From Anas platyrhynchos (lineage: Eukaryota > Chordata > Aves > Anseriformes > Anatidae): a stretch of 64,000 nucleotides of DNA. The stretch lies in assembly GCF_047663525.1 (NCBI RefSeq), contig NC_092589.1, forward strand, positions 62,367,501 to 62,431,500. Reading direction: 5' to 3'. The translations under genes were made by a program, and so were the position numbers. Below the pieces are notes generated by a model. It did not search any database, was not told where the DNA came from, and worked only from the letters and a program-made list of their open reading frames with translations. The number at the start of each line of letters is the position of its first letter. Position 1 is the stretch's first letter. Shown here one piece after another: positions 1-64,000 of this stretch.

Positions 1-1979
1 CACGATAAATGAGAGCAGCAGCTGGTCCACTGTTAACCCATTCCCCTGCACCAGCTTTGTTTGTATGATTCTTAAGGTATTTCAGGTTTGCATGGAACAA
101 TTATCAACCATTGTCATACTAAGATGTCATTTTTCAGCCCAAGAGCTGAGTTGTTCCCATGTGGCAATTTAATTATCAACCTTAGAAGTGCTTTAAGATT
201 AAAAGACCGAATATAGAAACAATAAACATTAAAACCAAACTCTGGGTGACCTCTCCATGAAAGGTGAGCAAACCCTGCCTATCTCATCCTAGTCACTCCA
301 AGTTCAGCTGCTGAGCTACCCAGCTGCAGTGCCCAAAATGGGATACATTCTTAGAGGCGTAAGTTACACCCAAAGGGTACCCAAAGGTCAGTGTTTAGCC
401 AACATGGGCCACCAGAGCCTATATAGGCCACATGTTTGTTCAGAAGGTGGTATTTCTGCTCCTTCACAGCTAAAATTTTCATAAGGACTTCAGTCTCATA
501 AACCCTACCTTCAACAATATCTAAAAATCTGACTCAGTGAATATGCAAATGCCAAAGCTATATAAGTACTGGCAATTAAAAAGCAGTAATACAAGCTTGC
601 TCCTATGGTGCATTTGAAACAGTCTTGAGCTCCTGAGACTCTGATCTTGAGAAGACTATCCTTAAACATTTTTATTTTTTTTTTAAGTTAAGGGCTAAAA
701 TACATTTTGCTATCAGTGATTCAGAGAGAAATGTGTGGGTGAGTTCTGCTGTCCCGGGACACCTAAATCATTCAGTTTGATTGCATCACTGATATAAGTG
801 TTAAGCTGTTATTTTCTGATTTGCCTTCAGGGTCTCCATAACTACCACTCATGACAGGAGGAACAAGAACAAGAATGATAAGCACCTGTCACTGTCGGAA
901 ACCCCCAGGATCAAATAACAGCCACGCTGGGGTACGTATCAGATCTCACAAGGCACGTACCATTTACCACTGCAAATACAGCCATTACTTGGGGTCTTGC
1001 AGCTTTAGAGAAGTTACCAAAGTACAGGTGGCAGCTAGGAGTAAATTTTGCCTTGTAAATGATGCCTGTTACACATGAAGCTGGATGACATGTACTTTTT
1101 TTTTTTTCCTTGCAAACTAAGCAGAGACTAAATACTCATTTAGCTACTTATTGAAACACTACTAAAAACTTAAATATGAGATTTGATTCAGAGAAATACC
1201 TACTAAATCTTTAAAAAACTAGCTGATACCTGCTTTTTTTGAGATTTAGCAGTACATTCTCAAAGTGTCCACAAAGATTTTACAAAATGCACAACAAGAA
1301 TAAATATTTAGACACATGTATTCAGAATTTGCTGTAGCAATCTAATACTCAACATTAATTTGCATCTACAATTCAACTATAGGTTCAAAAGGCAAATACA
1401 TACTTGGCAAATAAATAGCGCTTCTTCAATATATTTTATTTTTACTGTTATAGAAGATGCCATAAAGCAGTTTGGGTATGTTCACAAAGTTTAACAGAAT
1501 TTAAACTTCTGAAGTATTACTTTCATATCCCACTCACTGAGATGGTGAGATCATTTAAGCAAAGGTATGATGCTATGGACAATGGGAGACACATTTTTCT
1601 GATTTTCCCAGACAACCCTGTCTGTGTAGGAGTAAGCAATTTGTTCCTGAGCCATTAAATGGTGTAGAAGATACTTCCTTTTCTTAGGCTTCTCTGGCAC
1701 TGATGATGCCCAAAACGAAGACTTTTATGTTTTCTGAAGCCTGCTCTAGTGCAAAAAATTTTTGTTGGAATTACTTTAATCAGTTGAGAGAATAAAGTCT
1801 GCACACTGTTGATTGAAAGAGGTTTTGAGGGGAGAGGTATCCCCATCAGTCTTGAGCTTCTTCCCTGGTGGGATTGACACACAGCCTTTTACATATTATG
1901 TCTCTTGTAGGAACAAACAGAGCATTCACATCATCTTAGAGCAAAGAAGTTTAGACACCAGAGTCTTTCTGTGGAAACA
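1..1979. other. Intergenic, nothing coding recognised
   Basis: AT-rich sequence with short T runs near 668 and 1097. The 75-codon frame at 851-1078 and its minus-strand counterparts resemble no family I know. Confidence 0.6.
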
Positions 1980-2510
1980 TTTACACCAGGATAGCCAACA
2001 GTGGAGTCCTGTGCCCAGTTGTGGGCTTCTCAGTGCAAGATCATTGACATACCAGAGTCAGACTGGTGGAGAGCCATCAGGAAAGCCAGGGCTGGAGGAA
2101 ATGAAAAAATTAGAAGAATGAGGCTTGTTCAGCCTGGAGATAGCTTTGGGGGATTTACCTCTGGCATCAGCTACCTAATGGAAGGGTGCTGAGAAGACAG
2201 AGAAGGGCTCATCTCAGAGGTGCACAGCAAAAAGATGGGACAAACAGCACAAATTCTAATATGAAAATTTTCTGATTAGGAAAATATTTTTACCCTGAGG
2301 GTGGTCAAACACTGCTAACAGGGCCCCTGGTCAAACACTGCTAACAGGGCCCCAGAGAGGGTGGGGGATTTCCAATCCTGGAGATATCAAAACTTGACTG
2401 GACAAAGCCCTAAGCAACACAATATAAGTTGGCCATGCCTTGAGCGGGGGGTCTGGACCAGGTGAACTATGAAGGCTCCATCCTACCTAAATTTTTCAGT
2501 GTATAAAATT
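1980..2510 (+). mobile_element. CR1 LINE 3' fragment
   Basis: The plus strand contains degraded but recognisable CR1 landmarks in order: CTGTGCCCAGTTGTGGGCT, AGAGCCATCAGGAAAGCCAGG, GCTTGTTCAGCCTGGAGA, ACCCTGAGGGTGGT, TCCTGGAGATATC, GGTCTGGACCAGGTG. This is the last part of the reverse transcriptase region and the 3'UTR of an avian CR1. The 102-codon frame at 1813-2121 overlaps it and is not a gene. A 26-bp internal duplication at 2302-2353 is noted separately. Confidence 0.8.
2302..2353. repeat. 26-bp perfect tandem duplication inside CR1
   Basis: The unit beginning TGGTCAAACACTG and ending GGGCCCC occurs at 2302-2327 and again at 2328-2353 with no differences, inside an otherwise diverged CR1 copy. 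Confidence 0.95.
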
Positions 2511-5215
2511 TTTTCAGAGTGGGTCTAAGCTATCCCAGCAGAGCTGTGCCTCCTCTATTAATTGTCAGCAATGTTAACTGTTACATGAGAGTTTGGAATT
2601 AACTGGATATATAATAGGCACAGGAAATTAGATTTTCTCCTTTAAATTAAGTTGTCATGGTAGAAAAGAACATAAGTAGGGATTGATAGTGCTGTGCAGT
2701 ATGTTGTATAAAATCAACTGATTTCATTGTTTTTTCATTTCTGGGTAGGACTTTACCTTCCCAAGTAAAAAGAAAAATATTTTAACATAAAACACAGGTA
2801 ATAATTCATTTTTTTTTCTCTTTTTTTTTTTCTTTTTTTTCTATGCCTCATAGTTCTGCCTTCTTCAATACATTATTTTTGTTTGTATGATATGGACCTA
2901 AGAATTATTGTCATTGTTCCATTCCCTAAAGTCACTTTGATCTTCTCTTTGTCTTTTCCTTCACTGCCCTGGTTCCTGGCCCTCCCTTTTCCACTCTTTT
3001 GCAAATGTTATTAGCTGCCTTTGGCTGTACATGATCTACAGATAACAGAAGTGCCAGAGGCTGATCTGACTTCCTTCATGTCCAAGGAATTAAACTCATT
3101 TTCTATATGAGTAGCTGGAAATAATAGCAGTCATTGTTCAAGACAAGATCACCAGGGCCTGTCCTAAACCAAAGCCATGCTGCATGAGAGGGCTGGAATT
3201 CAGACTCAGGTCTGGACTCAGAATCAAATTGTAATTTGGGAATCAGACTATTTTCTTGGCAAACTGATCACTTGAGAGAGGCAGAAAAGCATTTGTCAAA
3301 TGTTAGGGATGCAGGGGAAAGACAGTCTTACAAATCATTTGCAGGAAAACTGTCTGTTGCCATTTGTTTTCCTTATCCTCCTCAAAACAGGGTTTGCATG
3401 TGTTCTTTGTTAATATGCTGAATTGCTGCATCAGTTTCTTCTCATAACAGAAAGAGCTAGACAAGCCCATGGGTGTTAGCTAAAACCCTGTATCAGCATG
3501 GCAACAACACAAGTAACCAACACAGAAAGCATGCTTGACCTCTGAGAGTAACCCCTCCTGCAGCCAAAGATAAAAGTAGTAAAACATCAGTGTTTAATAT
3601 TTAGAAGATATAAATGGGGTAAATCTGAACTTCAGCATGATAAATCTATCCACAGAGTCCTTTCTATACACTTTTAAAGATCATCGCATCTATGGTTCTT
3701 AGACAACAACTATGTAAGCTGTGTGTAAAATTAGAAGTACTTGTGCATACACACAATGGTATAAAAAACTGACAGTTTTTTTTATGGAGCCAGTAAACAT
3801 AGCATCATATCTAGACTCAAAAAGCATTTCAACTTTTTATGGTATAGAAATGATCAAACAATAGAAGTAAGAAATTAAAACTCATCAGTGACAAATGTTT
3901 GGGTTACATCTAATGTCACAATGGATTCACTTATTAATGAACTGAGCTACTGACCTAATCTTAATTGTAACTATGACAAGTGTCATTAATAACATGTTGC
4001 AATCACACAAGGTCATCTATATGTGATTTTGTCTACATTTATAGGCACATACAGAATAAATCTGTGCAGCTCCGTTTTTGAAACTGTGTTCAAGTGAACC
4101 CAAGATAAATACTGCATTTCTTAAGGGACTCAGACATTAAACTTTATCAATGAGCGGATCCAAGATTTATTTATAAAATCTCAGGGCATTAAATAATACT
4201 TACTAAGGAGAAGATACTGAGCATTAGGAGGATACTTTTTATGTACAAAGTGTTTGGACAACAAAAAATCAAATCATCTTTCCTTGTGGAAGGCCTGTAT
4301 AATCTGAGCAGGAAATAATTCTAGAAGTTGGTCTCTATTACTATTAAATTAGAATAATGAAATAACCTCTGTTTTGTTTTGGTTTTGAGTATTGATGAAG
4401 TGAAGAACAAACTCAATGCTGCAAAATGTGAATTCCTTAACATGGAGCTGTTGGCAATGAAAGGCCATTCTCATGTAGCATATTCAATTTATATAGTGAG
4501 CGTTATAATGGTGATATTAACCTGCAAAATTCAAGACACCAATGAAGTTTTTCAGGAAGCCCCAGTACTTGGATGGCATTTCCAACTTAGTTTTGTGTTC
4601 CAAGCAGATAACAGAGGTTGGTGAAGAGGCTGTGGTGTACATGGCACAAGCTTATTGACACAACACCACAAAAGTCCTGCTCTGAGACCAGTGGGACAGA
4701 GAACAAGAGTCTCCAACAAATCCAGGTGCTGGTTGAACAGGTTCTTAGCAGGTAAGAGCAAAAGTTTATCCAGACCCAATACCATACTGCAATGTGTCCC
4801 CAACATCTAGCATTATCATCGATACTAACTCCAGGGGTGGCAAAGGAGGACAGTGTTGCCACTGCTTCTTTGACTTATATGGCGTATTCTCTCCAGCCTG
4901 TGGTTCAGGTACTTTTCCTGTAAACACCATATGCAAAGAAAAAAGGACATGAAAATTCTTTTACATTTCCAGCAGATCCTTAGAAGAAACTTTTCTATTG
5001 GCTTTGCACATGGGTATGTTTGGCCATTTTGCTACTAATTCTCCTCCTAAGAATTCAACAACAGATTATTTCTGGGTTACAGTGGTGATATAGGTGCACT
5101 TTAAAAAGGCAATTTTCATTTGGTGGTATGTGTAGGAACAAGACCTTTTTTAAAGTGGAATTTCTATCATTTCCTACTAGAAAAACTTGGGTTAGCAGGA
5201 AATGGAGAAAAAAAA

Positions 5216-5241
5216 TATAAATAATAATAATAATAATAATA
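5216..5241. repeat. (AAT)n trinucleotide array
   Basis: Eight AAT/TAA units following an A-rich run. Confidence 0.9.
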
Positions 5242-6639
5242 AAGTCATCTTTGGCTATTGCAAAGCATTGGGGTTACTACATGATATGAAGCTATGAGGT
5301 CATACAAGATGCTACATTTAACATTTGCACTCCCAAAGACATTGGGGACTGCATTAGCTGGGTAGGCTAATGCACAGCCAACTCTTGGACTTGCAGGGAG
5401 CACAGTCCTAGGAACCCCAGCACCTCAGCTGGACATGGGACCTTCCTAAAATGCACAGTGATGTGGAGTTGAATGAGTAGGGCATAAAGTTGGAAAGCTT
5501 TCCAAGAAAACTCTGGGTGACAAATAAGTCTAGAGTAAAACTTAATTTCCAGTATAGAAAATTCATCTCAAGTAAGTTCAGTAAGCAGGGTCTTAAAAAG
5601 ATCTCTTCTTTTACAAAACTCAGTCTGTGTTCCTATGTGTATGCATGTGTGCGTGTGTGTGGTTCCTGTGGTTACTATATAGCAGGCCATTGAATTATCA
5701 AACCAGTAATTTTGCCATTAGGTTTTCAGTTTGCTTCTTGCATGCATATTCTGTGGTCAAATCCATTAGTAAGTTACAGTGATAAACACCTGGAGTCTAT
5801 CAAAAACAAAGAGAGTCTTATTCTGTAGGTACAACCAGCCTGGTGAACATACCAAGCAGAGACTAACTGCATAATATAGAACTCAAACAGGAATATGTTT
5901 TTTATGATGTGCCAGCATAAGGGAGATCAAAGACTAAAGCCAAATAAATAGCAACTGGGTACCAGCAAAGGAAACATATTTAGACCTTAAAGTAATCAGA
6001 AACAAACCCAGTGTATGCCAACACCCTCTGAACTCAAAAACTAACATTTTCCTCCTTTTCATAAAAGGTTCAAGAGCTGGCAGATTTTGTTTTGTTTTTA
6101 AATCTATGGGTTTTATGACTGGAAGAGAATTTTCATTTCTCACAGACAATGGATCATCAAGGGCAGGCATCATCCCCCCCATCCCATTGACCCCTTCTTT
6201 CTCACAGATTTAGGGAGTTACACCCCCTACTGCCCTATGACTGAATTTTCTTTGGCTGCATTATGGAATTTGCCAGCTTACATTAACCATTTATTGAGCC
6301 TGACTCCTTATCTGGAACATCGCCTGGCAAACTGAAACACACCCGCAGACTGGCAGAGCAAATTTTTCCAGGTGTTGCAAACAGACGCCCAGGATTACAT
6401 GCCAACACTATTTTGTGAGGCAGTTTGATCAGAAGGAAAAAGCCCAAATGACTAATGTTCAGTGTCATGTTTAGTACCTGCAATGTATCTACATAAACAG
6501 TTTTAAATGACTACTAGTACTAAAAAATACTTGCAAGGGGAGAGGCAGAGAGCAAGGAGAAGATACAAGGAAGGCAGTGAATTGACAGGCTGAGCCTGAG
6601 GGCAAAGACTTACATCTGTACTTGATTTGTCAGGGATTT

Positions 6640-7640
6640 ACATTAGTGAAACTTTAACTCTGCAGATGATAAGTAAGATTACACTTACAGAACAAGTTTA
6701 TGCAAATAAAGCTTAGTCTACAGTGCATGTGGGTCCAGACACAGTGGACTTGGCAGGTTTCACTGAAAGAGAGTGCCTGGGTTTAATAAATTCATTTACA
6801 TAAAGGATTAGGACATCTGGAAAAGTAGCATGGCAGTTTACTGAGATATAAATAATGTTAATTGAAAGGTCACAGGTATGCAAAACACTCTACACATGCA
6901 GAAGGAAATCATGAAAAACGAAGGGGCAAAGACTTGCATCTTTCCCTCGGTTATATCAAGTTAAACTGTAGATACCAGCTAAACCATGCCTTTCTAAATA
7001 CCACTCTTGATTTTAGTTCCCATTAGCGATCCCTGCTTCATGACAGGTATGCATGTAAACAGTCAGTTTACTTAAAACAAAACAAAACACAGTGGGTCAT
7101 ATCACTCAGCATCAGGAAACATCCAGAACACAAATTGACTCTAGGAACCAACTCACAATCTCTGATTTAAACGAGCAGTGGGGTAGATAATTCAGTTTTA
7201 CCCAAAAGCCTGATACCCTGCTTCCATGGCAACAACATCGCTTTTCAGCAACATCAGTAACACTGAAAAGTATGTTTACACCTAATTCCAACTTGTTTTA
7301 CAAATTACGTGGTAAGTGCTTACTAGAGTTCTAGATTTACAAAATAACATTCTGGTGAGCTGCTAATTAAGCGATACTAACAAGATGTAGATGATCAAGC
7401 AGTTTGCAAGAAGCATGCCATTCCCCAAGATTAATTTATAGTAAGTAATTCGTAAGCAATTCTAATTCCTTTCCATTATTTTAAGAGTATAAAATAACGG
7501 TTTCTCAGCATAAACCTACAATTCAGCAGAGCACGGGCAAACCTTTTTCAAAGGTTTATAATGTCCATATGTTTATACTTCAAGCAGATTCCAATAAAGA
7601 TTATCTCAAGACAATTGACATGTTTCTTGTACAGAGCTAA
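6640..7640. other. Possible conserved noncoding block
   Basis: The sequence is AT-rich without simple repeats and dense in factor-like motifs: TTTACATAAAGG, TGCTAATTAAGCG, CCATGGCAAC, ATTAATTTATAG. No open frame or repeat is present. It has the look of developmental enhancer DNA, but conservation cannot be seen from one sequence. Confidence 0.3.
7220..7233. promoter_or_regulatory. RFX X-box-like site
   Basis: GCTTCCATGGCAAC matches the second half-site of the RFX X-box (GTTNCCATGGNAAC) with a weaker first half. It lies in a block that looks conserved. Confidence 0.35.
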
Positions 7641-7662
7641 AAATAGCTTATTTGGAGGTTGC

Positions 7663-7693
7663 TTTTTTTTTTTTTTTCCTTTTTTTTTTTTTT
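7663..7693. repeat. Interrupted poly(T)
   Basis: Two runs of 15-16 T separated by CC. Confidence 0.9.
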
Positions 7694-10600
7694 AAAAATA
7701 AGCTTTGCTTAGTTCTGTCCCTACTCTGAGATTTTAAGTGCATGCATACAAAAGACTTGTCCACATGGATACTTATTTAGACATAGCACTCTACACAGGC
7801 CACACACTAGGATGTACAGGTGAACAACAGCGGTAGACTCATGTAAAGCAATGTACTGTTGTCTGACCTAGTGCTGCAAAAGCCCTGGGTTAAGCAACTT
7901 GGCTTTAATTCTTACCTAAAACAGAGCAATGTGTTAGAATGTCTGTAAAATACACTGAAGAAATAAATATGCACAAAGCAAAATATTTCTACCACCTGGC
8001 CTTAAAACAGTCAGCTTTGCTCTTGTGCAATCCAATTATATCATTGCTATATTCAGACAGAGGTGGGAATCTGATGGAAATATGGGGCAGGAGCAGCTGG
8101 ACTTGTGTAGTCAGTGGGAATTTTGTTGCTGTACATATTGACCTTCTCCAAGCAATTCAATACATAAAACTAAAAGCCAAGACATATAAGCATGAGGTAT
8201 GAACATATCAGCAGCCATGTTCAAAAGGGATTAACTTTTGGAAGAGCCAGTTCAGCTGTGTGCTGCTGCTGGCATCTGTTAAGAGCAAGGGAAAACACTC
8301 TTCATGTCTTGGTCCACGAGCCAGATATATCACTTCATTCATCCTTGCAGTGGGATGTTGATAACATCTGAAAGCAAACAAAGGTGATGATTTGGAGTGG
8401 CTGCTAGTAGGCACTTGCAGTTCTCTTTCCAGTTATCGTGCTCTGCTTTGGTTGGATCATTTTCCCAACAGACAAGATTAAAACTTGCCTTAGAAAAGTG
8501 CCGTCCACTAATAAATAAAAATTGTGATCACAGTCCCAATGCAGATGAGGCTAGAGAATCCCAAGAAATACATGCCATATAAATTAATGGGAGTTGTACA
8601 AACTTGATTCTGTTTGTGAACTTTCCACCTAAGGAAATAGATGCCTATGTAATTTCATTTCCATCCATGTTTATGGTAGATAAATGCAAGCAGCCTTCAG
8701 CTATTCATTTCTTTCTGTGGCCAGACTAGTTAGTTCCAGCCCATCACTGGCACAGGCTGCAGGGAGAGAGCTTCTAGCTTTTGCTGTTCTTTCTTTGGCA
8801 TTCAAGCCATTACCCAACTCCTGAGTCAGCTGGCTTCGTAAAGTCAGAGTTCAATTTCATGCCCTTTGAGAAACACTACTAAAAGTTATCTTCAATTTAC
8901 TGTAGTCCTCTGCATCAAATTCCAGCTATTGTCAAGCTATTGCATCTATTTTTTACTCCTTACTGTACAATGTTCGTGTCTGAAACAATTATTGAAATAA
9001 ACTGCCTTTTAACTACCTATCTGACAGGTACAATTTCCCAGGAACAGCCCCGGGTCTGAGATAGAGAGGTGCTGTTGCAAAGCACAGAATCTCTCACACG
9101 ACTGTGAGTGATTCTAGTTAGCACTGCCCACTACACAAACTTTCTCCTTTCCACATCTCCTGCAGTTTGTTCCTAAGAGCACGAGGCAAAAACAGACTTA
9201 TTTCCCTTGAGGTGAAGATGCAACATTTGCCTAATGCTGTATAAAGTGTATGCAAAAGCAGCTTATTCTTCCTTGTCTCTGACCAAGTTAATTGGATATT
9301 AGAATTAGTCATGTTAAGTAATCTCTGTCAGATCCTATTAACTCCCTTGCTCTCTCCCAGAGTATCTGATGAATGATACAAAGCTTGTGGAAGAGTTAAT
9401 CACTATATACCTCATAAGAGCAGCTGAAGTGTTTTGTTCATGAAGGTAAGAGAGACTCTCAGGCTTTCCATCATCCACACCACGGAGAGATCTCACCGTT
9501 CTCCCATGTCACCCTCTGCAGTAACCAAGAACAGCAAACTGGAGATACTAAACTCTGCTGCAATCATAATTTTCACAGTTGTTCATGACCTGGGTTGAGA
9601 ATTTAAATGCAAAAATATACTGAAATCCAAAGCTATAGTTCCCACAGCAGCTATAACTCAGTCACTGGTATTTGGACATACATTGCAGAGTATAGACACA
9701 GTAATGCAAAACACTAAAGCTGCCCCTGGTTATGGTTGGCTGGGGGAACCATAACTCTGAGTTTCCTGACTTTTGTGTTAAGATCTCAACCATAAATATT
9801 GCTTTAATGTAGCTTTGTGCAGTGGGTTTACATTGGCATTGGGAGGTGCTCGTACGGAAACAGTAGAGAATTAGTGTGGTATGCTTATTAAATGAGTAAT
9901 GCTTTTAGAATAATTCCTGGGGTGAAATCATGGCCCCAGTGAAGTCAACAGAGCCAGGGTTTCAACTGAGAAACATCTTATTTATTCAGAGAAGAAAGCA
10001 GCAAAAGTCCCAGTAGTTTTGATCTTTATTATAAAGGAAAGAATTTCAGATCAGCTCCATCCCTCCAAATCAGGGCTCTAAAGGAGTAATCAATTTAGTG
10101 GAAATAACCAGGAAATAGCTGAGATTTTTTTAACCTCTATAGAAAAGTTTAGATGTTGGATTTGTTTTGTTTGTTTTGTTGATTTTCACATTGAATACCC
10201 CAAAGTGTCTTTTTTTTTTTTTACAGAAAGTTATTTGCCAGCTACAAAACTACAAAAAATTACTTATTCTAACTTTTCCTGTTTATCCATAGATGACAAT
10301 AGAGTTTATGATCCTGTAGAGTGTCAAGCAACTGAAGGAGGGTCCTCACTGAAAAAGTTTCAATAGAAAATGTTAAGCCAATCTTGGTATTAATTTCAGT
10401 TGTTAATTTCTGCCTGTTTATTTTTAAGGTAGAAGTGACAAACCACCAGTTTGCCTGGCAGGATGATAGAAAACATTTATCCTATGGGATTTTTTTTTAA
10501 CCTATCATGAGTTAGCTTACACAAAACACCCTATTTCACTATGGAAATTTAAAAATAAATAAATAAATCAGAGATGGGCTGGCCACAGGAGGAAGAAAAT

Positions 10601-11381
10601 TTTGTATCTTGCAGTCTGTGACCAGCCAGAGGAATGCTCCGTTTGTGCCAGTTTGCCTTGTGTTTTCAGCTGGGAAAGACACTGTGCAAACTGATAGCAG
10701 ATGGTAGAGCTGAAAATAGGTGCTTTACATGTTTGATTGAGAGCCAGCATTTTGTCATTTAGTTGTCTCACGTCATTGCACCGCGTTATGTTGTGCAATC
10801 GTGTGTGACATGCTGAAGCCAGCTTCACCAACACAGTATTTTCTGAAACAGGATTCTGCATCGCTCTGACAGTGGGCGAGAACTTGGTATGTTTACTGTT
10901 TACTGTTCTTGGAAAGGCTTCCTTCTGTGGAAGCAACCCTCTGAGGAAAACTTCTGCTGGCTTGTCTTGATGGAAAGGGATGGCGGTGGCACTTGGTGGA
11001 AGCTCTGTTCAAAGACTCTCAGGGCAAACAAAAACCAGAGTCCTCAGTGAAGGCTGGCATGGGAACTGGGGCTGTTGGAGCGGGTGGTCCCTGAGGAGAG
11101 GTTGTGAGCCACGCAAATCCAAATTGGTTTGCTTTGCAGTGTGAAAATGTTCCAGCTCCCTGCCAAAAAGTGTCATGTGGCAACAAACTGACATCCCCCT
11201 ATTTTTAGCTGCAAAGGCCACTATGAGTTGACTTCTTTCTTAGCTGGAGCAGCGTCCTTAGACTTTTCTGCTATGAACTTAGAATGGTGCATGGTGGTGA
11301 AGACTGTTGTCAGATTATTCAGGTCTAACTCAGCCCAAGTGCACAGTAACCCTACTTTAAGCTGTTTTTTGTTTATTTTAT

Positions 11382-11382
<1 letters not shown>

Positions 11383-11411
<29 letters not shown>
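11383..11411. repeat. (TTTTG)n short array
   Basis: Five TTTTG units in a T-rich context. Confidence 0.9.
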
Positions 11412-11412
<1 letters not shown>

Positions 11413-14185
11413 GAATCACAGATCTACCCATTTCAGTGCTGGCTAGGCAATCTCTCCTCTTCTCCATTACATTTCTTCATCTGAGGAAGAAAAAGAAGGA
11501 AAGGATAGAAGACAAGGATCACTGCAAATGATAACATAGAACAATTTTCTTCCATAAGACTGTTTCCATCGTGGTGTCTTTGCCTGTTTCTAGACCTTAG
11601 AATGCTCTTTGTATGGCAAATAAATAAATAAAACTTACAACAGGAAAACTGGCCTCCAAAATTTCCAGTTAGAAGCTAATGAATGCATCTTATTAGCTTC
11701 ATGATGCTTTCCAGTTTAGGCTTGTGGAGCTTGTCTTGCCCAGGAGTCTCTTCCCTTGATGATGCTTTACAGAGGTGTGATCTCTAATTCTGCTTTTCAA
11801 ACTTCTTACGCTAAGTGGATACCATTCCCATAACGTCCACATTTACTGGCATTCCCAAACCACGTTAGGTGTTCCCTCCCTTTTATTATTGAAAGCTGCA
11901 TTAGAAATCAAACAGTATGAAGTTCAGACTATAACACAAATCGGGATAAAAAGCCTGATCACATTGCTTCAAAAGTTTTCCTTGAGCTTCTCTTGTCAGT
12001 AGATTTGTTTCCTCTAAGGTAAAACCCAGTAGAAAAATATCCATCAACTCCAATCATGTCAGATGTTCGGACAGCACAACTTAAAAATGTAAAGAAATTC
12101 TTGCAGTCTTGTAATCATTGCCACTGCTAGCTCAGTCCTCATACAACTCCTGTTCTCTTCCTCCTATATGCTTAATATATCTGAAACTGGTTAGAGGAGG
12201 AGCAGACAGGTAAGCTGGCTGGCATTTCTCTTTTTCTGTCACCTCTACAGAAATAAATGTAAATATTTTATTTTGATTAAGCATTTTCAATTAAGCTGTC
12301 TAATTTCTTTTAACAAAATTATAATTCAATGCAGCTGAGGATATTCTTCTCAAAATGTCCAGTAGGCCACGTGCACAGGGCACACATGTTTGAGAGGATA
12401 AAGTAAACATATTTGGTGGGGCTTTGCTTTGCAGAACAAATATATTCATGGCCATTTCAATCCTCAAATGAGAGGGGCTATGCTTGCTGCACTGGGACTG
12501 GAATATAATATTCTCTAGAAACAAAGACTTGCTATGTTTTTTTAACTGCATATTAAAATAATAAAAACTGTAAGCAGCAAGATACGGTGATTTAGTTTTC
12601 CTGATTGAAAGTTGCTGCATGCATATCTTTGTTTGGAAGATGTTTTGGCTAATTAAAGAAATAGAATTAAATGAACCTTAACATAAACCCCTAGAGAATA
12701 TTACCATAGCAAAAATTTTCAGGAAAAGACCCTTGTTTAAAACACTATAGTTTTCTGTGACATAGGCATTTTGGGAAGGATTTTTACTTTGCATTGGATA
12801 TGATTTAATGGTTACAATTTGTTATGCAGTTTTAATTCTGTTTTTAATAGTATTTAAGGTATGAATATTATTTAGTTTACTTTTTTAAACTACATTGTAT
12901 ATTGATTTCTGATAGAACTTGGAAACAAAAAAAAAAAAAAAGGACTTTACAAGACTTTTTAAAATTGCTTGTTAGATTTTTAGGTTGGAGAATTAAGAAC
13001 ACATGGCACAAATGTTAAAGATAAAACATAAATTACCTATGGCATAGAAACATAAATCTTTCTGTATATTTCCAGATAGGTTTATTTTTTTTTCCAACTG
13101 GATTTTCCTTGAGATTTGCATCCAAGGAGTCCAAAAGCTTCACTGGGAGTTTGGAGTGGTACCTTGTAGCACAGTCACTCTTCGCTAGCAATTCCTGCAG
13201 GGTGCAATGCTAACTCAGTGGGGTAGTTTTGCTGGGAACATTTGGTCCCATTCTGAGCTGAGGATTCTGTCCCTGCCAAGTCCCCTTCCCAGTCAGCGTG
13301 CCATGGGATAAGAGTTGTGGCTGGGAGGCTGCAGATTTTTCCAGGGTGGCAAAGAGGAGATTTGGGGAGGCCCAACGGATACACATCCCCAGAGGCCAGC
13401 TTAGAATCTAGCCTAGATGTGGTGCTGCTCATCTCTTTAATGACACTACTGCCTGCTGGAAACCATACTGGCTCCTTGTCTCTGCTACTCTCTAGCAATA
13501 GCAAAGACAGGCACAGGCACAGGCTGGAAGGTGCCCTCATCAGAGGAGCACAGCCATCTCTGTCCCCTGGGGTCTGAGCTCCTGTGCAGCTCACCCTCCT
13601 CGTGTGGCAGAGAGCTCAGAGTCCCAGCAGGAGATGGGGTCTTCTGACACACTTCTTTTAAAATATTTTCGGGCATAGTCAGTTGAGGTCTGAAGATCCT
13701 AAAACCAAGATCCAAGAAATGAAAAACTATGTAATAGTTAAAAGCTAGGCCTTTGATAGAGACACTCACGCAGACCTTCCTCATAGCATAAATTTTCTTG
13801 CAGTCACCAGTTGCACTTCAGTGGGAACACATTTAAGCATTTGCTTTTTATTCATTTTCTAAATTTGTGCTTTGACGTGTACCAATAACTTGTCCAATAT
13901 CCATAACTCCCATGGGACAAAGAACTGGTACAGGTCTGTGGAAAATACTGAAATCAATAGAGCTATTTCAGACATGGACAGGTTTATATGGAAAAGAAAT
14001 CTTGCCCATACTTCATACAAGGGATCTTTGTTGCTGAAATCTGTGCCATAATTGTGGGTTTGTTTGGTTTTTTTCAGCTTACTTACTGGCAAGTACACCA
14101 TCCTGACCTCACTCTTTCTTTCTTTTGGAGGCTTTTGCATAATAAAGAGGTATTTGGATGAGAGGTCTGCTTTTCCTCTTCTTTT

Positions 14186-14425
14186 TTCTTTTCTTTTCTT
14201 TTCTTTTCTTTTCTTTTCTTTTCTTTTCTTTTCTTTTCTTTTCTTTTCTTTTCTTTTCTTTTCTTTTCTTTTCTTTTCTTTTCTTTTCTTTTCTTTTCTT
14301 TTCTTTTCTTTTCTTTTCTTTTCTTTTCTTTTCTTTTCTTTTCTTTTCTTTTCTTTTCTTTTCTTTTCTTTTCTTTTCTTTTCTTTTCTTTTCTTTTCTT
14401 TTCTTTTCTTTTCTTTTCTTTTCTT
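14186..14425. repeat. Perfect (CTTTT)n pentanucleotide array, about 48 units
   Basis: About 240 bp of uninterrupted TTTTC/CTTTT repeats, preceded by an imperfect lead-in from about 14170. It is homopyrimidine on the plus strand and has mirror symmetry, so it could form triplex DNA. Five overlapping open frames here (K-E-K-K-R on minus, F-S-F-L-F on plus) are translations of the repeat and are not genes. Confidence 0.98.
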
Positions 14426-15547
14426 CACAGTGATCTCTCCCCGGGGTACACTTGCATACTGAACCAAATATAAATCCAAAAAGCACCTTTTGTTTTTAAA
14501 GATTGACAAAAACTTGATCAAAGATAGATTTTTATCTAAGAGGATAATTCTTTTAATAATGAGCTGAAATGTCATATGCATTATTTACTAGGAGTTACTT
14601 TATTCCATACAGAAAAGTGAATTCAGTCTCTATAAAACTGTAGCATAATTAAATGTGCTACTTAAGTCAAAACAAAATCAATATTGTGCATCTGACAAAG
14701 GAAAAAATCAGCTTGTATATTGCCAAAGTAGTATTTTCATCTCTGCACAGAACTAGTGGTGTTCACAGACCTGCTTCTTCTCCTATTTCTTTCAATAGCA
14801 ACAAAACTGAGATTCCAAATAGTACCTCAAAGGCCAGCCACAATTTGAAGGCCAAAACACTGCTGAAAATTATTTTGAGCTATAATATTGTCTCAGTGAT
14901 ATGGTGGTTGAGATGTGGGTGGTGATACTGGTCAGCTACACTGTGCCTGGAAAAAATCTTTCAAAGAAACTACTTGTGTTTCTCTGCCATGCACGCACTC
15001 TGTAAACTCCCAAAGTAGAGTCTGAGTAAAAGGTGAAGAGTGAGATTTAGATTGCTTCCTATGGTGTGCAAGCATGACTGAAAAGCTTTAATCTCCTCAA
15101 AATCCAAGGGAATGACTCAACCAGCTGCAACAGACCTCCAGGACTGGTGGCACCTAAACTTGGTAGATGTAGCTCATTTTGAATCAGAGTTCCTGGTGGC
15201 TGTGTTTAAGCTCTCAGCTATGCGCAGACTCCCTTTTCTACGGACCATATAGAAAGCTGAGCTTCTGCATAAGCACCATCACTGTTCGAATCTGTGCAGA
15301 ATGGGGCCTCAACTCTGCTTTATCCCAGCTATCTGGTATGTGCCCTTGAGCACAGCTTTTGCACTTGAAAAGCACTAGGCGTAGTACAAAGTAAAACAGC
15401 CATTGCTAAATTGGTTCAAAACTATGAAAAAAACATATTGATGGTGCTAATCCAGGCCTGTGACTGTAAAATGTCATAGAAATTGCACCTTTAGGCTCCA
15501 GTCAGTACTCAGAATCAGTGGGGGACAGCAGACCAAGATAAAGACTG

Positions 15548-15548
15548 A

Positions 15549-15579
<31 letters not shown>
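15548..15579. repeat. Poly(A) run with one G
   Basis: About 30 A with a single G. No retrocopy could be recognised 5' of it. Confidence 0.9.
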
Positions 15580-18500
15580 TCTTAAAGCTAGGATACTCTC
15601 AGAAACCAGAGCCAAATCTGTACCTTCTCTGCTGCCTTCAGAAGAGCCTCACAGACCAAAAGATTCAGGTTATAAATACACACAAGCTCAGAGTGGTTGT
15701 CTCCTCTTCCCACCAGATGTATGGGAGGTAAATCCTCTGGAAGGATGCAAGTGACTATCAGCAGGCACCTCCAGTGGATGAAATATCAGAAAATATGAAT
15801 CTGGGACATGCAAAATTGCAAATGGTTACTTCCTATTTATTTGAGAGATGTCTTAAAAGAAATTCTTGTACTACTTGTATATATACTATTTTTGTACTAT
15901 GTAACCTATACTTAAATGTTATCTTCATTGCTTTAAAGTAACTGCAGTGGAGTCTAACATACTGACCCAAATGCAAGTCCCAAACCTTCTGAACCTCACC
16001 TGCTAATAACATCCAGAAATACCATAAGGTCTGGTAATCCATTTGGGTGCAGCAGCTTCTCCTTGCCTTGCCATCTTCCTCTTCTCTATGTACTGTCCTA
16101 ACTCATTCTGATCCTGTTAAATGCTGTATCTTCACTTGCCTATTTTACAGGGTACAACAGGTAATGTACATAATTCCCTGAAATGTGAAGGAGACAAGGT
16201 AGTAAAGGCATTGATTCAGATGAATATCTACCTTTTGGCTCATACGAAAGGAGGACACTGAACATCAGGTTCTCCTGGTGCTCCCTGTCATATCACATCA
16301 TCATAACACAAAAGCAAAGTAAGCAAAGTCTGGAAATGACATATAATCAAACGAATTCAGCTATGATGAGGTCTGTTTTGCAATACTCAGACGGGTGTTC
16401 ATGGATCTCGGGAAAGACAGAAAACCTTGCTTTCTATATTTTTGGGAAAGTGGCAATCTTAAATTAACTCAGTTAGTTTTGTCTGAGAGTTTGCATGGAT
16501 TTACGCAGATAACTTCATCCAAATATTTAAGTTCTGTTGGCTGAGCAAGAAGATCTTACAGTTAAAAACCAGATAATCTAATAAAACAAAATAAAAGACC
16601 TAATTAGTGATGGTAGCTCTGGCCTCATAAGAAAATACTGTGATTGATTTGGAACAAAGATCAGAGCACTAGCTCCACAGAAGTGTTATTCCAGCCACAG
16701 AAGGTCTTAAATACACCTTTTAAAATGTATAATACAATGCCAGATGGTTGAGCCACATCTGAGCTTTCCAGGGCATTCCATATGCAACCAAAGTTAGGTA
16801 ATTAAAGAAAGTAAAGTAGCTAAGGACCTGGCATTACAGTTAATGTGAGCACTGATAAATTGATTCTTGATCTTGTTCAGAAAAACTCTGGTGGGTGGCA
16901 TTTCTCTGAAATAGGCGTTAACTGGAATAGTCCAGTTTCAAGTCATGTTTTTCAGCTGCAAAGGTAATTTTTTCTAGTGCTTTAATAAAATAAAATTAAT
17001 GCAAAGCAGTAGTTTTTTCTAGCTAATCACCAAACTTCTGAATTCTCTCACTCTAGGCAAAATGACTTCCAGCTCTGAAACAAAATCTGGGTAGTTTAGC
17101 TCTTGAATACAACCAATACCCTACTGGAAATTTTGGCTACATCTACTTTCTCTCTTGCAATCCTTACGTGTATGGTAGCTAAACTTGTTATGTTCTCTGA
17201 TCCAGCAGAAATATCGGTATTGCTGTCTTCAACCGACCTGTGATTTACAGGGTGAGATTTAGCTTTACACTAAGAGGCGTAACTTCAGATATGTACACAC
17301 ATGTGTGCAAACCTGTATTCTAGCTGGTGGAGATCTACTCACTGCCATCAACAGTGTCTGAAAGGCAATTCATCTCAATTGAAACTATATATTTAGAGCG
17401 CAGTTGCTTGCATTTTGCTCCCATGCTGTTTGAGATGCTCTGGAGTATCCAGAGCACAGCTATAGGGTACATAAAGATGACACATGATGACACAATCAGG
17501 AGACCTCTGATTTACTAAATTGGTAGGAGGTTAGGCAATGCACCCTGCAGCACCTTAAATAGTATCAGGTATCTGTGCATGGACAGATGAATTCAGTGAC
17601 TTCTCAACCAAATCTCTTTTTAGACTGCACAGACTATACTAGTTCTCTGTCGACCAGAATGGGATTCAGATACCTAGCCCACACGCAGACAGATGCTTAA
17701 ATGCAGAAGCCTTAATCCTGTAAAAGCCTTGATCCTACCTAAGCAGTTAGTCTGCAGTGTGTAAGGACGGATCCAGCTGCCTAGGAGTTCATGATCCTTT
17801 ATTTGGGCTATATGCATATGTGGGCTATATGCGTATCTTATAGGTAGTCTGCTGTGTTGTATTATACCCCATATATCTGCCTCGGAAATGCCACAAAGGT
17901 AGTTGATAAACAAAGAGGGGGCAGAGCCAGGTGACAAACATCTGTCCATCCAAAAGTAAACATCTGCTCAGGCTTACACTGGGCAACAATGTGGGCTGAG
18001 ATCCTAAGCATTTCCCCTTCCCCCAGGTCTTGAAGATAGCATCAGCCCATCTCTGAACACCAAAGTGCACCCAGACGGTGTGAAGAGTCTCCATGAGGAC
18101 TCAAGCCCAAACCCGTTAATTTCCCAAGATTATTTATTCCTGTATCCCAGACAGTATAATATTTCCTGAAGTTTCTTCCATCATGCTACTGGTTTCTGAA
18201 TCCCTGTATCCCAGGAAGCCACTGGTTACATGCAACAGTGTGGAGTGGAGAGAAAATTCACGATGAGCAGCCAGGCATGCCAAGGCACACGGGCAACCAA
18301 GGAGTGTGTCCTTGCTCACCATTCAAGTTGTATAAAGGAGGAAGACAGAGGACTTGTGTAGAAAAAAATAAATAAATAAATAAAATCCTTTAGAGCAGGA
18401 ACATCATGAAGATCCTGGCAACAATTTTTATGTTGTCCAAGTTAAATTACCATAAGAATTGCTCTGGTATAAAACTAGTGTAAACAAGAGGAAATATCTC

Positions 18501-21500
18501 CTATATTCTGCAAGTAACGGTGAAAGGTATGAGGTATATTAACTGATAGAGGTGCCTGAAAGGTATCTGTCATAACAATAGCAGAATTTTCCAAGTCAGC
18601 TGTTTAAAAACAATTGTATAAGACTGATTTATTTTTTCTCTTCAGGCTTTTATCCTTCCTTGATCACAGTTTAAGAAGGAACTAATGAGAAACCAGTATT
18701 GGGCAAGGAAACAATTTGACAATATGTTATTTATTTAGTGCTTTGCCCCCCTGTTGCTCAGCTTGTAAACAATTGCAAGCACAGTCTGATCAGCAAAACA
18801 GACCTGGCATGTCAACCCCACAGCCCAGAGGCTGGGTATAAATGCATTTAAAAGAGATGTCCAACTAGATCCTCAGCGGGTGTCCTTCACGGTAGCTCCA
18901 TTAGCCTTGCTAATGTCGCATTAAGCGTCTCTATAAGCCTAATCCTGATGTGGACTTGATTGACTGAAGATTTTTCGAAGCTTATGCCATAAAATCACGA
19001 CTTGTGGCATTTGTTTCATACAGTCCTGACATTTTGGTGGTTCATTAGCAGTAAACAGAGTTGTTACAAAGTTATAGAAGTTATATCTCAGGGCATTAAA
19101 AGCAATTTAGTAGGATTATCTGTTTATTTTTTCACTCTGTTTTTAAGGAGATGTTTATACAAGCCTTTTATATTAGTTTTCCCCATGACTTCCATGTTTT
19201 AGTCATGCAAATGTGTCAAACACATAGCTAAAAAATTCTTTATTTCTTTCTTTAATAGAAAATTCAATTTCAAAATAAACAGCAATGCTCAGCGTTCTTA
19301 GACTGTTTCCCTATACGACATTTAAACTTTCCATCAGAAAATAAATATTTTTAATCACCTTTAAGATTAAAAAATAAATAAATTACCAACCACCTTTACA
19401 TTTTTAGTGGGAAGGACACAAAGGAGGATTTCCTCCCACTATAGTGAGTAAAGCGAAGTTGTTTTATCATTAAAGGCTTGAAGTGGCTATGCCTCCCACC
19501 ACAGTAAGATTTCCTGGGTGTCCAGATGACTTTCTCTGGTCGTGTCCAGAGCATTTAGACTCGGCAGTGCTTCACAGCTTGGCACCTCTGTCAGTGATAA
19601 GGCTGCCCTCATCATGTACCAAGACCCCTGTTTCCCGGATCCAGAAGGTCTCTGCTTGTCTTCAAAATGTGCAGGGCTACTGCCAAACCCTTCTGCTTTT
19701 TCAGACATTCCTCCAAGCAGGAGAGCAAACTGGGAGCTGTTTCAGCCACACTTGTGTCAGCTCTGCACCTCAGCCCATGCAGTTACATGCTTTCTTGGCC
19801 CCTCTGGAGACACCAATCTCAAGTCTGGCGGTACAGGGATGCAAGTCAGCCTGCGTCTATATAATCTGCAGATATCCCTCTACATTTTTCTTCCTCGGGG
19901 CACTGCAGCATGTTTAATGAAGTCTGCAAACTTGCCAGCTCCCCAAGCCTCCCTAATTAGGCACTTGTGATATGACAAGCTTCTTAACAATATTATTTAC
20001 TTTCCCTGAGACATAGCAAGGGAAGGTTATGTTTCCCTCCCTGCAGAAACCAGTAGCATGATGGATGAAACTTCAGGAAATATTATACTGGCTGGTTGTT
20101 TAAGTTTTAATATGAAACATACTTGTGTCTGGGTTGGGCCTGAATTTTTCAGCAACCCGAATTCCTGCAAGGAAATTTTAATTTCCTTCCTTTGATGCAA
20201 TTAGGCTTTAAAATCTTTCAGCTCTTCTGTTTTGCTAAGAAACAAAAATCCTTTCAATTTGCACAGCTCCTTTTGAGACTACACTAACATGTAAGAGGGG
20301 AGCCCTCTCTTCCATTGGTGGTGTTTTACATACAGAAGGAAAAAATCCCAAACCAATTCAACAAGTTGGTTAGTCCTGATGAGCATGCAGATAATAACTG
20401 AAGGGGAAAGAGGAGAGGGCAGGTACTGAGGTGAGGAGACAAACGTTCTCAGGGTGCCACTCCCTGTGAAATCCCCCACCTTTCCCACCACTCTCTCTTC
20501 TGCCCCGAGACAGAGCATGGTGCACACCTGGGGTGCCACCCACTTTGGTGGCACTTCTCTCAGCAGCTTAAATCAAGAACAAAGCAATTCTTTCTTCAAA
20601 CTGAAAGAAATGTCATTTTCCCCTGTATCATCCATCCACTTTCCTTAAGAACTGCTCAGCAAAATGATGCCCAACAGTATTTGGAGGTGTCTCAGGACGC
20701 AGCCAATCAGCCTTTGACATCCAGTCTAAGAAATGGCAATAAACAGCATCCGAACCACATCTTCCCATTAAAGTATTTGGGAGTAATGTAGAGCTGCCCT
20801 TGCTTACCAAACAGGATCTATCACTGCCAAGGGGAAGTAGAGGCTGCTGGAAGCTAGCAATACTGTGCTGGTCACCTCCGTGACAGACTTTCCAGGACTT
20901 CAAGCAGTTGTGCATTACTTCTACCAAGCTACTCAACGCTGCTGTCATGACTAATAGCTTTTTCCAATCAAATTTTAACCTCAAATAAAATAGTAGTCTC
21001 ATGAAAAATATAAACCATCAAAAAATCTTACCACATTTCTCAAACGTCAACATGAAAATCTCTAGTAGATGAAACTAAGAACTTTATTTCACACCCATGG
21101 ATCAACCTTAAAATCAGGGGATGCTGGGAGATGGCTTCTCTTACATTATTCTGAGGGTGAGGAAATATATCCCAAGAAATGTCAGATAGATAAAAAGACA
21201 GAAAGAAATATGGGAAGAAAGAAAAAAGATAGGAAGATAGATAGGAATTGCAGGGAACCTAGCACTCTCCAATTCACAAGCCAACCACGAGCCAAACCAA
21301 TTTAGTTATGCAACAATACTTGGTTTCTCTCCTGTGCAGAACCTCATGCCAAGGACGGATTAGAGCAACAGCAATTTGTTTCAGATTTACTCTGTCAGAT
21401 CAGCTGCTGATAGCTTCAGACCACCCTAATATGGGAGGGAAAATGAAGCTGTCTGTTGACAGAAGAGTTTGTGATTTTCCTGAGGCACTTCATTGTTTAT

Positions 21501-22228
21501 GTGAAACCATTAAGGAAGCCTGAGGTGATATGAGTTCCAGCTCCTTTTAAAAATGATCACCAAAGAGACTTCAGATTTATGAGTTCACCTCAGTTCTCTT
21601 CATGACATACTTCAATCTCCTTGTCTTGGGTAAAATGCAAGTCTAAACACTAACTGTGACCACAATGCCTGCTGCTACAAAACATTTGCTTCTTTTTCAT
21701 AGAATGCTAAACAGTGGCTTAGCTTTGGGAGCTGTAAATAAATGAACTTCATTTTGAAACAAACCCAGGGTTTACATCATCTTAACTATAAACTGTAAAT
21801 TAGGTGCAATGGAAGTTACATTAGATCTTTATATGCTACTTAGAGGTAAGACTTTCAAAGATGTCTAAGGAATTTAAATATCCAATTCCCATTAATTTTA
21901 ATAGAAAGCTATACTCAGCTCCCTCAGGTAGTTTCAAAAACTTCATCTTAACAGACTGTGTTGTAAACCCTGAGCCTATGAGATCTTTGGAGAGATTCCC
22001 ACTGAGTTTAGGAGATTTGGATGCAGCTCTCATTGCCTTTCCACGCCAGGGATCTCCTCCTCAGAAAACAGGACCACAGCATAACCGCCTCCCTAATTGT
22101 AACCCCCTAACTTGACATTGCAACTTTTTCCCTAGAAACAGGGAGAAAAAGGGACAGTGTATTGCACAAACAGAAACACTGCATATGACCCCCCCATGCA
22201 CCCAGAGTGTGTAAATTTACAAATTCCT

Positions 22229-22264
22229 TTTTTTTTATTTTTTATTTTATTTTATTTTATTTTA
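22229..22264. repeat. (TTTTA)n short array after poly(T)
   Basis: A poly(T) run passes into five to six TTTTA units. Confidence 0.9.
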
Positions 22265-25200
22265 GACACAGGACATTCTTGGTTCAAGGAGCTTCTGTTA
22301 CCTCTCGGCATGACCAGAGAGAGTAAACCAGGAGATCCTGTCAGGTAACTTCAGTGCTGCAGGAGAGATTAGAAGGAGGGTATTATATTATTTTGTACCA
22401 AGGTTGACAAGATCCCCAATCCACTTATGTCAGAAGCAAAACTACCATTGCCCATGATGGCACCAGATTTCCCCTGACCTGAAGATCCTGCTAGCTCTGG
22501 GGGATTTCAAACCCTCAGCACCATAGGCACCCTCCTGCTTCTGGCCCGTCTCTTCTTCTCCCTACAGTAAGCTTTGACCAACATGGGGAGGACATGTCCT
22601 CACCCCCAAGCAGTGCTGATGCACCATCAATGTGTCACCTCATGACCTTCACCTCAGGACCTGCCCTGGCAGAGCAACATGTCCATTTCTTGCAGCATCA
22701 TTTCCTCTAGTTAACCCTCCAGCTTCAAAGGATCAGCCTCATTTGTCTCCTTCAGAACTCAAGTTAAATTGGAGTTTCTTTCATACTTGGGATTTAAACT
22801 TGCTTTTTCATCATAGGTACAATGCTGCTTGAGAGTCCAGATGACATAATGCTGTAGATTGCAAAAATGAGAAAATAACCACAGGTAATTTTAAACCAAA
22901 CACAAAATTATATTAGTTGCACTTGAATTTAAAGCCAAATTTTGGATTAGGGCTCCATTTATTGGCAATTCTGGGAAAAGGTTTCAGTATAATCCCCAGT
23001 TAATGAAACCTTTGCTAGTGAATTTCCTTTGTCAACACTGCATTTAATGTGAGAAGTGCTTATACCTGCTAGATCATCAAAACCTGCAAAGCTAATAGAC
23101 TCAACTGGAATGTAAAAAACAGGGAGGATTTTCATAAAACTTTAATAAAAGCTTTTGGCCTAGAATGGTGTAGGGTGATTCCTTTAAAAACAACTCTACT
23201 ATTACTATTCTCCAGTTTCCAAATACTTTTTTTGCCGTGAAAATTGACAGACAGCTATGCTAATATATATATATATTGAAGTATTTCTTGGAAATGTTGC
23301 ACAAACAAAAGAAAAATTCAATTGTAAAATCCCCAGAAACCTAGCCAAGCTGAGTTTGAGCTCTAGATCCCTTTAGTCCTGTGCATGGGTTATGGAGTCG
23401 GACTGATGCCAAGACCTAAATACACTGGTCAGAAAGGTCATCTTGACCACTACTAGAAGAAGAAATGCTGGTTCAGTTCAATTAAATGCTGCAGTGCCAG
23501 GTTTCCCTCCGTGTCCGTATGTGCAGTGACTGACAGGCGCATGACAGAGAGGAGATCTAACCTGATCTGTGTCCAGCAAGCACATCCTATCCTGCTGCAG
23601 AAGTGAATGCAGGTGCAGTCTGTATTTAGCAGGGTATGGATATCTGCATCACAGGCATTTTAGAAAAGCCACCTTTAATGAAAGCTGTAGGGTGGCGTTT
23701 CCCTGTGCATTTTTGTGAGACTTCTGTGCCAAAGGTGAAGTTGTTGCCTCTGTTCATATGTCAGCCAATGACTAAAAAAATATCAGAAATACTCAAGGGC
23801 TATCTTTTGCTGGTAGTATTACATATGGTATAGGAAAAGTATTTCCTCTTTCAGGAACCCAAAGTAAAAATGCTTTTGAACTCCACTGCATGATTCTTTT
23901 TTCTTTTTGCAATTAGCCCCACCACTATGTTTTTCCCTTTGTCCAACGAAAATCCTCTTATGCTACAGTGTCATTCCTATAAGTGGTTATCAACTTGAAC
24001 ATTAGACATTTCCTTCCTCCTTCTCCTACATGACACCATTTGTCACAAGGATTTGGGATCCAGCAGCAAGAGAGACTTTTAAAGAATCCTTCCCACTGCA
24101 GGGAGCATGTGCTGAGACAGGACTTTGGAAATTCAATTAATGCTTCCATGAACACAAGTAATGTGTGAACGTGCCTGTGGCTGTGTACTTCCCTATGAAA
24201 CCTTAGAACTAGGATTAAAGTGACTTTCAGGTCAGGTGGGAGGATTGCACTAAAAAAGAAATGCTTTATTTTTCCCTTAAAATTTTAAACTCTTCATTTC
24301 AACTGTGTTGACTTTGTGTTTGCAAAAACAGGAATGCTCATGGAAACAGTATTCAAAATATTTTTAAATACTCGGGAAAAGCAAATTTTGAAGTCCTACA
24401 AAAAATATTTGCAGTGGAAATCTCATTCCCCTCACCCAGTCAGGAAACAGAAATACACCATATACACTGTACAGCCATTACAGCTGTTTGAAGTGTGCCA
24501 AGAACTACTCATAAATTAACTACAGACATTGAATTTTGTAAATAAGTTTGATTAATAACTAATCAAAATCTTCTCAACGGCAATCCAGCTGAAAAATATG
24601 GAAACGTTTGTTGGAAAATATGGTGTTACAAACTGCATCTCTAGCTTGACTTCCCAGTTTTCTGAACCACTGCCTTACATTCTGCCAAACGTGTCCCGGA
24701 TGACTGGTAAGAAAAACTTTTGCTTTATTTTTCCTCCCTCTTGCTTGTCATATTGCTAGCTGAGTTTTTCATGATGGTGCTGTCAGAATGGAATCTGTGG
24801 GACTATGTGGAACTACACCAGATACACATCCATGGGTACAACCCAACATCAGCACACAGTCCTCACCTTGGTTTCTTGCAACATCCCCTTTTTGCACCTA
24901 TGCTTGAAGTCTATGTGCTTGCCTAAATTTTGCTCTATCTGAAGTGTCACTTAGTGTGGTGCAGACCTGTGACTGATGTTAAGCTGTAAACCTCCTTTTC
25001 CGTAGAAGTGCTTTCCTGAATATGAGATTAAGCACAAACATACTGAGCAGACAAACATCTTCAAAATCTTTTTTTTTTTGTTTCTAATTTACTACAGTTA
25101 TAATTATCATAGTGCTGTGTTTTCTAATACTGGTGATACGATCAACCATATACTGAAGAAAAAAAAAATAAAGAAAAAAACCCCACACCACCACCACCAA

Positions 25201-28200
25201 CAGTAACTACAAAAACATATAATTTGGTTGATATTAAACACTAGGCGAGTGAAAACCAAAGGCAGGAGGATATCGGCATTTGGGATGCCACTTGAGCATA
25301 ATATCAAGCTTGTTTTCATTTTTCCAACCATGGGTGGAAGAAATCCAAGCAGAAAAAGATACCAATGACAGATTTCTGATATATGCATGCAAACGTCAAA
25401 CATACGCTTTGAAATATTTACTCATCTAAATCCCACTGATACCAGTTTGATGACAATGAATTTTGCATTAGGGGTTGAGTTCCTCTTCAGAAGCATCACT
25501 CTCCTGGTTTGTAAGGAGAAATTAGCATTACTCGTGCCAGCAATTAATGACACCTAAGTAAAGAAGGCTAATGGAAAATTACCATCTGAATTGTTCTGAA
25601 ATCCCCAAACTTTCCAAGTGCAAAAGCTTTCTTCCTTCCCCATATAAGCAGTATTTTCTGTGATAGCGTAGGTTTATTTTAAAAATTATTTACAGGCTGA
25701 AAGTTCAGCACTGGTATTAGCCTTCATTTTGAGTTGTATTCTGGTGAAAAAAGTTAAGTCAGTTGCTGGGCTAAAAATGTGTTGTCTCAGAACCAGATAA
25801 CATTTCACAAACATAGTTTTTGTCAATCAAGAATATTAATTTTCAAAAGTAAGGAATGCCACAGGCAAAACTGAGAGGAAAAGAATAGATGGTAAAACAT
25901 GGAAGTGCTTCTGAAAAAAAAAAAATGATTTATTAAATTATAAAGACACGAGACTACCATTGCTCAATTGAGAATGACAACTCTGGCTACAAAAGCATTT
26001 TGACTCAGTGGCAAAGAGGAGGAAAAAAAAAGAAATACAGTAATAAATAACAAATCCAGGACAGCAAGCAATACACACTACAAAGTGTGGAAAATTGATA
26101 GAGAAAGCCAAAGATGTTCACCTGATCAGGCTGGCAATAAAAATAAGCATAATAAGAGGAAAAGCAAACATAATGTAGAATGAGATGGCAGAGGTTAGAG
26201 TATGTAAAAAGTGCTGAAATAGAAAAATAAATCATTCTCTTCTGTATTTTAAAGACCCAGAAAGATGTAATACTTTCCAATGGATTTGTAACTCAGAACA
26301 TCTCTTATAGAGGAACATTTTACCCCTAGATTGTCTGCACCCCTTCTGTAAAAGGAGAAATTTAAATGCCCACAAGCAAATATATATATATGTTTAGGAA
26401 CAAGGGTGTGGGTTGCAGACAGCAATGTAGGAGTTACATATTCTTGTGCCACTCTGGAAGGAATTGACACTAGCAGGAACCGAGGGGTTGCTATAGCCAG
26501 ACAGCTCAGCACAAGCCCTAAACCTGATTTTGTAGCAAATACGGGGAATATAGGAGTGAATATTACAAGGTAGATAGATTAGGACAAGGACAGTGTGAAG
26601 CCACCAAAGCAGGATGTGCAATGGGGATGCCAAGCTCCCTCCAAAGGCAAACATGACTCCTCTCAGGAAGGTAAGCTGAAGTAGGGCCCCTGTCTCCTGC
26701 TTGGTGCTGGGGGCAGGGGCCTCATGGTGGCCCAGAGAACATTGGGACTGGGGAATTCCTGCCAGGCCTACACTGGTGGGTAACAGACAGGTTCCCTCTT
26801 CTGCAAATGTCACAAACCAAGTGTCGTCCTGTTACCGGCTAGTCATTTTACTGCATTTCTAGAGCCCACAAACCCACTTGTACCTCAAGTGGGATACCTG
26901 CACACCCAAGTCCAGCTAACAGGTTTCCTCCCGTCCCCTGAAGGAGACCCCTCTGGTCCTGTGCCTTTCTGGCTGAGGGGACAGACCACTTGTTGGACAG
27001 ATTACTTCTTGGGCACTGGTTTGCAATGATTCAGCTCTCAGCACTTGGAATATTTATGACATTTAAAAATATTAAGAAATAAAATAGTCACAAGTATAAC
27101 ATAAATAAATTTAAATACAATAAACTCGTCTTGCTTCCAGCCAACTCAAACCATGAAATGAGAAACTCAGGGATTGTCTGCCTGAGGAAAAAGAGACTAA
27201 ATAACCTTATACATACACAGAAGCCAAAAGACTTCTCTGTCCTAGGAAATGTCTCAAGGCGTAACCCTGTATGCCAAGAAAAGTTTTTTGCAGGTGGTTT
27301 CTTCTAATCTTCCTTAGGGCCCTTACACAGAAGTCCAGCACAGATGACCCAAGGGAAGGAAAGCATGCCTGCAAGCACCTCAGTGAGCAGCGCTGCACAA
27401 AGTTTGGCTGAAGATGAGCCTTTCCTAAGTACTGTCTCTAGGCATTGATGTCTGACAGCATTTCTGTGCTCTTCCTGTGTTCCCCACATTGGTGTCTTTC
27501 TCCTTATCTTGTGCTCAGTCTGCAAACTCCTCAGAGTGGTCATGGTGTCCTGGTTTATGCAGGCACAGCACCAAGCACCGTGGGATCCTGACCTGTGATT
27601 ATGTTCTCCAGACACCATCCTAAGACCGGACAGTCAAATCTGCGGGTGTAGCATCACTAGGACCACATGCAAGCAAGAAAGCTACAGCATAACCTACGTA
27701 TAACTTGAGTACTCATACTTTCAGAGGAAAAAGTACTTAAAAGATCTTCAGAGAGAGAAATTACACATAAAAATACATAACATTGTATCAGCAGATAAGA
27801 AAGCAGAACAGTAGAACCAATGTTGGGGGAAAAATACTTCTCAGGGACTGAGATATTGGTGTATAAAAGAATTTTCTAGGAGAGTAATGTAGGAGAGTAA
27901 TGTAGCCTTCAGCTTTTGAGCTATTAATACTGTGTTGGACAAAAACATTTATAGCTAGCAGTAAAGAACAATCTTGTAGTGTCAAAACCAGAATGGATCA
28001 TGCAGAATTTTCCCCCTCTGGAACTGATAAATGTAATCAGCTATCTCCTTTTTGCTTTTAGGTGCAATATGAATCGCATTCTTCAGAAATATTGTCCAAA
28101 TAGTTCAGTAGTATTTTCAGCACAGAGGTTGACTGTTAATGGTTCACATTGACTAATCTATGTTCAAAAATAACATGAAATTCCTTTGGCTCTCCTTCTA

Positions 28201-28820
28201 TTTAAGGAATACATTTTACACTGAAAAAAAAAAATAACAAATAAGAAATAACTATTCTTGCTTAACTAAACACTGGAACAGATTTTTCACCCTTATATCT
28301 GCAAAACTTGCAAGAATCACTGACATTTATATACGTACTCTTAAAGCACACTTTGGCTCATGGAAAGAATATCCTGATTCTTCATGTGACATCATTCAAA
28401 CTTACACTTATTTTAAACACTAATTTCTAATTTCTATAATCATGGTTGTTTCCATCACAAAGCATTTAACAGGAAACATCTCAATAACGCAGTCAGATCA
28501 ATAGGACATGGGAAAACAGTATGAAACTATGTATTTTCTGACTTGCATACTGACATTTGATTATTCCAGATTAAGTTTGCATAGTACATTCTTAAATACA
28601 GTTGAATATTTATTAAGGCCCTTTTAAAAATTGTAGTTTCAACAACTGACATGAACTATTTCACAGTTAGACTAGACAGGGTTAAGTTTACTCTTGAGCA
28701 TAGCACAGAGCCTAAACCCTTTGATGTAAAAGCATAGAATTCTATGCTGCAGTCTACATTACTAGGTGTGTCATAGAATTATACTGTATTTGACCATTTT
28801 AAATTTACTGGCTTTAGCAT

Positions 28821-28904
28821 TAAAATAAAAAATAAAATAAAATAAAATAAAATAAAATAAAATAAAATAAAATAAAATAAAATAAAATAAAATAAAACAA
28901 AATA
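28821..28904. repeat. (TAAAA)n pentanucleotide array
   Basis: About 16-17 units of AAAAT/TAAAA with few interruptions, ending in AACAAAATATAAAAAG. Confidence 0.95.
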
Positions 28905-31145
28905 TAAAAAGAACACCTTTATTATTCTGAAAATTGAAAGCTTTTATTAGTAAAATACTTTCTTGCAGTGCTCAAGAGCTAGAGTTCAAGTTCAACAACC
29001 TGAACTAACAATCAAAGCTAAGAATGTTCTCACAAACACCCTAGGAAGTGGTTGGTGTGACTGTCTGAAAGGAACCTATTTATTAGAGTGAAACCTAAGC
29101 CAAATTTATTTTCTTCTCCAATGAAGAAAAAAAAATAAAAAATTCTTGCATCCCTTTCTCTCACTGCATAAAAGTGTGTAAATAAGTGCTCATCTCTTTA
29201 TTTCGTGGAAGTTCTTTGTAGGTTCTTTGTGGGGTTCTTTGTAAGTGAGTTTCCCATTCTTATACAGAATTATGTAACATCCCCATTTGTTTCATGCAGC
29301 TGTTAGAATACCAAGTTCAATATTTATAATGTCAGAAAGAGTAGGAGGTATTGTCCGCTTCTAAATCAGGCTACTTGGTAGAAGTGACTTAAAATAAAAC
29401 AGAAATACAAACCCTAGAAACTATCTTTGTGAAACCTGCAGAATTTCAAGGAGATTTCAGAGTAAAATGATTTTCTTTTTCCTATTATGCAATGTTTTAG
29501 AACAAAAAAAGAGGGGAAGGTTCTAAACCAGAAGCATATTCTCAGGAAAGGTGACTTCACACTACATCAATAAATATATTAAAATGTTGATTAAAATGAT
29601 AGAATATCTTTGTTACATAAACTTTTGTATTTTTGAAGAAGGAATCTTGAAAAGAAAATAACTTTCATGCAACATATTTTTAAATAGCTAAAATGTAAGG
29701 TAAAAACAAAGGAATGTCGCATTACAGCTGCTACAATTATTAAGGCCAGCCTCTCTGCCACTTTGGTCCCATCAGGTAGTACCCAAATTCCTTAAGTAAT
29801 CCCGCCGAATCCAATGGGAAAGCTCACAGAGTAAGGTACAACTGTTGTGATTAACAGTGGCAGAATCTGACCTTAAGGTCATTTTAATAAACATTCTGGT
29901 GACTTGCTATTTCCTAAGGACCCCTTTTCATAATACATTCCATAAAAAATAAGCTCTAGAAAGATACAGTTTCTTCTGCTCCAATATCCCGGACGTTTGG
30001 AAATCCTGATAAGAACAAAATGCTGCCTGCTTGTCACAGTGATGGAAATACCCAGCAGAACATCTGTACCCTGAGGATCACATAAATAGCAATGCTAAAC
30101 TGTCCTCTGCAGTTAAACTCTTTCAGCTCTTTCTACTCTTTCAGCTGCTCTGACTTTTCCCCGCTGACAAAACAAGACCACAGGTCTGCCGTTGTCATCT
30201 TGGTTCACAGGTTAAAAGATTCTCTCCGTGGCCAGCAGACACTAGCACTAGAGAAAAAGGAATGATAAAAACCAAAAGTGAGGAAGATTTATTGTTTGGG
30301 TCATCATCATCCCAGGGCCAAATTATTCCCAACTGGATGTTCTTCGATATTTTGTCTAGTCTGTCTAAAGCCTCTACAGAAGAAGGAATATGGGCCAAGA
30401 CTAAGCAAATTTGGCAAAACTGCTTGGAGAAACTGACATTCTTCCAGCTGCAAGCCAAAGAGCATTAGTCCATCACTTTTAAGAGCACAAAATCTACTGA
30501 CATTTTAAGCACTAGATTCACTTCAGCTAACATCTGTCCTCAGCCTGCTTGCAGCGGCGCCAGGTCCACGAATGCCACGCATATCTTTAGAAGCAGAACT
30601 GTACTGGGGAGCAGCCACACAGACAGCAGAGCAGGATTTGCTCTTGTGTGCACTGACATGAAAGATTTATGTAAAGGCTTTAGAAAATCACAAGAGATAT
30701 GTTTAGTCTTCAATATCAGGACATGCAAATACAAACTTAGCTGCAGAACAAGCTGCATGACTGCATTACCAAGGTATTAGCTGGTCTGGCAGACAGAGAA
30801 GCAATGCAGCTACAGCTGATACGAAGCTACTCTAAAGCAAGCAAATACTCACAGCACAGGGACTCATTTCCAGTTCATCATTGGAGGAAAGGATATGGCT
30901 GGTGACTTTTTGAGGTGGGCTTTGAACCACAAAATCTCACAGGATCTTCTGCCCTTGTGCTTCCTACTGTCAGCAGCTCCTGCAGCCAGGTACCAGGTAC
31001 CCATGATGGGGGACACCTATAAATAAAGTCCCAAACATAACCATTCCCCTCCAGCACCTCTACAGATGTGTGTAAGACCAAATCCTGATTTTTTAAATTT
31101 GCTTCTGGTTATCAAGCTACATTTTGCCCAATTGCATAAGTTTAG

Positions 31146-31260
31146 GATTATAGAATGATAGAAGAGCCCAGGTTGGAAGGGACCTTGTAAGATCATCAGA
31201 TCTAATCATTCATGGGAAAAGGGAGCCTAAAAAGAGATTATCTAGCACCCTGTAAAGTTT
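31146..31260 (-). mobile_element. CR1 3' end fragment, inverted
   Basis: The plus strand reads TATAGAATGATAGAAGAG, then CCAGGTTGGAAGGGACCTTG, AAGATCATCAGATC and TATCTAGCACCCTGT. This is the reverse complement of a CR1 3' terminus. Only about 115 bp remains recognisable. Confidence 0.8.
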
Positions 31261-33140
31261 ATATTCATGAGACAAAGAGAGTACAAAAATGTCAAACTAT
31301 TAATTAAAATTTAATAGTCTATTAAATAGACAATTTAAAGTTCTAGTATACCGACAAAAAGTGTCTTTTGAAGTGTCATATCTTATGTACACCTAACTTG
31401 TTGACAGTATTTCAACAATAGAAAATACAAACATGGTCTTTTATCTCCCTGCATTGTCTTCTACCTGCTGTCTCTGGGCAGTGAGAAATACCATCTGTTT
31501 TATGGACTGACCTGTCTGGGTTAGAAGAAATGATAAAGGCACAAACCAACTAGTGCTCTCATTGAAAAAATGCTTCAGGTCTCAAGTGCAAACTGTAATA
31601 TCCTACAGAGATTAATATAAGCATGCCAGGTTTATGGTTATTCATTATTAAGCTTCTGGGAAAATAGAACAATATATCCTGATAGCTTAAAATACATATT
31701 AGATCCTCTGAGTCACTGCTGATTATTCAGCCCATATTTCTGTCACCGTATTTCAAAATTACCTGAGAGCATTTTGAATTTGTAAAGTTACAGGAAAAAA
31801 TGGCAAAAATAACACTTTCACCCTTAAACAGGACACTCAAATGCTGACTGTAATGGAGTTGCATCAAGAGAGCAGGCAGAAAATGGAAGGAAAGAGCACG
31901 AGGTAGCTAACAATAACTTCAAGCTGGCCCTCCAAGGTCAGCTACCTAACCATGTCCTCAACATTGTATGGATTGTATTTCTCGCAATGGGACATAAAAG
32001 CCCATCGTGTTCTGCTCAAGTGAATAATTTGCTCTGGTCACAGGACTGAGGAGCCAAACATTTCTAGCAAACGTGAATACTTAAAGCCCTGTTTTAAAGT
32101 CTGTGCTTACATTGGCCTGGGGAGGAGTAACCTGGGCTGCTGCATTTAAAGCATAAGTGGATTTCTCCATCAGAAGGGAGGAAAAGGCAACATAATTAGC
32201 CAGCTCTTCTTTTGCCTTTCAAAGCTGTTTGTCATGGTGGGGAGGTAGGTGAGCGTGCGTGGTGGCCCAGCTGGGGCCTGGCGCTGCTGTGGTAGGTACT
32301 GAAAGCAGTGCTGGGGAGCCCATACTTCCAGCAGGTGAGGCAAACGACAATGAGTGTGTAAGGGGAAATGTGCAATGAGAAATAACAAGGCATAGGTAGG
32401 CCACGGCAGGCTGGTAAGTGAAAAGGTAAATACTTTATCGCCTTTGTTTTACACTCTCCGAGGTCGTTTTAAACTCCCTGAGGTCTCACCTCCCCTAGCC
32501 TATCCTCCCTGCTTCTTGAGGTAGATGAGCTGAGCAACTACTTCATTTACCATTTGCCACAGCTCCCATCGGGAGGATGTGGCCCGTATCCCCTGGCTCT
32601 GGTCTCCCTGGGATTCATGCTGCTTTCACAGCCCTGAGCCTCTCTGCTCCTGAAGGCAGATCTCCCAAGAAAGGCTGTGTTTCACATGCAACCTTCAGGC
32701 TGCCAGAACAATAAGTACACCACAGGTTTCCTGCTTCGTGTATGTGAACGATTAACCACCACACCTTTACATTTATAATTCAGCAATTCCAGTGGGGAAA
32801 AAAAAAATAAATACCAAAACTGTGTTAAATAAACAGCCATGCTCTGAAGTTAATGGGGTGAATCCATTTTTATATAGCTGTATCTAAGGCTACAATTTGA
32901 TCCCAGCACCACCTTGAGCTTAAATACAACCTCGAGGTTGGACCTACTGTTAGCAAAAGGCTGGGAGGAGCAGACCTTGCTGACTGGAAGTCTCCCCGCA
33001 GCCTGCCCCAATCCTCAGGAGATCCTACAGAAAGCTAGCTTTATGAGCAGCTCTCCTTCAACCAATGCTCAACCCTTCTGAGCAGGTATTTGGTAGGACC
33101 TCTTCACTGCTGCTGATGTGCTACCATTTAAAGAGAAACA

Positions 33141-33170
33141 TAAATAAATAAATAAATAAATAAATAAATT
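33141..33170. repeat. (AAAT)n tetranucleotide array
   Basis: Seven to eight perfect AAAT units. Confidence 0.9.
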
Positions 33171-36100
33171 TAAAAGGAAACAAAGAAAAAGCACCCCCGG
33201 TTTTAGTTTCTCACAGTTTCAGCCTGGAAATTGCACAGGGGCTAACGAGTGAGCCCCGGCCCCCCTCCATCCTCAGCCAGATCAGCATACAGCATTCCAC
33301 CCTATGTTTACAGCTGGGGAGAAATTGAATTACCTACATAGTATTATTTTAGTATAAACGAACAGGAAGACTTCACCAAAATTGATGACCCAGCGGGTGT
33401 TGCCCCTCCCTGACTGTACTGTATACGCAGAGCTTTCTAGACTCCAATTTATTGGTTTGTCAGAAACTTCAGTTATTTTCATCAAGTTGAGTTTTACATT
33501 AAACATTCCTCCCCTTAATTGGAACCATGCGGATACATTTGGGCAGCATCCATATTCCTGCTCAAATAAAAGGGGTACTTTGTTACAAATTCAGCATACT
33601 TTGCTGTTAAATTATATTTTGCTAGCAATTACAATTAAATATGAAGTTCACACTTAATAGCAAACCTTGTAATCACGTGGGAGTAGTTCTCCTTCCATGA
33701 ACATCATGCGTGGGTGGGAGAAGGGAGAGCTCTGCAGCCTCATTTTAATAATGAAATAAACAGTTCTGCTGGTGAGTAATTCAGGGATTTTAAAACAGGG
33801 CAGTGGCAGGATGGAAGTTGTTTAAGAAGCTTATTTAACCCTCTCACCTGCTACTTCTAGCTCTCTCAAGAGTTACCCACCCAACTGCAGGCAGACCGAA
33901 CGATTTCAGAAGGCATCTTTGAGCTGGGGCAGGGTGCTGTGTCACACCTGGTTTTATTCTTGCTTTTAGTCCCCATGTGAAAATTGCTGAGCATAACAAA
34001 GTCATACATGCAGAAAGCTTTTAAAATCCTCTTTTTTTCCCCCCTTGACTTCCGAGTTATAATAACAACAGTTCTTTAAATTATGCTGCTTCTCTGGCAT
34101 TTGTCTTGGAAAACAGGTAATGTTGTTCTGCAAATTGAGATTTCATTTTAAATTTCATTTGTGGTTTTATGCTTTTGTGCTTGTTCCCATTAGCCACAAG
34201 TGCGCTTGTTTGGAAGGATATCAGGGGGTTTCATTAGAAGAGGAAGAGGAGACATTTTGCTATCGTCAGTTCAAAGCTGGTCCTTTTGACTCTAAAAGCA
34301 GAATGTGAGGTGTTACAGCTATTACATGTTGTGGTGATGTTTCCACTAGCCTGAATCACATTTCTACTGACACGTCATGAAATTACTGAATACAAATACA
34401 ACAAAAGATACAACATATAATACTTAATATAGAAAAATACAAAAGTATAATAGCGTACAATTAAAAATATATAATTAAATATACTTGCAAAAATATAATA
34501 CAGGAAAACCTGTAAAAATTCTGAGTTTTTTTCAAGGGGGAAAGAGGAAGTGGGGGAGAAGCATTCCGTTTGGATATTTGCGTGAGGAAAACTTGTGAAA
34601 GACTCTAGGGGACAAGCTCTCAGGAGGCACCAGAATGAAATCTGTAAACTCTGCTTTACTAAAGCAAAGAAAACCCAATATTAACCTGATGAAAGTACCT
34701 CCTCTCAGCTCCAGCTGATTTCCTAGTCTTTGCTCTTAAAATCTCTTGCCATCTTGCAAAGGAACCTCATTTCCATGCTATTTGGAAGCAGCTGGAATTT
34801 ATCCTCCACGTCAAGCTGACTCTGCCCAGCTACTGCCACCCATTGCTCTGAGGAACTAAACCCACACACAGGCTGTTCTCACTGCAGAGCCCATCTCTGG
34901 GTGGCTCACTCCGTGGAGTGAACTGCTGGACCCTCATGGTCATCCACAGAGCTGATGTCCCTCCTGTGGTCCTGGGCCAACCACTGTCACAGGGTACATG
35001 GCTTCTGCTGCTAGCCCTCCTCCTTGCCTGGGCAGCCATTACCCTTGGAAATATCATAAATATTGGCAAGTCCATCTATTTTAATTATTTCACAGTGTGT
35101 GTTGGAAGTACTAAAGATTCCTTTAAATATTTTGAGGGTTCCCAAACTAGGTCCAACTCAGAAAACACTTTTACTTGTGACAGTTGAACTCCATGTTCCT
35201 CTCATCACTCTGCTTTCCAGTTGTAATTTCATTTCAAGCCAGGAAAAAAAGATTTTCTTTACACTGGGGCTTTTCTAAAAAGATGACAAACATGACTGCA
35301 TAGACAGCAAATCAAACTTTGGGATTTATGCTGTTGGATTTGTTTTGAAATTTTACAAAATAATGACTCTTAATACATCCTAGAAGTAGCACCGCTCTGT
35401 TAGGAAGTCCTGATGGGTCCCAAAGGACTTCCCTGGCTGGTGTTTCTCGTGGTTTATTTCACAGAGATTCTTAGTGCCGTGCTCCAGCTCACACTTTCTC
35501 CGGAGATGGCCAGATTTCCCTGAGGCAGACAACATGAGAAAATTGCAGCTGAGGAGACATAACCAGAAACATGCTACTGAGCCTGAAGCACTGTATTCTT
35601 TCCAGAGCTTGAATCAAGTCCCCATCATCCTGTAAATATGCCTGAAAAGGTACTATGCAACAGGCCACATCCTGCACTGAAAATGACTCTGCTTTGCACC
35701 GGTGGATTACTTCTGCTCTTTAAACAAGTCCCCTTCAACAACACATATTCTCATCTGTGCATTTTTAATAGAAGCATAATTTTTGTCGTATGTTATAATG
35801 AATAGCATACAACTGAGCAGTGCGCATAAGACTGTAATTCCATCTGGGAGTTTGTTGACATTGATAAACCACTCAGGTTTTGCTTTTGTGGCTCATGCCA
35901 TTACAGCAGCTCAACAGGATTACAGTCCTGTTATGTACAGTTGGTCGTAGACATTATACCGTATGAAAATGACTGTATATTTTATTAAAGAAAAGGTTTG
36001 AATTTAAGTATGAAACTGAAAATTCTCATCAACGGTCTGATAATATGGAGTTAAAAATGATCTTTATATTATTAGCTGAGCGCCTTGTTTATTTTATTTA

Positions 36101-37971
36101 AGATTCCTCATCCTAGGCAATGAAAATAGTTTAGTTGGATTTAACTATATCTATACTGAGGGACTGAAGAATTTCCCTTGTAATTTTGTGGCATCACTAC
36201 TTTTATGGTATATGAAAACCAGAACATTGAACTGCCCATAAAGGAAAGTGAACCAGACAAGTCTAGTAATTTCATAGTCTAAACTGAGTTAAACAGATAC
36301 ACACAAAAGCAGATAAACAATGAAAACTGTGGTTTCACTTTTTTTTTTTTTTCATTCTAAATGTTAACTGTGATAGCAGTGGTACTCCCAGGGATTGTTT
36401 AAAATATGAAATAAAATTTTCCTTGAATTTGACTATAATTAATAGATCAACTGTGTGTCCATTTCCCTCAAAATGAAGCTTATGTTAAGACACATTTCCC
36501 TCATGTCTGCTTTTAAAGCCATGAAACCCCTGTGATCAGGTGCTTTAATTCTTCTGCACTTTTTTCCCAGTTTGGATGGATTTAAAAAACAAAAATAGGT
36601 CACATGGCCTGGTTTCCAGCATGGCCTCACTCCACTTATTACCATCTAGTTCACAGTGATGGCATTGATGAGTCCTGCAAGGTCCAGGTTGTTCTAAACC
36701 AGATAGAAGGGTGATATTTCTGCTAAGAACTTTTCTGTTTGTATGAGCCATTGCAAAGGCCTTCATCCCCATCCCACCAGTGATTTCACGGAGCTACTGC
36801 TCACCTCGCACCAGCATGCCAGATTCAGATGACCCGATGCTGCTCCCCCTGCTCAGCTGCAGCCTCTCCAGCGTGTTGGGTGAGGGCAGGGGACTTGCAG
36901 CACCCCGTTCAGCGAGATGAGGGGAAGAAACCAGAGGGCCAGGTCAGTGGAAGCTCTTCCACCTGAATCTATGTGCTCTGGATCGCACACTGGAGGCTCT
37001 GCAGGTGGTACAAAGCTTCCAGACAGAGAGAACATTCAACAAGTGTCTGCTTTATAGGACAAGCTCCTATTTAAAGTATTAGGAGACTTTGGGGTAAACT
37101 TGCCAATTTATCCCAATTCCATGTAGCTTCAGACTCCACTCTGGACTAGAAAACCTGAATCCTATCTTTCATTCTAACAGTGCTCCCACACCATGGATAG
37201 GGCCTTCTCTGTAGTATGAAGTATTCGCAGATCTCATTTTCACTACAAACTCTTCTAGTGGAGATGTGGTGTATATCGGCAGGAGACTTTTGCTAGCAGT
37301 GTTTATAGCAGCTACCCAAATGACATAAGTTGTACCTCTCAGTAGAGCTTTTCCTGTTATAAGAACATTAACCAGAACTGCCGATCTAATTAGTGGTATG
37401 TTTCTTTTCTTCTCTCCCCATGCTCTTAGCTGACAAAGCTGTATATGCAAAATGTTTGAATGCAGACAGACCTACTACTTCTGGGGAAGCCGCACAATGG
37501 CCAGTAAATGATTCCAGCATTGATGGGGGAGCGGCGGGGGCTGAAGTGATACAGCAGTGATGTGTGATGAAGCAGCCTTCTGATGGATCCTGGGCAATGG
37601 CCAACAGTAACACAAAAAAAATCTGGGGTGGGATTTAGGGTTGCAGGTTGCTCTTACAGAAGTCCTCCAGACCAAGGTAAAAGGAAACAGAAGACAACCA
37701 CCAATGAAGTGAGCTTCTTAGTGATTTAAGGCGCTTAAATTCTCTCATTCAACATGTGTACTAAACTCTCAGTCTTAAAATATCACAACAATTAGAAAAA
37801 CTTCAGGATGTCTCCTTCCCACTCAATGCTGTCTTCGTCATCCAGATACATCTCCTCACTTGACTAACCAACACAGATTTTCCTTCTGGTAACATCCTAC
37901 AATTACAATGACTCCTGGGAGAGGAAGATGGAAAGACCCTAAGACATGGCTGCATGCTTCTGTCTTGCGCA

Positions 37972-38085
37972 TCACAGAATCCCCGAGTCAGGCTGGAAGA
38001 GACCTTCCAGATCATCAAGTCCAACTGTCGACTTAGTGAGTCCCATCACTAAACCATTTCTACAACAATTATTTCCACTTATTAT
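37972..38085 (-). mobile_element. CR1 3' end fragment, inverted
   Basis: The plus strand reads ATCACAGAATCC, GGCTGGAAGAGACCTTCCAG, ATCATCAAGTCCAACTGTCG and CACTAAACCAT, the typical inverted CR1 3' end. The following 200 bp may contain further eroded CR1, but I cannot follow it. Confidence 0.8.
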
Positions 38086-39806
38086 TCCTATACTAACCAT
38101 AATCAAACTTTTCCACTCTTAAAGAATGTGAGGACAGCATGGAGCTTCCTGCCTAGCAAATGTTGAAGCTTGCATGTCCACTCAGCCTCAGTTTTACACT
38201 GCTGTCTTCCATTTACTAAATTAACTATTTACTAAAGGCTGCAGTTGTTACAACTTCTTGTTCCAGAGGTCCCTTTCCCACAAGGTTACCTGTCGGCATC
38301 AATAATAACATTGTCAGCCAAGTAATTAAGTCATCCTCATTACTAATGCAACACAGAAAGAACACAACTTGATTCCAGGCAGAATCTGCAAGACTGTCAG
38401 TTTTAAAACATGTTGCTTAAAGTAGGCAAATTTGATCTGGAGTCATTGAAAGAATAAATTTGGAAGACTACCAGGTCATTTCTACAGAATCCCTTTCGTA
38501 AATGTAATTGTGCTTTAATAGAATTTACACTACATACACACATAAACAAGAGAAAATTAGTATATATCAGTTATGATAATGTTTTCTGCTGAGCACTGAA
38601 AAATTACTGGAAAACCACTTAATAATGGTCATGTTTTATAATACTGTCAGCTGAGTGATTTCCTGCTCTAAGGAAAGGCACAGCCCTGCTGTGAATTTCA
38701 CTGGGTTGCACTCTGGGACTGTTCCTATGTGTACAAGTGTTCTTAGTAGTTATCTTGGTTGTGATTGCATAAACTGAAGTTCAGAACTGACCCTTTGCTC
38801 TGACAAAAGCCAGAGAAAGAAGATAGTTTTGGTACTACTGGAAGACAAATGAAAGATTTTTGGTATTCATTTTTGAAGCTTTGGTTTTATCCGAGGATGA
38901 CAGTGTGTGTAACCTTGTAAATACACCACTGGTAAACCATTTCAAGTAACACCATGAGGATTAGGGAGATATGAACCCTTTTAAGACTATTTCAGACATT
39001 TAAGAAAATCTTTGCAGCCCAAGTCTAGGGGCAGTGAACAGAGTATGAGAGGACCTACTTTCTCTAACCTCAGCTCTGCCAGTTGTACAGGGTGTTTTAT
39101 CTCCTTGGATCTTACTATTGTCTGTTTTTCCTTCTTCTTTTCCTACTTACATTTCAGCATCTCTACCACAGCTAATTCAGTAATGCTCCAAGCTTTATGT
39201 ACAGCACCACTGCTGTAATACAGCTCCTAATAGTTTGTTTACCTCAAGACTGACAAATGGGACACTCCAGAACAAATTAATCAGTAAGCACATTAAGACT
39301 GTGTAACTCATACAGAAGGGCAGAGTTATTCCATAGGCACTTCTACCAGAATTTCTGGGAGATTTAGGGCTGGCATGGCCAAGCACATCTAGAAGGGGCT
39401 GGCAGATGAAAGAGGTACAGCCACACAACAAGCCCCCTCTTTCCCCACTCCCATTAGTTCCTTTATGGGGCTCACCATTTAGATCAGAGCTGCAACTACC
39501 CCCCTACAACACAGATCTCAGCACCGATCTGGGGTATCTCAGTTGCTGAATTATTTTGACCCCCACCATCCAGATGAACCATCCCTGTCAAACTGCCTTG
39601 TTTTTTTTTGCTGTACTGCATTTTGGCTCCCTGGCTCTCCTCTAACACAATTAAGAGTGCCAAACCAGCGCAAAACCCAGCTTTGTCTAACTTTTAGGTC
39701 ACAGTGGAGCTTGGAGACATTTAGTGGGCTTTTTTAAGAAAGCCTTATGCAGTTTGAAGATGGATAATAAATAATGAGAGATATTGTTCCCCAAACATAC
39801 TGGGGG

Positions 39807-39809
39807 AAA

Positions 39810-39841
<32 letters not shown>

Positions 39842-39842
39842 A
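39807..39842. repeat. Poly(A) run with one G
   Basis: About 35 A interrupted once by G. It explains the phenylalanine-rich minus-strand frames nearby. Confidence 0.9.
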
Positions 39843-42800
39843 GGAGACATTATCGTAAGAGTTAAGATCTGATCTGTTCTGCATTTTGTAGGGCCATTTT
39901 GCTTCCTAAATTCAGTGAAAGCAGCACTGTGCATTTTTTTTTTCTACAGAAATATGCATTTGTGGTTTTGCCCATGTTACATAAAGCAAGGCTTCGGCTC
40001 CAAGGCCTAGTAGCTGTCTTGTACAAAAGGTGGGCACACAGTTCTGGTTCCTTCTAACAAAATGGGGTGAAACGGCATGTCCTGTATGTCTTTCCAAGAT
40101 TTCAGAGGGAAGGAAAACATTACTTTTTTAAATATACCATCCTGAATGAAGGTGCTGTGGCAGAGGTGACAAGGATCTTCTACTGTATTAGAACTCTCCA
40201 TCACTAATCATTTTCTTCCTAGGACTAATGAATCTTGAAGCCAGATTTAAGAGTCTGCATATCACCTTCCACCAAAAACAGTGAGGATGAAGGGCCCAGC
40301 CGTCTACCTGTACTTGCTCCATCTTGCTTTAAAAGCAGGGTTAGTTGAAATGTGTGCTTACATTTGCTGGGATTTGTTTAACTGACTCCTCATAACCTAC
40401 TTTCCACGTGGGTTTGCAGTCTCACAGGTTGCAACTTGAGTTCTACTGAGCGCAAAACTGCAACTTTGAAGAGTTTTTAGGTGGTTGTGGTCAGGGTAAA
40501 GTGGCTATTTGGTGCTGTGTGCTCTGTTTTTAAGCTCTGACCCTGCCTTTGATCTGCTTCCAATGCCTTCCCTCACATACAGTCCACTAACAGAGCACAA
40601 TGTGCTTCTTTCTGTGAGAATTTGTGTTGTTGTTTTTTGTGTGTTTGTTGTTTTTTTTTTTTTTTAATGGTTGGTTTGGTTTAGGTTTTTGTTTGTTTTT
40701 AGGTGAGAGATTCTCCCCATTCTCAACAAATCTGAAGTGTTTAGTATTAGTGGCAACAATTTAGTATTAGTGGTGACTACTCTGACTCCAGCAGGAAACA
40801 CATGAAATAAAAAAAAAAAAAGGCTACCTAACTGAGGCTTTTTCATATTAAAGCAGGGCTCCTTAAATGGTGAATCCTGCTCTGGCTTCAGCTAGCTTTG
40901 TTCACAGCATAACAAGAGCCTGTGCACCAAAGGTACAAGGCAGATGTTTGAGTTAGTCATCAGAAGCTTCCTTCACGGTTCCCGAGACATAGGCGCTTCA
41001 GTTCACCCACCATTTTAAATAGCTACTTTAAGATGAGACTGAATGATCACATTTTTACTTTTTTTTTTCCACTGAGAGTAAAGAGTGACATGGGTGATAA
41101 CTGTACTTGCAGGTACATAGCTTTGCTAAACCAGCCTTGAAGTCATAAGCAGAGACAAGAGGGGAGAGATCGGGCCACTTACCAGAGGAAAGGGAAAACC
41201 AATTTCACCATTAAGTCCCATGGTCTGCTTCAGCATTTTACTTTAGAGTCACTAAAGAACAAAAGCAAAGACCCAAGAGTTTACTTGGGCATCAAGGAGT
41301 AAATTTCTTTCCCCCAGTCCCAGATCAGGATTGCATCCATTAAACTACAGATCAAGATCTCTCCTGCCCCAGGATGTCACCATTCCTGGCTGCACAGGTC
41401 TACCTGCAGCGGGGCAGGGGTAGGGACACTCCCTCCACACAGAGACTGAGAGGGTTGGGTAACTTTGTAAAAAAGATAAGTAAAAACTGCTGTTAAAGAA
41501 ACTTCCTAACACAGGAAACAGCTAATAAAATGAACATTCATTTGCTAGAATAAAATTTACCCAGTAAAGTAATGTACAATTAAAAATTCTTAAGCACTTT
41601 TTAAGTACAAATGAGTGTGGAACTCTGTCATCATTATTATTAAAGTCAAGAAATATATGTGTAGAGATAACACAAATATCTACAAGTACATTACCTCTCC
41701 CTGTAGGGAAACTGCCATCCTCTTGGAGTGTGTATATGTACACATGCATACTTGTATGTGTGTGAATAAAGGCAGAGCTGGATTGAGGAAAGGAAACAAT
41801 TATATTTGTCCAGTCTCTCTGGGAAACAGAAATTCAGATTATAATGTATTTTTCCTTAAATAAACAAACTACAAGTTGCAAAATAACAATGTAGAAAATT
41901 CACCTTTTTATCAGCACAGATTTCTGAAGTACTAGACTAAAATACATTTTATAAGATGATGAATTTGTAAATGTTTTCAAGAGTAAAACAAATATCATCT
42001 TAACCTCATGCTTCTTTTTTTTTAACTATAGCTATGATTAAGAGAACACATTAATCTAACTGCTTGGTGCAAGTGGTAGTTGCTGTCTTGATTTAATGCA
42101 TACAACAAATTAGCTCATGTTTAAAGCTGTAAGGATTTGTTTGGGCTTCTCATAGTCTGTTTGCCTTAATGTTATCCTACCATGCTATCTTCTAAGTACG
42201 GGAAGTTTACTTGGAAATGTTTATTTATTTTTTTCAGTTGACCACAATTCCTTGAGATAATTGTTTTAGCATTGCCTTTATGGCTGGGCTGTTTCAAATC
42301 TATATAGCATACCAAAATTATCTTGTGAGAACCTGCTGAATTCTTGTTAGTTTTCTCCCAGGATCCGACACTTTAAAAATGCTTTTTGTCTTTCAGCTTT
42401 TTAAAATGCTGTTCTTTTCATCCCTGAGGTCATTTTCTGACAATAAGAGCTAGTGGGCTTCTAAGCCCTCTACTCAAAGCAGCTTCAAGGCATTTCCCTC
42501 CACCTCAGTTCTTTGTTTGATGAGTTTGCTCATGTCTACCCATGTCATTTTCACCAAGGTTCAGCACAGAATTTCAGTAACGATTGCTCAACAACTAGCC
42601 AGCAGTGGACTCCAGGTCTTCCAGGCCACTCAGATGCTGCAAACTGCCTTCAGACTGGGGAACCACTGCAGCCAGAAAGAGTCAGTCCCTCAGAAGCTGA
42701 AGAGTACAAGGGACCACTGCGACTTCCTATAGGAACTACAGAGACATTGCAAGGATGAGAATTGGGTAGGTCTGAACAAAATTAATTCATGATCCAGTTA

Positions 42801-43141
42801 CAAATCAACTCACCACCTGCATAAAGCTGTTTTAGGAAAAGAATGTCAGCACACACTGACAGTCTCCAAGCCCAAATATTACAGCAGTCACACCACAAAA
42901 ATCTATCTCTAGGTGGCACATCACATGACCATCAAAATACAGAATACCAATAAGTCATTTGTATTTTGGGGGACTCTTCACCAAGTATTCCCCAGGTTAA
43001 ACTTCTCTTCCATTGTTACTGAGAGACTGTGGCTTTGTGTAGAGGCCTATCCAGGACAAGGATCCATGACACATATACTTATCATGAAACAGCCTATGAC
43101 CTGAAGAGCTTCCAGGCTAGGCAGATGTAGCACTCAGCAGG

Positions 43142-43163
43142 AAAAAAAAAAAAAAAAAAAAAA
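43142..43163. repeat. Poly(A) run
   Basis: Twenty-two A, directly left of the possible old repeat at 43185. Confidence 0.9.
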
Positions 43164-43184
43164 GCCATGTTACCTCCAGTCTGA

Positions 43185-43300
43185 GGTTGGTGAGCTGATG
43201 GACAGATTTGCTCTAGGTTTCACAGTAATCACTGGCAGAACTGGGAAACAATCCAAGGCCAGCATCGTAACTATTAAACCATGCTTGCTCTCCTGGCATG
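43185..43300. repeat. Possible old SINE or LINE relic
   Basis: The phrase CACTGGCAGAACTGGGAA followed by AACTATTAAACCATGCTTGC resembles the 'cagagctgggaa...ctaaccactagacc' end of a repeat widespread in amniotes. It directly follows a poly(A) run at 43142-43163. Evidence is limited to this likeness. Confidence 0.3.
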
Positions 43301-45679
43301 GAGAGAAACAGAAACATGCCAGAGATGGAAAGCAAACGCCAAGTAGTAGAATGGGCCCCTAAAGTATTTTGTTCCCTGGAGAGAGATTAAAGTCTTGCAG
43401 TACATATAAACACCTGCCTAATGATGACAGAATTGAATTTATTGCTTCATGCAACAAAAATGCCTCAGAAATAAGATACTAGACTTACTATTGAGATCAT
43501 CCAAAATGTACCACGTGTTGTAGTTATCACAAACTTCAGGTGATCAGCCTAAAACATCTGCAGCACATGTACTATCTGGTGAACACCAAGGCACAGCTCA
43601 TAGAAACTCTGCCTGGGACCCTCCAGAGATTGTAAAGTAGCTGAGACATGATAGACTCGAAAGAACACCTCACTTCATGAACCTCCACCACTACCCCAGC
43701 ACAGCAGCTCCAGCGGAAGCACTGCCAAATGCCTAAACTACACACCCTCTTCTTCAGCTTATCATGCTCGTCGCTTAGTGAAAACACATTGCTGAGGCTG
43801 GGATAATAAGTTTGAACAGAGACCTTAACACAGAACTGCTGCACCCTTTCCTTTGGGAGTTAGCAGTCTTCCACAAGCACTTAAACCATAAAGTATTTCT
43901 AAAAGAAGAATACTGGGCTTCAAAAATGTTAATCAAATTCAACATTTTAAACAAACAAATCTTTGTAATCCTTCCTGATACATCCACATGGTCAAAAAAC
44001 AAAGCAGCTATAACATAACCAGCATCTGTTGGAGTAAGTAGTATCAGATTATAGGCTGCCCATACAAAACAGCTTACCAGCTTTACTGTGTTCACAGTTG
44101 GTATGGGTAAGGGCAATTTCCATTAAAATGTCTACCAAATTTGACAGTGATGTGAAAGGTGAAGTATTATAATTAATATTTTGGCTGTAAAATCATTAAA
44201 AACACAGTACAAATGGCAAAACAATCTACACTGTAATCATCTGATATTGTTGGATTTCTTTTCTCTTCTGAAAAAAAAAAATGTTTTCATGGCTTTTTAT
44301 TGTTAGAAGATGTAATCAAGATGGTCACTCTTGACTGAAGAGAGTTAATCATGCAGGTTGAGGAGGAACCATATTTGCAGATCGTAAATTAGGTGAAAAG
44401 GATCCATATTTATTTATTTTCATTTCTCCTCCTCTGGGCAAAAATCCCTATTTTATTATCTGAAGCAACTGGCAAATATTTCAAAATACAGTCCTTACAA
44501 ATTACAAATTTAACTTCACTCCTTAGATCGCAAGCCAACAACAGCTAAGTGAAAAGAAAAAAACAAATAAATCTTTGCCCCCACTCACCCTTTCACCACC
44601 TTCAAAATTCTGTTCCTCTCAGAAAAACCTAAGAGAACGGGTGAACTTTGCAGTATGCCAGCTAAGTCAATGTGCATGGGCTATTTTAGATCAAAGGGAG
44701 AAATGCCTTCTGAAGTGCCAAGAGCTCCCTCACTATTACACCAAAAAAGTGCCAGCTCACCTTTTCTGATGGCTGAAATACTGTGGGGAGAGATGAGCCT
44801 GTCTAATATAGGCAGGCCTGGGTCATTAGAGATCCTATAGAGCAGCAGCAGAAATGACTTAAAGCTCCTTTTGGAAGCAACCCGTCCTGGTGCACAAAGG
44901 CAATATTCTTGCAGGGCAACAGACAGCATGTGCCAAATTCAACCCTGCAGCAACATCAGTTTCTGAGCTGGATTGACAACTGGTTCCAAGTGAAGTGCAT
45001 CACAGTTATGTAATTCCCAAGATGGCAAAGTCCACTGCAAGACCTGAGCAACCTCAGCGGTCAAAAAGCTTAAAAGCATTTTAATCTGATCACCTACAAA
45101 CATGTAGAAAGTAAACTGGATCAGGTACATTCTCAGTTCTAGTCTTCTCAAAGTAACAGTAAAAGTGCTTGCTGCTTCCTTCACTTCAGTGACTACTACC
45201 CTGAAAAACCTACAGCCCCTGTTAGTCTTCATTTTTGAGCCAGATGCTAATGAAGCAGGTTCCTGAAAAAGTCTAGTAAAAACATTCTAGCCACCCAAAC
45301 TTCTTGACTTCCAGAGGACTGAAGTAGCCACCCCTCTTTGCTTGTTCTCTGGAAGTGCTATTAAATCTTTTTGTAACCTTTAATGGCTGTGATGGTGGAG
45401 CAAGAGACTTTGGCACCTATCTGTTTTTTTTTTAGTATTCCTAGGAGCATGTCTGCCATATCCTTTCCTATCAGGAATGCCCCACAGGATGAGGCCAATG
45501 ATCCACTCGCCCCGTTTTGTCTCACACAGTGGTTGTTTCAGAAGTTGCTCAGGGAGAGCAGACAGAACAAGACTATCTGAGGTCTAATCTTCATACTCCT
45601 CCTGCTGTTAGATTAGGGACATCATAAGTAACATCCCTACCTATTCCCAAAAGTATCTGATTTGCACCTTTTATCTGTT

Positions 45680-46195
45680 AATTTGTCTAATACATTTTGA
45701 ATTTCTTGATATGTGTTGACTTCATAATTTCTTGCAACAGTAAGTTGCACAAGTTTACCAAATGCTTTGAAGAAAGACACTTTTTAAAAACCCATTTTAA
45801 ACTGTCTCCTATCACTTTCAATTTACATCCCCAAAATGGTATATGACCTGGTACATAAGTTTAGCACTCATCTTCTGCACTGCCTTCTTGATTTAGTAAA
45901 TCAACCCCAACCCTGTTCAACCTTACTCTCCAAACTGAAGTGAGAGCATATGCCTGCTGTCACATCCCCTTAATAACTTTAGATGTCCCTATCCATAGTT
46001 GCTTCTTTTTCTTTTTTTTTTTTCCTCATGTCTTTATTACACTCTTCTCAAAGTGTGGAGATCAACTACATGCAGCACTCAAGATGTGGGTGTACAAAGA
46101 TTTTCTACAGTGGCAAAACAATGTCTTTGGTTGTGTTCTCAGTACCCTCCTGATATGGGTAATTTTGGCTGCAGCTGAACATTGAGCCAATGATG
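45680..46195 (-). mobile_element. Possible ancient CR1/L3-like LINE relic
   Basis: The stretch resembles the inverted, highly eroded LINE 3' parts common in amniotes: a pyrimidine-rich series with AAGTGTGGAGATCAACTACA, GCAGCACTCAAGATG and TGAACATTGAGCC. The resemblance is by eye and weak. It might be unique sequence. Confidence 0.35.
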
Positions 46196-47454
46196 ACAAA
46201 AGAGCTGCTAACTCAGCATGGCTTGGATTATTCTAAATAACCACAAAGTTGTTTTGGAGACACCCAAATTAAGTCCAGACAAGTGACTAGACTAACACAA
46301 CATGGGATAATACTATGCAGAGATACATGCTTAAGCCCTGGAAGATAACTCCATTAATGGAGTTCACAGACTCCTAGATTTACAGTACTACACTCAACTA
46401 GGTTGTCTACAATTACAGTGCATTGGATAAAAAGAACAGTTCAACAGTCTCCCCCATACTTCTGAAATGTTTTCAGAATGACACCTCTTTTTTGAGTAGC
46501 TCTCCCCTCTACTTCCAAGACAGCCAGAGCACTGTATGCACTGTGAACATCTCAATTATCAGTAAAAATCAGTGACTAACAAATTCTCCCCAATTTAAAA
46601 CTTGTTTTCAATCACTGAGAAAATTTACCAGTACTCCATATGAAGGCCAACGCATAGCTGTTATGTGACAGCAGAGAATGAGAAGTATGAACTACTTCCT
46701 CCTCACCCAATGCCGCATGTCTTCTCCCTCCCCACGTACACCACTGATGCACCTCAAAAAATATTTATGAGTTCTCATTCAAGTACTTCAGCTGATAAAT
46801 TTAATATCACATTCCCTGGGGTAAGCAAAAAATAAAATATTGCATTGGCCTTCGCACATGTGGAGATTATATTACTTTACAATGAAACCCAGCAAGCTGC
46901 ATGTTACAGTTTTTACCACAATCTCCTTGGTAGGAATGTTTCAAATACATTGCATATGTGTGAATACAATATAAGCATACTGAAACGCTTTGAACGCTGT
47001 AATACATCAGACACTTGAGGGAGCAGGGGAAAAAAAAAACAATGCTTTCACCTATCCTGGCTCTTAAATCTGTGTAATCAGTTAAATGCTTCGTTTGACA
47101 CTGGTGTTTTCTAGGCCCATACAGCGCTACTTAGCTCGCCAATGTACAAAGCAATTTTCTAAACAGTTGACTACTCAAACATATCCCCAAAACTTCCGCA
47201 AATTTTCTGGCTAATTCATTAAATAAGATGTCTCTGTGAAAGCAAGCAAGCAGACAATACCGCTCGCTCTCTGCGTTATAGCTCCGAGAAAAACAGATTA
47301 GAGCCACAGCTGTACAACAAAGCCCTTTGGTTTATGCAAACACATTTCTACACGCCGTAAAAGTCGAAACATCTGACTCATTTGGATTTTACAAGGCTAC
47401 AACGCTGGAAAATATGCATAAAAATCGACAGCATTCAAAGGCATTAAAGAGTTT

Positions 47455-47665
47455 CAGCCCCCCATTTGTTTCCGATGTAGCCGGCTCGCCGGGATCACGG
47501 CAGCACCTGCTCCTATAACTCTCCGGGCCGCGGCCGCCCCATGGCCGCAGCGCTGCCGCCATCTTGTGGCGCAGCCGGGCAGCGCCGCGCCGCCATGGCG
47601 GGAAGGCCGCGAGCGGGGCCTTCGCCCTCTGCGCCCCACAGGCTGCGGCTCCAAAACAGTGCTAG
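47455..47665. promoter_or_regulatory. Isolated CpG island with YY1-type motif
   Basis: About 200 bp rich in CpG, in strong contrast to the AT-rich surroundings. It contains GCCGCCATCTTG (47555-47566), the reverse complement of the YY1 motif CAAGATGGCGGC, and a second GCCGCCATGGCGG palindrome (about 47588-47601). In YY1 promoters the ATGGCGGC strand is usually the transcribed sense, so a leftward (minus-strand) transcript starting near 47570-47600 is suggested. It could serve a long noncoding RNA or a distal first exon of the neighbouring gene to the left (EYA4 in human order). No coding frame here is convincing. Confidence 0.55.
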
Positions 47666-50269
47666 GTTAAACACACAGAGGCGACCATTTACAAGAATAA
47701 TGAAAAAAACGGCAACCCAACTGATGCTGTCTGTGTTAAATATGCCCAAATTGGTCGTGGGGGCACCATGCGTACATGGGCTTGCTGCAGTACCACAGTA
47801 ACTGATGGGTCAAACTGCCTTCAGATTCAATCATCTGAGACTCCTGTATGCTTTATTTTTCAGAAATAAAGTAACTTCCTATGCTTAAAGCAAGGCTTAA
47901 GTGGTTGTGAATGTATGGCAGTTCTATAGAGCAAGGCTCAGGCAAGCTGGGGCACACAGAAAATAAACACGCATCACCCTTTGTGAACATTTCCAAGTGA
48001 TTTGCCTACCTCTGCATAGGAGCTCAATGTCAGAGGTCAAATCTACATCACCACTTTTAACCACAAAACCATAGGTGGCTTTTTTATTTTTTATTAATTA
48101 TATATACATATAAAGCAGCCTGTGGAGGACTAGTTTGCTTACTAGTTGAGAGACTTTTACCCCCTTTTGCTACCACCAGCTGAAAACTGGAAAGTAAGGG
48201 GTGACAGTTGTTCAGACTGCTGATCTAAATCCAAATCTCAATTAGATGCTCCATTTAAAAACAAACTTGCACATTTTTGGCAGCTTCAAACAATAACATT
48301 AGGCCCAAACTGTTACTGGGATTCAGAGATAATTTCTCTTAACTAAAAATTATAGCACAATCAGGATAATGTGACATACTCTACACTCTGTTGCCCAGGT
48401 TTTATTAGTTCAAAAGATAAAAACATTTAAGGTTCCCAGGACAGATGCATTAGCTAGTGCAAATGTAACTGATGCAATGAACTAATAGCAACAAAAGAGA
48501 TCGGAATTGTGCAACTAGCATGTAATCACAAGCTGAAAAGGAAATATTTTCCAACTCACTTCAGAACAAGATGTTCCTTCATATTGCTTCAGCCTTCTTA
48601 TGAATTTGCTATGAGGAATTGTTTTCAGTTGTTGCAGTATGCATGGCCATCCAGGACTTTTTTTTTTTTTTTTAATAGAGATATATACAGATAAGTGGAG
48701 CTGAAAGAAATACTGCTTTTGTCTATATGTCTGTGCTACTCTGAAAGAACAGCTATTACCAGTGTGCTGTTGCCTCCTCTCCAAAAGGTGCCTTGTGAAG
48801 AGGCTACAGGTTGTGAACAGCCTGCCTGCAGATGCTGGCATTCTGGGGAACATGGGATCCTAAACTGTAAGTGGGAAGGTGCACCTTCCCTCATGGAAGC
48901 AGGGAGTACATGCCAGAGAAGAGAAGAGGAACGATTGGGCCTGGATATTCCCAACAGAAACATACCTGCTCAGGATACATCCCCCCAGTGCAAAATTCCT
49001 CCGTGATTGTATACGAATCCTTTTTGAGTCGCTACACAAGCAGTTAACAAATCCATCTCTATCCTTAAGTAGCCTGGGAGAACAGATTGAGGCAGACCAA
49101 TTCACCGAAGAATATGAATCCTTTAGTTAGTACTCCCCATTTCTGAAGAGGTTTAGCCCTTGTCATCCTTCTATGTAGACATCATGAAAACAGAAACCTT
49201 TTGTGAAGACCTGGGAAAGAAGAGCAAAGTAACCTTGCACGCACTTAAAAGAAGCTTGTCACAAATGTGATGCTGAGCATATTCAAAAAAATTATTTACT
49301 TATTGACACTTTATTGAACAGCATTCCAACAATTGCTTTGCAGTCTAAGCAACAAATAAATGAAGTAAGCCTGTATTAGAAAAGGCCCTGAGAAATGCAA
49401 GATGAGCACCTTATGCATCACAGGAACGGGTTCATGCCATAGCTCACATCAAGAAAGCCCACCTGGAGATACACAAAGATGGGGAGATTGCTCCAAGGTG
49501 ATGAGAGAAACTGTATGTTAAACTGCAAACAAGGAGTCAGGAATGTGAAGAATTATGGCAAAACTGAAATACAGATGGCATCCCATAGGCTTGAAGACCA
49601 GAAAAAATGACACTACTGTTTGCAATGATCAGAAAAGGATCAAGACAGGCTAGTCTTAAGAGGAAATATTAAAAGAGGTCATGATGAGTTTGAAACAGAT
49701 GGCTAGGTAGTCATGAGGAAAGAGTCAGATTAATCTGAGATTTTGATTTGGATATAAAACATACATGTGAAATTGAAGGGTAAAAGTCAGTCACTGCAGA
49801 AGTGGGAATTGAATTTATATGTATTAAGAAGTATAGCAGCTTGCTAAATTCCATGCACATGAAAGTATCTTATACGTGTGCTGACAAACATTATATTTTT
49901 CTACCCTGAAAGAAGCAATGCTGAAGAGTGTTACTTGAATATTGTCCACTCAAGTCGATGGAAGGAAAAAAATACGTGTTTTTATATATATATTTACCAT
50001 ATCTTATATTGATATACAAACACCTTTCATATGTGGTATCTGAGGGTGTTTCATTTGTTGTGGATGAGTTCTACAGCACATGACCTCCGTTCGCTTAAAC
50101 ACATACTCTTAAAATTAGAAACATTTCAGTATTTTTCCCCATTTGCCTTCCTAAACCTGTCCTAAGTATCTGCATTATGTTATCCAACACACTGGCTGCT
50201 AACAGTACAATCAATATAAAAGGTTACTTAGGGGGCATGGCTTTTTTCAACTCTGCCCTCAAAATACAA

Positions 50270-50272
<3 letters not shown>

Positions 50273-50304
<32 letters not shown>
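50273..50304. repeat. Pure poly(T), 32 bases
   Basis: Thirty-two uninterrupted T. It could be the tail of a minus-strand retro-insertion, but the sequence to its right is not recognisable as any gene or SINE. Confidence 0.9.
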
Positions 50305-50307
<3 letters not shown>

Positions 50308-51142
50308 AAGAATTTGAAGTCTTTCACTGTGGAAAGTATCTTAGAACCATTTGACTAGGGAATGAAAAAAAAAAAAAAAGGAAAAAATTGAAGCGTACTG
50401 GAATTATAACTTTTTAGAGCAAAAAAATCAGGAAATTTGCTTTAATAAACATTTGTCTGTATGTCAGCATAAAATATATTTTTTCAGTTTCATAACTTGA
50501 TTGTAAAATTTTACAGGGCAGGAACTTCGCATACCAGACACTGGCCTAAATGCCTATTATTTCATTGCTGTTAGAAAAGAATATCTGACCACCTATTCAT
50601 TGGTATTTTTACAAGAGTATTAAGGTATAAAGTAGTCTACTGTTGTGCTTCAAACAGTAAAACTTATGATGATGATTTCAATAAGGCTACAGCAAAGATG
50701 AACAGAGTCCTGCTATTTACTGAGCTAGAAAACTAATAAGAGTTTAAAAATAACTTCCAATCACTTAAGCAAGACAAAATCTAGGTTGATTTGTAAATAA
50801 ATATTTTCCACTTGTGGAAAATATTTTGCTCCACTTATTTTTGTATAACTCTGCTTTGTACCTAGTAATCTTTCAGCAATATGAAATATCAGGATTTCTT
50901 TTTAATAAACCAATCATGTACAAATAAAATTATATCAATTTGTAAATTTTAGGAAAATGTGATTATTTTCCTTATATAAAACATCCCCATTTTATGTAAT
51001 ACTGTACTGGTGGCACAAGTCCCAGTGAAAATACTTTAAATACTTTTGCTTAAATACTATAAAGTCTCCATAGCTGCTTTTGAACTGGAAGAGCAGGGGA
51101 AATAAATGCTCCTGCAAGTCAAGGTTACTCTCAAATTAGTTC

Positions 51143-51180
51143 TCACCAGTTCATATAATATATATCACCAGTTCATATAA
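51143..51180. repeat. Short tandem duplication (22-bp period)
   Basis: TCACCAGTTCATATAA occurs at 51143-51158 and again at 51165-51180, linked by TATATA. Confidence 0.9.
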
Positions 51181-54100
51181 TTGGGGATTGAAAGGAGGAA
51201 GGAGAGTTACCAATGCCGGAAAGTTCAAAGGTCATGTTTTACTTCCATAGAATTATGGAATTATTGATTCCAGCAGCTAGCTACGTGAAGCAATCAACAC
51301 GGATTTAGGATATTCCACTGGTGGACCTTCATTCAAAAATAATGCCAATGCATGAGAAAACGACTCTGTAGGATTGTTACATACGATGGCATACTAATTA
51401 CATCATGTGTTCAATTGGGTTATAAGATCCTAAAAATAAACATTTGCTTGCTGACCAATGCCTGGGGAAAAAAAAAGTCTAAAATGAACCGTCTTTACTT
51501 AACTGTCTAAAACTAATTGCCTATAACCTTTGAGAAAATTTGCCATCTCTCGTTTTCCTTCAGGCTATGTAAATCAAGCCACAGCACTGTGCTTGTCTAC
51601 CACCCAGTATCCGGTTCAATGGCCAAACACAAAGTTAAAAATCCTCCTGAGGTTTCAAACCCCAAACACATCAGATCCAGTGTAGAGGGCAAAACTGACC
51701 AATAGATATATGCTCAGAGATCCTTTTCAGCACTGGATGGGAGATCTTGGTAAGGCCTTCAGAATGCAAAGCACATTGTCTGCACCAACCTTAGCACAGC
51801 AGACGCAAAGGGGGCAGGGGCAGACAGCTGGGATAAGTCCTACAGTACAACAGAACCAAGATGGTGTAAGCAATTCTAAATCAGCAACATTAAACAGAAA
51901 ATGTGTTTTGCACTTGTGTGTAACAGAAAGCATTAAGGACAGTGTGTTTTAATACCAAATACATTTTTCTGTGTGTGGGATTAATGCTCCCCAGCCATAA
52001 CATACTTTCAGCATTATATAAGATTGGCATATGTACTTTTCCCTTGGCAGAGCAGGCAGAATGCTGTCCAAAGGAAAGGGTGGAGCTCTCAGATATGGGT
52101 GCACAGCACAGTGACTTGCTGCTGACAAGCCGTGTCCATCCATCCATCTTTCGTATCTCCATGACATTTTGTGTAAAACTCAGCAGCATATTACACTGGG
52201 AGCTCCTGCTGTGAATGAGTTGTCCTGGTAACAAATCCCTCCCAGTGAGCACTCGGGTTCCCACTACATTACAAGGACACCTACTTCCCCCCTAACCAAA
52301 CGTGCATGCAGCAGCAGATCACTACCATTATGCCTGACTGTATGGGACTGATATAGTAAAGCAGGGGCATTGCCATGGGAAAGTACAGATGGCAAATGGA
52401 ATTGGCTCCCCAACAAGAACCGCAGCCAAACCCACAACTTCATCACAGCAGGAGCTGTGCAAATGCAGGGCATGAGATGGGTGAGTATCCAGATGCTCAA
52501 GTTTATCTAAGACTAAGAGGCATGTACAGGACACAAAACCAGTACTGACCAGCTTGACATGGCTCCAAGACAAAATGAGCTTTCCCAGTCATAAGATATT
52601 TTTATTTTGAATCCCCCAGAGGATGTTGCTAATACTACCTAGGTGTCTGTACTTCACACCTTCAGTGAAGTTTCTTCAAAGCTTTCCTAGCTTCTTCCTA
52701 CACAAATACAACCCAAGTTAAGAAATCCCACGTTGCTGCACGTTACCCATCCTTGTGGACAGATGATCTTCTAGATGTAGGCCTTAACTCTGACTAGGGT
52801 TTTGTTCCTGAAATGCACTACCACTTGGATGTTTTTATAATAGCCAGACAGAACATCGAGTGATGATACTGCCATCTAGCAGTGAACACATACTTTGAAT
52901 TATTTTTCTCCATGAGATGTTAGCGGAAGCACAAATGGGAAAAACTTGAGGTATTACACAACAGACTACCACATCCTGAGTGTATGAAGGTAATTAACAT
53001 TCAGACAACTTCTATGTAATTTCATTAAAGGAAAAGGTTATCAGCTTTAACTTATCTCAGAGTTCTTCAAGATCAATCACTTCAGCATTACAATTCATCT
53101 GGGCACTTCATCTTTCTTCTCAGTGTTATCCTTGCATTTTTCTCCTCCAAATGCAAATAGTACCAATCCACACCAAAGCTTTGGATGGGACATGTGCTTC
53201 ACACTGAAAGATCCCACCAATTTTTAAGTTGTACAAACAGAAATTTAATGTTGAGTTGGCCTCCAGTGAATTTGTTTCACTTAGGATGGCATAAGATAAA
53301 TCCTAACATCATTTGCCCATGCTAAAACAACCACAATTCTACCAAAAAGCTCCAAATCTTTAAGCAGGGTAGAGGAACCTCACGTGATCGTGTATGTGCA
53401 GAAGGTAAATATTTCTACATGACTTGTTTAAACTCCCTTTGTAGTCTAGGGCAAAGTCTATCTCAATCAGGTATCGCTCCCCTTCATTCTCCTGTCATGT
53501 TAAAATTGTTGTTAAAAAAATTGTTTTAGCCAAAACACAAACATCTGGAAGTGTTCAGTTAGCTTGCACAGGCTCAAAGACTTCTCAGATTTGAGCACAC
53601 GAGTCCATGGATTTTATCTTGATGAATCCTCACCCACTGCCCCAGGGGAGCTTACTGGATTGCACATTAGTTGCTCCCAGTCCAAAGATACAAGGACTGG
53701 GCAGGACTTACTATTCCTATATATATTCTGGTACAGAAGCATCAACAGCTTTCAATCTCTGCAGTACACAGGCCATTGAACCCAGGTACCAAGCTCTAGT
53801 TTGGGATCCCAAATCCCACTGTAGATTTAGCTATGATTGAGCACAGGACCAAGGCAAAGCAAACCATAAATATAACTGGACTGCCGCCAGCAGTAATGTT
53901 TCATATAGTTTTCTCTAGCATGTAGCAGGGAACATTATAAAAATGCCAAGGACAAAGATGCGTAAGTATTTTACGCATTTTCAGAAAAACCCAAATCCAT
54001 GGAAGATGCAGTCCCTTAGAACAGGGCAAAGGAAGTCTACTTTGGTATGTGCCTATATACAAGTGATATACTCAAGGCTTATTAGCCAAACTAAACTGAC

Positions 54101-55199
54101 AAAGTTTTGCAGTCTTTAAACTCTATTTAAAAAGGCATATTCATACAAGTTACACTATTTAGAAGCCTTTAGTGATCCAATGAGATCTGCAACCAAGGCT
54201 CTTACCTGCAACAGAATTTAGTTTCTATTATATGCAAAACAAAACAGAATTGGTAATCATACACTTGTTGATACCAACTGTAACTTGTTACCAATTTACC
54301 CAATGTGTACCTCTACTTGCAACATGATTGACATGCATGAAAGTGTCATGAAGTTGCATTTAACACCGTTACTGTGAAGCTGCAGACCAGAGTTAAGGTA
54401 CATAAGTTAAGCGATAAACATGCTTCTTGCTTTTAACCAGTCTTGGAACATGTAAGAAAACTTGAAAGGCTACAACAAAAACCTCTCAGAAATCAGCTCA
54501 CCCAAATCTAGCTACTGGGATGTTGTCCAAGAGTGTCATTGCAAAAAAATAGCAAAGCACCACATAAGATAAACCTTTAGTGAGAGCTGCAGTAAAGTGA
54601 ATACACTTGCTGAGCCCAGCATCTAGATGCCTGCCTCTTCACTACACAAATAGCTGGGGATAAGAAGTAAAAGGGGCTACAAGCGATAATGAAAATTTAA
54701 GTTCAAGAGCCTAAGAGGTAGACATGCATTCCAGCCTCCTCACTTGTACAGGTGCCCAGCCCCACACTGTCACTATACTCATGCCCTACTCACCAGTGTA
54801 ACGGTGCAAATCCTTGAGCCCACTTAAAAGCTGCTCTTTGCAGAAAATGCAAGACATCCAAAACTTGCAGGAGAGAGGTGATATTAAACCTGTTCCAATC
54901 CTGCCTCATTTCCAAAAATGGAAAACTGACAAATGAGTTCTGTACCTTACCACTGTCAGTGAGACCAAGACACTGGACAAGTCACAGTTAAGCACTGCCT
55001 TCTTTGAGCAGTGATCTGAAAAATTTGGCTACCCTGACTGCCAAGAACTCCTGCACACTTGCAAGTGCATGGCAATCCTACTAACACAAAAGTAATTCCA
55101 CCCACTATTTACTTCAAAATAGAGGGAAGGAAAATACACCTAGTGCCAAGTTAGTCTCCTGAAAAAAAACCACAAACAACGTATTTAAAGAATTCCTGC

Positions 55200-55283
55200 A
55201 ACATCTCAGAAGATTTGGGTAACAATTAAGGCAGTTCTCCTCACTTATTTCAGTAGAGGGAGCCAAATTTTCATCACAGATGC
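55200..55283 (-). ncRNA. Second SNORD100-like C/D box snoRNA, downstream of RPS12
   Basis: The minus strand has C box GTGATGA (55271-55277), D' box CTGA (55250-55253), a C'-like GTGAGGA, and D box CTGA (55206-55209). The guide before D', TTTGGCTCCCTCTA, is identical to that of the SNORD100 copy in RPS12 intron 4, so the same 18S segment would be targeted. The region before D also shares GTTACCCAA. The flanks differ, yet the ends still pair (GCATC with GATGT). It lies about 340 bp past the RPS12 poly(A) signal, so no obvious intron hosts it. It may sit in an intron of a longer RPS12 transcript or of a separate noncoding host, or it may be a recent relic. Confidence 0.75.
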
Positions 55284-55599
55284 AGCAGTACTTCAGACTT
55301 CCCCACACACACTAGTCTGGAACCCAAGCAGAAGCAGAGGCATAAGCACTGTCAGACCACGTGCACGCAGAGATCACAATCATCTGTCAGCACTTACGCA
55401 AATCACAAGGTGCGTCAAGTTCCCTAACCTTTATGTTATGAATATTAAAGGCATCATCATGGAAGAGGAGTTGCAGGGATTCCCACCATCTTTTTACGAA
55501 GCAGTTAAAAATATTTAAGAACTATTCCAAGACCTTTAAGTCCTTAAATCTCATGTTATCCTTTACAATCCAAATAATTATTCCACAGACCCATTAAAC

Positions 55600-55645
55600 T
55601 CACACATCAAACACACACACTCTTGTCAGGCTCAAAGTTTATTTT
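55600..55645 (-). terminator. RPS12: RPS12 poly(A) signal and downstream GU-rich element
   Basis: On the minus strand the stop TGA is followed by AA and then AATAAA (55638-55643). A GT-rich run (complement of 55600-55620, GTGTGTGTGTTTGATGTG) follows, as expected of a cleavage downstream element. Cleavage is likely near 55620-55628, so the 3'UTR is only about 20-25 nt. Confidence 0.85.
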
Positions 55646-59118
<3,473 letters not shown>

Positions 59119-59132
<14 letters not shown>

Positions 59133-59170
59133 GGCCCTCTCGGTGGGTGCCGCTCCCGCCCGGCTTCCTG
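59119..59170 (-). other. RPS12: RPS12 exon 2 with the start codon
   Basis: The acceptor reads TATTTGCAG/CAGGAAG on the minus strand. Because CAG is repeated, the exon may begin at 59170 or at 59167. It carries about 35-38 nt of 5'UTR, then ATGGCCGAGGAAGG and the donor GTGAGC. Only 14 coding nt lie in this exon. Confidence 0.85.
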
Positions 59171-59316
59171 CTGCAAATACAGACACAAACCGGCGCCGTG
59201 AGTGCCGGCGGCCTCCCCGCAGCCCCCGCCCGGCGCCCCCCGCCCGCGATGCCCGGCCGGCCGCGGGGATGGAGCCCGGCAGGCCCCGCCGCCGCCAGCG
59301 CCGCGCTCACGCTCAC

Positions 59317-59347
59317 CCGCCGCCGCCGACAGCCGCACGCCGAAGAG
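59317..59347 (-). other. RPS12: RPS12 noncoding exon 1 (5'TOP leader)
   Basis: Read on the minus strand, a pyrimidine run CCCCTCTTCGG lies 30 bp below a TATAAG box. A start at the C of CTCTTC (about 59347) gives a 5' terminal oligopyrimidine leader, the hallmark of ribosomal protein mRNAs and the target of growth-dependent translational control. The exon would end at GGCGG/GTGAGC near 59317, giving a 31-nt exon. The exact start is inferred from motif spacing. Confidence 0.75.
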
Positions 59348-59410
59348 GGGGCGGGGCTTCCGCCTCGCGCTCTTATAGCGGCCGAGGACCCCGGCGCGCG
59401 CGCGGGCGGG
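59348..59410 (-). promoter_or_regulatory. RPS12: RPS12 core promoter
   Basis: A TATA-like TATAAG (minus strand, 59372-59377) stands about 30 bp upstream of the pyrimidine start. A GC box (GGGGCGGGG on the plus strand, about 59347-59355) lies between TATA and start, and more GC-rich sequence lies upstream. A TATA-like box combined with a TOP start is common for ribosomal protein genes. Positions are from motif spacing only. Confidence 0.75.
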
Positions 59411-59545
59411 GGCTGCCCGCGGCGGTGCCTGACGAAAAGTAACCAGAGGGTGGCGGGTGGCTGCGCTGCTCCCCGTGCCCTGGGCTGCCGAGCGCGGGGC
59501 TGTGAGAGCAGCGCTGCCCGCTCCTCACGCCGCCAGCCTCCAAGG

Positions 59546-60340
59546 CTTATGTGATCACCCCGAATTGTTGTTTCACTGACGGCTTGAAACTCTGAAACTC
59601 TCCGCTGCAGCTTTGAGACGTTCCCCTTTAGCAGCTCCTGGGGGCGTTTGGCTGTGCCCTCTCCCTTCCTTCCTCTGCCAGAAGTGGTGTTATCAGTGGG
59701 AACGTGTCGCTTCGTGTTGGCCAAACCCCAGAAAGCACGCAGACACACACAAATGATAATGCCCACCCTGTTTCCCTCTCCCCAGGGTGATGTTCTTCCC
59801 TATATCTACCCCTCAGTCCTCCTGCTCCCCTTAAACAGCCCCAGAAATTCTCAATCTAAAGAGGTTTTGTACTGAGTGCAACAATAAACCGATCCCTCCC
59901 TCAATGTCATCATAGACACAAAAAGTCTGCCAAAAGGCACGTTAGGATTGTTGGGTACATGCAATATATTTTCTCTCCACGAGATGGAAGTATGCACATC
60001 TGAAAGATTCCTGTTACAGCAAAGGTCGCGATCACAGGGAAATTACAGTCCCTGGAGGTCAAAGCTGTAAGAACGGTTTTCCTAGAACAGTTGCAAGGCA
60101 ACAAACCTGTTGTGTTATCTATATGTAGAGGGGAGGTGCTCGTTGGCACTGAACTCTGTTGCAATGTTGGTATAGCACACTAGATATATGTATATAATAA
60201 TTAAAGAAAATATATGATCCAGTTTGAAAGTCCACTCCACTGTACAGTGTGTTAATGTGAACTCAGCATTCATGTGGGCACAGCACACTGGTGGCACTCC
60301 ACCTGCTCTACAATTCTGTCCATTTTCCTACAAGGAGTTT
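59546..60340. other. RPS12 upstream flank
   Basis: Unique-looking sequence between the CpG island and the solo LTR. It contains only the X-box-like palindrome at 60090-60102. No divergent gene is apparent. Confidence 0.6.
60090..60102. promoter_or_regulatory. RFX X-box-like palindrome upstream of RPS12
   Basis: GTTGC-AAG-GCAAC is a perfect inverted repeat with a 3-bp spacer that fits the RFX X-box layout, about 740 bp upstream of the RPS12 start. Confidence 0.35.
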
Positions 60341-60561
60341 TGATGGTTTTACCCAGTTGGGCAGCCGAGCTCCACCACAAGCGCTCTCTCATTCCCACTC
60401 CTCAAAGGGAAAGGGACAGAAAATACGATGGAAAAGGACTCGATGGTAGAGATAAGGACAGGAAGGTCACTCAACAATTATCATCACAGGAAAACAGACT
60501 CAGCACAGGGAGATTACTATAATTTATTACCTGTTATTAACAAGTTACAGAAGTGAGAAAC

Positions 60562-60593
<32 letters not shown>

Positions 60594-61177
60594 CAAAACA
60601 AAACAAACAACCAGCACCTTCCCCCTATCCACCCTCTTCCACCTCCTCCCCCCAAGCGACACAGGTCCCCCACGGGCTGCAGCTCCGGCCTGGGGCCTGC
60701 TCCTTGGGGGGCTCTCCATGGGCCGCAGCCTCCTCCAGGCCACATCCATCTGCTCCACCGGGGGCTCCTCCACCCATGGGGGGGCTGCAGCGTGGAGATC
60801 TGCTCCATGTGGGACCCATGGGCTGCAGGAGGACAGCCTGCTGCACCAGGGGCCTCTCCACAGGCCAGAGGGGAACTGCTGCTGCCTGCCTGCAGCACCT
60901 CCTGCTCTCCTGCTGCACTGACTGGGGGGCTGCAGAGCTGGTTCTTGCTCCTCACTCATAGCTGCTGCGTAACTGCAGTTTTTTGTTTGTTTGTTTTGCC
61001 TTTCTTAAATCTGCTCTCACAGAGGCACAAACAACGTTGCTTATTGGCTCTGCTCTGGCGAGTGGTGGGTCCCTTTGGAGCCATCTGGAACTGGCCCTTA
61101 TCTAACACGGGCCGCTGCTGGATTCTTCTCAGAGAGGCCTCCCCTGCAGCCCCCCATCACCAAAACCTTGCCACGCA
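60341..61177 (-). mobile_element. Solo LTR of an avian endogenous retrovirus-like element
   Basis: The sequence has the recognisable composition of a common avian LTR family (ERVL-type by my recollection): repeated GGGCTGCAG-style GC-rich segments, an AAAAC tract and a pyrimidine/purine-rich border. Read on the minus strand it begins TGCGTGG and ends ACCATCA, fitting TG...CA ends. It has a TATA-like ATTTAAG (61004-61010) and an AATAAA (60523-60528). No gag, pol or env reading frame is attached, so it is a solo LTR. A clear target-site duplication was not found. The 280-codon plus-strand frame and the 132- and 136-codon minus-strand frames here are LTR by-products. Confidence 0.75.
60561..60609. 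repeat. (AAAAC)n tract inside the LTR
   Basis: About eight to nine AAAAC units lie within the solo LTR, probably an expansion of the A-rich segment of that LTR family. Confidence 0.9.
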
Positions 61178-64000
61178 AAATGACTTCAGGAGGAGCATAA
61201 AAGTATGCACAAAGTGCTGTCACGTGATGTTGAAGAATTTGGGTTCTCACCAGCTAGCTGCTCAGGGCAACCCATTCCGACTCACCCTCACTGCTTGTAT
61301 TTTAAAATTCTTTGCTTATAGCTGCTACCCTCCGTGTTTCCCATTCCATTCCTTGACACCTCTGGCTGTCCCCCTTTCCACAGCAGCAGCCTTCTTCTTT
61401 TTACCCTGTATGATCAAAATGGCAACTGAACCTGGAGGGGCTTTTTCAAAGGAGTGGTACTGCAGCGAGTATATAATTATTCACTGTGTCTCAGCTGTCC
61501 TCTTCCTGCTGCTTTTTCTTTCTCTGTTTCTCTCCTGGTCTCTTGCTTTGGTAGCCTCTAATCTCACCTTGTGCTCACCCTGGAAACCACAACCCATCTT
61601 TTCTTCAGAATGCCAGACTCTCATGATAGCTTAACTTAACTGCCAAGAACTGAGTAATGAGGGGTTCAGACAGTGCACAGGACAGTGAGGCAGCCAGGCA
61701 CCCAAAGGGTCAGCTTTTGAAAACTCCCAAGAAAGGTCCACAACACCACCAAACTGAACAATCAGCTCTGAATTTCAACAATCTTTGCCGAACTTACTTC
61801 CTTATGAAGTCTGTTTCTAGAAATGCAAAGCACAGGCAGCACTATAATAAATTTCTAGTGTCACAAGACAAAATTATCTCATTCCAAAACATAATTTCTC
61901 AGTCTTGCGGAACATCAAGCTGGAAGCCTTCCTGTAAATAACATTAGCACATATTCTACCCTCTTCTTCCTAAATTATCTTATTTCCTGGTCACATGGTC
62001 CAGAAAAACATTCTGCATCGTAAAGGTTTTTGTAGAGGGCAAGTTACTTTTACCCATTTCTCACCCTATCTCCAGCCAAAGTCTTGCTCCCCAGCCCAGA
62101 TGGGTGAGATGAGTATTTCCAAGCACCTCCAGGTAATAAATAGTTCAGAACAGCCAACCAAGCGCCACTACTCAAAAGTACAAAAGATGCATATATCAAG
62201 TTTTAAGTGCCTGTAGAAAGTATGGTGAGACAATTCTAGGGGTTCAGAAAGAGAACAAGCTATGGCATTTCAACTCCAATGGAAGAAAATTCTGTGGTAT
62301 TGTGACAACCGAATAAGAAAAAGTTTGCTGTTTTTTTGTTGCCTTCCACAGATTCTGTGTTGGACTTTCAAAGGATGGGGCTATCACATGGTTACCTTAC
62401 ATCAATTGTGAACTTTCTAACTACCTACATGCGCCACTATGACTTCAGGAAAAAAATACAAATATGATGCAAATAAGCACTAAGTGATTTCTGGATTGTA
62501 AGGTCAAAGTGTTTCTAAGATATCTGCAAATATAGTGTAAAATAACATAAGATACATATTCCCAAATGTGCTAAGCATTTCAGAATATCCTGGATTTCCA
62601 CACGGAAAAGTGTTCTTAAAGCAATTTTCTTAGTATGTTTTTATCTTGCAGAATTGGCAATGGAGGTAGACTCTATTTGTAGTATTGCTCCAAGGCTTGA
62701 ATTCTACATATGATTTGAATCTGAAATATATTTTTAAAGTTGCTGCAGACATGACATAAACAAGGCTTGTGTGCTTTTAAAAAATAAGTCTTCTTCTAAG
62801 ACTTGACAGGCTTTTGTGACAGGCTGGTAACAAGTATCTGTTCAAAGGCTAATAAATATTCATATCTGGTTTTGTAGTTTCCTTTTTTTAAAATACAGAA
62901 TTAACAAGCTTTCTGCCAACCATTTTCTTCTTACAACAATGAGCACTGCATTAGTAAACTGTATGCATGCACTGAGAGTTCATAGCCCCATTTCATTATG
63001 TGAGCCATAGCTCGTGCTGATCACAGTACAACGCTGCTACATCCCATACTATGTCCTTCTGTTGCACACATGGACTTTGTGGAAATCTGATTCCACAGGC
63101 TTTACTGGATTATTCATTACTTGCATGTAATTATTAATGAGAGGAAGACAAGGTCTGGAAAGTAATTATACTGCTGAATGTGCATCTGCACTGAAAAGAG
63201 CAAGTAGTTAGAATGAAAACTATTTCACCGCCTGAACATAATTGGTTGTTTAGCCAAAAAATGAAAGGTTTTTCTCCACAGTTTTAATTTCTCTTTAGAA
63301 GTTTCTTTTATTACCTCTATTTATGCATCATGCTTTGCATACATGAATACTTTATTATTATCCTTTTGTTGAAATCAGGATCAATGTCAAGTATTCTTCC
63401 TTTTTGGGGAGGGTAAGGCTGTTCAAGGGGCAGCATCTGTGAAAATGATTTATTTTTATGGCTTTTTCTGGAGGCAGACAGGACAAGATCAAGGTAGTTC
63501 TCAGGGACTTTTTTTTAACTTCACAGCTGTAATATATGCCACAAAATATATCATCAAAATATGGCTCAACAAAGGAACTCATGGCTGTCGTTCTTTGGAA
63601 CTGATAAATAGTTTTAAAATTTCCTAACCCTGTGATAAGAAAGCAATTCTTTTCTTCCTGTTGCTGTGTGGGGGATTCTGAAGTTACATAAATGGAAATA
63701 TTTGCCCTGAAATACCCCATTACGCGTCTTAATATTATAAGTGGTGACTAGATGGAGTTCTGATGACATACTTAAAATAGTGCTTTTAAGAGTAATTACT
63801 GATTTTTCTCCTGAAGCAATACATGTTCTGCCTTTTATTATGGTTTGATAATAACTGCTCACTCTTGATCTCCTTCCTCATTCCCCCCCACCCGCCCACT
63901 TCCAATAGGAACTTGTGTCATTTGTGTTGCTTCTTCCTCAGCTCCAGCCTGATTTTACTCCCGGCCAGCTGACAGGTACTAAATGTTGTGACAATATCGC
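61178..64000. other. Intergenic right end
   Basis: No exon was recognised. The human-order neighbour on this side is SLC18B1, but no part of a transporter is seen. 62820-63200 is rich in homeodomain-type cores (TAATAAAT, TAATTATTAATG) and may be regulatory. The 120-codon minus-strand frame at 63358-63720 matches nothing I know. Confidence 0.55.

Follow-up and report, generated by a model that had tools for sequence, protein, structure and literature searches.

Beyond the poly(A) signal of RPS12, and on the strand of that gene, the window analysed here (the whole stretch of 64,000 nucleotides, C3:62367501-62431500) carries a box C/D snoRNA of the SNORD100 family in addition to the one in RPS12 intron 4, and this additional copy (copy 2, the intronic one being copy 1) is a real second SNORD100 in an unusual position, probably maintained there. 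The explanation that we favour, with moderate confidence, is that copy 2 is a second maintained SNORD100 gene, made by RPS12-driven transcription running past the poly(A) site, and that its RNA is freed either by splicing or by a block to XRN2. It is the position of copy 2, the snoRNA family itself being known, that deserves attention: 433 of 475 expressed human snoRNAs are counted as intronic in PMC8176728, and a maintained guide lying past the point at which its own host transcript is polyadenylated would offer a natural way to see whether the RNA left after cleavage can act as the precursor of a snoRNA or, alternatively, would expose an unrecognised RPS12 last exon.

The identity of copy 2 is straightforward. 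An Rfam cmscan of the window matched it to SNORD100 (RF00609) over the whole model (1-81) with 71.4 bits and an E-value of 6.5e-14, above the gathering score of 58 bits, which bears out the complete paralogue, sharing guide and strand with copy 1 and lying beyond the poly(A) signal, that the first-pass annotation had described, as well as its location past both the RPS12 stop codon and the AATAAA; only the distance given there needs correction, the 5' end lying ~354 nt past the signal and not about 340. Copy 2 resembles the intron-4 SNORD100/HBII-429, ~1.2 kb away, in boxes, guide, strand and score (71.4 vs 73.4 bits) and differs from it in its linkers, its terminal stem and its surroundings, copy 1 being inside an ordinary RPS12 intron. 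The guide together with box D' (GGCUCCCUCUA-CUGA) is identical in the two, its target assignment being taken from PMC3412847, where SNORD100 is placed in RPS12 from sponges to vertebrates and guides 18S G436 (a target also tabulated in PMC3511168); the RNA of copy 2 would thus be expected to direct G436 methylation, like that of the intron-4 copy. Boxes C (UGAUGA) and D (CUGA) of copy 2 adjoin its terminal stem, which is the k-turn arrangement. As to the target itself, a 21-nt 18S fragment was matched exactly nowhere in the 1.26-Gb assembly, and rDNA therefore seems to be absent or withheld from the latter, unless the fragment used is wrong.

Table 1. Features of the RPS12 region bearing on the second SNORD100 copy (positions counted from the first letter of the window).
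Feature	Position	Strand	Basis
SNORD100 copy 2, box C/D snoRNA	55200-55284	-	Rfam RF00609
Copy 2 box C, UGAUGA with G before	55271-55276	-	Sequence
Copy 2 guide GGCUCCCUCUA, immediately 5' of D'; predicted target 18S Gm436 (human numbering)	55254-55264	-	Same letters in intron-4 copy
Copy 2 box D', CUGA	55250-55253	-	Sequence
Copy 2 box D, CUGA	55206-55209	-	Sequence
Copy 2 terminal stem, 5' arm	55278-55289	-	Pairs with 55194-55205, −13.3 kcal/mol
Copy 2 terminal stem, 3' arm	55194-55205	-	Pairs with 55278-55289
Candidate 3' splice site, TTTTTTTTCAG/G	55158-55169	-	Score 9.5, 51st among the 4580 AGs of this strand
Weak candidate 5' splice site in RPS12 3' flank, GC/GTAAGT	55392-55397	-	Score 4.1, 319th among 3633 GTs
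RPS12 poly(A) signal, AATAAA	55638-55643	-	Sequence
SNORA33, RPS12 intron 5	56045-56180	-	Rfam, 97.7 bits
SNORD100 copy 1, RPS12 intron 4	56468-56554	-	Rfam, 73.4 bits
SNORD101, RPS12 intron before exon 4	57842-57916	-	Rfam, 75.4 bits
CpG island over RPS12 5' side, the closest one in the upstream direction from copy 2	58751-59750	-	CpG criteria

That copy 2 has been maintained is suggested by where the two copies differ. None of 38 element positions (box C, guide, D', C', the UACCCAA block and D; picked partly after viewing the alignment) differs between them, the differences being found at 13 of 29 linker positions and in 10 of the 12 consensus terminal-stem columns, which agrees with the earlier remark that the boxes, the guide and a block before D are kept while the linkers differ. 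When changes were polarised by copy 1 and the Rfam consensus, the latter being only a stand-in for the ancestor, and when predefined elements alone were counted (C, guide, D' and D, 24 positions), copy-2-side changes amounted to 0/24 in the elements vs 5/43 outside the stem (Fisher p = 0.10); the value fell to 0.0055 with the stem added (8/12 changed) and to 0.012 with the 38 positions, which are in part post hoc. The terminal stem of copy 2, 12 bases on each side, is slightly stronger (−13.3 kcal/mol) than those of copy 1 (−12.2) and SNORD101 (−10.4 kcal/mol) and is matched by a fraction of 0.00135 of 20,000 flank pairs drawn at random with the spacing fixed (it beats ~99.86% of them); such a strong stem made of other letters implies that the pairing was kept, or rebuilt, with a different sequence. 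Selection, as suggested in the first-pass annotation, is thus backed by the intact boxes and guide and by the stem, the polarised predefined-element test giving a p of 0.10. Taken together, the element, linker, stem and flank comparisons render a relic less likely than a maintained gene. The two copies and the Rfam consensus all have the UACCCAA block (55215-55221 and 56486-56492, minus strand), which is apparently no ordinary D guide, since it is kept while the bases adjoining D vary.

The flanks and the rest of the genome bear on how copy 2 came about. Across the assembly (1,261,873,621 bases, 42 contigs) SNORD100 is matched by copies 1 and 2 only, in a scan that scored 61 of 83,784 first-look candidates and whose counts for large families are lower bounds; copy 2 is therefore not one of a swarm of SNORD100 copies, a possibility that had been entertained and was rejected. 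The 991 nt around it likewise match only themselves, plus copy 1 across the core. None of three CR1-type motifs was matched in the window. When copy 2 was compared with copy 1 against 300 shuffles, none scored as well for the SNORD100 core, whereas 216 and 256 did for the 200-nt flanks on either side and all 300 for the stretch from box D to the splice site, i.e., no flank homology between the copies was detectable in these tests. The diverged linkers and this lack of detectable flank homology mean that copy 2 is not a fresh duplicate, just as had been proposed. A partial duplication of RPS12 including exons was discarded as well, the flanks and the putative exon downstream of copy 2 being no more similar than shuffles (187/300 and 278/300 as good for that exon against RPS12 exons 5 and 6, respectively), and so was retroposition, there being no A tail in the 3' flank examined and nothing resembling a target-site duplication where copy 2 begins and ends (the best direct repeat around copy 2 is 6 nt long, 28 and 42 nt off the edges). 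Searching the genome with the RPS12 protein gave four exon matches at E ≤ 0.001, and since all of them are inside the window, no second RPS12 gene or processed copy was found. Six linker bases are common to both copies against the Rfam consensus, as would be expected had the duplication taken place within the lineage of this genome, and a SNORD100 pattern search of viral and genome contig collections (non-vertebrate) returned 0 matches. Copy 2 would accordingly be pictured as having arisen, within that lineage, from a duplication that took in hardly anything beyond the snoRNA core, presumably long enough ago for the linkers to have diverged. The cis-duplicated snoRNA paralogues described for chicken (PMC2653536) are similar in being local duplications with the guide kept and other parts changed, and dissimilar in that they mostly arise in adjacent host introns, unlike a copy beyond RPS12.

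Whether such a duplicate is still made into RNA is where the first rival explanation enters, namely that copy 2 is a silent SNORD100, not made or too scarce to matter, that has so far escaped damage. This would be in keeping with the p of 0.10 from the predefined elements, with the human figures in PMC8176728 (21% of annotated snoRNAs are intergenic vs 9%, or 42/475, of the expressed ones, suggesting that most annotated intergenic snoRNAs are unexpressed) and with the chicken catalogue of PMC2653536, in which the HBII-429 homologue GGgCD8 is entered as one isoform, in RPS12 intron 4; it sits poorly with the excess of linker over element differences (13/29 vs 0/38), with a terminal stem retained in other letters and with a duplication that, having left no flank homology, is not recent. 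We regard silence as possible, if rather unlikely. The one isoform in the chicken catalogue also means that copy 2 may be distributed more narrowly than across all birds, or may have been missed in chicken. A second SNORD100 beyond RPS12 was not found described in the open-licence literature searched; in the main text of a survey of 48 bird genomes (PMC4378963) SNORD100 goes unnamed, and for mouse PMC10287158 gives Snord100 in Rps12 intron 4 and Snora33 in intron 5, naming no others.

If copy 2 is made, transcription most likely starts at the RPS12 promoter and continues past the RPS12 poly(A) site. By the criteria used, the window has two CpG islands only, the one on the 5' side of RPS12 (Table 1) and another at 47301-47850, with none between 47.9 and 58.7 kb. 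The latter island is ~7.4 kb beyond copy 2, and no gene was identified there, Rfam being the family search that covered it. An independently transcribed snoRNA with a Pol II promoter of its own, for which one could invoke the position of copy 2 outside the RPS12 gene and the 42 of 475 expressed human snoRNAs that are intergenic and thus likely to have own promoters (PMC8176728), would have to do without a CpG island nearby and with a single match to four TATA-like patterns in the 356-nt 5' flank (CATAAA at 55435, ~150 nt upstream), and the place of copy 2 close behind RPS12 on the same strand speaks against it too; we consider it improbable. A separate noncoding host gene, with copy 2 in its intron and a promoter either in the interval that separates RPS12 from the snoRNA or at a point more upstream, could make use of the 3' splice site at 55158, but it would need a promoter in or beyond the CpG-island-free 47.9-58.7 kb and is very improbable indeed.

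Returning to RPS12-driven transcription, the first of two ways of release is splicing, in which copy 2 would lie in an intron of an RPS12 transcript that is extended, or has an alternative last exon, and uses the 55158 acceptor; taken as a complete explanation, this is a realistic possibility that we hold tentatively. The acceptor, which is absent from the first-pass annotation, is the first good one after copy 2 and reads TTTTTTTTCAG/GAG, its last intronic base (55159) being 47 nt past box D. Scored with the same splice-site matrices, it falls between the acceptors of RPS12 exon 6 (8.0, rank 112) and exon 4 (12.9, rank 7, of 4580), and it can be called suggestive only, because an acceptor as good is expected by chance 0.049 times in a 61-nt stretch. 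Box C/D snoRNAs of the highest abundance are mostly <100 nt from the 3' splice site, ~70 nt being optimal (PMC8178906), and the optimal distance to the branch point is ~50 nt (PMC8162545); as the corresponding distance read from the sequence for copy 1 in intron 4 is 76 nt, the 47 nt of copy 2 are at the short end, and a plausible branch A can be read ~28 nt before the putative exon, ~20 nt after box D. A donor for this acceptor is in principle available at the end of RPS12 exon 5 (56298), the joining of which to 55158 is predicted to give a short alternative C-terminus ending ETNLALGVFSFPLF, followed by a stop. Apart from the weak candidate in Table 1, the 3' flank has higher-scoring donors at 55428 (rank 91) and 55486 (rank 114 of 3633 GTs), these having no further support. 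Past the acceptor, no AATAAA or ATTAAA occurs between 55158 and 53249, where the next such signal is situated, and the variants present include AGTAAA at 55113 and weaker ones. Among the routes proposed previously, RPS12 readthrough with an extra 3' exon has therefore gained some support from the acceptor 47 nt past D, an own promoter being the least supported. More strong acceptor-like sites are found on the minus strand at 51461 (14.5 bits, rank 2) and 54653 (10.9 bits, rank 26, of 4580); they could belong to exons still further along a readthrough or noncoding RNA.

The second way of release has a precedent in the SPA1 and SPA2 RNAs, which are 5' snoRNA-ended and 3' polyadenylated and involve SNORD107 and SNORD109A beyond SNURF-SNRPN, a C/D snoRNA past the poly(A) site of that host blocking XRN2 on the downstream cleavage product (PMC11028025). 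Copy 2 is also a C/D snoRNA past the poly(A) site of a host, and by analogy snoRNP proteins bound to the downstream cleavage product would halt XRN2 at the 5' end of the snoRNA; the likeness ends with the poly(A) signal, which is weak in SNURF-SNRPN (PMC11028025) and canonical in RPS12, where a GT-rich stretch follows it. As a complete explanation we find such a release conceivable, if on the unlikely side, and place splicing slightly ahead of it. That a vertebrate housekeeping methylation guide should regularly be made from what remains downstream once the transcript of a ribosomal-protein gene has been cleaved, with its snoRNP stopping XRN2, strikes us as doubtful. Were it true, transcription that is otherwise discarded would yield a guide RNA and possibly also one of the SPA type, and the output of the snoRNA would be tied to RPS12 3'-end formation and not to splicing.

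Some minor points concern the RPS12 gene itself. It is on the minus strand, and the coding exons read are one ending at 58572 (VMDVNTALQ...ALDK), 57000-56898, 56400-56299 and one from 55708 to the stop codon. An acceptor-like site at 58312 was ruled out as an RPS12 exon edge, as one exon ends at 58572 and the next begins at 57000. SNORD101, which has one match in the whole assembly, stands ~840 nt upstream of the acceptor of exon 4, a much longer distance than is usual for C/D snoRNAs, and an acceptor-like AG (8.9 bits) is present between the two at 57548.
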